Source of the DNA: Peptococcaceae bacterium BRH_c8a | GTDB taxonomy: Bacteria > Bacillota > Desulfotomaculia > Desulfotomaculales > Desulfallaceae | Length of the DNA: 64,000 nucleotides | Direction: 5' to 3' | NCBI GenBank assembly: GCA_000961575.1 | Contig: LADP01000024.1 | Location: 124,001 to 188,000, forward strand | In this document: positions 1 through 64,000 of the stretch, one piece after another | Layout: each line of letters begins with the position of its first letter | How positions within the stretch are numbered: the first letter of the stretch is position 1 | Program-made: the position numbers and the translations under genes | Notes under the pieces: model-generated | The model's database searches: none | What the model was told of the DNA's origin: nothing | The model's input: the letters and a program-made list of their open reading frames with translations, nothing else

Positions 1-272
1 ATAAATGAGGGCAAAACCCCCAAGCCGCGGTAGCTGTACAACAATTCCCCACCGGCTTTGGGCATTGCGGAAGCCAACTCGGCATAGGTTAATCCAACAA
101 AGGTAACTAAAATTCCGCCGACTACAAACGCAATCATAGCTCCGACTGAACCCGCAGCACGAATCCATTCTCCGGCCAGTACCACCCAACCCCAGCCGAT
201 CATGGCACCAAAAGCCAGGGCCAGGACGTCGCGCCTTGACAACACCCTTGCAAAACCTGAATTATTAGACAA
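1..272 (-). CDS. APC-family amino acid/polyamine permease, N-terminal part
   Basis: The reverse strand is open from a TTG at 270-272 to the window edge, giving about 90 residues of the N-terminus. A GGAAGGAG Shine-Dalgarno lies about 9 bases before the TTG; an in-frame ATG at 288-290 is part of that signal, so TTG is preferred. A short basic leader (SNNSGFARVLSRRD) is followed by a helix containing GAMIGWGW, where APC transporters carry their glycine-rich unwound substrate site, then a second helix and YAELASAMPKAGG, the usual APC sequence after TM2. The family imports amino acids or polyamines across the cytoplasmic membrane with protons or sodium. It is divergent from the aminotransferase/AOR genes, so polyamine or amino acid uptake for that pathway is plausible; the substrate is not readable from the fragment. 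Confidence 0.85.
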   Translation of the reverse strand, partial: MSNNSGFARVLSRRDVLALAFGAMIGWGWVVLAGEWIRAAGSVGAMIAFVVGGILVTFVGLTYAELASAMPKAGGELLYSYRGLGVLPSF

Positions 273-684
273 AAAACTCACTCCTTCCATTAGAATAACT
301 AGGCATGTACATTACTACAACAGTTTTTTGGCATTGTTTTGACCTTTAAATTCCTATTCATTAGTTTTTTTGTCCACCGCCTCCCTGTTATAATTGTCTA
401 AAAATAAAATAAATTCTTTTGAATATTGTTTCAAATTACATGCCAACAAATTATTACATTGATCGACATTAAGTTTAAGGATTTGACTTTTCAGCGGCTA
501 ATCCCAAGGGCATCTCAAACTTTTAATGCATCTATGCATTAATCTAGAGATCTATATCCGTTTAAGCAGGTTAGACAACGGTTTTTATTACCAATACGGC
601 TGTCTACTGGAAACAATCTTGACTATCTGCCATATTAATGGACTTTCTAATGTCACCGCTTGGTGCATGGGCTTTTTACAATTC
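273..684. other. AT-rich divergent intergenic region
   Basis: This non-coding stretch separates the leftward permease from the rightward aminotransferase. It contains an ATGCATctATGCAT-like repeat at about 526-545 and an inverted TTAGACA...TGTCTA pair at about 571-607 that could be regulator sites. No small gene with a convincing ribosome binding site was found. The GTCTCAT/ATGAGAC palindrome seen upstream of patA is absent. Confidence 0.5.
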
Positions 685-701
685 AGGTAACGATTTTGCA
701 T
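685..701 (+). promoter_or_regulatory. Weak candidate sigma-54 (-24/-12) promoter for the GABA aminotransferase/AOR pair
   Basis: GG at 686-687 and GC at 698-699 are separated by exactly 10 bases and the -12 element reads TTGCA, as sigma-54 promoters require. The -24 side (AGGTAAC) matches TGGCACG only partly. It lies about 86 bases before the start codon. Two enhancer-binding-protein genes in the island and better sites before patA and gdh make it credible. Confidence 0.45.
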
Positions 702-786
702 GTATAATTTAAAATATAAAGACAGTTCCGTTAAAAGTAAAAACACCTTGTACTAAAAGGTAATATTAACGACGGAGGTAAAAAAG

Positions 787-2091
787 ATGACTAGAACCAA
801 TGATGAACTGTTAGCCAGGAAGCAGCAATTAATAGCCAGAGGTATTTCCAACACAACCAACATATTTGTCAAAGAGGCCAAGGGTGCATCCATCATCGAC
901 GTGGAAGGTAACGAATATATTGATTTTTACGCCGGAATCGGTACTTTAAACGCCGGCCATTGCCCGCCCCCGGTGGTAGAGGCCATTAAAAACCAAGCGG
1001 AGAAACTGCTGCATACCTGTTTTATGGTTACCATGTATGAACCTTACCTGGACCTGGCGGAGAAATTGATTGCCATTTCGCCAGGCAGTTACGACAAACG
1101 GGCCATGTTTATCAACAGCGGCGCCGAGTGTGTGGAAAACGCAGTAAAAATAGCCCGGGCTTACACCAAACGTACGGGTGTTATCTCATTTGAGTGCGCC
1201 TTCCACGGTCGGACGTTGATGACCATGACCCTGACCAGTAAAGTGAAGCCCTACAAGTTCGGGTTTGGGCCTTATGCGCCGGAAGTATATAAAATACCAT
1301 CGGCTTACTGCTACCGCTGTTACTATCGCTCCACCTACCCCGGTTGCGGTATGCACTGTTTAGAACAGTTTGATCGCATGTTTGCCGCCGAAGTGGCACC
1401 CGAGAACGTGGCAGCGATGATCATCGAGCCTGTACAGGGTGAAGGCGGTTTCATTGTGCCGCCCAAAGAGTTTCTGCCCGGGCTGCAGGAAATTTGCCGC
1501 AAGCACGGCATAGTCTTTATCTCCGACGAAGTACAAACCGGTTTCGGACGCACCGGCAAAATGTTTGCCAGCGAGCACTGGGGACTAGAGCCTGACCTGA
1601 TGACTGTGGCCAAGTCCATTGCCTCCGGCATGCCGCTGAGCGGTGTTGTGGGCCGGGCGGAAATCATGAACGCACCCGAACCCGGACACGTTGGCGGCAC
1701 TTATGGCGGCAACCCTGTTTCCTGTGCCGCGGCGCTAGCAACTATTGATTATATGGAAAAAGAAAACCTGGTTGAACGCGCCCGTCAGATTGGCGAAAAA
1801 ACGCGCGCCCGCATGCTTGAGATGAAGGATAAATACCCGGTCATTGGTGACGTACGCGGACTGGGTGCCATGAATGCTATTGAACTGGTTAAGAACCGTG
1901 AAACCAAAGAACCGGCCAAGGATGAGGCGGCTGCCGTATCCAAGTACTGCATTGAAAACGGTGTCATTGTAATCGGCGCGGGCATTTTTAGTAACGTCAT
2001 TAGAACTCTAATTCCGCTTGCCATTACCGATGAGCAGCTTAACCGCGGATTGGATGTCCTGGAACAAGCCGTTGCTAAATGCCAAGGTTAA
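787..2091 (+). CDS. gabT: Class III PLP aminotransferase, GABA (4-aminobutyrate) type
   Basis: This 434-residue fold-type I class III aminotransferase would move the amino group of GABA (or a related omega-amino acid) to 2-oxoglutarate, giving succinic semialdehyde and glutamate in the cytoplasm. Visible motifs are NSGAECVENAVKIAR near 110, IIEPVQGEGG near 215, SDEVQTGFGRTGK near 247 with the PLP-pyridine aspartate, and AKSIASGMPLSG with the Schiff-base lysine at K276. An insertion carries C175-x2-C178-x8-C187-x3-C191, a knuckle-like cysteine set absent from E. coli GabT. ACGGAGGT precedes the ATG. The AOR gene starts 35 bases downstream, so the semialdehyde could be oxidised by its neighbour. 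Acetylornithine or other omega-amino acids remain possible substrates; the GABA call rests mainly on context. Confidence 0.8.
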   Translation: MTRTNDELLARKQQLIARGISNTTNIFVKEAKGASIIDVEGNEYIDFYAGIGTLNAGHCPPPVVEAIKNQAEKLLHTCFMVTMYEPYLDLAEKLIAISPGSYDKRAMFINSGAECVENAVKIARAYTKRTGVISFECAFHGRTLMTMTLTSKVKPYKFGFGPYAPEVYKIPSAYCYRCYYRSTYPGCGMHCLEQFDRMFAAEVAPENVAAMIIEPVQGEGGFIVPPKEFLPGLQEICRKHGIVFISDEVQTGFGRTGKMFASEHWGLEPDLMTVAKSIASGMPLSGVVGRAEIMNAPEPGHVGGTYGGNPVSCAAALATIDYMEKENLVERARQIGEKTRARMLEMKDKYPVIGDVRGLGAMNAIELVKNRETKEPAKDEAAAVSKYCIENGVIVIGAGIFSNVIRTLIPLAITDEQLNRGLDVLEQAVAKCQG

Positions 2092-2126
2092 ATTTGTTAA
2101 GATCCACCCCGGGGAGGTGTTAATTA

Positions 2127-3860
2127 ATGAAAGGTTTTTACGGTAAACTACTGCGCGTTGACTTAACCGGGAAAACATATGCGGTAGAAGAGATTCCGGA
2201 ACAAGTGCTGCGGCAGTACCTGGGGGGCAAGGGACTTGGGTCATATCTGCTGCTGGAAAACGTCGGCCCGGGAGTTGACCCCCTGGGACCGGAAAATAAA
2301 CTGATTTTTACTACCGGCGCCGCCACCGACACGGTTATGGTAGGCAGCAGTCGTTACGGCGTTTATAGTCGCTCGCCACAGACGGGTGGCTACGCCGAAT
2401 CTTATTCCGGCGGCCGGGTGGCACCGGTCATGCGCCGCACCGGCTACGACGCCATAATTATTGAAGGTATTGCCAGTGCACCCGTCTGCCTGGAAATAAG
2501 CGACGGCGGGGTGGTATTTCACGATGCCTCATCGCTTTGGGGTATGGACACCCATGATGCCGAAGAGGCTGCTTTAGCCAAAGCGGGTGGGTCGGAGGCC
2601 CAGGCTCTGGTAATCGGTCCGGCCGGTGAAAAATTAGTTAGTTTTGCTTGCATCGAAAACAACCGCTGGCATTCTGCCGGGCGAACCGGTATGGGTGCTG
2701 TAATGGGAGCCAAGAAACTAAAAGCTGTAGTTTTTCATGGCCGTGCTCAGGCCCAAATCGCAGACCCGAAATTGCTAAAGGAAGTAACCAAAAAAATCCG
2801 GGATGCCGGCAAGGATAACCCCGGAGTGGAAAATTATCGTACCTATGGCACTACAGTAATGGTGCGAATCATGAACGGAGCCAAGGCCTTCCCCAACCGC
2901 TACTGGAACCGGGGCGTAGATCCCAACTGGGAGAATCTCAGCGGCGACACGCTGCTGCAGCAGCACAAGGTTAAGCCCGGCGCCTGCCCCAACTGCTTTA
3001 TGGCCTGCGGCCAGCACACTGTTATTGCTTCCGGTGAGTACGCCGGACTGGAAATTGAAGGGCCGGAATACGAAACAATATTCGCTTTCGGGGGTCTTTG
3101 TTCAATTAATCGGCTGGACCAGGTGGCTTATCTAAACGACTTGTGCGATAGGCTTGGTATGGACACCATCACCGCCGGCAATTTGGTAGGTCTGGTAATG
3201 GAAGGGGTGGAGCGAGGCCTTATCGACGCCCCGGTCAGATACGGTGATATGGACGCTGCCGTTGAACTGGTCAAACAAATCGCTGAGCGTAAGGGCCTTG
3301 GTGCAACCCTGGCTCTGGGCATCAAAGAGGCAGCGGCCCGCCTGGGTCTTGAGGAATTAGCTATCCATGTAAAGGGTTTGGAACCCTCCGGTTATGACCC
3401 CCGGGTGCTTAAAGGAATGGGTCTGGCTTATGCCACCTCCGCCAGGGGCGCCTGTCACTTGCGGGCCACCTTTTACAAGCCCGAACTGGCGGGTATGATT
3501 GACCCGTCCACCACCGAAGGCAAGGCTGAGCTGTTCATTGATTTTGAAAACCGGCTCACCATATTCAACGCCCAAATCCTGTGCGTATTTTTTAGGGATC
3601 TAATTCCCTGGGAACTGCTGGTTGATTTGAACAAAGCGTTAACCGGCTGGGATTATACCAAGGAAGAACTGTGGGCAGTGGCCAACCGGATTATTGACTC
3701 CAACCGCGCATTCAATCTGCGCCAAGGATTCACCAGAGCCGACGACAATCTGCCGGCCAGGTTATACAAGGAAAAGATTAACGACGGGCAAAACGGGATT
3801 ACCCAAGCCGAACTGGCGCAGATGGTGGATGATTACTATCGCTTGCGCAATTGGATCTAA
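2127..3860 (+). CDS. aor: Tungsten-containing aldehyde:ferredoxin oxidoreductase, stand-alone AOR
   Basis: A 577-residue AOR-family enzyme, slightly shorter than the about 605-residue Pyrococcus AOR. It oxidises an aldehyde to the acid and reduces ferredoxin using a bis-tungstopterin and one [4Fe-4S] cluster. The N-terminal AFOR domain (about 1-205) begins FYGKLLRVDLTG and includes GGKGLGSYLL and the GPAGE...GRTGMGAVMGAKKLKA region. Cluster ligands are C287-x2-C290-x3-C294 and the distant C486 (ILCVFF), the family spacing. It follows the GABA-type aminotransferase behind a GGGGAGGTG ribosome site, so succinic semialdehyde is the likely substrate (inference). No ferredoxin subunit is encoded beside this copy, unlike the second AOR. 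The family is certain, the substrate is not. Confidence 0.9.
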   Translation: MKGFYGKLLRVDLTGKTYAVEEIPEQVLRQYLGGKGLGSYLLLENVGPGVDPLGPENKLIFTTGAATDTVMVGSSRYGVYSRSPQTGGYAESYSGGRVAPVMRRTGYDAIIIEGIASAPVCLEISDGGVVFHDASSLWGMDTHDAEEAALAKAGGSEAQALVIGPAGEKLVSFACIENNRWHSAGRTGMGAVMGAKKLKAVVFHGRAQAQIADPKLLKEVTKKIRDAGKDNPGVENYRTYGTTVMVRIMNGAKAFPNRYWNRGVDPNWENLSGDTLLQQHKVKPGACPNCFMACGQHTVIASGEYAGLEIEGPEYETIFAFGGLCSINRLDQVAYLNDLCDRLGMDTITAGNLVGLVMEGVERGLIDAPVRYGDMDAAVELVKQIAERKGLGATLALGIKEAAARLGLEELAIHVKGLEPSGYDPRVLKGMGLAYATSARGACHLRATFYKPELAGMIDPSTTEGKAELFIDFENRLTIFNAQILCVFFRDLIPWELLVDLNKALTGWDYTKEELWAVANRIIDSNRAFNLRQGFTRADDNLPARLYKEKINDGQNGITQAELAQMVDDYYRLRNWI

Positions 3861-3892
3861 AAAAGTACTTTGTATGCCGCTGCATCACGAAC

Positions 3893-3916
3893 GAGACAGT
3901 GTCTTACGTGTGAGAC
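3893..3916. promoter_or_regulatory. Candidate enhancer (upstream activator) site 1
   Basis: GTCTTACGTGTGAGAC at 3901-3916 is an almost perfect 7+2+7 palindrome, matching the perfect copy at 4083-4098 in 12 of 16 positions. It is preceded by another GAGAC half-site at 3893-3897. It lies 260-280 bases upstream of the patA -24/-12 promoter, a normal distance for a sigma-54 activator. Which regulator binds is unknown. Confidence 0.5.
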
Positions 3917-4082
3917 TGCATGGAAAACCGAGCGCATTAATTAAGTAACCCGGTCTTAGAGTCACATATGTGTTCAAGAATGTATGACGCGTGATGTTAT
4001 TTACAGGTATGCATTGAGAAAACAGTTGGCGCATTTTTTCAACATTTAATGCCTATGTGTATTGTGAGCATACAACTTCGGC

Positions 4083-4098
4083 GTCTCATGAATGAGAC
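4083..4098. promoter_or_regulatory. Candidate enhancer site 2, perfect palindrome
   Basis: GTCTCATGAATGAGAC is a perfect inverted repeat (7-bp arms, 2-bp centre) about 77 bases upstream of the patA sigma-54 -24 element. Related sequences occur at 3901-3916 and as half-sites at 13012-13031 upstream of gdh, which suggests one regulator, probably one of the two enhancer-binding proteins encoded nearby. Confidence 0.6.
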
Positions 4099-4157
4099 AG
4101 TCCGGGCCGGCTTATTGATCAACAAAAGGCCGGATGACAGGCATAATGCGCCTTTTA

Positions 4158-4187
4158 GCCACCCCCATAGGGGGTGGCATTTTGTTT
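4158..4187 (+). terminator. Intrinsic terminator-like hairpin after the first AOR
   Basis: GCCACCCCC (4158-4166) and GGGGGTGGC (4170-4178) form a perfect 9-bp stem with a 3-base loop, followed by ATTTTGTTT. The downstream arm includes the -24 element of the patA sigma-54 promoter, so terminator and promoter overlap. Confidence 0.65.
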
Positions 4188-4191
4188 GCTT
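4175..4191 (+). promoter_or_regulatory. Sigma-54 (-24/-12) promoter of patA
   Basis: TGGCATTTTGTTTGCTT matches TGGCAC-N5-TTGCW: GG at 4176-4177, GC at 4188-4189, exactly 10 bases between. The predicted start of transcription is near 4201, about 60 bases before the patA ATG. The upstream palindromes at 3901-3916 and 4083-4098 are suitable activator sites. Confidence 0.8.
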
Positions 4192-4260
4192 AAGTTTTAA
4201 TCTTTAAGAAAACTAAACTGTTGCAATATAAATGAACAAAATGTCTGTGGGGAGGAAAAA

Positions 4261-5607
4261 ATGAATAAGAATTATGACAATATAATTGCTGCATCACAAA
4301 AATATTTGAATCTGATTGCCCGGGAAGAGCTGACCACCGAGGAAAAAGAATGGGTGGTCAAAGAGGTTGTAGAAGGATTCCGGGAAAATGTGAACCCGGG
4401 GTTCTTAGACTATCGCAAATCTGTATCCACCGACTACACATCCGTAGAATGGAAAGACTCCGGTTCCACCTTCACCGATATCTGGGGCAAGGAATTTATA
4501 GACTGTCTGGGCGGTTACGGTATTTATAACGTAGGACACCGGCACCCCAAGGTAATGAAAGCGGTCACCGACCAGCTTAAACGCCAGGCCCTGCACAGTC
4601 AGGAACTTCTGGATCCGCTGCGCGCTTTTTTGGCTAAACTGGTGGCCGATATTACTCCCGGTGACCTGCAATATGTGTTTTTTGTCAACAGCGGCACCGA
4701 ATCTGTTGAAGCCGCCATAAAGTTTGCTAAAATGTACACCGGCAGGCGCGGCTTTATATCCACCACCAGGGCTTTCCACGGTAAATCCCTGGGGTCGCTT
4801 AGCGCCACCGCCAAGGGCGTATTCCGTAAGCCCTTTCTACCGCTAATGCCGGGTTTCCATCATGTGCCTTACGGTAATGCCGATGCTGTGGCCATGATGC
4901 TGGAAAGCTGTGCTTTTGTAGGTGAAGACGTAGCGGCGGTAATCGTAGAACCCATCCAGGGTGAGGGGGGCGTAATCATACCGCCGGACGACTACTTGCC
5001 CAGACTGCGCGAACTTTGCGACCAGTACGGCACCCTGTTAATCCTGGATGAAGTGCAGACCGGGATGGGACGCACCGGAACAATGTTCGCCTGTGAGCGC
5101 AACAATGTAGTGCCCGACCTCCTTTGCCTGGCCAAGGCTTTTGGCGGTGGAATTATGCCCATCGGTGCCACCGTGGCCAGAAAACCAATATGGGAAAAGT
5201 TAATAGAAAATCCCTTCCTACACACCACTACTTTCGGCGGCAACCCCGTGTGCTGCGCGGCAGCTATCGCTAATATTAATGTACTGATGGAAGAAAAACT
5301 GCCTCAGCGTTCCGCTGAATCAGGTGCTTATATGATGAGCAAACTGTTGCCGCTGGCCCGGCAGTACCCGGCCGTGGTTGATGCGGTGCGGGGCAGGGGC
5401 CTGATGATCGGCATTGAGTTTGTAAACGACGAACTGGGTTATGAAGTGGCCAAAGGATTGTTTGCCCGGGGCGTACTAGTTGCCGGCACCCTGATCAATG
5501 CCAAGTCCATCCGTATTGAACCACCCCTCACCATTAGTAGGGAACAGCAGGACCAAGTAATTGAAAGGTTGGCTGACACGTTAAAGGAAGTTAACGCCAG
5601 CCTATAA
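4261..5607 (+). CDS. patA: Putrescine aminotransferase
   Basis: A 448-residue class III aminotransferase that strongly resembles E. coli PatA (YgjG), recalled rather than aligned, including family-specific stretches such as [41 protein letters not shown] and [15 protein letters not shown]. PatA converts putrescine and 2-oxoglutarate to 4-aminobutanal (which cyclises to 1-pyrroline) and glutamate. The PLP aspartate lies in [12 protein letters not shown] and the Schiff-base lysine is K292 in [21 protein letters not shown] precedes the ATG. Transcription probably starts at the sigma-54 promoter at 4175-4191. Polyferredoxin and AOR genes follow after a 198-base gap, so the aldehyde product is likely passed to the AOR. 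Cadaverine may also be a substrate. Confidence 0.9.
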
Positions 5608-5614
5608 AACAAAA

Positions 5615-5772
<158 letters not shown>

Positions 5773-5805
5773 TATACTTGAGAATTTTATAAAGGAGGCT
5801 GTGCT

Positions 5806-6204
5806 GTGAAGTTTAACTACCAGCCTGAAAAATGTATTGGCTGCCACCTGTGTGAACTGGCCTGTTCCGGGCACAAGGAAGGGCAATTTAACCCGGGCCT
5901 GGCGCGGTTGCAGGTGATTTCTTGCTATCGGTCGGACACGCTGGTTAACGAAGCTAGGCTCTGCGACCTGTGTCTAAATTGCGTGGAAGTCTGCCCGACG
6001 GGCGCCATCCTGTCCGGTGAGCAGGGGTTGACCCTGGATCGAGACCAGTGTACGAGTTGCGGCACCTGTGTGGAGGCCTGTCCCACCGGGGTTCTGCGGG
6101 CCGACAAAGAGGGTTTTCCCCTGTTATGTGACGGTTGCCAGGGCAATCCGCGCTGCGTTAATTGGTGCCCCCATGGGGCGCTAACCGCCAGGGAGGTGAA
6201 TTGA
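5806..6204 (+). CDS. AorA-like polyferredoxin, electron-transfer subunit of the second AOR
   Basis: A 132-residue iron-sulfur protein with four cysteine clusters: C10-x2-C-x2-C-x3-C (CIGCHLC), a second in CDLCLNCVEVCP, a third in CTSCGTCVEACP and a variant C-x2-C-x5-C-x3-CP at the C-terminus. It should bind four [4Fe-4S] clusters and move electrons from the tungsten subunit. The family is that of HycB/AorA-type subunits; Aromatoleum AorA is the characterised relative. The GTG start is set by AAAGGAGG 7 bases upstream. The AOR gene begins 1 base after its stop, so the two are translationally coupled and probably form one complex. The FAD subunit AorC known from Aromatoleum is not encoded here, so the electron acceptor is probably free ferredoxin. 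Confidence 0.88.
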   Translation: MKFNYQPEKCIGCHLCELACSGHKEGQFNPGLARLQVISCYRSDTLVNEARLCDLCLNCVEVCPTGAILSGEQGLTLDRDQCTSCGTCVEACPTGVLRADKEGFPLLCDGCQGNPRCVNWCPHGALTAREVN

Positions 6205-6205
6205 T

Positions 6206-7969
6206 ATGCCTGGTTATCAAGGAAAAATTTTACGCATTAACCTTACCGCAGGCAGTTCTGTGGTTGAAAAGCTGAACCCAAAATGGGCAGGCTTGTTTCT
6301 AGGCGGCAAGGGCCTGGGCATCAAGTACCTGTACGAGGAACTGGCCCCGGGTATTGATGCGCTAGCTCCAGATAATAAACTAATCCTAATCACCGGCCCA
6401 TTTACCGGCACGGTGGTACCCTGTTCGGGCAAACTTTCCATTGTCACCAAGTCACCGGGTACAGGCACCATTTTGGACTGCTCCATTGGCGGTACTGCCG
6501 CCGTCGAACTAAAACGCGCCGGTTATGACGCGGTTATCATTGAGGGCAAAGCTGCCGAGCCTGTCTACCTGTGGATAGAAGACAATCGGGTAGAGATAAA
6601 AAATGCCGGTGAATGTCGTGGATTAGGCTGTCATGCCACTGAAAATAAACTTAAAGAAGCGCATGGTGAAGACAGCAGTGTGCTATCCATCGGCCCCGCC
6701 GGGGAGAACATGGTATCCTTTGCCTGCATTTCATCAGAACTGTACCGTCAGGCCGGTCGAGGCGGTGTAGGTGCTGTTATGGGCAGCAAGAATTTAAAGG
6801 CCGTTGCGGTAAGGGGTACAGGCGGGGTGTTGGCCGCCGACGCAGCCAAACTAATGGATGTTGCTTATAATGCCTTTAAAAATGATCTTTTAACGGATAC
6901 CAACCTGTGGGCATACACCGATGGAACCCCCATGCTCGTAGAGTTATCTCAGACTACCGGTATTTTACCGACCAATAATTTTCAGCAGGGCACTTTTGAC
7001 GCGTTTAATCAAATTAAGTCTGAATCGGTGGCCGCGGTACGGACCGCTAAAAAAGGCTGTACCAGCTGCGGACTAGGCTGCGGCAACTTTGTAAGGGCCG
7101 GGCGTTCGGCTGTTGAGGGGCCTGAATATGAAACCCTATCCATTGCCGGTTCCAACTGCGGCATAGGTAGCCTGGAAGCCATTGTGGAATTCAACCGCCT
7201 ATGCGATGATCTGGGGTTGGACACTATTTCCGCCGGCGGGGTAACTGCCTTTGCCATGGAACTCACCGAAAAAGGTATTCATGATTTCGGAATTCGCTTT
7301 GGGGATGTAGAAAAATATTTGCAGGTACCCGGCCTCATTGCCGCCGGCGATGGCCTTGGCAAAGAACTGGCCCGGGGTGTGCGGGCTCTGGCCCAAATTT
7401 ACGGTGGTCAAGATTATGCCATGCAGGTTAAAGGATTGGAATTCCCGGGTTATGACCCCCGGGGGTCTTGGGGCATGGGCCTTGCTTTTGCCACAGCGCC
7501 GCGCGGTGCCTGTCACATGAGTGCCTGGCCGGCAGCAGACGAGGCTTACGGAGAACTTGACCCGTTTACCATTGAGGGTAAAGCCGGGCTGGTAAAGGAT
7601 TTGCAACATTACAACGCCGCTAAATTTTCGCTCATCCTGTGCGATTTTTGGGCTCTATCCTTTGATGTGATGGCCGAAATGTTGGCCGCCCTGCTGGGCC
7701 GGGAAATCACTGCCGGAGACCTGGAACTGGCCGGAGAACGCATTTTTAACCTGGCTCGCCTGTTCAATATCCGCGAAGGGTTTTCCAGCCAAGATGACGT
7801 TTTGCCGCAGCGTATATACAGTCAACCACTGCCGTCCGGCGCCACTGCGGGCAAAACCCTGCCCGAGGCGGATTTCAAAAACATGCTGGCCCAATACTAC
7901 AGCCTGCGGGGTTGGGATGAATCCGGCCAACCCGGTCAGGACAAGTTGAACCTGCTCGGGCTCCGTTAA
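6206..7969 (+). CDS. Tungsten aldehyde:ferredoxin oxidoreductase, AorB-like catalytic subunit
   Basis: A 587-residue AOR with both AFOR domains: YQGKILRINLT at the N-terminus, GGKGLGIKYL near 32, GPAGENMVSFACIS and GRGGVGAVMGSKNLKA near 190. The [4Fe-4S] ligands are C285-x2-C288-x3-C292 (CTSCGLGC) and C479 (LILCDFW). It is clearly different in sequence from the first AOR, so the pair probably handles different aldehydes. GGGAGGTG lies inside the end of the polyferredoxin gene, consistent with coupled translation. Lying downstream of patA in a cluster with an agmatinase, its natural substrate is probably 4-aminobutanal/1-pyrroline, giving GABA; this is inferred from position. A broad aldehyde-detoxifying role is the main alternative. 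Confidence 0.9.
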   Translation: MPGYQGKILRINLTAGSSVVEKLNPKWAGLFLGGKGLGIKYLYEELAPGIDALAPDNKLILITGPFTGTVVPCSGKLSIVTKSPGTGTILDCSIGGTAAVELKRAGYDAVIIEGKAAEPVYLWIEDNRVEIKNAGECRGLGCHATENKLKEAHGEDSSVLSIGPAGENMVSFACISSELYRQAGRGGVGAVMGSKNLKAVAVRGTGGVLAADAAKLMDVAYNAFKNDLLTDTNLWAYTDGTPMLVELSQTTGILPTNNFQQGTFDAFNQIKSESVAAVRTAKKGCTSCGLGCGNFVRAGRSAVEGPEYETLSIAGSNCGIGSLEAIVEFNRLCDDLGLDTISAGGVTAFAMELTEKGIHDFGIRFGDVEKYLQVPGLIAAGDGLGKELARGVRALAQIYGGQDYAMQVKGLEFPGYDPRGSWGMGLAFATAPRGACHMSAWPAADEAYGELDPFTIEGKAGLVKDLQHYNAAKFSLILCDFWALSFDVMAEMLAALLGREITAGDLELAGERIFNLARLFNIREGFSSQDDVLPQRIYSQPLPSGATAGKTLPEADFKNMLAQYYSLRGWDESGQPGQDKLNLLGLR

Positions 7970-8146
7970 GGGAGTCGTCGGGTCGAGGTTAAAAAAGTTC
8001 TTCACTAGGGACAAGGTTTTTAGGTATATTATTATTTATTGGCGATTAATCTTAGGGCAATATTTTAGGCTGCTTAAGGTGCATGCAATGTTTTTGAGTA
8101 GGCTGTGAATTTTGAACATCCTCTGTAAGGATAAGTAGGTGTATAT

Positions 8147-8374
8147 ATGAGGGTAGCAGTGGAGCTCAAAGGTCCCCTTGCGGTGAGCCGGGGCGAAAAG
8201 CACATTATCCTCGTGGTTCCTCCGCGTGCAACAGTGCGCGATGTATTAATTAAACTTGGCCTGGATGAAAAACATGTCGGCCTGCTGGCTATAAATAACG
8301 TTAAAGTAAACCTGGACAGCTGCCTGGGGGAAGATGTTAATTTAACCGTCTTTCCCGTGGTTGCTGGTGGGTAG
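8147..8374 (+). CDS. MoaD/ThiS-like sulfur carrier protein
   Basis: A 75-residue beta-grasp protein ending VFPVVAGG. The C-terminal Gly-Gly is the thiocarboxylate-forming tail of MoaD and ThiS. MoaD donates sulfur to make the dithiolene of molybdopterin, from which tungstopterin is made. A dedicated copy behind two AOR genes is common in AOR loci and supports a cofactor-supply role. It starts about 180 bases after the second AOR, and a strong hairpin follows its stop. A ThiS role in thiamine synthesis is possible but no thi genes are nearby. Confidence 0.85.
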   Translation: MRVAVELKGPLAVSRGEKHIILVVPPRATVRDVLIKLGLDEKHVGLLAINNVKVNLDSCLGEDVNLTVFPVVAGG

Positions 8375-8377
8375 CGG

Positions 8378-8440
8378 CAATGGCGCCGCCGGGCACAACA
8401 ATGTCCTGGACATTGTGTGCCGGTGGCGCCATTGTGTTAT
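8378..8440 (+). terminator. Long hairpin after the moaD-like gene
   Basis: CAATGGCGCC at 8378 pairs with GGCGCCATTG ending at 8434 as the base of a stem of about 27 pairs with a few bulges. The following sequence (TGTTATTT) is only moderately U-rich, so partial termination or mRNA end protection are both possible. The symporter gene follows 150 bases later. Confidence 0.65.
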
Positions 8441-8584
8441 TTAAATGCCTGTATGTACCATAAAAGCAAATTTAAGGTGGTGGTGTAATTCGATAATTAT
8501 AAGCAGGGATTAGCGTATAAAAACTGTCAGTGTGTGTGCAATTTGGTGTTAATAGAATGAGGCTTTTTAAGAGGAGGCAGCGAT

Positions 8585-10165
8585 GTGGAATTAGGAACAT
8601 ATAAATACACCAACATTGTGGCTATTGTTTTTTGTATTTACATGGTGATCATGCTCTTTATCGGGTGGTACTCTTCCAAAAAAATAACCGGGGCCGCCGA
8701 TTACATTGTGGCCGGCAGGCGCCTAAACTTGTTTTTTGCCACCGGTACTTTGTTTGCCACCTGGTTTTGTGCCGGCACCATGATGGGCGGCGCGGCCAAT
8801 GCTTACCTGTTTGGTAATCAGGGGGTTATTTTCGACCCCTGGGGAGCGGCGCTGTGCTTGCTGCTAACCGGTCTTTTCTTCGCTCGGTTGATGCGCCGGG
8901 GTGGATACATGACCCTGGTGGACTTTTTTGAAATCCGTTACGGCCGGGAAATGGGCATGCTGTCCACTGCCGTAATAGTTATAGCCGAATCGGGCTGGGT
9001 GGGAGCTCAGCTAGTGGCCTTTGGTGCCATTCTGCAAATGTTCCTGGGTTTACCCCTGTGGGTAGGTATTTTGGTGTCCTGCGTGGTACTGGTCGCCTAT
9101 ACTTATATGGGCGGCATGTGGTCGGTTACTCTGACCGACGTAGTTCAAATGATTATCTTATCAGCTGGTTTGCTAATCCTGCTGCCGGCGGTGATATCTC
9201 ATGTCGGCGGGTGGAGCAATTTCATTGCTAATGCTAGCAACTGGGCGGAATTGCCCGCCTTTGCCATGGGACCCGCCGGTGAATCCGGTTACCTTGGTTA
9301 CATTGGATTGCCGGGCTGGTTCTACTACGCTGGTGCTTGGCTGGCCATTGGTCTGGGCAGCATCCCGGCCCAGGACCTGATGCAGCGGGTATTATCTTCC
9401 AAGGATGAAAAAACCGCTGTCCGGGCTTCTTATCTTGCGGCCCTGCTTTATGTTACCATTGGCATGATCCCGGTTATCGCCGGTATCGCCATGTTTGAAC
9501 TGATGCCCGAATTAGGTGTCCCCGACACGGAAATGATTTTACCCTGGCTGGCTATTAACTTCTTGCCGCCAATATTAACCGCCATATTTGTGGCCGGTCT
9601 GGTGGCGGCGCTGATGTCCAGTTCGGATAGCGCATTGCTGGCGGCTTCTGCGGTTATCGGCTACAACGGGCTGCGTTACTTTAAACCAGACGCCAGCGAG
9701 AAGGACACCCTGCGCCTGACTCGGATGATGGTGCCGGTGGTGGCCATTGCTTCTCTGCTTCTGGCCTTGTACGCCGAAACAATCTATCGGCTGATGGTCA
9801 TTGCTTGGAGCGTGATCCTGGTGGGCTTGGTAGCGCCTTATGTAGGGGGTTACTTTTGGAAGAAATCCAATAAACCCGGCGCTTTGGCGGCGATGGCCGG
9901 CGGTTTCCTGTCCTGGATCGCCTTTATATTCTACTACCTGCCTGCCACCAGTGAAGCCAATGTCGGCATTATTGAAGAAGGCGTGGTTTACACCGAGTGG
10001 GCCATCTGGGACGCAGTGTATATCGGTTCGGTACCGGCTTTTATTGTATCCATCATCATGTTGGTGGTGGTATCGCTATTGACACAAAAGAGCAGTCCGC
10101 CCATGCCCCTAAAAGACATGGACGGTAACGTTATGCCGGTTAAAAACTGGTTTGGCGGTATTTAA
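8585..10165 (+). CDS. Sodium:solute symporter (SSS/SLC5 family)
   Basis: A 526-residue polytopic membrane protein with about 13 hydrophobic segments. Features include GWYSSKKITGAADYIVAGRRL near the first loop, FATWFCAGTMMGGAANAYLFG, TYMGGMWSVTLTDVVQMIIL near residue 175 and AALMSSSDSALLAASAVIGYN near residue 340, all typical of the SSS family (PutP, PanF and relatives). It would import an organic solute with sodium. The start is a GTG behind AAGAGGAGG; an ATG 3 bases earlier in another frame stops at once. It lies 22 bases before the agmatinase gene, so agmatine, putrescine or a guanidino compound is the likely cargo. That substrate is contextual, since characterised polyamine carriers are mostly APC or ABC systems. 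Confidence 0.88.
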   Translation: MELGTYKYTNIVAIVFCIYMVIMLFIGWYSSKKITGAADYIVAGRRLNLFFATGTLFATWFCAGTMMGGAANAYLFGNQGVIFDPWGAALCLLLTGLFFARLMRRGGYMTLVDFFEIRYGREMGMLSTAVIVIAESGWVGAQLVAFGAILQMFLGLPLWVGILVSCVVLVAYTYMGGMWSVTLTDVVQMIILSAGLLILLPAVISHVGGWSNFIANASNWAELPAFAMGPAGESGYLGYIGLPGWFYYAGAWLAIGLGSIPAQDLMQRVLSSKDEKTAVRASYLAALLYVTIGMIPVIAGIAMFELMPELGVPDTEMILPWLAINFLPPILTAIFVAGLVAALMSSSDSALLAASAVIGYNGLRYFKPDASEKDTLRLTRMMVPVVAIASLLLALYAETIYRLMVIAWSVILVGLVAPYVGGYFWKKSNKPGALAAMAGGFLSWIAFIFYYLPATSEANVGIIEEGVVYTEWAIWDAVYIGSVPAFIVSIIMLVVVSLLTQKSSPPMPLKDMDGNVMPVKNWFGGI

Positions 10166-10187
10166 TAGTTACGCGAGGTGAACTGAC

Positions 10188-11099
10188 ATGATTGACACCC
10201 ACCCGTGGGGTGAGCTCCTTACGAATAAACGCGATGAAGCGCGGGTCTGCATCATGGGGGTTCCCTTCGATCTGGCGGTGAGCTGCGGTAAGGGAGCCTA
10301 CCAGGCTCCAGAAAAAATCAGGTATCTTTCTCGATACCTGCCAGCCACCACTGAAGATGGCGTCTATCTGAACCAGGTTAAGGTTTTTGATGCCGGTGAT
10401 GTCCAAGTGGATCTGAACTGGGAGCGTTACTTCAAGACCGTGGAGGATAGGGCCTATGCCCTGCTAACCACCGGTAAGTTCTGCCTGTTTCTGGGCGGGG
10501 ATCACTCGGTGACTATCCCACTGCAAAAGGCTTTTGGCCGCTATAATATTGCGGAAAGAGGCGGTAAGCGGGAAAGCGGTAAAATCGGCGTCATCCACTT
10601 CGATGCCCACTGTGACCTTTGTAATTCATATGACGGTCATCACTGGTCTCACGCCTGCACCGAACGCAGAAGTTTGGACGAGGTGATTAATCCCGGGGAT
10701 CTTACCTTGCTGGGTATCCGATCTTACGAAAAGGAAGAGCTGGATTTCTTGCGCCAGCATCCCGAAATCACTGTCATACAGGCCCGCGACGTATACAGTC
10801 GGGGTATCGCGGCTCTGTATCGGGATATGGAAGCGCATTATCGTAATTATGAAGCTATTTACTTTACGCTGGACATTGATGTGCTGGATCCTGCTTTTGC
10901 GCCGGGCACCGGCACCCCCGAAGCCGGCGGCCTAACCAGCAGAGAACTCTTGGAACTGGTCAAACTAATCGTGGCTAATCTACCGGTAAAGGCCATGGAT
11001 ATAGTAGAAGTGTCCCCCGGCATGGATCGCTCAGATATTACCTGCTGGGCAGCGCTAAAGATAATATACGAAGTGTTTGGCTGTTTAAGCGGCCGGTAA
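10188..11099 (+). CDS. speB: Agmatinase-family ureohydrolase
   Basis: A 303-residue member of the arginase/agmatinase family. The binuclear manganese ligands are present: H106 in GGDHSV, D139-x-H141-x-D143 in FDAHCD, and D229 and D231 in LDIDVLDPAF; the loop GTGTPEAGG follows. Agmatinase hydrolyses agmatine to putrescine and urea; relatives act on guanidinobutyrate, arginine or formiminoglutamate. Together with patA in the same island it supports putrescine formation from agmatine. If it is instead a guanidinobutyrase it would yield GABA directly and still feed the pathway. Its stop lies 10 bases from the stop of the convergent regulator gene, with no obvious terminator between. Confidence 0.85.
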   Translation: MIDTHPWGELLTNKRDEARVCIMGVPFDLAVSCGKGAYQAPEKIRYLSRYLPATTEDGVYLNQVKVFDAGDVQVDLNWERYFKTVEDRAYALLTTGKFCLFLGGDHSVTIPLQKAFGRYNIAERGGKRESGKIGVIHFDAHCDLCNSYDGHHWSHACTERRSLDEVINPGDLTLLGIRSYEKEELDFLRQHPEITVIQARDVYSRGIAALYRDMEAHYRNYEAIYFTLDIDVLDPAFAPGTGTPEAGGLTSRELLELVKLIVANLPVKAMDIVEVSPGMDRSDITCWAALKIIYEVFGCLSGR

Positions 11100-11109
11100 A
11101 ATAAATTAG

Positions 11110-12897
11110 TTAGATGTTATTTACTTTAATACCGTACTGCTTGATTTTGCGGTATAATGTGGCCCGGCTGATGCCCATCAGGCGGGCTATTTCTTTTTTG
11201 CTCAGGTTGTGTCCGGAAAGTTCCACGATTTTTTGGGCCAACAGGTCTCTTTCGGCGTCCTCTAGATGGTGTTTCAGGTGGATGTTCTCCGGGTCGTGTC
11301 CCAGCCAGTGGTTTCTAATTTTACCTGGGATGCTGTTTAGGGAAATGATTTTACCGGACTCCATATTTACAGCGTACTCCACTGCGTTTTCAAGTTCCCT
11401 TACATTGCCCGGCCAGTGGTACCGGGTAAAGGCCTGGACAACGTTATCGCTGCAATGTTCAATGCCCTTATCCAGAAGCCCGCAGTATTTTTTAAGGAAA
11501 CATTCCATCAGCACGATTATATCCTCCCGGCGGCTGCGCAGCGGCGGTATCAACATGGGAATCACGTTTAGCCGGTAATAAAGATCCTCGCGAAATTCCC
11601 CTGCGGCACACATTGCTTCCAGGTTGCGGTTGGTAGCGGCAATGATGCGTACGTCCACCGGGATGGGGGTATTGCCTCCCACCCGCTCGACAATGCGCCG
11701 CTGTAAAATGTGCAGAATCTTTACCTGCAGATGCAGCGGTAAATCCCCAATTTCATCTAAAAAAATAGTGCCACCGCCGGCCAGCTCGAATTTTCCCGGG
11801 CGTCCGCCCCGGCTGGCCCCGGTAAAGGCCCCTTCTTCGTAGCCGAAAAGCTCACTTTCCAATAATGTTTCCGGGATAGCCCCGCAATTAACTATGACCA
11901 GCGGTTTTTTGCGCCGGGGGCTGGCGTAGTGTATGGCCCGGGCAAATAGTTCTTTGCCGGTGCCGCTTTCGCCGGTGATTAATATGGTGGAATTGCTCCG
12001 GGCCACCCGCAGGGCCTGGTATTTCACCTCTACAATATTTTTGCTATTGCCCACGATATGATCCAGTTCCAGCGCGACCTTATTATCAGTCAGATCATAG
12101 GCCAGTTGGCGGACGACGGACATGTTGCGGAACGAAATGACCGCTCCCACAGTTGCGCCGCCGCTGCAGATAGGGGTGACAGTAACCAAGAAATGCATTT
12201 GGTATGGAGGTGTGCCGTAGATTTCTTCTTTTTCTTCGTAACCTTGACCCGTTTTAAGTACCTCGGAAATCGGGGAACGGGGCCATATTTCAGTGATAAG
12301 GCGCCCCAGCATATATTTTTTCTCAATCCCGATAATCGACTCGGCATAGCTATTGCAATGAGTTATCGCGCCGCACCGGTCTACCGAAATTAAACCCTGG
12401 TTAATGGATTCCACTATGATTTGCATTTTGTTGGAGTCTATCTCCAGCCTTTTGTAAGCTTCGGTTTCAGATACCCGGGATGCCAGCAGGAAAGCCATGC
12501 GGTGCAGAAAATTTTTAAGTTGTTCCTTTTTGTCCTGGAGTTTGTCTTTCTGGCTTTTGTCAAATGCCACCAGTGACATGGCCCCGATGACCTTTCCGTT
12601 TAACTTGATGGGGCAGCAAATCTCCCCAACCTCACCAATTAAAATGGGGCCGTACATACTGTCCTGCGGGTCATCGATAACAAAGGACATGCCGGTGCGA
12701 AACACCCGTGTATACAGGAATTCTTCATCAGGGTGGTAGGCTTCGGCGTCCTTAGTGCCCACTAGTTCCCTGTATTTGCCGGTAGCGGCGACAATGGTGT
12801 ATTCATCGTCCAAAATTTGGGTTTCCACGTCCAGCACTGCAGAAATTGCCTCAGCTACCTGCTGGGCAGTATTGGCTATGACGGATAACAGCGACAT
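11110..12897 (-). CDS. Sigma-54-dependent enhancer-binding regulator (GAF-like, PAS, AAA+, Fis HTH)
   Basis: About 595 residues from an ATG at 12897; AAGGAAG lies about 9 bases upstream, so an alternative GTG at 12906 that falls inside that signal is less likely. An N-terminal sensory domain (about 1-160, GAF-like) is followed by a PAS domain (about 175-285), a short linker and a sigma-54 AAA+ domain with Walker A GESGTGKE, GAFTGA loop at about 356-361 and Walker B TIFLDEIGDL. A Fis-type helix-turn-helix ends the protein (KKEIARLMGISRATLYRKI). It would remodel sigma-54 polymerase at -24/-12 promoters. It is divergent from gdh and convergent with the agmatinase, so the catabolic genes are its probable targets. 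The inducer is unknown. Confidence 0.92.
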   Translation of the reverse strand: MSLLSVIANTAQQVAEAISAVLDVETQILDDEYTIVAATGKYRELVGTKDAEAYHPDEEFLYTRVFRTGMSFVIDDPQDSMYGPILIGEVGEICCPIKLNGKVIGAMSLVAFDKSQKDKLQDKKEQLKNFLHRMAFLLASRVSETEAYKRLEIDSNKMQIIVESINQGLISVDRCGAITHCNSYAESIIGIEKKYMLGRLITEIWPRSPISEVLKTGQGYEEKEEIYGTPPYQMHFLVTVTPICSGGATVGAVISFRNMSVVRQLAYDLTDNKVALELDHIVGNSKNIVEVKYQALRVARSNSTILITGESGTGKELFARAIHYASPRRKKPLVIVNCGAIPETLLESELFGYEEGAFTGASRGGRPGKFELAGGGTIFLDEIGDLPLHLQVKILHILQRRIVERVGGNTPIPVDVRIIAATNRNLEAMCAAGEFREDLYYRLNVIPMLIPPLRSRREDIIVLMECFLKKYCGLLDKGIEHCSDNVVQAFTRYHWPGNVRELENAVEYAVNMESGKIISLNSIPGKIRNHWLGHDPENIHLKHHLEDAERDLLAQKIVELSGHNLSKKEIARLMGISRATLYRKIKQYGIKVNNI

Positions 12898-13002
12898 GTG
12901 TTCCACTTCCTTGGTCGGCCGGATTGCCAGGGGCCTGTTTTGGTATTAAATTCTGTGCTGCGGCAAAGAAGTCCTTTCGGGGTCAGGGCCGAATTAGGTA
13001 TC

Positions 13003-13031
13003 AATATCAGAATGAGATACGAAAATGAGAC
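13003..13031. promoter_or_regulatory. Candidate enhancer half-sites upstream of gdh
   Basis: Two direct ATGAGAY half-sites, ATGAGAT at 13012-13018 and ATGAGAC at 13025-13031, resemble the half-site of the palindromes upstream of patA. GTATC...GATAC at about 12998-13020 adds an inverted repeat. They lie about 220 bases before the gdh -24/-12 promoter in the 422-base gap between the regulator and gdh; the rest of that gap is AT-rich and holds no gene. Confidence 0.45.
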
Positions 13032-13249
13032 GAATATTTAATGCGATATTGCATTATGGTTAGTTTGCTTATGCATTTATTCTTCTTGTATTCCTTGAGT
13101 AAGTTAGTGTCCATTGTATACAGCATCACTTTAGAGTTAATCATGTCATTTAGCATTAATAAGAGCAAGTTTTTGAAGGTTATACTGGTTGCACTAGACT
13201 AAAGCCTTGTATGGTGCGGGTTTTATTTTTTTGATGTTTGTCATATATC

Positions 13250-13266
13250 TGGCATCCTTTTTGCTT
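13250..13266 (+). promoter_or_regulatory. Sigma-54 (-24/-12) promoter of glutamate dehydrogenase
   Basis: TGGCATCCTTTTTGCTT has GG at 13251-13252 and GC at 13263-13264 with 10 bases between, and nearly repeats the patA promoter. The predicted transcript starts near 13276, about 44 bases before the ATG. Confidence 0.85.
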
Positions 13267-13319
13267 AATTTAATAGGTAAGTAGCGGGAAAGCTGTAACA
13301 AAGAAAAGGGGTGCCGTAA

Positions 13320-14615
13320 ATGAACAAAGAAATCAATAGCTTTGAAATTGTTAACGGCCTAATCGATTCATCGGTAAAGAAACTGAATTTGGGCAGGGCG
13401 GTTTATGACCTACTCAGCCAACCGCAGCGTGTGCTGACCGTAACCATCCCGGTACAAATGGATGACGGCTCGGTAAAAATGTATACTGCTTACCGCTCCC
13501 AGCATAACAATGCTCTGGGTCCATATAAAGGCGGCATCCGGTTCCACCAAGATGTCGACCTGGATGAAGTAAAAGCTCTTTCCTCCTGGATGACCCTGAA
13601 GTGTGCCGTGCTGAACGTCCCGTATGGCGGCGGCAAGGGCGGCGTGATTGTAAACCCCAAGGAGCTTTCCTTCGGCGAAATGGAGAGGTTGTGCCGTGGT
13701 TACGTGCGTGCCATAGCGCCGGTGTTGGGAAGCGAAGTTGACGTGCCTGCTCCCGACGTAGGTACCAACGGCCAGGTCATGGCCTGGATGATGGATGAAT
13801 TTTCGCGGTTCAAAAACCACAATGAATTTGGTGTCATTACGGGTAAGCCGGTTATCCTGGGCGGTTCGCGGGGTCGGATAGAAGCCACCTCCCGCGGCTG
13901 TGTGTTTACCATTCGTGAGGCTGCCAGAGCCATTGGCCTGAAACTTAAAGATGCCACCGTGGTGGTGCAGGGATTCGGTAACGTGGGCGCTATTGCGGCC
14001 AGGTTGCTAAAGGATGACGGCTGTCGGATTTTAGCGGTCAGTGATACCAGCGGAGCTATTTATAACCCGCGCGGATTGGATATTTCGACCTTGGAAGAAC
14101 ACAAGGCCTGCACCGGCAGTGTAAAGGATTTCCCGGGCAGTCAAAGCATTACCAATGAAGAACTGCTGGCATTAAGCTGTGACATTCTGGTGCCGGCCGC
14201 CCTGGAGAACCAGATTACCGGGGCGAACGCCGCCCAGATTAAAGCCAAAATTGTGGCGGAAGGGGCCAACGGTCCCACCACCCCGGAGGCCGACCGCATC
14301 CTGGCTGCCAGAAACATCATGGTGTTGCCTGACGTACTGGCTAACGCCGGCGGCGTGACGGTATCCTACTTCGAGTGGGTGCAGAACAACAGCGGGTATT
14401 ACTGGTGCGAGGACGAAGTAAACGAGCGCCTGGAAAGAAAGATGGTTGAGGCCTTTAACGAAGTTTACTGCCTCTACAAGAAACGCAAGGATGTCGACAT
14501 GAGAGGCGCCGCATACATGGTGGCCATCTCCCACCTGGCTGAAGCAATGCGCATCCGCGGTTGGCTTGGTACCCAAATGTACTCCGATGCCAAGTGTGAA
14601 TTCAAATTAGCTTAG
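13320..14615 (+). CDS. gdhA: Glutamate dehydrogenase
   Basis: A 431-residue Glu/Leu/Phe/Val dehydrogenase. The substrate domain contains NVPYGGGKGGVIVNP with the catalytic-site lysines and PAPDVGTNGQVMAWMMDE. The Rossmann domain contains VVVQGFGNVGAIAARLL near residue 220. Catabolic GDH converts glutamate to 2-oxoglutarate, ammonia and reduced nicotinamide. Both aminotransferases of the island use 2-oxoglutarate and make glutamate, so this enzyme closes the nitrogen cycle of the pathway. A strong sigma-54 promoter lies directly upstream and two enhancer-binding proteins flank the gene. Cofactor preference (NAD or NADP) cannot be decided by eye. Confidence 0.93.
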   Translation: MNKEINSFEIVNGLIDSSVKKLNLGRAVYDLLSQPQRVLTVTIPVQMDDGSVKMYTAYRSQHNNALGPYKGGIRFHQDVDLDEVKALSSWMTLKCAVLNVPYGGGKGGVIVNPKELSFGEMERLCRGYVRAIAPVLGSEVDVPAPDVGTNGQVMAWMMDEFSRFKNHNEFGVITGKPVILGGSRGRIEATSRGCVFTIREAARAIGLKLKDATVVVQGFGNVGAIAARLLKDDGCRILAVSDTSGAIYNPRGLDISTLEEHKACTGSVKDFPGSQSITNEELLALSCDILVPAALENQITGANAAQIKAKIVAEGANGPTTPEADRILAARNIMVLPDVLANAGGVTVSYFEWVQNNSGYYWCEDEVNERLERKMVEAFNEVYCLYKKRKDVDMRGAAYMVAISHLAEAMRIRGWLGTQMYSDAKCEFKLA

Positions 14616-14715
14616 CGGTAGGCTTTGGTGCCAGGTGTTGCAAGTTGGATTTGTTGCAAGTTTCAAAAAACATCGTGCCGTTGTTCCGGCCGTTGATATA
14701 AACTGTCCTCCTTTT

Positions 14716-14745
14716 AAAAGGCCTGCTCTAGGGCCTTTTCTTTTT
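14716..14745 (+). terminator. Intrinsic terminator after gdh
   Basis: AAAAGGCC (14716-14723) and GGCCTTTT (14732-14739) form a perfect 8-bp stem with an 8-base loop, followed by CTTTTT. It lies about 100 bases past the gdh stop and before the next regulator gene. Confidence 0.85.
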
Positions 14746-14782
14746 CACTATGCTATAATGGTGCTTGAAAGGGAGTGGGGTA

Positions 14783-16516
14783 ATGCAGCAGCCGAGCGCC
14801 GGTATACCGGGGATTATTACAACTGACTCTGCGGGGCGAATTGACATTATGAATGAAGCCGCCGGGACGATTTTGGGCACTGGTTACCGCATGGCGGTGG
14901 GGAGACAAGTTAAGGAAATCATGCCCGACAGCAGGCTAACCGACGTGCTGTGGACAGATAGGGCCGACCGGGTGGAAAATTTAACCGTACATGGCCGCTC
15001 TCTCGTGGTGAGTCGCACACCGGTATACGAGGGTAACAGGCTGTCAGGTTCGATATTTGTTTTGCAGGATGTTACGGGTTTGGACGTTATTCACGATGAG
15101 CTAAAAAAAATGAGGGATGACAAAAATGAGCTTGAAGCCATTTTTGACGCTTCCTTTGATGAGATATTTGTCATAGACGGTAAAGGGGTGACCCAAAAGA
15201 TTAATCGGGCCGGGGAGTCCTATTACGGCGTTAGTACCGAAGAGTTGATTGGCCGAAATGTGTTGGAACTGGAAGAACAGGGCTTTTTCTCGCCCTCGGT
15301 GACCAAGATGGTCTTTGATAAAAAGGAACGGGTAACTATTTCTCAACAAACCCGCAGCGGCAAAGAGTTGATAGTTACCGGCAACCCGGTTTTTGATGAC
15401 CAGGGAAATATTGTGCGCGTGGTAATTAATTCTCGGGACGTGTCTGAGTTGACTGAACTGCGCAGACGCTTGTTGGAAACCGAGCGGCTGGCCGAGGCTT
15501 ACCGCCGACAGGTAATGGAACTGGAAAGCGATAAGTCCACGCGCAAGGAAATTGTAGCCCGTAGCGCCGATATGTTGCGGTTACTGGGTATGGTTGACCG
15601 GGTGGCGGGGGTGGACAGTACGGTACTGATTACCGGTGAGTCCGGCGTAGGCAAGGGTATTATTGCCAGCCGCATTCACCGGCTGAGCCCGCGAGGCGAA
15701 GGCCCCTTTGTATCCATTAACTGTGGCGCGATACCGGAAAATCTGCTAGAGTCCGAGCTATTCGGTTACGCCCCGGGAGCATTTACCGGAGCCCAGAAGG
15801 CAGGGAAAAAGGGTTTGATTCAAATGGGTGAGGGAGGCACCGTTTTTCTGGACGAGGTGGCCGAATTACCCCTTAGCATGCAGGTTAAATTGCTTCATGT
15901 AAGCCAGCAAAAAAGCGTCACCCCGGTGGGTGGCACGACCCCCCAGCAGGTGGATGTACGGTTTATAGCCGCCACAAACCGGGACATTAAACAGATGGTT
16001 CGGGAAGGAGAATTTCGCGAAGACTTGTATTACCGTCTAAATGTAATACCGCTGGAAGTTTCACCTTTGCGTCAACGCCATGAGGATATTGTCCCTCTGG
16101 CCGAACACTGTCTGGACGCCATAAATAAAAGATACGGCATGAGCAAGAAGCTGGTTCCCGAAACTAGGGAGATGCTGCTGCGCTATAACTGGCCGGGCAA
16201 CGTGCGGGAGTTGGAAAACATTATCGAGCGGGTGGCCGTTACCGCCGATGCGGTAGAAATTATGCCTGCCCACCTGCCGGGTTATATACTAAACCACCTG
16301 AGCAAACAAAACAATAAAATATATATATCAGACCTATGTCCATTGGATGACGCCGTGCAGGATGTGGAAAAACAGCTCCTGGAAAAGGCTTACGAGCGTT
16401 ACGGTAACACCTACCAGATGGCCGAGGCGCTGGGCATTAACCAGTCTACCGTGGTCAGGAAAATGAAACGGTACATGTCGGGCTCCCAGCGGAAACCGGG
16501 CCCCCGCCGCGGCTAA
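14783..16516 (+). CDS. Second sigma-54 enhancer-binding regulator (two PAS, AAA+, HTH)
   Basis: About 577 residues from the ATG at 14783, which has AAAGGGAGTGG upstream; a TTG at 14765 would lack a ribosome site. A short PAS-like domain (about 8-105), a second PAS (about 115-220), a coiled linker and a sigma-54 AAA+ domain follow. The AAA+ domain has Walker A GESGVGKG, GAFTGA, Walker B TVFLDEVAEL and the R-finger region FREDLYYRLNV. A C-terminal helix-turn-helix contains QMAEALGINQSTVVRKMK. It lies beyond the gdh terminator and before the ATP synthase operon. It may control the upstream weak sigma-54 promoter, gdh or genes outside the window. Confidence 0.9.
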   Translation: MQQPSAGIPGIITTDSAGRIDIMNEAAGTILGTGYRMAVGRQVKEIMPDSRLTDVLWTDRADRVENLTVHGRSLVVSRTPVYEGNRLSGSIFVLQDVTGLDVIHDELKKMRDDKNELEAIFDASFDEIFVIDGKGVTQKINRAGESYYGVSTEELIGRNVLELEEQGFFSPSVTKMVFDKKERVTISQQTRSGKELIVTGNPVFDDQGNIVRVVINSRDVSELTELRRRLLETERLAEAYRRQVMELESDKSTRKEIVARSADMLRLLGMVDRVAGVDSTVLITGESGVGKGIIASRIHRLSPRGEGPFVSINCGAIPENLLESELFGYAPGAFTGAQKAGKKGLIQMGEGGTVFLDEVAELPLSMQVKLLHVSQQKSVTPVGGTTPQQVDVRFIAATNRDIKQMVREGEFREDLYYRLNVIPLEVSPLRQRHEDIVPLAEHCLDAINKRYGMSKKLVPETREMLLRYNWPGNVRELENIIERVAVTADAVEIMPAHLPGYILNHLSKQNNKIYISDLCPLDDAVQDVEKQLLEKAYERYGNTYQMAEALGINQSTVVRKMKRYMSGSQRKPGPRRG

Positions 16517-16571
16517 CAGGGGGTCAGGGAAGCAAGGGGACGGTTCTCCTGCTTCCCTGCCCCCCCTTCTG
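16517..16571. repeat. Palindromic intergenic element (GGGGTCAGGG variant)
   Basis: Starting on the base after the preceding stop codon, GGGGGTCAGGGAAGCA is matched by TGCTTCCCTGCCCCCC, forming a G/C-rich hairpin with the internal sequence GGGGACGG. It resembles the other GGGGTCAGGC/GGGGACAGGC palindromes in the window and probably ends the regulator transcript. The following 280 bases up to atpZ are AT-rich with no gene seen and presumably carry the ATP synthase promoter. Confidence 0.65.
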
Positions 16572-16850
16572 CAGAAAAAAAATAAGTTTAGGGGTGTGTG
16601 GAGCAGGAAAAACGGTTTGCCGCAGAGAAGTCTAACCTTTGAAAACCTAAGTGGGCATTTAGTGTTGCTCCAGTTAGTACATCTTGTCACAATTAAATAA
16701 TATCAACCGGGATTGTAAATAATTATGATTGATGCGCAGTTAAAAAAATAAAATCCACTGAAGGAATACCATCTTTTTTGTAGAAATCTATTGCGTGATG
16801 AATTGTAAGCTACACGACAATTTTCATGCAATTCCCGGGGCGAGGTAATC

Positions 16851-17078
16851 TTGGAGGAACCCAAAAGCAAAAAAAGCGGTGTTTTTACAGCGTTAGCAGT
16901 AACAACCACCATCGGTACCGAACTGGCCATAACTGTGCTGCTGGGCTTCTACGGCGGCCGGGCGCTGGACAATTGGCTGGGCACCGAGCCAGGGTTTTTG
17001 GTGGTCGGGGTATTGGCCGGGGTGGGCCTTGGCATATTGGGCATTGTGCAAACGCTGCAGCGGTTTTTTAAAGATTAA
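16851..17078 (+). CDS. atpZ: AtpZ/AtpI-like small membrane protein of the ATP synthase operon
   Basis: A 75-residue protein with two hydrophobic helices, TELAITVLLGFYGGRALD near residue 24 and GFLVVGVLAGVGLGILGI near residue 50, matching the F0F1-ATPase gene-1 family (AtpZ). These proteins open many ATP synthase operons and have been linked to magnesium/calcium transport or assembly of the c-ring. The start is TTG with GGGGCGAGG upstream. A 290-base gap with a dispersed repeat separates it from atpI. Confidence 0.85.
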   Translation: MEEPKSKKSGVFTALAVTTTIGTELAITVLLGFYGGRALDNWLGTEPGFLVVGVLAGVGLGILGIVQTLQRFFKD

Positions 17079-17203
17079 AAACCGGGGCGCGTAATACAGG
17101 AATAATTTTCACTTGGTAGAGTATTTATCATTTATTGAGCTTTTTAAAAGAATTGCTAGTTAGTAAAGATTTTCCGTAACTGCCTTGAAAATAGACATAA
17201 GGG

Positions 17204-17263
17204 AGTGTCACCCTAAGCTTTAGCGAAGGATCTTAAGATTCTTCACTGCGTTCAGAATGACAT
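17204..17263. repeat. Dispersed GTCATTCTGA...TCAGAATGAC-type palindrome, degraded copy
   Basis: GTGTCACCCTAAGC at the left is partly complementary to TTCAGAATGACAT at the right, with GATTCTTCACTGCG inside. It is an imperfect relative of the perfect palindrome at 34539-34610. It lies in the 292-base atpZ-atpI gap, where no gene was found. Confidence 0.6.
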
Positions 17264-17370
17264 ACCCTGTACTGACTTACTTACGTACTAACTACTGAAT
17301 TTCGAGTACCTAAATATATACATAGAGAGAGAAAGAAAAAGCTTGGAACCGGGTGAGGAGAGCGATTAGG

Positions 17371-17805
17371 TTGGAGAGGCCGGCACCCATACGTGATATA
17401 AACCAACAGTTTTCGCGCACGACCAGGATCATGGGCCTTATTGGTGCCCTAACGTTACCGGGAACGATCCTGTATCCCGGGGATCCGTTGATCCTGGGTT
17501 TTCTCGTGGGCGCTATTTTTGGTCTTCTAAACGTTTTTTTCCTGGTGCGCCGGGTGAATACCCTGGCTGACCTGATGCTCAACAAAAAGGCTAACAATAA
17601 AAAAGCCAAGGTTTTTATGCAAGCGGGTGTATGGCCCCGCTTTGGAATGGTAGTAGCAATTTGCGCCTTTGCCAGTCAGGTTAGCTTCCTGAGCGTGGCC
17701 GGTGTCGGAGCCGGGCTGCTGATGCCCACGGTAATCACGGTGGTTGACGCCAACCTGGCGTTGTACCGGTATTACGCGGCCCGTGATGCCGTTGATAAAA
17801 TATAG
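17371..17805 (+). CDS. atpI: ATP synthase subunit I
   Basis: About 144 residues with four hydrophobic segments (IMGLIGALTLPGTI, GDPLILGFLVGAIFGLLNVFFL, FGMVVAICAFASQV and VAGVGAGLLMPTVITVV) after a polar N-terminus, matching the ATP synthase I family that helps assemble the c-ring. The TTG at 17371 is preferred because GGTGAGGAG sits 10 bases upstream; a GTG at 17353 overlaps that signal. It lies 36 bases before atpB. Confidence 0.82.
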   Translation: MERPAPIRDINQQFSRTTRIMGLIGALTLPGTILYPGDPLILGFLVGAIFGLLNVFFLVRRVNTLADLMLNKKANNKKAKVFMQAGVWPRFGMVVAICAFASQVSFLSVAGVGAGLLMPTVITVVDANLALYRYYAARDAVDKI

Positions 17806-17841
17806 AGATAAAAATCCATTAAGAGAAAGGGGTGAGAAAAG

Positions 17842-18600
17842 TTGTCTGCTGCTGCTGAAGGACACGAAGCTCAAAGTCAGGATATCCTGGCCAAAGTGCA
17901 CCACGATTTAAACGTCTGGGGGTTCCCCGACGAACCGATTGATTTAGGTTTTGGTCCAGTGTTTCTTAAGACCATTGTTATGACCTGGATCGTCATGGTT
18001 CTGGTGATTATTTTTACTGTCTCGGCTACCAGGAACATGCAACTTAAACGGCCGGGCAAGCTCCAGTTGATGGTGGAGGAGATGTTCCTATTTTTACGGG
18101 GATTGGCTGTAGAAAACCTGGGTACCAAAAAGGCTAATTCCTTGATGTTTCTTGTTTTCAGCCTTTTCATTTACTTGTTATTTAGCAACCTCTTGGGCCT
18201 GGTGCCCACCATGATGTCCCCCACCGCAGACGTCAATACCACGCTGGGCATGTCCCTATCGGTGTTTATCCTGGCGCAGGTGCTTGGCCTGTACTACAAA
18301 GGCCCCAGTTATTTCAAGCACTTCGTGCAACCGTTCGTCTTTTTCCTGCCGATTAATATTGTTGAAGAACTGTCCAAGCCGCTCACGCACGGCTTCCGGA
18401 TATTCGGCAATATTTATGCCGGTGAAGTCCTAATCGCGGTGCTACTGGGGTTAATCCCAATAACCGCCACTATTTTCGGCGGGTTCATCGCATCAGTGGT
18501 GTGGCTGTCATTTAGTATTTTTGTCGGCTTCGTTCAAGCATTTATCTTTACCATGCTTACTATCGTTTATATATCCATGTCATCTGCCGAAAGCCACTAG
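17842..18600 (+). CDS. atpB: ATP synthase Fo subunit a
   Basis: A 252-residue polytopic membrane protein. The essential arginine of the proton path is R186 in KPLTHGFRIFGNIYAGE, the family hallmark. The protein forms the stator half-channels against the c-ring. The start is TTG with AAAGGGGTGAG upstream. A 169-base AT-rich gap separates it from atpE. Confidence 0.96.
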   Translation: MSAAAEGHEAQSQDILAKVHHDLNVWGFPDEPIDLGFGPVFLKTIVMTWIVMVLVIIFTVSATRNMQLKRPGKLQLMVEEMFLFLRGLAVENLGTKKANSLMFLVFSLFIYLLFSNLLGLVPTMMSPTADVNTTLGMSLSVFILAQVLGLYYKGPSYFKHFVQPFVFFLPINIVEELSKPLTHGFRIFGNIYAGEVLIAVLLGLIPITATIFGGFIASVVWLSFSIFVGFVQAFIFTMLTIVYISMSSAESH

Positions 18601-18754
18601 TGCATTAACGTTAACGGTAAGTCGTTAGCAATTTAGTAAAGTACTTATTGGACTACAAGAATTTCGGTATCACAGCATTACTTACACTAGCCTATCACTC
18701 ACTATATAAATGTGATATGCCACCACAATTTAATGTGTCAAAATTTTAGACTGA

Positions 18755-19003
<249 letters not shown>

Positions 19004-19030
19004 TTCTGTCCTTTACGGACGTTGTGGTGA

Positions 19031-19082
19031 AAGGCGGCATAGCGGGTTTGGCGCCTAGAAGCTAAAAACCTGCTATCGCCTT
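19031..19082 (+). other. Stem-loop between atpE and atpF
   Basis: AAGGCGGCATAGCGGGTTT pairs with AAACCTGCTATCGCCTT with one small bulge and one mismatch, giving a stem of about 17 pairs without a strong U-tract. It could mark RNA processing or partial termination that raises atpE mRNA over the rest of the operon, as c subunits are needed in excess. Confidence 0.6.
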
Positions 19083-19129
19083 CCTTTTGTCACAAGGCAA
19101 AAGAAAGGCCAAAGGAAGGAGGGTAAGTT

Positions 19130-19636
19130 GTGGGAGGAATTTTAGATTCCCTAAACATTAACCAAACACTGGTGGCACAGGTTTTTAACTTTGTTATATT
19201 GCTCATCTTCCTGCGTATCGTCGTTTATCCGCATATCGTTCGCGTGCTGGATGAAAGGCAAAACTATATTGAAAACAGCGTAACTGCAGCCGAAGAAGAG
19301 CGTAAACAGGCCGAGGATCTACGCCAACAATACCTGGCTGAAATGCAAAAATCCAAGGACGAGGCGCGTGACATCATTCAGAAAGCGTCCAAAGCCGGTG
19401 AGGAACAGGCCCGCGAAATTATAGAGGCTGCCAAAGCCGAGTCCAACCGCATTAAGGAATCCGCCTTGGAGGATATAAACCGGGAGAAAGAGAAGGCTGT
19501 TGCAGAATTGCGCGAGCAGGTGGCTACTCTGTCCATCCTGGTTGCCAGCAAGATAGTTAGTGAAAAAATCACAGCCGATATCCAGCGCGGCATGATTGAT
19601 GAGTTTATTAAAGAGGCAGGCGATCTGCCATGTTAA
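19130..19636 (+). CDS. atpF: ATP synthase Fo subunit b
   Basis: A 168-residue protein with one N-terminal transmembrane helix (VFNFVILLIFLRIVVYPHI) and a long charged coiled coil, the peripheral stalk of the enzyme. The start is GTG with AAGGAGGGTAAG upstream. Its last 7 bases overlap atpH. Confidence 0.95.
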   Translation: MGGILDSLNINQTLVAQVFNFVILLIFLRIVVYPHIVRVLDERQNYIENSVTAAEEERKQAEDLRQQYLAEMQKSKDEARDIIQKASKAGEEQAREIIEAAKAESNRIKESALEDINREKEKAVAELREQVATLSILVASKIVSEKITADIQRGMIDEFIKEAGDLPC

Positions 19637-20172
19637 AGGGGGCCGTGGCCGGGCGTTACGCCGAGGCCCTTTATGAAATTGCGGTCGAAAATAAACTAAT
19701 TGACCAATTGGAAGAGGAACTCCAGGCAGTTGTACGTGTCTTTGAGGAAACGACCCAGCTGAAAAAAATCCTTTTCCACCCCCGGATCACCGCCGCGCAG
19801 AAAAAGGAAGTACTGGCAGGCCTATTTGGGGGCCGCATTTCCGAGGTTGCAATTAATTTTTTGAATATGCTGGTGGATCGTCAGCGGGAAATTTACCTGG
19901 CGGACATTATCGATTATTTTACCGATATGGCCAACAAGGGCCGCAACATCAGCGACGTCAAGGCAACTTCGGCAGTGGAGCTAAGCGGTGAGGAAAAGAA
20001 AAAGCTTGCCGCTGCCATGGCCAAATGTACCGGCAAGCAGGTTAGGCTCAGTTATGATGTCGACCCGAAATTGCTGGGTGGCGTGGTTGTTCGCGTCGGT
20101 GACAAAGTTATCGACGGCAGCGTGATTGCGCGCCTGCAAACCCTGCGCGAGCACCTCAGGCAAATAAGTTAA
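19630..20172 (+). CDS. atpH: ATP synthase F1 subunit delta
   Basis: A 180-residue OSCP/delta subunit joining the peripheral stalk to the alpha3beta3 head. The N-terminal helical domain begins VAGRYAEALYEIA and the C-terminal signature LLGGVVVRVGDKVIDGSV is near residue 150. It overlaps atpF by 7 bases, indicating translational coupling. Confidence 0.95.
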   Translation: MLKGAVAGRYAEALYEIAVENKLIDQLEEELQAVVRVFEETTQLKKILFHPRITAAQKKEVLAGLFGGRISEVAINFLNMLVDRQREIYLADIIDYFTDMANKGRNISDVKATSAVELSGEEKKKLAAAMAKCTGKQVRLSYDVDPKLLGGVVVRVGDKVIDGSVIARLQTLREHLRQIS

Positions 20173-20194
20173 GTGGATAGGGGTGAAACAGTAG

Positions 20195-21703
<1,509 letters not shown>

Positions 21704-21742
21704 GCACCCGGCAGAGTATACAGCGAGGTGGTGAAATAGCAG

Positions 21743-22597
21743 ATGGCAAATATACGCGACCTCCGACGCCGCATTAAAAGTATTAAAAATATCCAGCAGA
21801 TTACCAAGGCCATGAAGGCGGTATCTGCGGGCAGAATGCGGCGTGCCCAGGAAAGTGTGCTGGCTGCCAGGCCTTTCGCGAAGCGGGTGCGCGACGTGTT
21901 GGGCCGGGTAGGGTCCGCCTCAGCGGGCATGAAGCACCCTCTGCTGGCCGTACGCGAGCCGAAGAAGGTGGCTTTCATCGTGGTCACAGCAGACCGCGGG
22001 CTGTGCGGGGGCTTTAATGCCAATGTAATTAAAAAAGCAGTTTTAGAGATGAAAAATTTCTCAGACGTTGAAGTTGTGACCATAGGCCGTAAAGTACGCG
22101 ATTATTGCAAACGCCGTGATTATATCATTGCCAAGGAGTATGTAGGCATTGGTGAATCGGCGGACGCAGGACTGGCCCGTCAGATGGCCGGGTTCGTGAT
22201 GGATAAATACAAGGCTGAGGAATATGACGCGGTTTACCTGGTATATAGCCAGTTTATTAATGTGATGGTGCAGCAGCCGGTAATTCATAAACTGCTGCCC
22301 GCCGAGCCCCCTGAAGGCAAAGGCGATGGCGACAAACTGGTTAATTATATCTTTGAACCGGAAGCGGAAGACATCATGGACAAATTGCTGCCGATGTACG
22401 TGGAAAACACCCTGTTCCAAGCCATGCTGGAAGCCAAGGCCGGCGAGCATAGCGCCCGCATGACGGCCATGGATAACGCTACCAGCAGCGCCTCGGACAT
22501 GATCGAAAGTTTAACGTTGTCCATGAACCGTGCCCGCCAGGCCGCCATCACCAAGGAAATCTCCGAGATCGTCGGCGGTGCCGCCGCTCTGGAATAA
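21743..22597 (+). CDS. atpG: ATP synthase F1 subunit gamma
   Basis: A 284-residue central-shaft subunit with the N-terminal RRRIKSIKNIQQITKAMKAV helix, TADRGLCGGFNANV near residue 78 and the C-terminal helix RARQAAITKEISEIVGGA. Length and termini are normal for the family. GAGGTGGTGAAA precedes the ATG. Confidence 0.97.
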   Translation: MANIRDLRRRIKSIKNIQQITKAMKAVSAGRMRRAQESVLAARPFAKRVRDVLGRVGSASAGMKHPLLAVREPKKVAFIVVTADRGLCGGFNANVIKKAVLEMKNFSDVEVVTIGRKVRDYCKRRDYIIAKEYVGIGESADAGLARQMAGFVMDKYKAEEYDAVYLVYSQFINVMVQQPVIHKLLPAEPPEGKGDGDKLVNYIFEPEAEDIMDKLLPMYVENTLFQAMLEAKAGEHSARMTAMDNATSSASDMIESLTLSMNRARQAAITKEISEIVGGAAALE

Positions 22598-22617
22598 AAG
22601 CGGCTGGCTCATCATGA

Positions 22618-24081
<1,464 letters not shown>

Positions 24082-24083
24082 TT

Positions 24084-24488
24084 ATGGCGGACGAAAAACT
24101 GCAACGCCTGGAAATCGTCACACCCGTTCGTAAAGTGTATACCGAGGATGTGCGGATGGTGGTGTTGCCCGGCAGCGAAGGCGAGTTTGGCGTACTGCCC
24201 GACCACGCAGCGCTGGTTAGTGCTTTGAAAATTGGCGTTATCAGGGTACACCACGAAGGTAAAGTAACCAAAATCGCCGTCAGCGGTGGCTTCGTAGAAG
24301 TGCGCGACAGCAAAGTAACTGTTCTGGCCAACTCCGCAGAGCGCCAGGATCAGATCGATGTAGATCGCGCAACTGCTGCCAAAGAGCGGGCCGAACAGCG
24401 CCTGGCTACACAAGGAGCGGACATCGACGTTATCCGGGCCGAAATGGCACTCAAACGCGCAATGAACCGCCTGAAGAGCGCAGGCTAG
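24084..24488 (+). CDS. atpC: ATP synthase F1 subunit epsilon
   Basis: A 134-residue epsilon subunit with the N-terminal beta-sandwich (LEIVTPVRKVYTEDVRMVVLPGSEGEFGVLPDHA) and the C-terminal helical pair that can inhibit ATP hydrolysis. It is the last gene of the operon, with an intrinsic terminator about 15 bases after the stop. Confidence 0.95.
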   Translation: MADEKLQRLEIVTPVRKVYTEDVRMVVLPGSEGEFGVLPDHAALVSALKIGVIRVHHEGKVTKIAVSGGFVEVRDSKVTVLANSAERQDQIDVDRATAAKERAEQRLATQGADIDVIRAEMALKRAMNRLKSAG

Positions 24489-24502
24489 GTTTAAGTTAAA
24501 AG

Positions 24503-24551
24503 CAAAAAAGACCGGCTAATTTTCGTTAAGAAAAGACGCCGGTCTTTTTTT
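24503..24551 (+). terminator. Intrinsic terminator of the ATP synthase operon
   Basis: AAAAAAGACCGGC pairs with GCCGGTCTTTTTT around a 21-base loop and ends in a U-tract. It lies directly after atpC. Confidence 0.9.
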
Positions 24552-24554
24552 GTA

Positions 24555-24631
24555 GGGGTCAGGCACCTTAACTTAACTAACTTATGGCACGAATTTCGCA
24601 ATAAGTTAGTTAAGTTAAGGTGCCTGACCCC
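24555..24631. repeat. Palindromic intergenic element, GGGGTCAGGC type, perfect 31-bp arms
   Basis: The arms 24555-24585 and 24601-24631 are exactly complementary over 31 bases with a 15-base loop. The outer part is GGGGTCAGGCACC and the inner part TTAACTTAACTAACTTAT. It lies right after the ATP synthase terminator, so termination is not needed here; two sister copies occur at 26904-26962 and 28744-28814. Confidence 0.9.
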
Positions 24632-24743
24632 CTCTTTTGACTTTACCTTGTGTATGTCCAAGGAATAACCTGGCAACAATTAGTAATAGAATTTATAAAA
24701 ACTATATTTATTTTGCATTGTTAGTTCACGAAAGGGGGATACG

Positions 24744-25997
24744 GTGGAACATCTAGTTATACGCGGCGGCAAGCCATTATCGGGCACGGTGCGGGTTAGC
24801 GGTTCTAAAAACGCTGTGCTGCCCATTATTGCCGCCTCATTACTCCCTAATTCCCCCTGCACCCTTGTCGACATTCCGGATCTGGCGGATGTACAGACCA
24901 TTTGCCAAGTGCTGATTCATCTGGGCGCGGAAATTGAGCGCAGCGGCAGCAACCTGGTAATACATCCGCCGGAAAAACCTGCTGCCGAAGCACCCTATGA
25001 TTTTGTGCGCCAAATGCGGGCATCATTCCTGGTTATGGGCCCCCTGCTGGCCCGCACTGGTCAAGCCACGGTTTCCCTGCCCGGTGGCTGCGCCATCGGC
25101 ACTCGTCCCATTGACCTGCACTTAAAGGGTATGCACATGCTGGGCGCGGACATTGAGTACGGTTACGGATGCGTGCGTACAATTGCCGGCCCCAAAGGAT
25201 TGCAGGGGGAACGAATTTACCTGGACTTTCCCAGCGTAGGGGCAACTGAAAACATCATGATGGCCGCGTCACTGGCCAGCGGGGTAACCGTAATAGAAAA
25301 TGCTGCCGAAGAACCCGAGGTTGTAGATCTGGCCAATTTCTTAAGTGCCATGGGCGCTAAAATTAAAGGCGCCGGCACCAAAGTGATTAAGATTACCGGT
25401 GTAACAAAACTAAAAGGGGTTAAATATTCCGTTATCCCGGATCGTATTGAAGCCGGCACATTTATGGTAGCAGCAGCCATTACCGGCGGTGACGTTCTGG
25501 TGGAGAATGTAATAATAGACCATGTCAAGCCTTTAATTGCCAAATTGGGCGAGATGGGTGTAATAGTTAATGAAGAAAACGGTGGTATCCGCGTGGTGGG
25601 TTGTACTGAATGCCGGTCCGTGGATTTAAAAACCATGCCCTATCCCGGTTTTCCCACCGATCTGCAGCCTCAAATAATGGCTCTGCTGGCAGTCTCCCGG
25701 GGTACCGGTATCGTTACCGAAACCGTTTTCGAAAACCGGTTTATGCACGTGAGTGAACTTAAACGCATGGGCGCCCGGATAAAAGTGGTCGGCGCCGGAC
25801 GCAGTGCCGTTATTCAGGGTCCAGTAAACTTAAGCGGTGCTTATGTAAAAGCCACCGATTTGCGTGCCGGGGCGGCCCTGGTTTTAGCCGGACTCAAGGC
25901 CAGCGGCGAAACCACGGTGGGCAACGTGCATCACATTCTGCGGGGCTACGAACACCTGGTGGAGAAATTGCGTGGACTTGGTGCCGATATAAATTAA
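24744..25997 (+). CDS. murA: UDP-N-acetylglucosamine 1-carboxyvinyltransferase
   Basis: A 417-residue enolpyruvyl transferase for the first committed step of peptidoglycan synthesis. [16 protein letters not shown] is near residue 20, the catalytic cysteine is C116 in [13 protein letters not shown], and [13 protein letters not shown] is near residue 305. The presence of cysteine at the active site predicts fosfomycin sensitivity at target level. The start is GTG with AAAGGGGG upstream. Position after the atp operon and before spoIID is the common Firmicute order, although three surface-protein genes intervene here. Confidence 0.96.
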
Positions 25998-26075
25998 GAA
26001 ACAAAAAAATAAAGGAAATATTGCTGCCTTATGCAATATAAGTATAGATAAATAAACTTAGGAGGCGGCGATTAT

Positions 26076-26888
26076 ATGCGAGTTACAAAACGTTCCAGAT
26101 CCTTTATGCTAGTTTTGTTTGTTCTTATATTTACCTTTGTGGCCCTATCCACCAGCCAGGCCGAGAGTATTTTTAAAAGCATCCAGGTTAATTATTCCAC
26201 AGTCAAAAAAATTGTTATTAACAACCAGGACAAAACGCCACCTGCAAGCCAGCAGCCTTTTGTGTATGAAGGTACCACATATGTGCCACTGCGCTATATA
26301 TCCGACTCACTGAACAAGGAAGTGCGCTGGGATGACGCTACCGGCACCATATATATAAATGACCAAGCTGAAATTGCCCAGAACAATGGCTGGGCGATAG
26401 CCGACGATTTTACGGGCTCATTAGATACAAACTGGAATGTTAATAAGCAAACCGGCAATTGGACGTTTAACAAACTGCACGATGCAATCTTCACCAATGA
26501 CCAAACAGCGTATCTACCTTTAAAACAAAAGGGCAAATTACCCAATAAATTTACTGTGGATATGCAGGTTGCCGTAAACAGGGACACCGGTAAAGCCGGG
26601 ATTTATCTGTCAGAGGTAGATGGTGAAAAGCCCACCCGCATTTCTCTCAGCAGCAACGGTGTGTCTTCTGAATTTAACGATATGCATAAGAGCTATAACA
26701 AGGACATTAAAGAAGCAAAATTTTATAACCTGCAAATACGTGTAGATGGGCATGATGTTGATGTTTACCTGGACGGCAATAAAGCTTTCTCGGTAGAGGC
26801 GCCGGCCTGGTACGACCTAAACTATATGGGTCTTTATACTTCTTACGACGGTGTTATTAATAGTTTTAAATTAACAGTAGACCAATAG
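26076..26888 (+). CDS. Secreted stalk-domain (Cu amine oxidase N-like) protein with C-terminal beta-sandwich
   Basis: A 270-residue exported protein. A basic start and hydrophobic segment end at a likely signal peptidase site after STSQA (about residue 29). Residues about 40-90 form one copper amine oxidase N-terminal-like (stalk) domain with the typical YEGTTYVPLRYISDSLNKEVRWD core. Residues about 105-270 look like a concanavalin/LamG-type beta-sandwich (DDFTGSLDTNWNV...VDVYLDGNKAF...GLYTSYDG). No catalytic residues are recognised; a cell-wall or polysaccharide-binding role is likely. AGGAGGCGG precedes the ATG. Unlike its two downstream neighbours it has no visible ECF-type promoter. Confidence 0.75.
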   Translation: MRVTKRSRSFMLVLFVLIFTFVALSTSQAESIFKSIQVNYSTVKKIVINNQDKTPPASQQPFVYEGTTYVPLRYISDSLNKEVRWDDATGTIYINDQAEIAQNNGWAIADDFTGSLDTNWNVNKQTGNWTFNKLHDAIFTNDQTAYLPLKQKGKLPNKFTVDMQVAVNRDTGKAGIYLSEVDGEKPTRISLSSNGVSSEFNDMHKSYNKDIKEAKFYNLQIRVDGHDVDVYLDGNKAFSVEAPAWYDLNYMGLYTSYDGVINSFKLTVDQ

Positions 26889-26903
26889 ATTAAAGCTTAG
26901 AAG

Positions 26904-26962
26904 GGGTCAGGCCCTTAACTGTTAACTTATTTTCAATAAGTTAACAGTTAAGGGCCTGACCC
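26904..26962. repeat. Palindromic intergenic element, GGGGTCAGGC type, perfect 28-bp arms
   Basis: The arms 26904-26931 and 26935-26962 are exactly complementary over 28 bases with a 3-base loop, followed by TTTT. The arm sequence (GGGTCAGGCCC then TTAACTGTTAACTTATT) differs from the copies at 24555 and 28744, yet both arms agree within the copy. It lies 15 bases after a stop codon and can serve as a terminator. Confidence 0.9.
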
Positions 26963-26968
26963 TTTTAG

Positions 26969-26993
26969 GGAACAAAAAAATGTTTATAACGTC
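26969..26993 (+). promoter_or_regulatory. Candidate ECF-type promoter for the stalk/PKD protein gene
   Basis: GGAAC (26969-26973), 16 bases, then CGTC (26990-26993). It lies 45 bases upstream of the gene start and matches the motif in front of the ECF sigma factor gene of this window, except for a spacer one base shorter. Confidence 0.5.
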
Positions 26994-27037
26994 AAATATA
27001 TGAAGTAGTGTTTATAACAACGATCGGAGTGAGCTAT

Positions 27038-28729
27038 TTGAAACGTATGGTACTAGTTTTCATTGCACTGTCATTTTTTTTATTAAGCCATGGTAACGCA
27101 TTTGCACTGAACCAAAATGAAACCCTGGTGTTAACACTTGGGAGCAACCAGGCCCTAGTAAATGGCAATACATTAGAGCTGGCTACGCCCCCTGTGGTAG
27201 ATAAAGACACCACTATTGTTCCGCTGCGTTTTATCTCTGAAACATTTGGCGCAAGTGTCGAGTGGTTGCCGGAAACCCGGGAAATTACCGTGCAGCACGA
27301 TGAAATGCTGGTAACAATGCAACCGGATAATACCAATGCAGTTGTAAACGGTGATGCCCAGACCCTGCAAATTGCCCCGTCCATAATTGACGGTGTAACT
27401 ATGGTGCCGCTACGCTTTCTAGCTGAAAACATGAGATACGGTGTGAATTTTAATCCAGAGAGTAAAGAGATACACATCAAGCAGTTACCCCCTCCCAACA
27501 ACCCGCCTGTGGCAGATTTTACGATTAGTAAAATAACCGTGGCTCAGGGAGAAACAGTAACTTATCAGGATAAGAGTTTTGACCCGGACGGGGACGCAAT
27601 AATGGAAGCCAAGTGGGCAGGTAATGAAAAAGTCTTCTTTGCGCCCGGGGTACATGAGATTTCACTGGCTGTTAAGGATCATAACGGCGACTGGAGTAAG
27701 CCTTGCGTAAAAACAATTACTGTCACTGAAGAAGTTTTAATGGACCGGTTGACTTACACGTTTTTAAACTCGAGCCGTGGAGAACCCATGGACATAACAG
27801 AATTTGACATACTGGAAATGAAAGTCTCGGAACCTTTTTTAACCAGGCAGAGCAGAAAAATCTTAATTAGCAACAGCCCAGAAAAAATCTTGGGCGAAGG
27901 GGTTTTATACCAAGATACCCTTAGCGGTGAAAACCGACTGTTTTATCACCACATTAACGGCACCAATGAAGCCAAAAAGCTTTATCTTGTCGCGACCAAC
28001 CAAGGGGCAAATGATGTTAAGCTAAGAATGGAAAAATGGGGCGCGGCAGGCCCGGCGGATCCCATGGCTGTGGGAAGGTCCGCTGCCTACAGGTACCTGG
28101 ACTTTGACCCGGCCAACGAAAAAGTAATCTATGTTAAGCCAGGGGAAAAAGTTATCCTCAACGAGGGGATCAATAACACCATAAACCCGGGTCAAACTAT
28201 CCACGGTATATTCGATGTGCAGTCTTTCGGCTCGCTGCAATTTTCGGTCGTAGCCGTCAGCAGCTCGAAACAACTTGCGGATATGAGCAGCATGGAAGTT
28301 TTACCCCCGGATGGCACACACATCAGGGGCACTTTCTCAACGACTCAGCGTTTCATGTATACCCAAATAGAAGGTGATAAGCCTGAACGTCTGGTCATAG
28401 CTGACGGCAAGGATGATGCATTCTTTTACGGTTGGGACAAAAGCAGTGACTCCCAAGGGCTCCACAACAGGGGCAATTACGGCATAGTATACAAGCTTTC
28501 AATTACCTCTAAGCAGCGGGTCGGGGTCTTCTTTTCACCCCGCGGCGGTGTCTTTGCCGGTGCCGCCAGTTGGGGTAACAATACATTCTATCTCCCCAAC
28601 CAGGGGGTACTGCAGCCTAAAGATGGCTCTTTCATTGGCGTCATCAATGCGGGAGAAAAAGAGTATTTCACCTTCATCCCCCCCGCAGGCTCTTCGCTGC
28701 CGGTTAACCTGATGTTTATACCTTTCTAA
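27038..28729 (+). CDS. Secreted stalk-domain protein with PKD-like domain
   Basis: About 563 residues from the TTG at 27038, chosen because GGAGTGAG sits just upstream; a GTG at 27008 has no such signal. A signal peptide (KRMVLVFIALSFFLLSHGNAFA) is followed by a paired copper amine oxidase N-like stalk region at about 25-145 (TTIVPLRFISETFGASVEWLPE and TMVPLRFLAENMRYGVNFNPE). A PKD-like domain follows at about 150-235 (PVADFTISK...YQDKSFDPDGDAI). The remaining 320 residues are beta-rich and not recognised; they contain no catalytic motif I can name. It is probably an exported surface or matrix protein. A candidate ECF promoter and palindromic elements flank the gene. Confidence 0.72.
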   Translation: MKRMVLVFIALSFFLLSHGNAFALNQNETLVLTLGSNQALVNGNTLELATPPVVDKDTTIVPLRFISETFGASVEWLPETREITVQHDEMLVTMQPDNTNAVVNGDAQTLQIAPSIIDGVTMVPLRFLAENMRYGVNFNPESKEIHIKQLPPPNNPPVADFTISKITVAQGETVTYQDKSFDPDGDAIMEAKWAGNEKVFFAPGVHEISLAVKDHNGDWSKPCVKTITVTEEVLMDRLTYTFLNSSRGEPMDITEFDILEMKVSEPFLTRQSRKILISNSPEKILGEGVLYQDTLSGENRLFYHHINGTNEAKKLYLVATNQGANDVKLRMEKWGAAGPADPMAVGRSAAYRYLDFDPANEKVIYVKPGEKVILNEGINNTINPGQTIHGIFDVQSFGSLQFSVVAVSSSKQLADMSSMEVLPPDGTHIRGTFSTTQRFMYTQIEGDKPERLVIADGKDDAFFYGWDKSSDSQGLHNRGNYGIVYKLSITSKQRVGVFFSPRGGVFAGAASWGNNTFYLPNQGVLQPKDGSFIGVINAGEKEYFTFIPPAGSSLPVNLMFIPF

Positions 28730-28743
28730 GAGAGATCAAACAA

Positions 28744-28814
28744 GGGGTCAGGCCTTAACTAATTAACTTATTGCGAACTACATGCAATAAGTTAATTAGT
28801 TAAGGCCTGACCCC
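28744..28814. repeat. Palindromic intergenic element, GGGGTCAGGC type, perfect 31-bp arms
   Basis: The arms 28744-28774 and 28784-28814 are exactly complementary over 31 bases with a 9-base loop, followed by CTTTTT. The core is GGGGTCAGGCC plus TTAACTAATTAACTTATTGC. It starts 15 bases after a stop codon and can terminate transcription. Confidence 0.9.
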
Positions 28815-28854
28815 CTTTTTACGCAAAAATACCAAAATTTAGTTAATTATTACT

Positions 28855-28880
28855 GCAACAATCTAAGCTAATTAATCGTC
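28855..28880 (+). promoter_or_regulatory. Candidate ECF-type promoter for the Ig-repeat stalk protein gene
   Basis: GCAAC (28855-28859), 17 bases, then CGTC (28877-28880). One base differs from the GGAAC found at the other sites. It lies 54 bases upstream of the chosen ATG. Confidence 0.42.
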
Positions 28881-28933
28881 TATTCTTTTAATTGACTATA
28901 TCAAACGAAAAAATTGATACAAGGAGGTTTAAA

Positions 28934-31288
28934 ATGCTAGGACAGCTAACAGCCAGACGCAGTAGACTATTGGCAGTTCTCCTCGGCCTATTTCTAATCC
29001 TGGGAATATTTCAAATGCCCGCTGCCGGTGCCGAGGGTTCTATCACCATTGACCAGATATCTGTAAACAAGCAAAACGTCTATCCCGGTGAAACATTAAG
29101 GGCAACCATCACCTGGACCAACGAAACAGATTACGTTGTGGCCGTGACGGTCAAATGTACCGGGGGTTCCACCAACTACAGCCAGCCGGTGAATCTGGGG
29201 CCTTCCGGGTCTGCTCAGGTTGATTTTAACATCGGTTACGCAGCTTCCCCGGGCAATTATAGCGTAACGGTGGCCACCGGTGGCAGCTTGCTGCAAAGCT
29301 TGACCAATGCTTTTACAGTTCATGAAAATGTCGTTACTGTTAAAGACGTAACACCATCCGGGACAGCACCGGTTGAGGTGTACGCCGGTGATACCGTTAA
29401 CGTTAACTTTAAATACTCTTCCCCGGCGGACACCAAGGCTAAAATAGTCATCGGCAGTCTGGTATCCAAGACCATAAACCTAAACCGGACGGGCAGTTTT
29501 GCCACTGCAGGCACTAGCTTGGTTATACCTGCCGGAGCGGCAGCCGGGGACTATAACCTGGGGCTCAGTTTTGACGGCAGCGGCACAGCGCTAACAGAGC
29601 CCAAAGCCGTGCGGGTTAAAAACAAGCCTACCGTTGAGTTAAGCATAACTTCCCCCACCAAGAGCAACCCGGCTACGGTAAGCCCCGGCAGCAGTGTAAC
29701 GGTAAAGTATAATTACAAGGCAACCAACGACACCCCGGTTTACGTACGCCTGGCCCAGGGTAGCAGCACCTCGCTGGTATCCAAAGAAGTATTACTTGAT
29801 CAAGATAAAACATCAGGTAGTACGGTGCTGGCCGTTCCTGCCGGCGCGCCGTTAGGTAAGTATAACCTTACCGTAATACCCAAAGCCGGCGGCGGCGCCC
29901 TGGATGCCGAGCAGGAAGCGGTTGTTGTTGAATACGATGTTAAGGCCAATATTGCTTCCCCTACCGATTCAAAGCCGGTATCAGTCACAGCGGGTGAAAA
30001 AGTGACAATCACCTTTTACTATACCGCCGCAAGTAAAACCACTGTTGATTTAAGACTCCAAGAACATAACAGTGACTCTTCACTTACAGCTACCGTTTCC
30101 CTTGACCGGGCCACTAGCAGCAAGTCAAAGTCAGTAACTTTAATTATACCGTCCAGTGCAGTCGGCGGTGTTTACGACTTAGTCATTAAAAGGCCAGTCA
30201 GCGGCAAAAACCTTGATACCGAAGAAGAGGCTGTTATTATCGACGCCAAGGCAACGGCTGAACTAGTTTCCCCTACCAGATCTAAAAGTGATACGGTTAA
30301 ATGCGGATCTACCCTGCCAGTAAAGTTTAACTACACCTCTAACGCCGAATCCGATTTGGAAGTTAGGGTAATAAATACTAGCGGTAAAGTCCTGGCCTCG
30401 GCCAGTGCGTCCATTGGTAAGACCACCACCAAGAAAAGCAGGTCTGTAACGGTGCGGATTCCCTCCGATGCGGAACCCGGTAAATACAACTTATCTATTC
30501 TCACCAAGTATAGCCGGAAAGTCCTGGACACCGAAACCCAGGCGGTAATTATTGAGGATCCAGTTGCCATAAAGCTCAAGTCCCCCACCACTGACAACCC
30601 GGTGCGCTTTAACGCTACCGGCCAGGTTGAAATAAAATTCAGTTATACCGCCGACTCACCGGGCAGCGTGCAATTAAGGTTGCTTAAACCGAACGGTAGA
30701 ACCCTGGTGTCGGACAACGAGTTTCTTTCCAGGGCCAATACATGGCAATCAAAGACTGTTACTTTGAAACTGCCCTCGGCAACCGCGCTGGAAGTGTATG
30801 ATTTGGAAATTGTCAACAAAGAAACCGGCAACCGGGTTGCTCTGGAGCCCAAGGCCGTGCAAATGGTAACCTACCCGCTGAATGTCGCTGTAAAATTCGT
30901 TATAGGACAGAGCGGCCGCTGGGTTAACGGTGCCTATCAGGCAACCGACTTGGACGCCCGGATTACGCAAAACCGCACTCTGTTGCCCATCCGGCACGTG
31001 GGTGACCCCCTGGGTTGGGAATTCAAGTGGGACGGCACCAAAAAGATGGCCACCGTTATCAAGGGTGAAAGACAGGTTCGGGTCTGGGCCAACAACAGGA
31101 ACGGAAGTGTGAGTACTGACAACGGGAGGAACTGGAAAACAGTAAGAATCGATCCCGACAATGCTTCGGTGCAGCCCTTGCTTGTTTCGGGCCGCGTGCT
31201 GCTGCCGCTGCGTTTCGTCAGCGAAGCTCTGGACACCAAGGTGAACTGGGAACCAGCCAGCAAAACGGTTACGGTTGTTCAGGAATAA
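28934..31288 (+). CDS. Secreted repeat protein with Ig-like modules and C-terminal stalk domain
   Basis: About 784 residues from the ATG at 28934, which has AAGGAGG upstream; an in-frame extension to 28892 lacks a ribosome site. A signal peptide ends near PAAGA. Six roughly 100-residue beta-sandwich modules follow; four share a start such as SPTKSNPATV or SPTDSKPVSV, then a GxxVTVKYNY-type strand, and close with GKYNL...AVVVE-type strands. The last 140 residues form a copper amine oxidase N-like stalk region (TLLPIRHVGDPLGWEFKWDG and VLLPLRFVSEALDTKVNWEP). It looks like an extended cell-surface stalk or adhesin. The modules are related but diverged at DNA level, so they are not a recent tandem expansion. 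Confidence 0.78.
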   Translation: MLGQLTARRSRLLAVLLGLFLILGIFQMPAAGAEGSITIDQISVNKQNVYPGETLRATITWTNETDYVVAVTVKCTGGSTNYSQPVNLGPSGSAQVDFNIGYAASPGNYSVTVATGGSLLQSLTNAFTVHENVVTVKDVTPSGTAPVEVYAGDTVNVNFKYSSPADTKAKIVIGSLVSKTINLNRTGSFATAGTSLVIPAGAAAGDYNLGLSFDGSGTALTEPKAVRVKNKPTVELSITSPTKSNPATVSPGSSVTVKYNYKATNDTPVYVRLAQGSSTSLVSKEVLLDQDKTSGSTVLAVPAGAPLGKYNLTVIPKAGGGALDAEQEAVVVEYDVKANIASPTDSKPVSVTAGEKVTITFYYTAASKTTVDLRLQEHNSDSSLTATVSLDRATSSKSKSVTLIIPSSAVGGVYDLVIKRPVSGKNLDTEEEAVIIDAKATAELVSPTRSKSDTVKCGSTLPVKFNYTSNAESDLEVRVINTSGKVLASASASIGKTTTKKSRSVTVRIPSDAEPGKYNLSILTKYSRKVLDTETQAVIIEDPVAIKLKSPTTDNPVRFNATGQVEIKFSYTADSPGSVQLRLLKPNGRTLVSDNEFLSRANTWQSKTVTLKLPSATALEVYDLEIVNKETGNRVALEPKAVQMVTYPLNVAVKFVIGQSGRWVNGAYQATDLDARITQNRTLLPIRHVGDPLGWEFKWDGTKKMATVIKGERQVRVWANNRNGSVSTDNGRNWKTVRIDPDNASVQPLLVSGRVLLPLRFVSEALDTKVNWEPASKTVTVVQE

Positions 31289-31313
31289 ACACAGTTTCTA
31301 AGTAAAAAACAGG

Positions 31314-31346
31314 AGACCGGTTCCTTACCAGGAACCGGTCTTTTTT
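31314..31346 (+). terminator. Intrinsic terminator after the Ig-repeat protein gene
   Basis: GACCGGTTCC (31315-31324) and GGAACCGGTC (31331-31340) form a perfect 10-bp stem with a 6-base loop, followed by six T. Confidence 0.92.
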
Positions 31347-31362
31347 AAGGAAAGTATACGCG

Positions 31363-31419
31363 AAAAAGGGGACTGGCTCCTTTTTCGCTTTTTGAAAATG
31401 GTGCCAGTCCCCTTTTTTT
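31363..31419. repeat. Palindromic intergenic element, GGGGACTGGC type
   Basis: AAAAAGGGGACTGGC at the left is mirrored by GCCAGTCCCCTTTTT at the right, with CTTTTTCGCTTTTTG in the centre and two mismatches in the inner arm. It follows a good intrinsic terminator, so it is not needed for termination here. Confidence 0.85.
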
Positions 31420-31593
31420 ATCTACAGTGTTAAATTGTGTGAAACGCCATATAAATCTAGTTATTTTAATAAACGGTTTTATCAACAAGTTTAAGTCTGA
31501 CCCCGGCACCTAGTGGGAATAATAGGTAATAATTGCCCAAAGTAGCGCATATATAAAGCGTGAAGGACAGGCATATTCCTAGAAGGTGAGTTT

Positions 31594-32553
31594 ATGCGCA
31601 AGATTTTTTTACTTACTTTAATCCTGGTGCTGCTGCTGATTTTTGGCTTGCCGTACGTGATAAACCGCAGCACCGAACCGCCGGTTCGTGAAGAGGAAAC
31701 CCTGGTGCGGCTGTACCGGCACGACACCGATGAAGTTGAGGTCATCCCGCTGGACGATTATGTCACGAGTGTGGTAGCCGCCGAAATGCCGGCTGAGTTT
31801 CATACCGAGGCTTTAAAGGCCCAGGCTGTGGCCGCTCGCACCTATATAGTTAAGCGTATACTAGCCGGCGGCGTCAGCAACACCTGCCACCCCGGGGCGG
31901 ATACCTGTGATAACCCATCCCACAGCCAGGCGTGGCTGCCCCGCAACGTCCTCAAAGAACGGTGGGGCGCCCTGCAATACTACCAATATTACTATAAAGT
32001 GCGGATGGCTGTGGACGACACCGCAGGTGAAATAATTACCTATAGCGGACAGCCCATTGACCCGGTCTTTCATTCCGCATGCGGCGGCCACACCGAAAAT
32101 TCAGAAGACGTTTGGAAATATGAGGTATCCTACTTACGGGGTGTGGATTGTCCTTATGAAAACGTACCACAGCCTGAACAGAGTGTTACCATGCCCCTGG
32201 ATAAGGTAGAAAAAGCGCTGGGGGTCAATCTAAACACCGTAGCGGTGGCGGCGACCGGCGGCAATGCGGAACCCTTTCAGGTGGTGGAACGAACAGCCGC
32301 CGGCAAGCCAAAAATAGTTTTAGTGGACGGTAAAAACCTGGCGGCTGTAGATGTACGCCAAAAGCTGGGCCTGCGTTCCACGGATTTTAAGTGGACCATA
32401 AATGGTGGCCAGATAACCATAAAGACCAGGGGTTACGGCCACGGTGTGGGTATGTGCCAATATGGCGCCGCCGGCATGGCCGAAAACGGGGACGACTACC
32501 GTAAGATTCTAAACCATTACTACACTGGTATCAGCATCAGCAAAATAAATTAG
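31594..32553 (+). CDS. spoIID: Stage II sporulation protein D, peptidoglycan lytic transglycosylase
   Basis: A 319-residue SpoIID/LytB-family protein with an N-terminal transmembrane anchor (IFLLTLILVLLLIFGLPYVI). The catalytic glutamate is E64 in VVAAEMPAEFH, followed by the hallmark ALKAQAVAARTY. Cysteines C98 and C105 (NTCHPGADTC) match the metal-binding position described in clostridial SpoIID, and HSACGGHT and GHGVGMCQYGA are also present. It degrades septal peptidoglycan during forespore engulfment. AGAAGGTGAG precedes the ATG. A CATATATAA stretch at 31548-31556 could be part of a mother-cell SigE promoter (weak). Confidence 0.93.
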   Translation: MRKIFLLTLILVLLLIFGLPYVINRSTEPPVREEETLVRLYRHDTDEVEVIPLDDYVTSVVAAEMPAEFHTEALKAQAVAARTYIVKRILAGGVSNTCHPGADTCDNPSHSQAWLPRNVLKERWGALQYYQYYYKVRMAVDDTAGEIITYSGQPIDPVFHSACGGHTENSEDVWKYEVSYLRGVDCPYENVPQPEQSVTMPLDKVEKALGVNLNTVAVAATGGNAEPFQVVERTAAGKPKIVLVDGKNLAAVDVRQKLGLRSTDFKWTINGGQITIKTRGYGHGVGMCQYGAAGMAENGDDYRKILNHYYTGISISKIN

Positions 32554-32651
32554 CCTAATTTCATCCGTGCGCATGGGAAAAACAAAATCTGGCCACATTA
32601 AGAACACCAATTCACTTGTTTATACTTTTACATTGAGCGGAGGTGTTCTTT

Positions 32652-32825
32652 GTGTGGCCCTTTGACGAAAAGCCCAAAGACCAGAACGCTATTGAAAAGT
32701 ACCGACGCTGGTTAAAACGCTGGCTGCTGAATGGCAGGCAGAGCAGGCAAGATGCCCCCGAGATTTATATAACCCGGGGGTTGTTTTTTGGCTGTTTACC
32801 ATGGAAAAACACATTTGGGGTCTAA
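32652..32825 (+). CDS. Small hypothetical protein between spoIID and spoIIID
   Basis: A 57-residue open frame starting at GTG with GGAGG 8 bases upstream. The product begins MWPFDEKPKDQN, has a basic tryptophan-rich centre (YRRWLKRWLLNGRQ) and a hydrophobic end. I do not recognise it. It occupies the place where spoIIQ often lies in other spore formers but is far too short to be SpoIIQ and has no peptidase motif. The ribosome site and position support a real gene; the short length argues for caution. Confidence 0.4.
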   Translation: MWPFDEKPKDQNAIEKYRRWLKRWLLNGRQSRQDAPEIYITRGLFFGCLPWKNTFGV

Positions 32826-32995
32826 AGTGGTATATTACCCGATTTAGCAGGCCCCGGTTTTAAATTATTGATAATTTTTAAAAGTTCCTAATTACCATAT
32901 AAACTGCATTTTTTAAGAATAGTCTGAAAGCATTTCTCCCGGTCCCCCGCATATAATGTTATATGTTTTTCCTAAATGCCCGGGGAGGTAAAGAG

Positions 32996-33244
32996 ATGCA
33001 GGAGTACATTCAAAAGCGGGTGCTGGAAATATGCACCTACATTTTAGAAACCCAGGCCACCGTACGCCAGGCAGCCCAACTATTTGACGTTAGCAAAAGC
33101 ACCGTGCACAAGGACATGACCGAAAGGCTGCCTTCATTGAACAAAGAACTTGCCAACCAGGTCCGTAAGGTTCTGGAATATAATAAGTCTGAAAGACACC
33201 TGCGCGGCGGGGAAGCCACCAGAAAGAAGTACCGCCATAAATAA
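32996..33244 (+). CDS. spoIIID: Sporulation transcriptional regulator SpoIIID
   Basis: An 82-residue DNA-binding protein from the ATG at 32996, set by CGGGGAGG 7 bases upstream; a longer frame from 32963 lacks a ribosome site. The helix-turn-helix is TVRQAAQLFDVSKSTVHKDM and a basic tail (GGEATRKKYRHK) completes the family pattern. SpoIIID tunes mother-cell SigE genes. It lies 101 bases before the mreB/mbl gene, the conserved order. Confidence 0.95.
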   Translation: MQEYIQKRVLEICTYILETQATVRQAAQLFDVSKSTVHKDMTERLPSLNKELANQVRKVLEYNKSERHLRGGEATRKKYRHK

Positions 33245-33345
33245 TGATAAATATTTAAAAAAAGTGGAGGATTTTGTCCAACTAGGTAGAAATTAATACC
33301 ATAATTATATGCACTAGTAAATTATCTAAAAGGGGACAAGTTCTC

Positions 33346-34398
33346 ATGTTCCACATGAATACCGATATTGGCATCGATTTGGGTACGGCGAATATTCTGG
33401 TGTTCGTCAAGGGTAGGGGTATCGTACTTAAAGAACCATCCGTGGTGGCGATGGACAAAACTTCGGGCAAGGTGATAGCAGTGGGGGTCGAGGCCAGGCG
33501 CATGCTGGGCCGCACTCCAGGAAATATTGTGGCAACACGCCCCTTAAGGGACGGAGTAATTGCCGATTACGACGTAACCGAAAAGATGTTACGTTATTTT
33601 ATTACCAAGGCAACCGGCAAGCGATTATTATTTAAACCCAGGGTTATGGTTTGCATCCCCTCGGGCGTAACGGGAGTGGAAGAAAGGGCTGTAAGGCAGG
33701 CGGCGGTACAGGCCGGTGCACGCCAGGTGCATGTAATCGAGGAGCCACTGGCCGCGGCGCTTGGTGCGGGTTTGGATATCTCCCAGCCCGGCGGCACCAT
33801 GGTGGTGGACATCGGTGGGGGAACTACCGACGTGGCTGTGCTATCTTTAGGTGGTATAGTACACAGCACCTCCCTTAGAGTAGGCGGCGACAAGTTTGAC
33901 GAGGCCATTATAAAATATGTCCGGCGGGAATTCAGCCTGGCCATTGGTGAACGCACCGCGGAGGAAATAAAAATTGAAGTAGCCAACGCCTATCCCAACG
34001 GCAACCGGCCGCTTTCCTTGCGGGTGCGCGGCAGGGATTTAATAAACGGCCTGCCCAAGGAAATCTCGGTTACCAGTGACCATATATATGAGGCCATTAA
34101 GGAGAACTTGATATCTGTAGTTGATGCGGTAAAAGAAGTATTGGAACAAACACCTCCGGAACTTTCCGCTGATATTGTGGACAAGGGTATTGTGCTTACA
34201 GGTGGTGGTGCCATGCTCAGGGGGTTAGACACCTTAATTGGTAATGAAACCGGTTTAAACGCTTTCCTGGCCGAAGACCCGCTCTCCTGCGTGGCCGTAG
34301 GCACCGGCCGGGCGTTGACCATGCTGAATGTGCTGAACGCCCAGCACAAGCGCAGGCTGATCAGGAAGGCGATCAGGCAGAAAATATATGCGGGCTGA
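33346..34398 (+). CDS. mbl: MreB/Mbl actin-like cell-shape protein
   Basis: A 350-residue bacterial actin. Phosphate-1 motif DIGIDLGTANILVFVKG is at the N-terminus, the phosphate-2 motif VVDIGGGTTDVAVLSLGG near residue 155, and the adenosine motif IVLTGGGAMLRGLD near residue 285. It forms membrane-associated filaments that guide lateral wall synthesis. The position after spoIIID favours the Mbl paralogue. Confidence 0.93.
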   Translation: MFHMNTDIGIDLGTANILVFVKGRGIVLKEPSVVAMDKTSGKVIAVGVEARRMLGRTPGNIVATRPLRDGVIADYDVTEKMLRYFITKATGKRLLFKPRVMVCIPSGVTGVEERAVRQAAVQAGARQVHVIEEPLAAALGAGLDISQPGGTMVVDIGGGTTDVAVLSLGGIVHSTSLRVGGDKFDEAIIKYVRREFSLAIGERTAEEIKIEVANAYPNGNRPLSLRVRGRDLINGLPKEISVTSDHIYEAIKENLISVVDAVKEVLEQTPPELSADIVDKGIVLTGGGAMLRGLDTLIGNETGLNAFLAEDPLSCVAVGTGRALTMLNVLNAQHKRRLIRKAIRQKIYAG

Positions 34399-34418
34399 TA
34401 AAACACAACAGCCGCCCT

Positions 34419-34470
34419 AAAAGGGACAGACTGCTTTTTCGTTTTTGAAAAAGATGTCTGTCCCTTTTTT
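34419..34470. repeat. Palindromic intergenic element, GGGACAGAC variant
   Basis: AAAAGGGACAGAC is mirrored by GTCTGTCCCTTTTTT with CTTTTTCGTTTTTGAAAAAG in the centre. It starts 20 bases after the mbl stop and ends in a T-run, so it probably terminates mbl transcription. Confidence 0.85.
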
Positions 34471-34538
34471 ATGGTACTAATAACAATCCATGTTAAGCGA
34501 GCTCGGAGTTTGGATGGCAATGAAAAAGTCTAGATCCG

Positions 34539-34610
34539 TGTCATTCTGAGCGCAGCGAAGAATCTTAAAGCAGCTTAAAAGAAAGATTCTTCGCTGCGCT
34601 CAGAATGACA
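34539..34610. repeat. Dispersed TGTCATTCTGAGCGCAGCGAAG palindrome
   Basis: The 28-base arms 34539-34566 and 34583-34610 are exact inverted copies (TGTCATTCTGAGCG... and ...CGCTCAGAATGACA) with a 16-base AT-rich centre. A degraded relative is at 17204-17263. This kind of repeat is seen in many bacterial genomes and has no assigned function. Confidence 0.88.
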
Positions 34611-34677
34611 AATTAGCTGTCTTTTGTTATAATAATTGACTTTTTCAGCAGCCTTGAAGCTTGTCTGCTGTCCCTTT

Positions 34678-35403
34678 TTACCGGGGCCAGCTGTACACTA
34701 TATTGGCGGTGCTATCGTATAGGTTTGCTTGATCTTCATCATTATTCCACATGTAGTCTTTAGTCCAGAACAAGTGAGCCGGCAGGGACTCTGTTGCCAT
34801 AGGGCCGCTGTGAATAAAAGCCGTTGAACCTGCTTTCAGAGTATATCCGTCAGGAAATTGATAAGGTTCCTTGGCAGTTTTGCTTCTTAAGTACCAACCG
34901 GTCAAATCGAAATTTTTTACCGAGTTATTCCGTATCGCTACTGTTTCCTTAATCAGGTCGACATCTGCAATGGTGATAGCCGATGTAATGACAATGGTTT
35001 CAGTTTTATTATCCCAGTCCACTTTATCTCCAAATGATTCACCAATAAACCTTATTGGCACCATGGTGCGGTTGTTAACCACCCTGGCCGGTACATCCAG
35101 CTTAATTGGGACTCCGTTTCTATAAGCGGTTATCGAACCCACTTCCAGCTTAATTTCCGTAGCGCCCTTGTTAGCGAGTACTGCCGGTTTGGTCTCCCCG
35201 CCAACCCATTTTACTTTAGCATTTAAAGCCTCGAAAATAGCTCTAACGGGTACCAGGGTGCGCCCGTTTTCGACACCTAGTTCAACGTCAAAGTTTACTT
35301 TTTTGCCGTCTACCATTACGGACGGGGCCCCAAAAGCTAACGGGACAGCCATAGTTAAAGCTAACACCAGCGTTAACAAAAGAATCGGCAATTTGGTTTT
35401 CAA
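34678..35403 (-). CDS. Secreted stalk-domain protein with a lamin-tail domain
   Basis: A 241-residue exported protein. The signal peptide (KTKLPILLLTLVLALTMAVPLAFG) is followed by a copper amine oxidase N-like stalk region at about 28-140 (RTLVPVRAIFEALNAKVKWVGG and RTMVPIRFIGESFGDKVDWDN). Residues about 145-240 resemble a lamin-tail (LTD) immunoglobulin-like domain (VAIRNNSVKNFDLTGWYLRSK...YQFPDGYTLKAGSTAFIHSG). Bacterial LTDs are found on secreted nucleases and surface proteins as binding modules; no nuclease motif is present here. The gene is divergent from the protease. GGGGGGAGTG lies before the ATG. Confidence 0.8.
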   Translation of the reverse strand: MKTKLPILLLTLVLALTMAVPLAFGAPSVMVDGKKVNFDVELGVENGRTLVPVRAIFEALNAKVKWVGGETKPAVLANKGATEIKLEVGSITAYRNGVPIKLDVPARVVNNRTMVPIRFIGESFGDKVDWDNKTETIVITSAITIADVDLIKETVAIRNNSVKNFDLTGWYLRSKTAKEPYQFPDGYTLKAGSTAFIHSGPMATESLPAHLFWTKDYMWNNDEDQANLYDSTANIVYSWPR

Positions 35404-35549
35404 AGCAGCACTCCCCCCAAAAAGAATATTTTATATTATTAATTAACTACCTATCCAAATAAAACCTTTTATAAATGCGTATTATTTACAAAGACACACA
35501 TTGGAAATATATTACTGACCTACGCAATTCCAAATAATTTTAAAAACGA

Positions 35550-35575
35550 GGAACAAATCTCAATCTTAAACCGTC
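35550..35575 (+). promoter_or_regulatory. Candidate ECF-type promoter for the SLH protease
   Basis: GGAAC (35550-35554), 17 bases, then CGTC (35572-35575), the same arrangement as upstream of the ECF sigma gene and the S-layer-like gene. It would give a leader of about 210 bases. Confidence 0.5.
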
Positions 35576-35730
35576 ATTTATTAAATGCAAAAATATAAAC
35601 ATTCTAAGAATAGTCAGATAGCGAACTATTTACCACTTTAACTATAAAGGATAAGTACAGCCATTCATAGAAAATTGCTAGACATAGTAATTTTGAACAG
35701 ATTTAACAGCTTACTGTATGCAGCCCTGGT

Positions 35731-35769
35731 CCTTCATGCGCTTTATAGCGCACTGGAAGGTTTTCTTTT
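35731..35769 (+). terminator. Terminator-like hairpin in the protease leader
   Basis: CCTTC/GGAAGG and an inner GCGCT/AGCGC stem with an internal loop are followed by TTTTCTTTT. It lies 24 bases before the protease start and downstream of the candidate ECF promoter, so it may act as an attenuator or may end a transcript from further upstream. Confidence 0.45.
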
Positions 35770-35792
35770 GTCAAATAAGAGGTGATTAATGA

Positions 35793-38700
35793 ATGATTAA
35801 TAAAAAGCCGCTAATATTGCTGGCAGGCCTACTATTTATTACCGCATTCTTTGGGGTCTGGTGGTTGTTTGCCGAAAACAAAATGCCGGTGGAGCAAGAC
35901 GCCGGTAACGGCACACCGGGCTATAAAAACAGCGGCAACGACAGTAACAACCAGGTACCGGAGACCAGCGACCACAATCTTTATACTGTTGAATTAACAC
36001 ACTTATTAAATGATCAAGAACGAACCGCGCTGCTGAAACTAGTGGACTGGGCGGGGGAATATGACGGCAATACTCTGCCCGTAAGAGCCGATTCGGAGCA
36101 GGCCGCGGCACTGGAGAACCTACCTTTTGTAAAAAGCATCGGTACATACGCACCTGCAACAAAAATTGCCGGAGATATTAGTGCCAAAAATAACAAAGAC
36201 GGTGATGATACCTCGTCCCGGGTGGAAATCGTTGTGACCCTGGTATCACCGGGGGACAATATTGAATTTGTTCATTTAGTTGACAGCCTGGGCGGGTCAG
36301 TAGCGGGCGATATTACGGAACAAGGCCGCTATCTAAAGGCGGAGGTGCCCGCCGACGCGGTTGATAAACTAGCGGCATCGCCACTGGTGCTGCACCTGGA
36401 AAAATATCACCAGCCCGAGTTATTAAATGACCGGGCCAAGGATATTACCGGGGCATCCCCCCTGGCCATACCCAGTTTCTTTACCCAAACCGGGTTGACC
36501 GGTCGGGGCGTGATGGTGGGCATTGCCGACAGCGGGCTTGATACCGGGGAAATAGGCGATTTGCACCCCGACCTGCGCAACCAAACCGGAAAAACTCCCC
36601 GTGTAGTAATGCTGCAATCATGGGCCGGGGTGGATGAACCCGCAGATACCATAGGGCACGGCACCCACATGGCTGGTACCATCGCCGGCAGCGGTGCGGC
36701 ATCCGATGGCAAGTATGCTGGCGTGGCCCCGGAATCCATGCTTTATTTCCAGGGTATAGTTGATCAAAACAATAATCCCGCCCCGCCTCTGGATCTTTCC
36801 CGCCTGTACCTGCCGGCCTATGAAGCCGGTGTACGGGTGCATGTTAACGGCTGGGGCAGAAACAACAACCTTTATTCCAGCGCCTCCGCCCAGATAGACG
36901 AATTTGTCCGCCGCCACCCCGACTTTTTGCCAATATTCGGAGCCGGCAACTCGGGGCCCCAGGATGGTACCCTTACCGCAGAAGCCAACAGTAAAAACGC
37001 CCTAGTGGTGGGTGCCTCCCTCAGTCCCAGGCCGGCATTTGACAACGACGGGGGCAACACACGGCAGGCAGCGGAGTTTTCCAGCCGTGGTCCGGCGGCC
37101 GACGGCAGAATAAAGCCCGACCTTATAGCACCGGGCACCTCCATAATATCCACCAGCTCCAGCCTGGTGGACGGTAGCCTGCCCGGACGTCCCGAGTACA
37201 ATAGAATGCAGGGTACCAGTATGGCGTCGGCAATTACCGGCGGGGCTGCGGCTCTCCTTAAAGAATACCTGGAAAAGCATACCGAGTACGGTACTGCGTC
37301 AGCGGCGCTGCTAAAGGCGGCGCTTATTAATGGCGCCCGGGCTCCCCAAGACGAACCGCATCAAGCCGGTTTCGGTGTATTGGACATCGGTAGTACCGTG
37401 CTGGCTCTGGAAAAAGGTATGTTCAACATTAAGGAAGAAAAAACCGGTTTAAGAAATGGCGAAAGCAGTTCCCTTACATTTGAAGTTACAGAGCCGGAAG
37501 CTCCGGTCAAAATTACCCTGGTCTGGACGGACCCGGCTGCAGCACCGGGCAGTGGCCGCACCCTGGTTAACAACCTGGATCTGGCAGTGGTGGATCCCAA
37601 CGGTGAACGCCTCCTAGGCAATGACTTTAGCAACAGCGGGCAGCCCGATACTATAAACAACGTGGAACAAATTGTGATACCCGAACCGGTTGCCGGTACA
37701 TACCGGGTGGAAGTATACGGCAGGTCTATAAAAGGGCTTGGCTCTGCCTCCCGCAGCGTAGCCAGGCAGGATTTTGCCCTGGTGTACGGCCAGCAGCCTT
37801 CCAGACAAGTGCTCGAAGCGGTGGAAGATGATATTTTCGTACTAAACAACGGTAATCTGCTCAACAAACCCCAGAACTTATTAACTGCCCGGGACGGTGC
37901 ACTCACCGATGAGGAACCGCAGCCCGGTGCGGATTTATATTTTGCCTATCCCCCGGATGGCCCGGCAGAGGCGCTGGCGGTGGGCAATAGTTGGCAGGCT
38001 TCGGGCATTAAAGTGCTCATGGCGGAAGATGGCCCACTGCTGGTTAGAATTAACAGGCAGTACCGCGAGGGCGGCTATTTTGTGGACAACAACAAGGGCA
38101 ACAAGGTGGAATTCAACGGTGACATAATCGACAATGCGGCGGGTATTTTGCCCGGCTCCAGCGTTACCGCCGCGGTAAACCCGCAAACCCAAACCCTGTG
38201 GCAGGTAAAAGCAACCAGCCGGGAAGAAACAGGCGTAGTGGGCAAATATGATGTTGATAAAAGAGAAATTTTGCTGCTGGGAACAGACGAGCCTTACGAA
38301 ATTGCCCCCGAGGCAGCCCTGGCATTCAATGATTCAGTAACCGGGGATCCGGGAGACCTGCCCTTTGGCGCACCGGTAAATGCCGGTTTCGAACATATTC
38401 TGCCGGGAATGCCTGTAAAGCTGACGCTGGGCCCGGACGGCTCGGCATACCACGTGTCGGTTGAGCGGCAGGTTCTTGTGGGCACCGTAGCCTCGGTGGA
38501 CGCACTGCACACTAAGATTACGCTGTCCTCAGGTAAAAGTTACACCTTGCTGGCCGATAGCATTAAAATAGATGGACGGGAATCGACCCTGCGTCAACTG
38601 CAAACCGGGGAATTTGTTATGGGCGTGCTGGTACCGGGCAGCCAAAATGTGTTAAACCTAAACGTGTACAGCAACACCTTTTACGGGCGGGTAGACTTTG

Positions 38701-39953
38701 CCGGCCAGGACGACTTATATCTGGTTAACCACCAGAATACCAACCACATTTTTGCAATGAACCCGGAAACGGAAATATACCGCTGGGGCATATCCGCGGA
38801 TACCAGCATCCTGGCCCCGGGGCAGTGGGTCAGGGTTGTGCTTGACCCTTCTGCGGAAGTAATTCAAAGAGTGGATATTGCCGAAGTGGCCCGCGAAGGA
38901 CAAGAAAGAATTAAGTCTATCGATAAGGCCCGCGGTAAACTGTACACCTCTTCCGGCGAGGAGTATGCTCTTCCAGGCCATTGCCTGGTAACCAAAAACG
39001 GTTACCCCGTTTCAGCGGACGATTTACAAGCTGGCGATAGAATCGATATTACAGTTTTACGCGGCGCTGAAGGATCCCGCGTGCTGGCCAGAGTAAAAGC
39101 TTATAACAATGCGACGGCCGAAGCAGTTGCCCTAAACGTTCATTCCACCATACCCTTTGACGATTTCTACCTGCTCAGTGGCCGAACTTCGGCCGACAAG
39201 CTTTACGCCTGGCACGGGGACGGCAGTTATAACTGGGTAGAGTTGACCGATGATGGGGAGTTCTTTTACCCGGCTTACTTCGTAAACGGCGAAGACATCC
39301 AACTGGTGGGAGTGGGCGGCGCAGACAAAGTGGTAACCGGTTTGCCGATTAAGCTTCCCGGCCGGGGTGGTTCTATATTTTCGGATATTGATGGCCACTG
39401 GGCTGAAGCCGACATTACAAACCTTGCGTCCAAGGGGTTGTTATCCGGCTACGGGGACCGCACTTTCAGGCCGGGGCGCGACGTGTCCCGGGTGGAGTTC
39501 GCGGTCATGGTGGCCCGCTTGCTTGGTAAACAAGCTGATGGAGGGCCCGGCCTTAAATTTAAAGATGCCGGACAGATTCCGGATTGGGCGGTGCAGCCAT
39601 TACGCGTGGTGGCCGGTTACGGCTTGGTATCTGGTTACGACGATGATACCTTCAGACCGCATGAACCCATTTCCAGGGTGGAAGCGGCGGCTATGCTGGT
39701 ACGCACCGCAGGGATATTAAACATACCCGCAGACGGCAGTGAAAACAAGGCGGCCTACCGGGATAATAATAATATCCCCCTGTGGGCGCGGCAGGACGTT
39801 ATATTGGCCGGCCGATCCGGCCTGCTGGTGGGCAAGCCCAACAACCTGTTTAAACCCGCAGACAACATAACTCGAGCCGAAACTGCTGTAGTTATGCAAA
39901 GACTACTGGATTTGGCCGTACAATACAACAAACAAGCCCTAACCGCAAACTAA
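35793..39953 (+). CDS. Cell-surface subtilisin-like (S8) serine protease with three SLH domains
   Basis: A 1386-residue exported protease. An N-terminal transmembrane/signal segment (LILLAGLLFITAFFGVWWLF) is followed by a propeptide-like region (about 50-210). The S8 catalytic domain has the triad D246 (GIADSGLD), H289 (GHGTHMAGT) and S476 (GTSMASA), with the oxyanion asparagine in GAGNSGP. A P-domain-like beta-sandwich (about 555-670) and a long beta-rich region follow. Three SLH domains end the protein, starting FSDIDGHWAEADI, FKDAGQIPDWAV and YRDNNNIPLWAR, each with a GYGDRTFRP-type core. SLH domains anchor proteins to pyruvylated cell-wall polymer. It probably processes surface proteins or digests external protein. 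A candidate ECF promoter lies upstream, and the sigma/anti-sigma pair is next door. Confidence 0.93.
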   Translation: MINKKPLILLAGLLFITAFFGVWWLFAENKMPVEQDAGNGTPGYKNSGNDSNNQVPETSDHNLYTVELTHLLNDQERTALLKLVDWAGEYDGNTLPVRADSEQAAALENLPFVKSIGTYAPATKIAGDISAKNNKDGDDTSSRVEIVVTLVSPGDNIEFVHLVDSLGGSVAGDITEQGRYLKAEVPADAVDKLAASPLVLHLEKYHQPELLNDRAKDITGASPLAIPSFFTQTGLTGRGVMVGIADSGLDTGEIGDLHPDLRNQTGKTPRVVMLQSWAGVDEPADTIGHGTHMAGTIAGSGAASDGKYAGVAPESMLYFQGIVDQNNNPAPPLDLSRLYLPAYEAGVRVHVNGWGRNNNLYSSASAQIDEFVRRHPDFLPIFGAGNSGPQDGTLTAEANSKNALVVGASLSPRPAFDNDGGNTRQAAEFSSRGPAADGRIKPDLIAPGTSIISTSSSLVDGSLPGRPEYNRMQGTSMASAITGGAAALLKEYLEKHTEYGTASAALLKAALINGARAPQDEPHQAGFGVLDIGSTVLALEKGMFNIKEEKTGLRNGESSSLTFEVTEPEAPVKITLVWTDPAAAPGSGRTLVNNLDLAVVDPNGERLLGNDFSNSGQPDTINNVEQIVIPEPVAGTYRVEVYGRSIKGLGSASRSVARQDFALVYGQQPSRQVLEAVEDDIFVLNNGNLLNKPQNLLTARDGALTDEEPQPGADLYFAYPPDGPAEALAVGNSWQASGIKVLMAEDGPLLVRINRQYREGGYFVDNNKGNKVEFNGDIIDNAAGILPGSSVTAAVNPQTQTLWQVKATSREETGVVGKYDVDKREILLLGTDEPYEIAPEAALAFNDSVTGDPGDLPFGAPVNAGFEHILPGMPVKLTLGPDGSAYHVSVERQVLVGTVASVDALHTKITLSSGKSYTLLADSIKIDGRESTLRQLQTGEFVMGVLVPGSQNVLNLNVYSNTFYGRVDFAGQDDLYLVNHQNTNHIFAMNPETEIYRWGISADTSILAPGQWVRVVLDPSAEVIQRVDIAEVAREGQERIKSIDKARGKLYTSSGEEYALPGHCLVTKNGYPVSADDLQAGDRIDITVLRGAEGSRVLARVKAYNNATAEAVALNVHSTIPFDDFYLLSGRTSADKLYAWHGDGSYNWVELTDDGEFFYPAYFVNGEDIQLVGVGGADKVVTGLPIKLPGRGGSIFSDIDGHWAEADITNLASKGLLSGYGDRTFRPGRDVSRVEFAVMVARLLGKQADGGPGLKFKDAGQIPDWAVQPLRVVAGYGLVSGYDDDTFRPHEPISRVEAAAMLVRTAGILNIPADGSENKAAYRDNNNIPLWARQDVILAGRSGLLVGKPNNLFKPADNITRAETAVVMQRLLDLAVQYNKQALTAN

Positions 39954-39982
39954 ACTTTAACAACAAAAAAAACGTTAGGCTG

Positions 39983-40045
39983 GCAAGAAAAGGGGACAGG
40001 CAACTTTTTCGCTTTTTGAAAAAGTTGCCTGTCCCCTTTTCTTGC
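39983..40045. repeat. Palindromic intergenic element, GGGGACAGGC type, perfect 28-bp arms
   Basis: The arms 39983-40010 and 40018-40045 are exact inverted copies (GCAAGAAAAGGGGACAGGC... inward) with a 7-base loop. It lies between convergent genes (protease and anti-sigma factor) and has T-runs in both directions, so it can serve as a bidirectional terminator. Confidence 0.92.
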
Positions 40046-40066
40046 TCTTTTTTCAATTCACCAAAT

Positions 40067-41116
40067 CTATTTCTCCAGCCATACCACAATTTTATGGGTA
40101 ACAATATCTTTTTCCCAGGCTTCTAGATTTTTTACAATACTATTCATTTCGGCCTCAATGGCTTGCTTTTCTTCCGTTTCACTCGCATCCATCAACTGCG
40201 CTCGTAGAGACTGATACCTTTCCACCTGCTGGTTATACTGCCCGCTAATGTCCTTGTCGGAACCGTCCATTGCGGTTACCTGTCCCAGAACACCAAGCTC
40301 ATTCATTAACGGTTCAGCGTCATCCTGGTTGGTCAGTAGTTCAAACACTTCTCTGCTGCCGTTTACCGCAACTATGGAATCTCTTTGCCCCAGCTGCACC
40401 GTATACTTGCTGGTTATGCTGGACAAGTTGTCTTGGGCAACAACGGTTTCCGCAACATTTATCCTAACCAAGGTACTGTGGATAACTCGTTCTTTATCGG
40501 TATTTAGCAGGGCGACCATGGTGGCGTCCGTCTCCGCAGCGTTGTTATCTTTGGTTGAATTGTCTTGCTCCGAATGGTTATTGCCGTCGGTACCCGGCTC
40601 AGCTTTGGGGAAATCCGTATCCGGTTCGGCATTGGGTTCCTCATTCCCTGTTGCCCCCGGACTGCCCGTACCTTGTGCAGGGTCATTATTGTCCGGTAAA
40701 GGAACGGCTACTTCATGGCCATTATTAGCTGGTTCAAAGGCGGGATTTTTGTCGTTACCCGCTAAATTCGTCTTGTTTAGAATATCGGTTTGCATAACCG
40801 CTGCAATACTGCCGCATGCTATTAGGATTATAGCTGCGGCTGCAACTATGCCGCGCCTCCAAGCCATAGGAAACATCAGTACCCGCGGTTTTTCATTCCG
40901 GGTTATTTGTTCCATTACACCCGCTGTCAAACCGGGCGGTGCATTAATAGCTACCGCTTCATCGCGCAGTGAAATGCGCACCTCTTCCCAAAGGGCCAAT
41001 TCTTCCCTACAGCGAGGACACGTTTGTACATGCCTTTCCATTTCGGCGGCCTCTGCGGGGCCCAGTTCGCCGTCAAGCCAGGCGTACAGGGTATTCATCC
41101 TGTTGTCACAGTTCAT
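40067..41116 (-). CDS. Membrane anti-sigma factor with zinc-binding ZAS domain
   Basis: About 349 residues from the ATG at 41116, which has GGTGGTG 6 bases upstream; a GTG at 41128 lacks a ribosome site. The N-terminus has the zinc anti-sigma signature H29-x3-C33-x2-C36 (HVQTCPRC). One transmembrane helix (GIVAAAAIILIACGSIAAVM) lies near residue 90, followed by an acidic, low-complexity Pro/Asp/Asn linker and a C-terminal extracytoplasmic domain with a long coiled coil (QYNQQVERYQSLRAQL). It would hold the adjacent ECF sigma factor at the membrane until a surface signal arrives. It starts 18 bases after the sigma gene stop. Confidence 0.88.
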   Translation of the reverse strand: MNCDNRMNTLYAWLDGELGPAEAAEMERHVQTCPRCREELALWEEVRISLRDEAVAINAPPGLTAGVMEQITRNEKPRVLMFPMAWRRGIVAAAAIILIACGSIAAVMQTDILNKTNLAGNDKNPAFEPANNGHEVAVPLPDNNDPAQGTGSPGATGNEEPNAEPDTDFPKAEPGTDGNNHSEQDNSTKDNNAAETDATMVALLNTDKERVIHSTLVRINVAETVVAQDNLSSITSKYTVQLGQRDSIVAVNGSREVFELLTNQDDAEPLMNELGVLGQVTAMDGSDKDISGQYNQQVERYQSLRAQLMDASETEEKQAIEAEMNSIVKNLEAWEKDIVTHKIVVWLEK

Positions 41117-41133
41117 ATGGTTCACCACCAGGG

Positions 41134-41739
41134 TTAATTTCTGTTGCCGTAAGGAAGATTGATGCTTCCGGCCCGGGCCTGCAGGGTAATCTTTTCTTTC
41201 AGCTGCTGGCGCGCCCGGTTAATTCTAGATTTAACGGTGCCCAGGGAACAATTCATAATGCCGGCAATCTCGTCATAGTTGTAACCCTGCATTTCTCTTA
41301 ACACCAGCACCGTTCTGTGCTCTTGAGATAATTCTTTGAAAGCGGTTTTGACCAGGCTGTTGAACTCCCAGCGCTCCACCGCCTCTTCCGGTGTCTCGTT
41401 ATCCGAGGCCACCTCCATGGTTAACTCGCCGCCGTCATTGGTTTTAATGTTGGCATCCAGGGATATTTCGTTTTTTCTGCGGCGTTTGATATTGATCCAT
41501 TGATTAACCGTTATGCGGTGTAGCCAGGTTCCGAAGTCGGCCTCTTTGCGAAAGCCGTGCATCGACTTATATGCCCTTACAAAAGCTTCCTGAGCCAGAT
41601 CCTGGGCGTCGTAATGGCTGTTGGTAAGCTGGTAGCACAGGGCGTATACCCTGTTTTGGTATATTTCCACCAACTGCCCAAAAGCAGTGGTATCTCCATG
41701 TTGTGATTTTTCAACCAGCAACCTAGTGTCTGCGTCCAA
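41134..41739 (-). CDS. ECF-family RNA polymerase sigma factor
   Basis: A 201-residue group 4 sigma factor. Region 2 includes DAQDLAQEAFVRAYKSMHGFR and FGTWLHRITVNQWIN, and region 4 includes LVLREMQGYNYDEIAGIMNCSLGTVKSRINRARQQL. It directs polymerase to a dedicated promoter class. The start is TTG with GGAAGGA about 10 bases upstream. It is co-transcribed with its zinc anti-sigma factor. A GGAAC-N17-TGTC motif lies about 40-65 bases upstream, typical of ECF self-regulation; related motifs precede the divergent S-layer-like gene and other surface-protein genes of this window. Confidence 0.93.
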   Translation of the reverse strand: MDADTRLLVEKSQHGDTTAFGQLVEIYQNRVYALCYQLTNSHYDAQDLAQEAFVRAYKSMHGFRKEADFGTWLHRITVNQWINIKRRRKNEISLDANIKTNDGGELTMEVASDNETPEEAVERWEFNSLVKTAFKELSQEHRTVLVLREMQGYNYDEIAGIMNCSLGTVKSRINRARQQLKEKITLQARAGSINLPYGNRN

Positions 41740-41776
41740 GGGAAGACATTCCTTCCATGCCTCCGCTCCGGTTATG

Positions 41777-41807
41777 TATTAGACAACAATTAATAAACGA
41801 AAGTTCC
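41777..41807 (-). promoter_or_regulatory. Candidate autoregulatory ECF promoter of the sigma/anti-sigma genes
   Basis: On the reverse strand GGAACTTT (from 41807) is followed after 17 bases (counted from GGAAC) by TGTCTAATA. The -35 and -10 elements closely match the site facing the S-layer-like gene at 41959-41988. Confidence 0.65.
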
Positions 41808-41958
41808 GGAGTGTGGCAGAATTTTTCTTTTTTTTCTTTTCTATTGAAATAGAAATATTTTATATGGTTAACTAATCGGCTCCTTATAATTTACTTCAAA
41901 TCAGTCCCAGTTTCAAATGGATATATATTATAGAAGCAAAAAAAAATTTCTTAAGCAA

Positions 41959-41988
41959 GGAACTTTTGCCGGAACTGTTGTGTCTAAT
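41959..41988 (+). promoter_or_regulatory. Candidate ECF promoter of the S-layer-like gene
   Basis: GGAACTTTT (from 41959), then TGTCTAAT at 41981-41988, with 17 bases between GGAAC and TGTC. It matches the sigma gene promoter in both elements and spacing. Transcription would start near 41995, giving a leader of about 260 bases. Confidence 0.65.
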
Positions 41989-42026
41989 TAACCAGGTGGA
42001 ACATGATGGTTCATTTGCCCGAAACG

Positions 42027-42132
42027 AAAAAGTGTGCATTTTAAAACCAAATAGCAGGACATTTGGCGCTAAATGTAGAAACTACACTTTTTACCGGGTG
42101 TTGAGCCAATCGGGTTTTACTGGTACGACACC
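42027..42132 (+). other. Two stem-loops in the S-layer-like gene leader
   Basis: Stem-loop A: AAAAAGTGT (42027-42035) pairs with ACACTTTTT (42084-42092); inside it GCATTT pairs with AAATGT and CCAAAT with ATTTGG, so it is a three-tier hairpin ending in TTTTT. Stem-loop B: GGTGTTG (42097-42103) pairs with CGACACC (42126-42132). The elements sit in the predicted 260-base leader, whose remaining sequence shows no gene. Roles in mRNA stability, attenuation or ligand sensing are all possible; no known riboswitch class was recognised. Confidence 0.5.
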
Positions 42133-42252
42133 TAAGAAACCAATATAGCAACTAATTAATTAAAGGGGGGATGTGTAACCGGAGGTACTTACTGGTTCCA
42201 CTAATCTTCACAAACAGGGCACAAGCCCAAAAAACTCAAGGAGGAAAAGGAT

Positions 42253-44415
42253 TTGAGAAAAGCACGCAATAAGAAACTATCTCTTTTAATCGCTCTCGTA
42301 TTTGCCTTTACCGTAATTTTCCCGGTAGGCGCAGTATTCGCGGCCAGTGAGCCAACTGTTTCGTATACTACTACGACAGTTACGGATGGCCCTGATCAGA
42401 CTTTGGGTTATATCAAGATTGACAACGACGACATGAGCACAATCGACGTAGTTTATATGGATATAACTTTACCCAGTGATGTAGACTTTGACGCTGGTTT
42501 TGATCCCGTTAACTTGTTTGCATCTGCCGTAGCTGATGGTTTCGTTGTTACTAAAACAGATGGCGACGCAGATGAAGTTTCAGTCGAAATTGCTAACCCG
42601 AGTAAACTAAATAAAGACTTATTTATTAGTTTCCAAAACTGCATAACTATTGACAAGTCTGCCGACGATGACATTCTAGTTAAAATCGATGCAGCCGCAA
42701 CTAGCACTTACGGTGGAACCGCTTGGGAGATCGACAACAAGGAATACAAGCTAGCTTCTCAGGCAACTGGTGACATCACTGCAAGTGCCGGTTCACCTGA
42801 AAGCATTAAGTTTGGTGACGATAAGGAAATTGCTAAGATTACCATTGAAGAAGCATATGCCGGACAATTAAAGAAAGCTGTTGGCGAAGCGAAAGCAGAT
42901 ACTATCACCCTTGAGTTACCTTCTGACGATTTTGCGTGGATTGACCCTGCGGAACTAGACGATGAAGGTGATACAAAAATAGCAATCACTACTAAGTGGG
43001 GGTTAGAAGTTAGTGCCACTTACGGCGGTGATAAAGCTGATGATAAGCAACAGTTAGTGCTGACAATTGACCAGTCTTCATCTCAATTTGCCGGTGAGAT
43101 TGAAATCGAAGGTTTAATTATGGTTTATCCCAGCGCTCCTGAAGGGGATGTTGATGTAAGTGTTACATCCTCTAACAAAAAATTCGAAGACGTTGACCTT
43201 ACTGTAGCCGTTATTGGTGATAGTGACGTAACCGTTACTGCCGATGAAGATACCAACATGGAAGAATACATGCGTAAACTGAACACTGGTGTACTTTGGG
43301 AAATTACTTTGGAGTCTAGCGGGACATTTGCCGAGGGTGATGATCTTGTCCTGACTCTGCCCAACGGATTTGAGTTTACAAATACCATGGACGACATAAG
43401 CGAAGACTTTGGTGGCGATGTAACAAATAGGGGCCTGTATGATAGCAATAAGAGTATCTGGCTCCTGGTTGGAGACGTAGATGATGAAATCGTCATTGAT
43501 GGCCTGGAAGTTGCTGCCCTTCCTGACGCAGAATACGGTGACATTGAAGTTGAAATCAGCGGTGATGTGGTAGAAACTACCGTTATAGCTGGTTATGTTA
43601 AGCCTGCTGTGACCATCGAAGTTGATAAAGCTTCTGTGGAAGTTGGTCTGGCTGAAGTTGCTGGTGACATAGTGCTCACCGAAACTGATAAAGATGCTCT
43701 TTCCAACAAAATGGTTATCTTCGCCGATTTACCTTCCGGTGTGGAGTTTGCCAGCACCCCGACTGTTTTTGTAAACGACGATGAGGTCGATGAAGTAAAA
43801 GTTGGACCTAAGAAATCAGATTCTGATGATAGTTGGGATGATGATGTTCTTAGGATACAACTTAGCGAATTGAGCAATTCTAGGATTGATACAATTACAA
43901 TCACCGATATCGAGTACGCAATTGACAATCGTTATACTGATGGCGACGAGATTGCAATTTCCATCGGTGGTGTGGACGAAGAAGATAATATTAACATGTT
44001 GAAAAAGGATGATTTCAAAGACGAGTACAACGATGCTCTGGTTAAGGTAGTCAACGCTGCTGTCGGTGACAAAGACGTTATTACCGCTACCTTCACCGTT
44101 GGTAACGAGGGCGTAGCCATCATGAACGGCCGCACCCTGGTACAAGTTAACACCCTGTGCGACGTACTTGGCCTGCAGAAGAGCTGGGATGCTGCCAGCA
44201 AGACCGCGTACTTCGTGAAGGACGGCAAAGTAGTGGCCTTCCCGATGGGCGAAAACGCCATCTACATCAACGGCGTTAAGCTTCCGGTTGACCAAGGCGG
44301 CGTAATCATCAACGATTACACCTACGCAACCCTGCGCGGCATTCAAGCTGCGTTCGGCGGCGAGCTGACTTGGGACGCTGAAACCAAGACTGCTAGCTTC
44401 AAGTTCGAAAAGTAA
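42253..44415 (+). CDS. S-layer-like acidic secreted protein with C-terminal stalk domain
   Basis: A 720-residue exported protein starting at TTG with AAGGAGGAAAAGG upstream. A signal peptide (KKLSLLIALVFAFTVIFPVGAVFA) leads into about 580 residues of Asp/Glu/Thr/Val-rich beta-strand sequence in repeated modules of the type ITLELPSDDFAW or LVLTLPNGFEF. The last about 110 residues form a copper amine oxidase N-like stalk domain (IMNGRTLVQVNTLCDVLGLQKSWD...YATLRGIQAAFGGELTWD). Size, acidity, strong ribosome site, long leader and clean terminator fit an abundant S-layer or surface protein. No SLH domain is present, so anchoring would rely on the stalk domain. Base composition changes sharply near 44050, where codons become much more G/C-ending. 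Confidence 0.75.
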   Translation: MRKARNKKLSLLIALVFAFTVIFPVGAVFAASEPTVSYTTTTVTDGPDQTLGYIKIDNDDMSTIDVVYMDITLPSDVDFDAGFDPVNLFASAVADGFVVTKTDGDADEVSVEIANPSKLNKDLFISFQNCITIDKSADDDILVKIDAAATSTYGGTAWEIDNKEYKLASQATGDITASAGSPESIKFGDDKEIAKITIEEAYAGQLKKAVGEAKADTITLELPSDDFAWIDPAELDDEGDTKIAITTKWGLEVSATYGGDKADDKQQLVLTIDQSSSQFAGEIEIEGLIMVYPSAPEGDVDVSVTSSNKKFEDVDLTVAVIGDSDVTVTADEDTNMEEYMRKLNTGVLWEITLESSGTFAEGDDLVLTLPNGFEFTNTMDDISEDFGGDVTNRGLYDSNKSIWLLVGDVDDEIVIDGLEVAALPDAEYGDIEVEISGDVVETTVIAGYVKPAVTIEVDKASVEVGLAEVAGDIVLTETDKDALSNKMVIFADLPSGVEFASTPTVFVNDDEVDEVKVGPKKSDSDDSWDDDVLRIQLSELSNSRIDTITITDIEYAIDNRYTDGDEIAISIGGVDEEDNINMLKKDDFKDEYNDALVKVVNAAVGDKDVITATFTVGNEGVAIMNGRTLVQVNTLCDVLGLQKSWDAASKTAYFVKDGKVVAFPMGENAIYINGVKLPVDQGGVIINDYTYATLRGIQAAFGGELTWDAETKTASFKFEK

Positions 44416-44427
44416 TCAACTGCAAGT

Positions 44428-44461
44428 AAAAAAACCCGGGTTTTCGAACCCGGGTTTTTTT
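44428..44461 (+). terminator. Intrinsic terminator of the S-layer-like gene
   Basis: AAAAAACCCGGG and its inverted copy CCCGGGTTTTTT flank a short loop (TTTTCGAA), ending in a U-tract. It lies about 15 bases after the stop. Confidence 0.93.
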
Positions 44462-44524
44462 CTACCCTTTAGGCCAATCTACTTTGTATTATTTATCCTT
44501 TTTGCAGAGAAATAAATAATGGTA

Positions 44525-44553
44525 TTGACTGCAGGTTGGGACCAAATTATACT
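44525..44553 (+). promoter_or_regulatory. Sigma-A-type promoter of the TolC-like gene
   Basis: TTGACT (44525-44530), a 17-base spacer and TATACT (44548-44553). It lies about 42 bases upstream of the start codon. Confidence 0.65.
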
Positions 44554-44594
44554 TTACTTGGTAAACAATTAAGCAGTTTAAGGAGATGTTTTTA

Positions 44595-45650
44595 ATGCGC
44601 AAGCTGTTAAGTGGAATATTAATTATGCTTCTAGTTATCTGCTTTGCTCCCGCAGCAGCCCTGGCCGAGGATCAGGCACAGGAAGAACAAATGGAGCTGT
44701 CTCTTGAAGATGCCGTCAAACGAGCGCTTGGCTTTAGCAACGCTGTTGAAAAAGCCTGGCTCGACATTGATAAGGCAGATGATAGCCGTATCCCATTGGC
44801 GGAGGGTTATTACTCTACACCAGGCTTTGAGTCGGTGATACTGGCTGGCGAAAGCGCCAGCTTTGACTATGACAAGGCCAATAAGAACCTTGGCCTAACC
44901 CGGGATCAGGTAACCTTAAACACTTATGATAAATACTTCGATTCTCTGCGCAAACAAAAAGAACTGGAAATAAAAGAGTTGGCCTTGGGATACTCCGGTA
45001 AAGAATTGGAAGCCGCCAAGGCCTTGCACAGCGTTGGTATGCTAAACCGGATTGGGTTGGACGGCATGGAAACCAAGGTACTAGCGGCTCAAAACGAATA
45101 TAATGCTGCCGGGGCTGAATTGGAAAACGCTTTTGTGTCGTTTAACCAAATGCTGGGATTTAAAGAGGACACCCGTCCGCTGCTGATTACAGTACCGGAA
45201 TTTGCACCCTGGGAAAAAGACCTGCAGATGCATATAAGCACTGTTTTGCACGAAAGCCCCATGCTGTGGACCGCCAGTGAAGCCGCCGACTTTATGGAAA
45301 GCATTGCCAACATTGGCGCCATTGATTCGATAACCGAAGAAGATGCCAAGAAGGCCAAACTGGACGCTACTGATGCCCGGGATGCCACCCGTTTAATGGT
45401 TCGCTCCTTGCACAGTGCAGTTAAAAAAATGGAAGACGGCTATGCAGCTGCCGAGCAGGGCGTAAAGATGGCTCAAGAAACCCTGCGGATTACGGAACTT
45501 AAAAACGAGCTTGGCATGGCCACAAAAACTGAGGTTTTAGAAGCGCAGTTGGCACTGGCCTCGGCCGAACAGGGTTTATTTGATCTGGTATGCCAGCATG
45601 AATTTATGAAGAAAGTTTTGGAGACACCGTGGGCTTACAGTGGAAACTAG
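44595..45650 (+). CDS. TolC-like outer-membrane-efflux-family protein
   Basis: About 351 residues from the ATG at 44595, set by AAGGAGATG; an ATG at 44586 overlaps the ribosome site. A signal peptide (RKLLSGILIMLLVICFAPAAALA) is followed by long amphipathic helices with the TolC-type opening LSLEDAVKRALGFSNAVEKAWLDIDKA and the inner repeat TKTEVLEAQLALASAEQGLFDLVCQHE near the end. It is shorter than Gram-negative TolC (about 430-490 residues) and the beta-barrel insert is not evident. In a monoderm it cannot span an outer membrane; it may be a helical surface tube or scaffold. An RND pump operon follows after a MarR gene. Confidence 0.75.
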   Translation: MRKLLSGILIMLLVICFAPAAALAEDQAQEEQMELSLEDAVKRALGFSNAVEKAWLDIDKADDSRIPLAEGYYSTPGFESVILAGESASFDYDKANKNLGLTRDQVTLNTYDKYFDSLRKQKELEIKELALGYSGKELEAAKALHSVGMLNRIGLDGMETKVLAAQNEYNAAGAELENAFVSFNQMLGFKEDTRPLLITVPEFAPWEKDLQMHISTVLHESPMLWTASEAADFMESIANIGAIDSITEEDAKKAKLDATDARDATRLMVRSLHSAVKKMEDGYAAAEQGVKMAQETLRITELKNELGMATKTEVLEAQLALASAEQGLFDLVCQHEFMKKVLETPWAYSGN

Positions 45651-45706
45651 TAACGTATACTAACGAATTAAGTTATTGATAATTAGATTGCAATTTTGGA
45701 TTTAGG

Positions 45707-45747
45707 CACAGCTCGGGCCGGTATAACTTTGCCTGGCTGTGTTTTTT
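45707..45747 (+). terminator. Intrinsic terminator after the TolC-like gene
   Basis: CACAGC (45707-45712) pairs with GCTGTG (45736-45741), extended by GGGC/GCCT across a small internal loop, and is followed by six T. Confidence 0.7.
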
Positions 45748-45758
45748 GCTTCGCATGG

Positions 45759-45787
45759 TTGACAATTTTTACCGAGCACAATAAACT
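45759..45787 (+). promoter_or_regulatory. Sigma-A-type promoter of the marR-RND operon
   Basis: TTGACA (45759-45764), a 17-base spacer and TAAACT (45782-45787). A near-palindrome GCAATACAT...ATGTTTGC at 45816-45835, just downstream, is a candidate operator for the MarR protein encoded next. Confidence 0.65.
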
Positions 45788-45882
45788 TAACGTGATTAAC
45801 ATTTAACCATATGAAGCAATACATATTATGTTTGCATAGCTACCTCGTATAACTTTACCCTGTACATAAAGGAGAGATTCTG

Positions 45883-46350
45883 TTGAACCAGGACCTGCTA
45901 ACCCTCTACCTGGATAAACTAGACGAAATGATGCCTCACATGGTGCGCCGGATGCACCAGGAAATGACCCAGGCCCTGGCGGACGGAATTACCGGCAACC
46001 AGTTTTTTGTCATGAAAATGATGGCTGACCGTGGTCGGATGACCGTAAGCGAAGTGGCGGAAGGTTTTAATGTCTCGCTAAGTGCGGTTACATCCCTGGT
46101 GGATCGCTTGTGCAAAGTGGAGATGATTCAGCGCCGCCGTTCCGAGGATGACCGCCGGGTGGTGTGGCTTGAACTGACGGAACAGGGCCGGGACATGGTT
46201 TTTACTTGTCAGGCTAGCCGTAGACGCGTTATGCAACGCTATCTGGGGCAATTGGAGGAAGGTGAGTTAAAATTTATGATTGCGATATATGAAAAAATAA
46301 TTTCGATGATGCTTCGTGAGGAGCAAGGGCAGGTGAGCGAAGAAAGGTAA
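45883..46350 (+). CDS. MarR-family transcriptional regulator
   Basis: A 155-residue winged-helix regulator. The helix-turn-helix is MTVSEVAEGFNVSLSAVTSLVDRLCKV and the wing contains RRRSEDDRRVVWLELTEQGRDM, the MarR signature. It would repress the efflux genes and release DNA on binding small hydrophobic compounds. The start is TTG with AAAGGAGAG upstream. The adaptor and RND pump genes follow in the same direction. Confidence 0.92.
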   Translation: MNQDLLTLYLDKLDEMMPHMVRRMHQEMTQALADGITGNQFFVMKMMADRGRMTVSEVAEGFNVSLSAVTSLVDRLCKVEMIQRRRSEDDRRVVWLELTEQGRDMVFTCQASRRRVMQRYLGQLEEGELKFMIAIYEKIISMMLREEQGQVSEER

Positions 46351-46471
46351 TTTTTGGAGTAAAAATAACATAGTAATACTTTGAAACTTAAAGGTTGCGG
46401 CTTTAAATGGTACCGGCAGCACTCAAGCGTGTGTAATAAAAAAGCCGGCGTTTTAAAAGGGGGAGATTACA

Positions 46472-47677
46472 ATTATCAAAACATTAAATATTAAGACATT
46501 ACATATTAAGCAGTCCAATAAGCAAAGCAATACACCAGTTAACCTATCAGTAACACTATTGGTGATCATGTTAGCGGTACTGCTTTTGACCGGTTGCGGC
46601 GGAGAGCAGTCAGTCGAAGCCGAACAGCAGGAATCAGCCATACCCGTGCGGGTGGCCGCGGTGGAAAAAGGCGCGCTGGCTGATACCGTTATAATTACCG
46701 GTAAACTGGAAGCATTAGACATGGCCAACGTGGTACCCGGCGGCCAGGGGGGCAAGGTATATAGCGTCAACGTAAAAGTTGGCGATAAAGTAGCCAAGGG
46801 TCAGACGCTGGTAACCCTGGAACATACCTCGATGGCGGCGTCGGTGCAGCAGGCCGAACAAGGCGTAGTTCAGGCCCAAGCGGCCCTGGAAATAGCCGGT
46901 ATCACCTATGAGCAAGTTGTTGCCAATTACAAACGCGGCAAACAGTTATTTGAATCCGGTGCCATTCCCGTCGCCGGGCCTTCGGGATTTGAATCTGCTT
47001 ACGAAATCCCATATAAACAAGCAAAAATAGATTATGAACAGATTAAACCCGCCATGGTAGCCAATGCAAAGGCAGCCCTAGCCATGGTTCGGGAACAGTA
47101 TAACAACGCGTTTATCAAGTCACCAATTAGCGGCGTGGTCACCGCCGTTAACGTTCATCCCGGAGAACTGGCCAGCGCGGGCTCGCCCACACCGGTGGTG
47201 TCGGTAGTTAACTTGGGCAAAGTGGTGGTCAAGGCCACCGTCACCGAGGAGCAGATAAACAAGCTGCAGCAAGGACAGGAAGTGCCGGTGTTGGTGGGCG
47301 CTGTTTCAACTGAACCACTTACCGGGGTTATCACCACCATTGCCCTAGCTGCTGATGCCAACAGCAAAGCTTACCCCATTAAAGTGCAACTAGACAATCC
47401 GGAGCAGCTCTTAAAACCTGGTATGTTCGCTGAAGTGCAAATAAAGAGCAATCAGCAGGAAACACTGCTGATGCCCAGGGAAGCCGTTGTCAAAACAGGT
47501 GATAAGGATACTGTATGGGTGGTTAATGATAACCAGGTAACTACCCGCGAGGTTACCGTCGGCAATAATGATGGAGAAAACATTCAAATTATTGAGGGAC
47601 TCCAGGAAAGTGAACAAGTGGTTGTGTCCGGTCAGAACATGTTGCAAGAAAACGACACAGTGGAAATAAAGAGCTAG
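46472..47677 (+). CDS. RND efflux adaptor (membrane fusion) lipoprotein, probable ATT start
   Basis: An HlyD/AcrA-type adaptor. A lipobox LLTGC after a hydrophobic helix marks a lipoprotein. Lipoyl half-motifs (YSVNVKVGDKVAKGQTLVTLE and SPISGVVTAVNVHPGELA) flank an alpha-hairpin, and a beta-barrel with LKPGMFAEVQI follows. In frame, the only start with a ribosome site is an ATT at 46472, 6 bases after AAAAGGGGGAG; it gives a basic 28-residue N-region before the signal helix. The first standard start, TTG at 46559, has no ribosome site and would leave a signal sequence without positive charge. The ATT start is an inference; the rest is firm. Confidence 0.82.
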   Translation: MIKTLNIKTLHIKQSNKQSNTPVNLSVTLLVIMLAVLLLTGCGGEQSVEAEQQESAIPVRVAAVEKGALADTVIITGKLEALDMANVVPGGQGGKVYSVNVKVGDKVAKGQTLVTLEHTSMAASVQQAEQGVVQAQAALEIAGITYEQVVANYKRGKQLFESGAIPVAGPSGFESAYEIPYKQAKIDYEQIKPAMVANAKAALAMVREQYNNAFIKSPISGVVTAVNVHPGELASAGSPTPVVSVVNLGKVVVKATVTEEQINKLQQGQEVPVLVGAVSTEPLTGVITTIALAADANSKAYPIKVQLDNPEQLLKPGMFAEVQIKSNQQETLLMPREAVVKTGDKDTVWVVNDNQVTTREVTVGNNDGENIQIIEGLQESEQVVVSGQNMLQENDTVEIKS

Positions 47678-47690
47678 GTGAAGCGAATAT

Positions 47691-50600
47691 ATGAAAATTA
47701 CTGATGTTTCGATTAAGCGGCCGATGTTGGTTACCGTAATTGTTATCATTGTACTCTTGCTGGGCGTGGTATCCTTTTCCCGGCTGAGCATTGACTTGTT
47801 CCCCGAAATGGAATTACCGATAGCGGTAGTAATGACCAGTTATCCCGGGGTAGGCCCGGAAGAAATGGAACAGCAGATTACCAAACCCATGGAATCTGTG
47901 CTTAGCTCGGTAAACAATTTGGATACCATTTCTTCAACAAGCAGTACGGGTAGTTCCACCGTCATGCTTATGTTGAACTGGGGAGCGGATATGGACTTCG
48001 CTTCACTGGATATCCGGGAGAAAATTGATATCATTCGCGATGCTCTCCCGGATGGAGCGGGTGCACCGACCATTTTTAAAGCCGACCTGGATATGATGCC
48101 CATAGTGCAGGTAGCCGCACATAGTACAGACCCCATGCGGCTTAAGCAGGTCATGGATGACGTAATCCAGCCCCGACTGGAACGAGTAAACGGTGTGGCC
48201 AGCGTCTGGTATGTTGGAGGTTGGGAAAGAGAAATCCAGGTGCAGGTAAGTCCCGCCAAACTTAACGGTTATGGCCTTAGTTTAAATGGTCTTACCGCTG
48301 CCCTGGGCGGCGAAAATATGAATTTTTCCGCCGGCACTGTACGAGAAGGCCGGGAGGATTTCCTCTTGCGGGTTACCGGTGAATTTAAAAACCTCGCTCA
48401 GGTACGCCGGGTAGTAGTGGGTAATTTCGGGGGTTCCCCGGTATACCTGGGGGACGTTGCCGAAGTAGTGGACGGGCAGAAAAAATCTACTCAGATTAGT
48501 CGGGTTAACGGACAACCGGGCTTGTCGCTGATGATAAATAAGCAAAGTGGTGCCAATACGGTATCTGTGGCCCAAGGGGTTAGAGCCGAAATGGAGAAGC
48601 TGGAGCTGGAACTGCCTTCTACCAAATTTGAAATTATCATGGATCAGTCGGAATACATTCAGCAATCAATTAGCAATCTGATAAAGTTAGCCATCGAAGG
48701 TGGCATACTGGCTATATTTATTATCCTGATTTTCCTGCGCAATTTCCGCAGTACCATGATTATTTCGACATCTATACCCATCGCCATCATTGGCGCTTTT
48801 GTCCTGTTATATTTTAATGACATGACCCTTAATATGATTACCCTGGGCGGTTTGGCCCTGGGGATTGGCTTAATTGTTGACGACTCTATTGTAGTATTGG
48901 AAAACATCTACCGGCATCGCGCAGAAGGGATGGACCGGATTACTGCCGCCCGGGAGGCCACGAGCGAGGTGGGCTCGGCAGTTATTGCCTCGTCCTTAAC
49001 TCTGGTAGCGGTATTCCTACCCATTATTTTCGTGGAAGGCTTGGCCGCCCAGCTTTTTACACCGATGGCGCTAAGCATTACTTTCTGCATATTAGCTTCG
49101 CTGGCGGTGGCAATTACCTTGGTGCCCCTGCTGGCTTCCCGCTGGTTAAGAGTACCTAAACAAGACGAGGAACATCCGGTTAACCACGCAAACCCCCGGG
49201 GTTGGCAGCGCTTATACAGCGCCTCCGAACGGTGGTTTAACAAGCTGGATGTGCGTTACCGCGCGCTCTTGCAAACGGCCTTAAAACGGCGTAAGTTGAC
49301 GATGCTAGTGGTGACGGTGATATTTGTCCTATCCTTGTTTGCCATACCGTTATTGGGGATGGAGTTTATGCCCGGCACGGACCAGGGCTATGTGAATATT
49401 GCTGTGGAAATGCCCAAGGGAACTGCGCTTGACGAAACCGACCTGGTGGTCACTGACATTGAAGGCATCCTGGAAAATATGCCGGGTATCCAAAGTATTT
49501 CCACCGATGTTGGCAGCGGAGGCTCAATGTTTGGTGGAGGGGATGCGAACCAGGCCCAAATTATCTTGAAGCTGGTGGAGCAATCCCAAAGGGATATGTC
49601 GTCTGAAGAACTGGCCAGTCAGTTAAGCACCAAACTGCCAAACATTCCGGGCGTCGACATTAATGTTACGGCGATGGAACAAGGCATGGGTGGCGGCGGC
49701 GCGCCGGTACAAATCCAAATTAGTGGCGATGATCTAGATGTACTGGCTCAACTGGGTGATGAGGTGGCCGCCATGGTACGGCAGGTACCCGGCACCCGCG
49801 AAGTAGCCAGCAGCCTGGAAGAGGGACGCCCCGAACTGCACGTGGTGGTAAACAGGGATCGAGCCGCCATGTACGGATTGAGCCTGGCAGAGGTAGCTTC
49901 CACAGTGCGTACGGCCGTTGATGGCACCGTGGCCACCCGCTACCGGGTAGACGGTGAAGAAGTGGATATGCGGGTGCAATTACATGGTAACGCCGATGAG
50001 TTTACCTCGACCGACCTATCCGGTTTGCATATTGCTTCGGTAACGGGGGCCCAAATTCCGCTAAACCAGGTGGCGGAACTCAAGCAGGATCAAGGCCCCA
50101 GTTCCATTAGCCGTAATAACCAGGCCCGTATTGTCACCATTACGTCGCAGTTGGCCGAACGCGACCTGGGTAGTGTAGTGCGGGATATCGAGCAGGGAGT
50201 AGCTGATTTAGACCTGCCTTCCGGATACCTGGTGGAATTTGGCGGCGAGCAGGAACAGATGGCCGAATCCTTTGGCTCCCTGGCCTTGGCCCTTATTCTG
50301 GCCATCATTCTAGTGTATTTGGTCATGGTGGCGCAGTTTGAATCCTTGCTATACCCCTTCGTAATTATGTTCTCGGTACCGGTAACTTTAACCGGGGTGG
50401 TGTTTGCTTTGTTGCTCACCGGCCGTTCCATTAGTGTAGTGGCTTTTATCGGCATGATTATGTTGGTTGGTATTGTAGTTAAAAATGGTATTGTGCTGGT
50501 GGATTATATTAATATTCTGCGGCGGCGCGGCCTGGAGCGGAATGAGGCCATCTTAAAAGCCGGCCCCAGACGTCTGCGACCGATTTTAATGACGGCTCTA

Positions 50601-50798
50601 ACCACTGTCATGGCCATGTTTCCAATGGCCCTGGGTATCGGTGAAGGGGGCGAAGCGCAGGCACCGCTGGCCACAGTGGTGGTGGGCGGATTGCTGTTTT
50701 CCACACTAATCACCCTTGTCCTGGTTCCGGTGGGATATACCCTAATGGATGATTTCGGCAATAAACTCAGCGCAAAAATATTTAGAAGAAACAAGTAG
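47691..50798 (+). CDS. RND-family multidrug efflux pump (HAE1/AcrB-like)
   Basis: A 1035-residue inner-membrane transporter with the two-fold RND layout: one N-terminal helix, a large extracytoplasmic loop, a block of helices, a second loop and a second block. Proton-relay residues are visible as the aspartate pair in GLIVDDSIVVLENIYRH (TM4) and the lysine in GIVVKNGIVLVDYIN (TM10). It exports hydrophobic compounds using the proton gradient. It lies 13 bases after the adaptor gene, so they are one operon under the MarR protein. Confidence 0.95.
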   Translation: MKITDVSIKRPMLVTVIVIIVLLLGVVSFSRLSIDLFPEMELPIAVVMTSYPGVGPEEMEQQITKPMESVLSSVNNLDTISSTSSTGSSTVMLMLNWGADMDFASLDIREKIDIIRDALPDGAGAPTIFKADLDMMPIVQVAAHSTDPMRLKQVMDDVIQPRLERVNGVASVWYVGGWEREIQVQVSPAKLNGYGLSLNGLTAALGGENMNFSAGTVREGREDFLLRVTGEFKNLAQVRRVVVGNFGGSPVYLGDVAEVVDGQKKSTQISRVNGQPGLSLMINKQSGANTVSVAQGVRAEMEKLELELPSTKFEIIMDQSEYIQQSISNLIKLAIEGGILAIFIILIFLRNFRSTMIISTSIPIAIIGAFVLLYFNDMTLNMITLGGLALGIGLIVDDSIVVLENIYRHRAEGMDRITAAREATSEVGSAVIASSLTLVAVFLPIIFVEGLAAQLFTPMALSITFCILASLAVAITLVPLLASRWLRVPKQDEEHPVNHANPRGWQRLYSASERWFNKLDVRYRALLQTALKRRKLTMLVVTVIFVLSLFAIPLLGMEFMPGTDQGYVNIAVEMPKGTALDETDLVVTDIEGILENMPGIQSISTDVGSGGSMFGGGDANQAQIILKLVEQSQRDMSSEELASQLSTKLPNIPGVDINVTAMEQGMGGGGAPVQIQISGDDLDVLAQLGDEVAAMVRQVPGTREVASSLEEGRPELHVVVNRDRAAMYGLSLAEVASTVRTAVDGTVATRYRVDGEEVDMRVQLHGNADEFTSTDLSGLHIASVTGAQIPLNQVAELKQDQGPSSISRNNQARIVTITSQLAERDLGSVVRDIEQGVADLDLPSGYLVEFGGEQEQMAESFGSLALALILAIILVYLVMVAQFESLLYPFVIMFSVPVTLTGVVFALLLTGRSISVVAFIGMIMLVGIVVKNGIVLVDYINILRRRGLERNEAILKAGPRRLRPILMTALTTVMAMFPMALGIGEGGEAQAPLATVVVGGLLFSTLITLVLVPVGYTLMDDFGNKLSAKIFRRNK

Positions 50799-50830
50799 GA
50801 CAAACGGGAAACACGAAAAAAGCAGCTAAG

Positions 50831-50886
50831 AAAAAGGGGACAGGCTACTTTTTTCGCAGTTTAAAAAAGTTGCCTGTCCCCTTTTT
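50831..50886. repeat. Palindromic intergenic element, GGGGACAGGC type
   Basis: AAAAAGGGGACAGGC is mirrored by GCCTGTCCCCTTTTT with one mismatch in the inner arm (TAC against GTT). It lies between the RND pump and the EmrA-like gene and ends in a T-run, so it probably separates their transcripts. Confidence 0.88.
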
Positions 50887-50906
50887 CTACTTCGGGGGGT
50901 ACGCCT

Positions 50907-51563
50907 GTGAAAAAGAAAAAACCCATTATTATAGTCCTGGCTTTAATGCTCCTTTCCCTGACCGGCATCACCGGTTACTACTGGTATAACAACAACCATT
51001 TCGTTAAAACCGAAGACGCCAGGGTAGACGGCGAAATATACAAAGTAAGCCCGCAAATAGCCGGGGAAATCATCGCCATGAATATTGAAGAGGGAGATAT
51101 CGTCCAGGCCGGCCAGACTATCGCCAGAATAGACGATGCCGCGCTTCCAGAGGGTGACAGATTGGATCGCACCCTGGTTAAAACCCCCATCAGCGGACTG
51201 GTCATAAACAAACTGGCTCGCACCGGTGAAATCGGTGCCCCGGGGCAGCCCGTAGCCATGGTGGTACAGCCGGATAATCTCTACATTACCGCAAATATTG
51301 AAGAAAGCTACCTGCTGCGGGTAAATGTGGGCCAGGTAGTAGACATCACCTTGGATAGTGACCCCGGTAAAAAACTAACCGGCCGGGTGGATTACATCGG
51401 CAAAGCCAGCCTGTCCACCTTCTCCCTGCTATCCCAGGCCAACGCCGGCAGCAACTTCACCAAGGTGGTGCAGCGCATCCCCGTCCGCATTACCCTGGCT
51501 AACGCCGACAGCAACCGTTTGCTCTTTGGCACCAACGCCGTGGTGAGAATCCATGTCAGCTAG
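50907..51563 (+). CDS. emrA: EmrA/HlyD-like adaptor protein, compact form
   Basis: A 218-residue single-pass protein (IIIVLALMLLSLTGITGYYWY) with the lipoyl halves VSPQIAGEIIAMNIEEGDIVQAGQTIARID and TLVKTPISGLVINKLARTGEIGAPGQPV, and a beta-barrel segment. Only about 15 residues separate the two lipoyl halves, where E. coli EmrA has a long alpha-helical hairpin that reaches TolC. The adaptor therefore cannot dock on a TolC tube in the usual way, fitting a monoderm cell. The start is GTG behind a CGGGGGG run. It overlaps emrB by 11 bases. Confidence 0.87.
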   Translation: MKKKKPIIIVLALMLLSLTGITGYYWYNNNHFVKTEDARVDGEIYKVSPQIAGEIIAMNIEEGDIVQAGQTIARIDDAALPEGDRLDRTLVKTPISGLVINKLARTGEIGAPGQPVAMVVQPDNLYITANIEESYLLRVNVGQVVDITLDSDPGKKLTGRVDYIGKASLSTFSLLSQANAGSNFTKVVQRIPVRITLANADSNRLLFGTNAVVRIHVS

Positions 51564-53121
51564 CAGTGCTATCCCCTGGGCTTCCTTATTCATCCTCATC
51601 GCCGGCGGCTTCATGGCCATCCTGGACAGCAGCATTGTGAACGTAGCCCTGCCCAAGCTGATGGCCATTTTCGGCGTAGGCCCAGAAAGCATCCAATGGG
51701 TGATGACATCCTACCTACTGGTGTCCGGCGTGGTGATCCCGGTGACCGGTTTTTTGGGTGACCGGTTTGGTTACAAACGGCTGTACATCTACAGCCTGGT
51801 GGCCTTCACCATCGGCTCGGCCCTGTGCGCCGTGGCCTGGAGCAACTCCTCACTGGTAGCCTTTCGAGTCATCCAGGCCATCGGCGGCGGCATGATGATC
51901 CCCGTCAGCATGGCCATGATCTTTCGGATCGTACCCCGGGAGAAACTGGGTATGGCTATGGGGGTATGGGGAATTACCGCCATGCTGGCCCCGGCCATCG
52001 GCCCCACCACCGGGGGGTACCTGGTGGATAATTTCTCGTGGCACACCATCTTCACTATCAACATACCCATCGGCATTATGGCCAGTGTCCTGGCCGGGCT
52101 AATTCTAAAAGAAAGCGACATCCGGCACGACCTGAAGTTCGACTTGCCCGGGTTTTTGCTCAGCGGCGTGGGCTGCTTCTTCCTGCTGCTGGCCCTCAGT
52201 GAAGGCCAGGACAGGGGTTGGACTTCCCAGTACATCGTCACCCTGCTTACAACAGCAGGCTTTTTGCTGCTCCTGTTTGTACTGTGGGAGCTGCAAACGC
52301 CCCAGCCCATGCTGGATATCCGACTGCTGTTAAATCCCGTGTTCAGTGCCAGCCTGGCCATAACAGCCATTCTAACCATTGGCATGTTTGCCGCCATATT
52401 TTTGATTCCCATTTACGCTCAAAACCTGATGGGGCTTACACCCTTGCAGACCGGCCTGCTGCTAATGCCTATGGCGCTGATGAGCGGTCTAATGATGCCC
52501 ATTAGCGGCAAACTATATGATAAAATCGGTGCCTTACCCTTGGGCGTAGTGGGAGTGACCATCTTAATTGTTACCACTTACATGTTACGCGTAATCAGCC
52601 TGGACACCGATTACCACTGGCTGCAAACCGTTCTGGTGATTCGGGCTGCCGGTATGGGCTTAATGATGATGCCCATATCTACCGCGGGTCTTAACACCAT
52701 CCCGCAGTTCTTAACCGGCCGGGCCACCGCTATGAATAACTTAGTGCGCCAAATATCCGCCTCACTGGGCATTGCTTTCTTAACCTGGGTAATGGTGCGG
52801 CAGCAGGCCCAGCACGCCGCTATAATGGCCGACGGAGTAAGCTGGTCCAATCCGGTGGCCCCCGCCGCCGTAGACCAATTGGCCAACCAACTGGCCGCCG
52901 CCGGTATCCCGGCAGGGTTCGACGGTGCTTCCGGGCTAATCTACGCCTCGGTGCAACAGCAATCTATGGCTACTGCGATGGGGGACACCTTTCTGGTGGG
53001 CACCGCCATCATCCTATTCGCCGTTCCGCTGATCTTCCTACTCAGTAAACAGCGGGTTGAAGCCCAACGCCAAATGGAACTAAAACGCTATTCCAACCAG
53101 TTTGGTAACATGAAAGCATAG
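51553..53121 (+). CDS. emrB: EmrB/QacA-type (DHA2) major facilitator efflux pump
   Basis: A 522-residue, 14-helix MFS drug:proton antiporter. Family motifs include LDSSIVNVALPKLM in TM1, GFLGDRFGYKRLYIYSL (motif A) after TM2 and GIWGITAMLAPAIGPTTGGYLVD-like motif C in TM5 (here WGITAMLAPAIGPTTGGYLV). It pairs with the compact EmrA-like adaptor encoded just upstream, with overlapping reading frames. Substrates are probably hydrophobic toxins or antibiotics. Confidence 0.94.
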   Translation: MSASSAIPWASLFILIAGGFMAILDSSIVNVALPKLMAIFGVGPESIQWVMTSYLLVSGVVIPVTGFLGDRFGYKRLYIYSLVAFTIGSALCAVAWSNSSLVAFRVIQAIGGGMMIPVSMAMIFRIVPREKLGMAMGVWGITAMLAPAIGPTTGGYLVDNFSWHTIFTINIPIGIMASVLAGLILKESDIRHDLKFDLPGFLLSGVGCFFLLLALSEGQDRGWTSQYIVTLLTTAGFLLLLFVLWELQTPQPMLDIRLLLNPVFSASLAITAILTIGMFAAIFLIPIYAQNLMGLTPLQTGLLLMPMALMSGLMMPISGKLYDKIGALPLGVVGVTILIVTTYMLRVISLDTDYHWLQTVLVIRAAGMGLMMMPISTAGLNTIPQFLTGRATAMNNLVRQISASLGIAFLTWVMVRQQAQHAAIMADGVSWSNPVAPAAVDQLANQLAAAGIPAGFDGASGLIYASVQQQSMATAMGDTFLVGTAIILFAVPLIFLLSKQRVEAQRQMELKRYSNQFGNMKA

Positions 53122-53122
53122 G

Positions 53123-53171
53123 AAAAGGGACAGGCATCTTTTTTAAAAAATGAAGATGCCTGTCCCTTTTT
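53123..53171. repeat. Palindromic intergenic element, GGGACAGGC type
   Basis: AAAAGGGACAGGCATCTT is mirrored by GAAGATGCCTGTCCCTTTTT around an AT-rich loop. It begins 2 bases after the emrB stop and ends in a T-run, so it is the likely terminator of emrAB. Confidence 0.9.
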
Positions 53172-53295
53172 ACGACTTCCCCCTCAATTTTTCCAACCAA
53201 AATGGGCAGGAACATGTAATATAATGTAGAACTTATAGAATGGTTATACAAAAAAGTAGAATTAATACTAGTTTTACCAGGGGAGCCTTAAATAC

Positions 53296-55707
53296 ATGGT
53301 GGCCAAAAAGAAAAAGCCCGACTTACATAAGGACCATCAACAAAACCAAACCAAACCAAAAGACCAATTCGAAGCCCTGCACCAAGTAGCCTTCTGGGGC
53401 CTCGCGGCGCTACTTTTTTTCCCGCCCTACTTCCGCGGCCTGTTTTTTGCCCCGGAGCAAGAAAAAGCGCTTATATTCACCACCCTGGTATTCTGGCTGG
53501 CCTTCCTGTGGCGCTGGCTGCAGAACGACCACAAATTCCTGCGTGGCCCGCTGGATTGGTTCGCCCTAGCTTTGCCGGTGGTATACATAATCTCATCTTT
53601 CACTGCAGTCAACAAGGGTCTGGCCATAGACGAGGTGGTCAAGAACATACTGTACTTTCTTACTTACTGGTCCGCATCAAGGCTTATCCGTAACCAGGAA
53701 GACATACATAAACTGCTACACGTTATCTACATTAGCGCCATCGGCGTAGCCCTGGCCGGGATGGCCACAGCTATGGAAATTATACATATTAAAGATGGGT
53801 TTAATGTTTCGCATGTAGGTGGTTTTATTTCCTCAACTTTCCAGTATCATAATGCGTTGGCCGCATATCTTGGTGCTGTAGTTTTAATAGGGTTTTATTT
53901 ATGGAATTATTCTATGCAAAGACAGCATAATGAACTGGCCGGTTTGACGAACCTTACGGGGCAAAAAGCTTATACAACTATGTCCCGAATAAACCCCTTA
54001 GGCTACCTTTATGCTTGCGGTAACTTTTTATTGCTGGCGGTACTACTTGGATCTAAGTCCAGGGGTGGTTTGCTTGTATTTGGGCTGGTTTTTGTCATTT
54101 ACCTTTTGGGAACCGAGAATAAAAGAAAGATTGTTACTTTACTGTTAATAGGGTTTTTAGGTGTTATATCTAATATTGTTATTAATAAGTTCATTACACT
54201 TGCTCAGGATAAACAATATGATATCGCTTGGCTTTGGGTTCTAGGTGGGCTATTAATTGCCATTAGCGGCCAAATATTTATCACTATGCTGGAGAGACAT
54301 GTCATAAGCCGGTGGTCAGGGAACCCTAGAAAATATATAATATCTTTTACTGCCATAATAATTGTCACGTTACTAGTGGCCGGGGTATGGTTAACCGGCA
54401 AACCACAAGTTTTAGAAAAAGCAACAAGCTTTGAATACCTCTGGACAGCGTATCAACGTTTGTATTATATGGAAAGCTCTATCGATATGATCCAGGAACG
54501 CCCCCTAATCGGCTGGGGAGGGGGTGGTTGGAAAGAGGCTTATGAGTCATACCTTAGTTATCGCTATACTACGCGTGAAGCTCATAGTTACCCTTTCCAG
54601 GTAGGTGTTGAAACGGGCATTGTCGGAATGATTACGGTAATCGGTATTTGGTTGTCATTTTTATTATTGGTTATTAGACAATATCGTGAAAGTAAAGATA
54701 ACCCATTGCGACGCCAGTTGGTATGGCTATTTGGAGTTACATTTTTAATGATTGGCGGACACGCATTAATTGACTTTGACCTATCCCTGTCGGCATTGGC
54801 TCTTGTGTTATGGAGTATATTCGGCATCGCTGCCGCACTCGCATATCCAGCTGGGATTGTTGAGAGAAAAAAACAGATGAACTTGAATTATGCTCCACTT
54901 GGTGTATCTACAATTGTAATGCTCTTAATTATGATTTGTTCCGCCTTTCTCGCACAAGCTGCCAGCTTTGCCAACCAGGCATCAACCTATTTCAGGACTA
55001 ATAAACCCGTCGCGGGTGTTGAGTACTTGGAAAAGGCTAAAGCATATAACCCATTTAACAGCAATCATAGAATCTCCCTATCTCAGGCATACATGGGGCA
55101 GGGGGAAAAAACTAAGGCGCTTGAAGAAGCCAAATCTGCAGCAAATCTTAGTAGATATAATTTTGGGCCAAGGATTAATTACGTTCAAATTGCCTTTGCG
55201 GCAGGTAATAATGAGCTTGCAACCAGTGAACTGGAAAAAACCTTGGAATTAGCTCCAAATAACATAGAGACATATGAACAATACGCTATTAATTACTTAA
55301 ACTTCGGTATTAACGAATTAACTGCAGGGAATAAGGATATTGCAAGAGCTTATTTAAACAAAGCAGTTGCTGTTACGGGATTAATAACCAGGCAGGCAAA
55401 TTCATTAAATGACATAGACAAAAAAATGTGGAGCGGCCCTTTATTAGAGGTAAATGATAAAATACGACTGATAACTGGTCAGGCCAATTATTGCCTGGGT
55501 AATTTTAATGAATCCCAAGAACGTTTGCAGCAAGCACACCAGACTAATAACAATTATGTGAAGACTCAGGCCTTGTTATGGCTAGCTTTAATAGAAGAGA
55601 AAAACGGGAATTTGACGGAACATAAAAATTTAATTGATCAAGCAAACAGCTTAAATCCCGAACTAACTAACAATTTTTCAGCATTAAAAAACATACCGGT
55701 TTTGTAA
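53296..55707 (+). CDS. O-antigen ligase/polymerase-like membrane protein with C-terminal TPRs
   Basis: An 803-residue protein with about 12 transmembrane segments (residues about 30-555) and a C-terminal tetratricopeptide region (about 570-795, with NPFNSNHRISLSQAYMGQGEKTKALEEA and NNELATSELEKTLELAPNN). The periplasmic-loop motif RPLIGWGGGGWKEAY near 400 is typical of the Wzy/WaaL (O-antigen ligase) family. Such enzymes join or polymerise lipid-linked glycans at the outer membrane face; in Gram-positives they may ligate glycans to wall polymers or proteins. The first 160 codons are G/C-rich while the rest is visibly A/T-rich, suggesting a recombination joint near 53770. It opens the polysaccharide locus. 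Confidence 0.82.
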   Translation: MVAKKKKPDLHKDHQQNQTKPKDQFEALHQVAFWGLAALLFFPPYFRGLFFAPEQEKALIFTTLVFWLAFLWRWLQNDHKFLRGPLDWFALALPVVYIISSFTAVNKGLAIDEVVKNILYFLTYWSASRLIRNQEDIHKLLHVIYISAIGVALAGMATAMEIIHIKDGFNVSHVGGFISSTFQYHNALAAYLGAVVLIGFYLWNYSMQRQHNELAGLTNLTGQKAYTTMSRINPLGYLYACGNFLLLAVLLGSKSRGGLLVFGLVFVIYLLGTENKRKIVTLLLIGFLGVISNIVINKFITLAQDKQYDIAWLWVLGGLLIAISGQIFITMLERHVISRWSGNPRKYIISFTAIIIVTLLVAGVWLTGKPQVLEKATSFEYLWTAYQRLYYMESSIDMIQERPLIGWGGGGWKEAYESYLSYRYTTREAHSYPFQVGVETGIVGMITVIGIWLSFLLLVIRQYRESKDNPLRRQLVWLFGVTFLMIGGHALIDFDLSLSALALVLWSIFGIAAALAYPAGIVERKKQMNLNYAPLGVSTIVMLLIMICSAFLAQAASFANQASTYFRTNKPVAGVEYLEKAKAYNPFNSNHRISLSQAYMGQGEKTKALEEAKSAANLSRYNFGPRINYVQIAFAAGNNELATSELEKTLELAPNNIETYEQYAINYLNFGINELTAGNKDIARAYLNKAVAVTGLITRQANSLNDIDKKMWSGPLLEVNDKIRLITGQANYCLGNFNESQERLQQAHQTNNNYVKTQALLWLALIEEKNGNLTEHKNLIDQANSLNPELTNNFSALKNIPVL

Positions 55708-55752
55708 CAAGTTGAATAGCTTTTGGTACCCTAAAGAAGGGCTAGTGGTAAT

Positions 55753-57303
55753 ATGGGTTACGATAATGGTTTGGGAGTGGTGAAAACAACTGCTTCCAGC
55801 ACAATAAACGGGCCATTCACAAGTGCCGGGGGAAAGTCTAATTTACACATACCAGTCGTTAATTACGTTAAACGGCAAATGCTTGCATATCCGCTGCTAA
55901 TCATCACAGATTTATTTTCCCTGTCGTTAAGCATCTTGGTGGCTTATATCATGCGCGCTTTTCTATTGCCTGCTGCAATAAAAGTATTGCCAGAAACCTC
56001 AATGGCCTACGTATATGCTTTATGGTGGGTGCCGGTTCTCGGATGCGTTTTCTTCATCTTTGAAAAATCATATTCTAAGCGCATACCGTTTTGGCAGGAG
56101 TCCGGCCAAATAGTTAAAACCACCACCCTGGCTTTCCTGGTGACTATATGTATAGTTTTTTTAACCAAGCAAGGCGACATGACGTCCCGAACCCTGGTAT
56201 TGTTTGCCTGGGTGATGAGCCTTTTCCTAGTGCCGGTTTTGCGTTATTTGAGTAAACTATTTCTACTAAGATTACATATCTGGGAAAAACCTGTTATTAT
56301 CCTTGGTGCAGGCGAAACGGGCAAGCTTTTGCTTAACACGCTATACCGTGAACTCAGTATAGGTTATAAACCGGTTGGTTTTTTGGATGATGATATAGAT
56401 AAACAATTACATCCCCCAGAACTTCCTGACGGGCAAAAAATACCAGTGTTGGGCAACTTTGATGAAGCCGAAACCATCATTGAACAAAGTGGCATTCGCG
56501 ATGTAATTGTTGCCGCTCCCGGTCTCCCCGGGAAAAAGCTGGTTCAGCTTGTGAACAAGCTGCAGCGAAAAACGTATAACCTTTTGGTGGTGCCCGACCT
56601 TTTTGGTATGGCTATGGAGGGTGCTGAGGTTCAGCATTTATTCAACGAAAGAGCCCTGGTCTTAAAAATAAAGAATAACCTGAACGACCGCTTTAATTTA
56701 ATTATCAAGACGGTTTTTGACCTGATATTATCTTTCTTGCTTTCAACGGTGCTAATCCCGTTCATGTTGTTGCTGGCCATAGCTATAAAAATAGATTCTA
56801 AGGGACCAATAATTTACAAGGATATACGTATCGGTAAACATGGCACAGAATTTATGTGTTATAAGTTCAGGACTATGTATTCCGAAGCCGATAATATTTT
56901 AGAGCAATACTTATCGAAGCATTCCCATGCCAGGAAACAATGGGATAAGTATGCTAAACTCAAGGATTACGACCCGCGGGTTACCAGGGTGGGCTTGGTT
57001 TTAAGAAGGCTAAGCCTAGACGAGTTGCCGCAAATATTCAATGTATTAAAGGGCGAGATGAGCCTGGTAGGACCACGACCTTACCTCCCCCGAGAAAGAG
57101 AAAAGATGCAAGACCGTGAAGACATTCTTTTAGCCCACCCCGGTATTACCGGGCTCTGGCAGGTAAGCGGCAGAAACGATATTGAATTTGATGAACGATT
57201 AAGGTTGGATTCGTGGTATGTACGAAACTGGTCTTTATGGCTGGATATTAGTATATTGATTCGGACCGTGGCTGTAGTACTAATGGGTAAGGGTGCTTAT
57301 TAA
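55753..57303 (+). CDS. Undecaprenyl-phosphate sugar phosphotransferase (WbaP-like initiating enzyme)
   Basis: A 516-residue polyprenyl glycosylphosphotransferase. Four N-terminal transmembrane helices and a nucleotide-binding-like domain ([20 protein letters not shown] near 180) precede a re-entrant helix and the catalytic domain (about 330-516) with [51 protein letters not shown] and [15 protein letters not shown]. It moves a sugar-1-phosphate from UDP-sugar to undecaprenyl phosphate, the first step of repeat-unit assembly. The sugar (galactose, glucose or GlcNAc) is undetermined. Confidence 0.92.
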
Positions 57304-57332
57304 AGAGTATGCCCTAGTAATAGGAGTACAAT

Positions 57333-58466
57333 ATGAAGATAGCGTTGGTACATGATTGGCTAACAAATTATGGCGGGGCAGAAAAGGTTATAGAAAGCTT
57401 TCACAGCGTGTTTCCCGCAGCGCCGGTGTACACGCTTTTTTATGACCAGAACCGTTTACCCGATAGCTTCAAGGTTATGGACATTAGAACTTCCTTTCTG
57501 CAAAAGGTTCCCTTCGGGCATAAAAAACACCAGTGGTTTTTGCAATTCATGCCTCTTGCAGTTGAACAGTTCAATTTATCTGAATACGACCTGGTGCTTA
57601 GTTCATCATCCTGCTGCGCCAAAGGTGTCATTACCGGCACAGGTACTTGCCATATTTGTTACTGCAATACTCCCATGCGATACGCCTGGGATTTCTACCA
57701 TGAATATACCGATAAAAAGGGAATGCTGATGCGGAGCTATATTGCCTTGCAGATGAATCGTATAAGACAGTGGGACCGTGTAAGCGCGGATCGGGTGGAT
57801 TATTTCCTGGCTAATTCTTGCCATATTGCCGGCAGGATTAAGAAGCATTATCGGCGTGATTCCAATGTCATATATCCACCGGTAAACACGAATTTTTACC
57901 ACCTGAATGGCGACGAAAAAAAGTTCTTCCTATGCGGCGGCAGGCTTGTGGGATATAAAAGAATAGATTTGGCCGTGGAAGCTTTTTCGAGGCTCAAGCT
58001 ACCTCTTTGGGTGGTGGGTGACGGCGAGGAATACAAGAACCTGAAAAAGATGGCGGGTGCCTGTGTTAAGTTTTTAGGTAAAGTTGAAGATACAGAATTG
58101 CGTAGCCTTTACCAACAATGCCGCGCCTTTATTTTTTCCGGGTTGGAGGATTTCGGTATTATGCCCCTGGAAGCACAGTCATGCGGCCGCCCGGTAATTG
58201 CCTTCGGCGGGGGAGGTGCCCTTGAGACGGTGATAGAAGGTCAAACGGGGTTATTCTTCGAGGAACAGACAGTTGATTCGCTAATGAATGCGGTAAAAAA
58301 TTTTATTAAATTGGAAGCTGGTTTCTCGCCAAAGGTAATAGTTGCTCATGCCAATCATTATAGCGAAAAACGATTTGTGTTAGAAATAAAAGAGTTTGTA
58401 ACACAAAAGTATCAAGAATACTTTATGAAAAATGGTTTCGCAGGTAGGACGAGCAAGCCAAGTTAA
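57333..58466 (+). CDS. Glycosyltransferase family 4, mannosyltransferase-like
   Basis: A 377-residue GT-B glycosyltransferase. The N-terminal domain starts KIALVHDWLTNYGGAEKVIESF, the usual start of WbaZ/WbdA-type mannosyltransferases, and the C-terminal donor domain has FFLCGGRLVGYKRIDLAVEAF and the E-x7-E motif in GLEDFGIMPLEAQSCGRPV. It would add a sugar (probably from a GDP- or UDP-donor) to the lipid-linked glycan. It lies 30 bases after the WbaP-like gene. Confidence 0.88.
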   Translation: MKIALVHDWLTNYGGAEKVIESFHSVFPAAPVYTLFYDQNRLPDSFKVMDIRTSFLQKVPFGHKKHQWFLQFMPLAVEQFNLSEYDLVLSSSSCCAKGVITGTGTCHICYCNTPMRYAWDFYHEYTDKKGMLMRSYIALQMNRIRQWDRVSADRVDYFLANSCHIAGRIKKHYRRDSNVIYPPVNTNFYHLNGDEKKFFLCGGRLVGYKRIDLAVEAFSRLKLPLWVVGDGEEYKNLKKMAGACVKFLGKVEDTELRSLYQQCRAFIFSGLEDFGIMPLEAQSCGRPVIAFGGGGALETVIEGQTGLFFEEQTVDSLMNAVKNFIKLEAGFSPKVIVAHANHYSEKRFVLEIKEFVTQKYQEYFMKNGFAGRTSKPS

Positions 58467-58537
58467 AGAACTGAGCGGAGTATATACTGGGGCGGCGTTA
58501 TGAACTATTGAATTCCGTACTAAGAGGTGAAAAAGAA

Positions 58538-59332
58538 TTGAAAACAATGTTGCTTGCTCTGTGGCATTACCGTTACTTTATACTTTCATCAATACGCGGC
58601 GAGCTTAAATCCCGTATTGCCCGCTCACGTTTGGGCGCGCTCTGGTTTATTCTTCACCCAATGGCACAGGCCACCATCTTTGCTTTAGTGTTGGCCGAAG
58701 TTCTGGGCGCCAAGTTGCCCAACATCGAAAACAAGGCCGCCTACCCTATTTACCTGATGGCTGGAATTGCTGCTTGGGGCCTTTTTAGCGAAATACTAAA
58801 CCGTTGTCTAAGCATTTTTACTGAATATGGCACAATGCTCAAGAAAATCTCATTTCCCCGCCTGTGTCTGCCCATAATTGTCTGGGGCAGCGCGTTGCTC
58901 AACCATGTCCTGTTGTTGCTGGCCATCACTGTCGTGTTTCTCTTTTTTGGACATTACCCGGGAATTGCCTGGCTAATTATTCCACTGGGTATTTTGCTTG
59001 TTTCCCTATTTGCTTTTGGCCTGGGTGTAATGCTGGGAATATTTAATGTTTTTACCCGTGATGTCGGTCAGGTTATGAGTGTAATTATGCAGATGTGGTT
59101 TTGGCTAACCCCTATAGTATACCCATATGAAATCATACCGCAAAAACTACGGTGGCTTGCTGACATCAACCCAATGGTTCCGCTGGTGGGTATATACCAG
59201 GACGCTTTACTCTACAATCGTTGGCCTGATTTGACCGTGTTGTGGTTACCGGCTGTTATCTCGATATCGCTGTTTGTACTTTCCTTTGTACTGTTTCGCA
59301 AGGCAAGTCCGGAACTGGTGGATGTGCTATGA
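58538..59332 (+). CDS. wzm: ABC-2 type polysaccharide exporter permease (Wzm-like)
   Basis: About 264 residues from the TTG at 58538, set by AAGAGGTG 8 bases upstream; a TTG at 58508 lacks one. The cytoplasmic start RGELKSRIARSRLGALWFILHPMAQ leads into six membrane helices, the TagG/Wzm/KpsM architecture. The pair with the downstream ATPase exports a completed glycan on undecaprenyl diphosphate. Its stop overlaps the wzt start (ATGA). Confidence 0.92.
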   Translation: MKTMLLALWHYRYFILSSIRGELKSRIARSRLGALWFILHPMAQATIFALVLAEVLGAKLPNIENKAAYPIYLMAGIAAWGLFSEILNRCLSIFTEYGTMLKKISFPRLCLPIIVWGSALLNHVLLLLAITVVFLFFGHYPGIAWLIIPLGILLVSLFAFGLGVMLGIFNVFTRDVGQVMSVIMQMWFWLTPIVYPYEIIPQKLRWLADINPMVPLVGIYQDALLYNRWPDLTVLWLPAVISISLFVLSFVLFRKASPELVDVL

Positions 59333-60564
59333 GTAATGTTGTTCTTAACGTACATAATGTTGGTAAATGTTTTGCCACTTACCGCACCAACATGTTACGG
59401 TTCCTTAAGTGGTTTGGCCTACCTGTTCACCCCGAACAGGAATATTGGGCGGTCAGTGACGTTACTTTTACATTACAGGCCGGCCAAGCCCTTGCACTGA
59501 TAGGGCAAAATGGAGCGGGTAAGAGTACTTTGCTGAAGCTTATCACCGGCACATTGCGCCCGACCACTGGCAACATTGCCGTAAATGGGCGCGTCAGCGC
59601 TATTCTTGAACTAGGTCTAGGTTTCAACCCGGAATTTACCGGTCGCCAAAATGTCTATCTGGCCGGCGGCCTAATGGGTTTGTCCAACCGCCAGATTGAA
59701 GGCATTATTCCGGTCATTGAAGACTTCTCCGAATTGAGGGAATTCTTCGATCAGCCGCTGCGTGTTTATTCCAGCGGCATGCAGGCGCGTTTGGCTTTTT
59801 CCGTAACGACGGCCGTACGGCCGGATGTTCTGATTGTTGATGAAGTGTTGTCGGTGGGGGACAGTTACTTCCAGCACAAAAGCTTTGATAAAATTCGGCA
59901 ATTCAAGGAAGAAGGCACTTCCATTTTATTAGTCAGTCACAGCATGGGTGATGTAAGGGCGTTGTGTGACCGAGTCATTTTGCTTGACGAAGGTAAAATT
60001 TTAAAAGACAGCCAACCGGACGAGGTCGTTGATTACTACAACGCTTTGATTGCAGAAAAAGAAAATGCCAGATTGAGTGTGGAACAAAAGCGGCAAAAGA
60101 ATGGTTGGGTATTGACCCGTTCAGGTAATTTTGAAGCAACCGTTAAGAACCTGGTTTTACTGGACGAAACTACACAGGTGCCTTTGGAAACGGCCAAAGT
60201 TGGGCAAAAGCTGGTGCTTAAGCTGGTTACCGCTATTAACGAGGACATCCCCCGGCTGGTATTGGGTTATATGCTTAGGGACAGGACAGGCCATGTCGTT
60301 TGGGGTACAAATACATGGCATACACGACAAGTTATCAAGGATCTAAAACAGGGTGATGAAATTGAGTTTAGTCTTCCTTTTACTTGCACATTGGGTCCAG
60401 GTTCGTATTCTTTTTCTCCCGCCCTTACAAGTTCAGACACACATTTTGAGAACAATTACGAATGGGTTGATAATGCGCTGGTTTTTGACGTAATAAATGC
60501 AGACAAGGAATACTTTATTGGCACAAGCTGGCTTGACGCTGTATTTCAAATCAGCCGGAGGTAG
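59329..60564 (+). CDS. wzt: Polysaccharide exporter ATPase with C-terminal substrate domain (Wzt-like)
   Basis: 411 residues from the ATG at 59329; a longer frame from 59242 runs back into wzm and is rejected. The ATPase domain has Walker A GQNGAGKST (59-67), signature YSSGMQARLAFSV and Walker B VLIVDEVLSVGD. After about residue 270 a beta-sandwich Wzt C-terminal domain follows (LVLLDETTQVPLETAKVGQKLVLKL-type strands). In E. coli O8/O9a this domain binds the modified non-reducing end of the finished glycan. The methyltransferase gene directly downstream fits that model. Confidence 0.93.
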   Translation: MSNVVLNVHNVGKCFATYRTNMLRFLKWFGLPVHPEQEYWAVSDVTFTLQAGQALALIGQNGAGKSTLLKLITGTLRPTTGNIAVNGRVSAILELGLGFNPEFTGRQNVYLAGGLMGLSNRQIEGIIPVIEDFSELREFFDQPLRVYSSGMQARLAFSVTTAVRPDVLIVDEVLSVGDSYFQHKSFDKIRQFKEEGTSILLVSHSMGDVRALCDRVILLDEGKILKDSQPDEVVDYYNALIAEKENARLSVEQKRQKNGWVLTRSGNFEATVKNLVLLDETTQVPLETAKVGQKLVLKLVTAINEDIPRLVLGYMLRDRTGHVVWGTNTWHTRQVIKDLKQGDEIEFSLPFTCTLGPGSYSFSPALTSSDTHFENNYEWVDNALVFDVINADKEYFIGTSWLDAVFQISRR

Positions 60565-60569
60565 GGGAA

Positions 60570-62054
60570 ATGTTTGTTTCATATGCACAAAACTTTGAAG
60601 ATGTCATGCTTTGGCGCGCCCTCAAGCATGTCGAAAAAGGTTTTTATATTGACATTGGCGCCCAAGACCCTGTCATCGACTCGGTGAGCTTGGCGTTTTA
60701 CGAGCACGGCTGGCGTGGAGTTCATGTAGAGCCGTCATCTTATTACGCGGATAAACTTCGCCTTGCACGCCCTGATGAAACCGTCATACAATCCGCCATA
60801 GGAAGCAAGAGCGGTGTGCTCAGTTTTTATGAAATTGACGCTACGGGCTTAAGCACCGGTGATGCACAAATTGCCGAAAAACACCGGACAGCCGGTTTTA
60901 CTACTAAGGAAACAGCAGTATCTTGCCTACCGTTAGCAGACATTCTAGATTGCTACCATGATTACGACATTCACTGGATTAAAATAGATGTGGAGGGCAT
61001 GGAAAGCGAAGTTATCCAAGGCTGGCTGCCGTCAGAGGTTCGGCCATGGATAGTTGTGGTTGAGAGCACCTTGCCTTTGTCACAGGTAGAAACACATGGG
61101 GAGTGGGAACCGCTGCTCATTAAACTCGGCTACGAATTTGTTTATTTTGACGGGTTGAACATGTTTTATGTTTCCAACACCCACCAGGGGCTCAAGGAAT
61201 ACTTTCGTTGTCCACCTAATGTCTTTGATAGTTTTGCTTTAAGTGGGACGAACAGTAGCGTTTTTTGTGTCTTGCTAAACAATAAACTAACTCAGCGTGA
61301 GCAAGAGTTTATCATTCAAATACAACGTAGCCGGGAAGAAACCCAGAGCCTGATGTACACCCTTTCAGAAAGGGACCGACAGGTAGGTGAATTGCAAACT
61401 AGGGCTGAATGGCTAAATAATAAGTGGGAAGCTGCAAGGGGCAGTCTGGATACGGCAAATATGAGTATTAATGAATTGGAACTAAGCCTGGAGCGACAAG
61501 AAGCTGTCCTGAAGGAGTTGCAAGCACAGGCCGAATGGCTAAACAAAGAGTGTAACGCCTCTAAAGTCAAAATTAACGAACTCAATGACCATGCCCACCA
61601 CTGGTGGAGGGTGGCAGATGGACTTAGCCGGGAAATACAGGCGGTGTATGCCAGCCGGACCTGGCGCTTGACCAAGCCTTTGCGGTGGGTGAACAGGCAT
61701 TTTAAAAGGATTCTCGAGGGCATTAAATCCATGCTGTTATGTGCACCCTGTTTACATCGGAAGCTTGTCCGGCGAATTCTTGAAATAGGCCTGACCCATG
61801 TGCGCCGGCACCCCAAACACAAAGCCTACTTTAAAGGTCTCCTGGCTCGCTGGCCGTGGTTACAGGCGCGCCTGTATACTTTTGCAGTAGCTCGACACGA
61901 GCCTACAGCAATAGCAGCACCCCCGTTTTCCGTTGCCCCTGCCGATAGCGCTAACCTTAGCGATTGCCCAGTATCAGTTAGAACTACCTACCTACAGCTT
62001 GCAGCAGCTCGTGCCCGGGCTGACCAAAGCCGGGTAAAGGAGGGGCTTAAGTGA
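60570..62054 (+). CDS. FkbM-family methyltransferase with C-terminal coiled coil
   Basis: A 494-residue protein. Residues about 1-215 are an FkbM SAM methyltransferase (FVSYAQNFEDVMLWRAL, SAM loop YIDIGAQDP at 27-35, IKIDVEGMESEVIQGW near 138). Residues about 255-345 form a heptad-rich coiled coil (REETQSLMYTLSERDRQVGEL...LNNKW), followed by a basic region and a low-complexity Ala/Pro end. A methyltransferase joined to a coiled coil next to a Wzt with a substrate domain recalls WbdD, which caps and measures O9a chains. A chain-terminating methylation is inferred. The next gene overlaps by 4 bases (GTGA). Confidence 0.82.
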   Translation: MFVSYAQNFEDVMLWRALKHVEKGFYIDIGAQDPVIDSVSLAFYEHGWRGVHVEPSSYYADKLRLARPDETVIQSAIGSKSGVLSFYEIDATGLSTGDAQIAEKHRTAGFTTKETAVSCLPLADILDCYHDYDIHWIKIDVEGMESEVIQGWLPSEVRPWIVVVESTLPLSQVETHGEWEPLLIKLGYEFVYFDGLNMFYVSNTHQGLKEYFRCPPNVFDSFALSGTNSSVFCVLLNNKLTQREQEFIIQIQRSREETQSLMYTLSERDRQVGELQTRAEWLNNKWEAARGSLDTANMSINELELSLERQEAVLKELQAQAEWLNKECNASKVKINELNDHAHHWWRVADGLSREIQAVYASRTWRLTKPLRWVNRHFKRILEGIKSMLLCAPCLHRKLVRRILEIGLTHVRRHPKHKAYFKGLLARWPWLQARLYTFAVARHEPTAIAAPPFSVAPADSANLSDCPVSVRTTYLQLAAARARADQSRVKEGLK

Positions 62055-64000
62055 GAATCGTGTTAGATTTACAGGGTGCGCAAACCACAGGTAGCCGTCA
62101 CCGCGGCATTGGCCGCTACTCTCTTTCTCTAGCACAAGCCATGGTACGCCTAGCTGGAGAACATGAGTTCATACTTGCTTTCAACAGCAATTTTCCCAAA
62201 ACTATCGAGCCCATCCGGGCGGCTTTTAACGGGCTAGTTCCCCAGGAGAACATCCGGGTCTGGCAGGCGCCAGGACCGGTACGGGAAATGGAACCCGCCA
62301 ATACCTGGCGGCGCCGGGCGGGTGAGCGTCTGCGCGAGGCATTCCTAGCCAGCCTTCACCCGGATGTGGTTTTTGTATCCAGCCTATTTGAAGGCTTGGT
62401 AGATGATGCAATTACTAGTATCGGCGCCTTTATTAATACACTGCCCACCGCGCTTACTCTTTATGATTTGATTCCCCTGATCCACCGGGAACATTACCTG
62501 CAAAACCCGGCAATGGAAACCTGGTACCAGCACAAGCTGGATCATTTACGCCGGTCGCATTTGTGGCTGGCCATCTCCGAATCGTCACGGCGGGAAGGGA
62601 TTGACTATCTGGGTTTGTCGGATGAGTGGGTGGTCAATATATCCACTGCCGCTGATGATTGCTTTCGGCCGGTTGATCTGTCTAGTGCCAGGGTTGGGGC
62701 TCTTCGCAGGCGTTACGGGTTGGCGCAGCCCTTTGTAATGTATACCGGAGGTATTGATTACCGCAAAAACATTGAAGGTTTGATCCGTGCATATGCCAGG
62801 CTTCCGGAGCCCACAAGGCAGGCTTATCAACTGGCCATTGTTTGCTCCATACAGCCCAGTGATAAACAAACCCTTGAACAACTTGCTACCTCTCAGGGAT
62901 TGGCAGCTAATAAAATCGTTTTTACCGGTTTTGTGCCGGACGAGGACTTGATCTCCCTCTATAACTTCTGCCGGGCTTTTGTTTTTCCTTCCTGGCACGA
63001 AGGTTTCGGTTTGCCTGCGCTTGAGGCCATGGCTTGCGGTGCACCGGTGATCGGCGCCAATACATCCAGCTTACCGGAAGTAATTGGCTGGTCAGATGCT
63101 TTATTTGACCCTTTTGATGACGCTGACATTTCCGCCAAATTGGCTCAGGTACTCACGGACGAATCTTTTAATGCTGTACTCCGGCGGCATGGCCTTGAGC
63201 AGGCGAAAAAGTTCTCCTGGGAGCAAAGCGCCCGCCGTGCCCTGGATGCCCTTGTCAGTTTGCACCAATACAGACAAAAAATGGACAGGCCACAAGTGCA
63301 TTGCATTAAACCTTACAGACCACGTCTGGCATATATTTCGCCTCTTCCGCCGGAGAAGAGCGGTATTGCTGACTACAGTGCCGAGTTATTACCCGAATTG
63401 GCGCGCCACTATGAGATTGATGTCATTGTTAATCAACGAGAAGTCACAGACCCCTGGGTCAAGGCCAACTGCCATGTACGCAACACCGAATGGTTTACTG
63501 CTAATTACTGTAAGTATGACCGGGTGCTTTATCACTTCGGCAACTCTCCTTTCCATCAGCATATGTTCGGCTTGCTTGAGTGCTACCCCGGCGTGGTAGT
63601 GCTGCACGATTTTTTCCTGAGCAGTGTTATTTCCCATATGGATGTGCAAGGCCTTTACCCTAAAGCCTTAACGCGGGCTCTTTACCTGTCCCATGGTTAC
63701 CAGGCAGTGCACAAGCGTACCAAAGAAGCTGATATAGAAGATGTAATCTGGAAATACCCCTGTAACCAGGCCGTTTTGCAACAGGCTATGGGTATCATTG
63801 TACATTCCAATTTTCCCCGTTGTCTAGCGACCCGGTGGTATGACACAGAGATTGTGCGGGATTGGCGTGTGATTCCCCTTCTTAGGGTTTCGTCACGGGC
63901 ATTGAACCGTATCGCTGCCAGGAAAATGCTAGGGTTGGGGCAATCAGATTATATTGTCTGCAGTTTCGGCCTATTGGGTCCTACCAAGCTAAATCATCGG
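62051..64000 (+). CDS. Large multi-domain glycosyltransferase (GT4 tandem), cut by window edge
   Basis: The frame starts at GTG 62051 behind AAAGGAGGGG, overlapping the methyltransferase stop, and stays open for 650 codons to the window end. The first module (about 1-415) is a GT-B GT4 enzyme: VLDLQGAQTTGSRHRGIGRY near the start, FVMYTGGIDYRKNIEGLIRAY in the donor domain and an E-x7-E motif in HEGFGLPALEAMACGAPVIG. A second module begins near residue 425 with LAYISPLPPEKSGIADYSAELL, a typical GT4 start. Tandem GT4 proteins of this type build repeating mannan- or rhamnan-like polymers. The end lies outside the window. Confidence 0.85.
   Translation, partial: MRIVLDLQGAQTTGSRHRGIGRYSLSLAQAMVRLAGEHEFILAFNSNFPKTIEPIRAAFNGLVPQENIRVWQAPGPVREMEPANTWRRRAGERLREAFLASLHPDVVFVSSLFEGLVDDAITSIGAFINTLPTALTLYDLIPLIHREHYLQNPAMETWYQHKLDHLRRSHLWLAISESSRREGIDYLGLSDEWVVNISTAADDCFRPVDLSSARVGALRRRYGLAQPFVMYTGGIDYRKNIEGLIRAYARLPEPTRQAYQLAIVCSIQPSDKQTLEQLATSQGLAANKIVFTGFVPDEDLISLYNFCRAFVFPSWHEGFGLPALEAMACGAPVIGANTSSLPEVIGWSDALFDPFDDADISAKLAQVLTDESFNAVLRRHGLEQAKKFSWEQSARRALDALVSLHQYRQKMDRPQVHCIKPYRPRLAYISPLPPEKSGIADYSAELLPELARHYEIDVIVNQREVTDPWVKANCHVRNTEWFTANYCKYDRVLYHFGNSPFHQHMFGLLECYPGVVVLHDFFLSSVISHMDVQGLYPKALTRALYLSHGYQAVHKRTKEADIEDVIWKYPCNQAVLQQAMGIIVHSNFPRCLATRWYDTEIVRDWRVIPLLRVSSRALNRIAARKMLGLGQSDYIVCSFGLLGPTKLNHR

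Follow-up and report, generated by a model that had tools for sequence, protein, structure and literature searches.

A WorS-WorL gene pair without an FAD subunit: a Class II tungsten oxidoreductase with a putative role in putrescine degradation

The stretch of Peptococcaceae bacterium BRH_c8a DNA analysed here (64,000 nucleotides, hereafter the window) encodes two aldehyde oxidoreductases in one gene island, AOR1 and AOR2, the second being preceded by a gene for a small polyferredoxin. Is this pair an Aromatoleum-type AorAB enzyme that has lost its FAD subunit AorC, as the original prediction proposed, or an enzyme of another kind, and which aldehydes would the two AORs oxidise?

The small gene, worS (5806..6204, forward strand), starts with GTG at 5806, ends with TGA at 6202-6204 and encodes an AorA-like subunit of 132 aa with four [4Fe-4S] clusters and no C-terminal helix. 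Sixteen of its 17 cysteines make four sets of four (C10/13/16/20, C53/56/59/63, C82/85/88/92 and C108/111/117/121) and are invariant across 11 aligned homologues. The AOR2 (WorL) gene (6206..7969, forward strand; ATG at 6206, stop at 7967-7969) encodes the predicted catalytic tungsten subunit, of 587 aa, for which oxidation of 4-aminobutanal is proposed; a Pfam profile search finds both AFOR domains, PF02730 and PF01314, far above cutoff. A single base (T, 6205) separates the worS stop from the AOR2 start, as had been noticed originally, and direct reading of the sequence places an AOR2 ribosome-binding site, AGGGAGGTGA, within the 3' end of worS. The coupled translation that had been put forward is thus plausible, and reinitiation is not needed. 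All AOR2 orthologues keep this junction, the two genes being separated by about -63 to +1 nt when longest-ORF starts are used, and its conservation is more than chance. To note, a repeat, GTCAGGAGTCAGGAGTCAGG, lies between patA and worS at 5620-5645, with a reverse-complement-like copy downstream (5757-5773); it has nine exact matches in the genome versus none for a reversed control and is possibly a small mobile repeat.

A 2026 survey of more than 4,000 tungsten oxidoreductases distinguished five classes by their subunits (PMC13328260). Class I is WorL alone (65% of the family); Class II pairs WorL with a four-cluster WorS, lacks WorN and WorABC, uses ferredoxin (16% of the family) and is divided into 38 clades, most of them without a characterised member; Class III, as in Aromatoleum, is WorL, WorS and an FAD subunit; and Class IV, as in Acetomicrobium, has WorABC (PMC13328260). 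The window pair has both AFOR domains and an adjacent four-cluster WorS, and neither WorN nor WorABC accompanies it in the window or in nine full-length orthologous loci, so that the FAD subunit (WorN/AorC) of Class III and the WorABC module of Class IV are both absent. WorS carries no Tat signal or membrane domain of the Class V (YdhV-like) type, its clusters beginning at residue 10 with no leader by direct reading, and its four complete Cys sets differ from the three-cluster small subunit of BamBC. The pair is therefore an ordinary Class II (WorLS) enzyme, a class defined by composition and not by ancestry, and AOR1 fits Class I. Since WorLS without an FAD subunit is a published class, the pair is of a known kind and presents no anomaly. 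The source genome has 12 AFOR_C matches, of which the identical ones on contigs C1 and C11 may reflect a duplication in the assembly.

The relatives of AOR2 form a sharp group at 51-78% identity, the next best sequences reaching at most 46%. Outside the window this group comprises ten loci: five from related genomes (L029-L033), a truncated second AOR2 copy (L034), and one each from Anoxynatronum buryatiense (L044), Desulfofundulus thermobenzoicus (L045), a SAR324 MAG (L046) and a Syntrophomonadaceae MAG (L047). WorS lies upstream in all ten, though in L047 the contig ends within it and leaves a fragment. No WorN/AorC or WorABC gene was found within 4.5 kb in any of the nine full-length AOR2 loci, each with at least 5.6 kb of downstream flank, and the identical searches did assign 17 rows to Class III and 11 to Class IV. 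This evidence on subunit composition does not include the short AOR2 genes of L035 and L034, which are fused or truncated, although L034 is counted among the ten for WorS and patA. In L034 (6823-8614) AOR2 is cut after about 267 residues and runs into a Na+/H+ antiporter ORF, and contig C29 of the same genome (G008) carries another AOR2, which is complete. In L035, a MAG contig, worS is apparently fused to an AOR2 fragment (543-1676 and 3-392), probably through misassembly, as the contig end translates to the adapter-like DWSSDVCSSDL.

Two trees, a 109-row FastTree and a 58-row mixture-model tree, place AOR2 outside the branch that holds PfAOR and Classes III/IV, among mainly Class II and Class I enzymes. 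A tree constrained to group it with Classes III/IV is worse by 127 log-likelihood units and is rejected (AU p = 1.06e-6). From this separate branch it follows that AOR2 is not an Aromatoleum-type enzyme minus AorC, and that AOR1 did not arise from it by recent duplication. An Aromatoleum-like enzyme deprived of its AorC is thus ruled out by the branch and by the lack of a cap gene in 9/9 full-length loci. The original observation itself stands: this is a WorS-WorL pair without an FAD subunit and with no AorC-like gene nearby, the next genes being worX-like, an SSS symporter and agmatinase. It is its reading as an AorAB from which AorC is missing that fails, AOR2 belonging to a branch where WorLS without an FAD subunit is usual; an absent AorC does not imply an incomplete Aromatoleum enzyme.

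Whether the pair forms filaments, as AorAB is reported to do, can be addressed from the end of WorS. In Aromatoleum, an AorA mutant ending at D137 (delta-helix) yields only AB and ABC, and the filament is abolished (PMC10413684); a review applies the same C-terminal-helix criterion to Moorella (PMC12096430). The WorS model (pLDDT 92.7) ends in a strand at 126-129. It matches over its full length the WorS of 9mqx (Z 19.8), PfWOR5 (Z 17.1) and AorA (Z 17.0), aligning to AorA residues 3-137; 9mqx, an electron-bifurcating tungsten AOR, is taken to be Acetomicrobium AmWOR1 from the structure title and the literature. After the last cysteine 11 residues remain in the window WorS and 10-19 in the AOR2 clade, versus 26-56 in Classes III/IV (clade versus III/IV, Mann-Whitney p = 4.5e-6, the loci being partly interdependent). 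With its 11-aa tail and terminal strand, WorS lacks the C-terminal AorA helix on which filaments depend. Because WorS stops where the filament-free AorA mutant was truncated, a soluble WorLS heterodimer is predicted; on tail length, model and AorA alignment, filament formation is not supported.

AOR1 (2127..3860, forward strand; PF02730 and PF01314) is a Class I tungsten oxidoreductase without a small subunit, for which oxidation of succinate semialdehyde is proposed. It had been described as devoid of an AorA, and this is borne out: gabT lies 35 bp upstream, the roughly 400 bp downstream hold no Fe-S gene, and a small subunit or WorS occurs in 0/5 orthologous loci. In these five loci, too, AOR1 is next to gabT. 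By eye, AOR1-like genes at 58-59% identity lie beside succinyl-CoA synthetase (sucCD)- and 2-oxoacid oxidoreductase-like genes (L127) or an Fe-type alcohol dehydrogenase (L128 and L129); as judged from these sequences, such neighbours fit C4 acids for the AOR1 homologues. In a Desulfopila MAG (L099), the start of a different Class I AOR gene overlaps with gabT (52%).

The quaternary forms of the two AORs thus probably differ, as had been suggested, Class I being WorL alone and Class II WorLS. The accompanying suggestion of different electron partners finds no such backing: ferredoxin is the electron carrier of the characterised enzymes in Class I as well as in Class II (PMC13328260). By analogy, AOR2-WorS probably passes electrons to ferredoxin, and AOR1 probably does so too. 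With ferredoxin as the default for both, differing partners are unlikely, and worS-AOR2 has no linked flavin or NAD module.

The gene order around the pair is gabT, AOR1 / patA, worS, AOR2, worX, Na+ symporter, agmatinase / sigma-54 activator (reverse strand), gdh. On the forward strand lie gabT (787..2091), a 4-aminobutyrate aminotransferase (TIGR00700, 605 bits, cutoff 506.65); patA (4261..5607), a putrescine aminotransferase (NF008570, 736 bits, cutoff 612); worX (8147..8374), a small ThiS/MoaD-like protein of WOR operons; a Na+/solute symporter of the SSS family (8585..10165, PF00474); speB (10188..11099), an agmatinase (TIGR01230, 212 bits, cutoff 174.3); and gdh (13320..14615), a glutamate dehydrogenase (PF00208/PF02812). 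The scores of GabT, PatA and agmatinase all exceed their NCBIfam cutoffs. WorX has no Pfam match and is 36-40% identical to the product of the gene after AOR2 in relatives; its name is based on gene position and on the description in PMC13328260. The transporter slot is filled by the SSS symporter in the window versus an AA_permease (GABA permease-like; L029:10256-11701, PF00324) in relatives. The order gabT-AOR1-patA-worS-AOR2 is kept in L029, L030, L032 and L034, and no plasmid relatives above 60% identity were found.

A sigma-54 dependent activator (11110..12906, reverse strand, PF00158), with close homologues in L029 and L034, is accompanied by two promoter-like sites on the forward strand: a -24/-12 type site, TGGCATTTTGTTTGCT, at 4175..4190, 71 bp before patA, and a second at 13250..13265, 55 bp before gdh. 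Such sites of the TGGCAY form number two in the window versus 0.28 expected, this form having been picked after the result of the strict pattern with CACG, whose matches stay at chance level, was seen. The site pattern recurs upstream of patA in L029, L030, L032 and L034, and a site of this type also precedes gdh in the window, L029 and L034.

This operon content makes 4-aminobutanal the most likely substrate of AOR2. A patA gene lies within 4 kb of AOR2 in 6/10 clade loci versus 0/90 other WORs (Fisher p = 1.8e-7, relatedness ignored), and speB and gabT occur in the same clusters. No patA lies close to AOR2 in Anoxynatronum, D. thermobenzoicus, the Syntrophomonadaceae MAG or the C29 copy of G008, so other amino-aldehydes may also be substrates within the clade. 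A saccharopine-dehydrogenase-like gene is found near AOR2 in L044, L046 and L047, where patA is missing or divergent; that of L044 falls in the carboxynorspermidine synthase family, far under the model cutoff, and those of L046 and L047 were recognised by eye. Full-length ALDHs found in the genome are limited to a PutA/P5CDH match and an MMSDH-type enzyme, neither of which reaches the cutoff for aminobutyraldehyde or succinate-semialdehyde dehydrogenase.

The second-shell Thr, Glu, Tyr and His are kept in both AORs (T241, E309, Y416 and H437 in AOR2). The AOR2 clade shows a two-residue insertion that creates Y[TS]DGT (YTDGT in the window) just before T241, with the acidic D239 beside it; an acidic residue at 246; and, in 9/10 members, Trp at the position of the substrate-stacking aromatic Tyr468 of AaAOR. 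AOR1 has Thr at the Tyr468 position and a conserved Arg/Lys nearby. To judge from the sequences, the AOR2 residues would suit a positively charged substrate and those of AOR1 a negatively charged one; the predicted AOR2 structure (six sequences, pLDDT 50.8) was left out of the pocket reasoning.

From these data we infer tungsten, the heterodimer, ferredoxin and the two substrates: it is fairly probable that worS-AOR2 is a Class II tungsten oxidoreductase, a soluble and ferredoxin-linked WorLS heterodimer acting on 4-aminobutanal, and that AOR1 takes succinate semialdehyde. In such a scheme SpeB would convert agmatine to putrescine and PatA putrescine to 4-aminobutanal. AOR2, with its W-bis-pyranopterin and one [4Fe-4S] cluster, would oxidise this aldehyde to GABA, the four [4Fe-4S] clusters of WorS wiring the electrons to soluble ferredoxin. 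GabT would yield succinate semialdehyde, to be oxidised to succinate by the stand-alone AOR1, again with electrons to ferredoxin, and Gdh would recycle glutamate from the transaminases. Chances are about even that such dedicated 4-aminobutanal:ferredoxin and succinate-semialdehyde:ferredoxin oxidoreductases make up a tungsten-dependent pathway from agmatine/putrescine to succinate, both oxidations taking place at ferredoxin potential.

Other readings of the pair have to be weighed against this one. It could be a Class II, ferredoxin-linked WorLS serving general aldehyde detoxification or other amino-aldehydes instead of a putrescine pathway, in keeping with the broad substrate range of many AORs (PMC12096430, PMC10413684) and with the clade members devoid of a nearby patA. 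The strength of the patA association, the clade-specific YTDGT insertion and the single conserved sigma-54 site preceding both patA and worS-AOR2 make this rather unlikely. Operation of AOR2 in reverse, as a carboxylic acid reductase, is very improbable: AORs are able to reduce acids with low-potential electrons (PMC10413684), but the reduction is driven at very low potential only, and the context is catabolic (agmatinase, two transaminases, an uptake transporter and glutamate dehydrogenase).

A further reading, in which the pair is an AorAB nanowire of the Aromatoleum type and a gene elsewhere in the genome supplies its FAD or bifurcating cap, is also very improbable. In its favour are the four-cluster fold that the window WorS shares with AorA and with the WorS of 9mqx, and the presence elsewhere of AorC-like genes (31-34% identity for the three best) and of NuoF/WorB-like genes at C7, C20 and C40. 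A distant AorC that belongs to the complex, which would have changed the picture, was looked for, but every AorC-like gene proved to have other neighbours: on C20 another WorLS, on C45 a CODH-like gene together with an Fe-S protein, and on C39 genes resembling glutamate synthase, the C45 and C39 neighbourhoods being read from sequence and not by family search. Supply of AorC from elsewhere was rejected on these grounds; the NuoF/WorB-like genes may still encode a further subunit. Also against the nanowire are the missing filament helix, the branch separate from III/IV and the lack of a cap gene near any of the orthologous loci. The C20 locus (L038) contains two WorL-WorS pairs and an AorC-like gene and constitutes a Class III-like WOR; it also encodes a possibly HdrA-like protein of 896 aa with 31 Cys.

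The Class II reading with 4-aminobutanal provides, through gene context, a concrete substrate candidate for one Class II clade. Should this pathway exist, polyamine breakdown in these anaerobes would deliver ferredoxin-level electrons, not NADH, and would depend on tungsten. No relevant report linking an AOR with putrescine, succinic semialdehyde or aminobutyraldehyde was found in the open-licence library searched, which suggests that the novelty lies in the putrescine pathway context with two dedicated tungsten enzymes, the enzyme class being already known. The NAD-dependent putrescine route proceeds through PatA, aminobutyraldehyde dehydrogenase, GabT and succinate-semialdehyde dehydrogenase. 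The two transaminases and the intermediates are the same here, whereas both aldehyde steps are apparently carried out by tungsten-ferredoxin enzymes.

Among characterised tungsten enzymes, PfASOR/WOR5 (6x1o) and CbGOR resemble the window pair in composition, with WorL, a four-cluster WorS and no flavin or bifurcation subunit. The WorL sequence of PfASOR/WOR5 is distant (218 bits) and its gene context differs; AOR2 keeps Thr241 and Tyr416, both of which PfASOR has lost. Aromatoleum aromaticum AorABC (Class III, 8c0z) shares the AorA/AorB homologues, their order and the four clusters, whereas the window pair has no AorC, no C-terminal filament helix, Trp441 in place of the stacking Tyr468, and a separate branch. 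Acetomicrobium mobile AmWOR1 (Class IV) is the best PDB match, for AOR2 by sequence (472 bits) and for WorS by fold, as given above; compared with it, the window pair has a shorter WorS tail, dispenses with the WorABC module and belongs to a separate branch.
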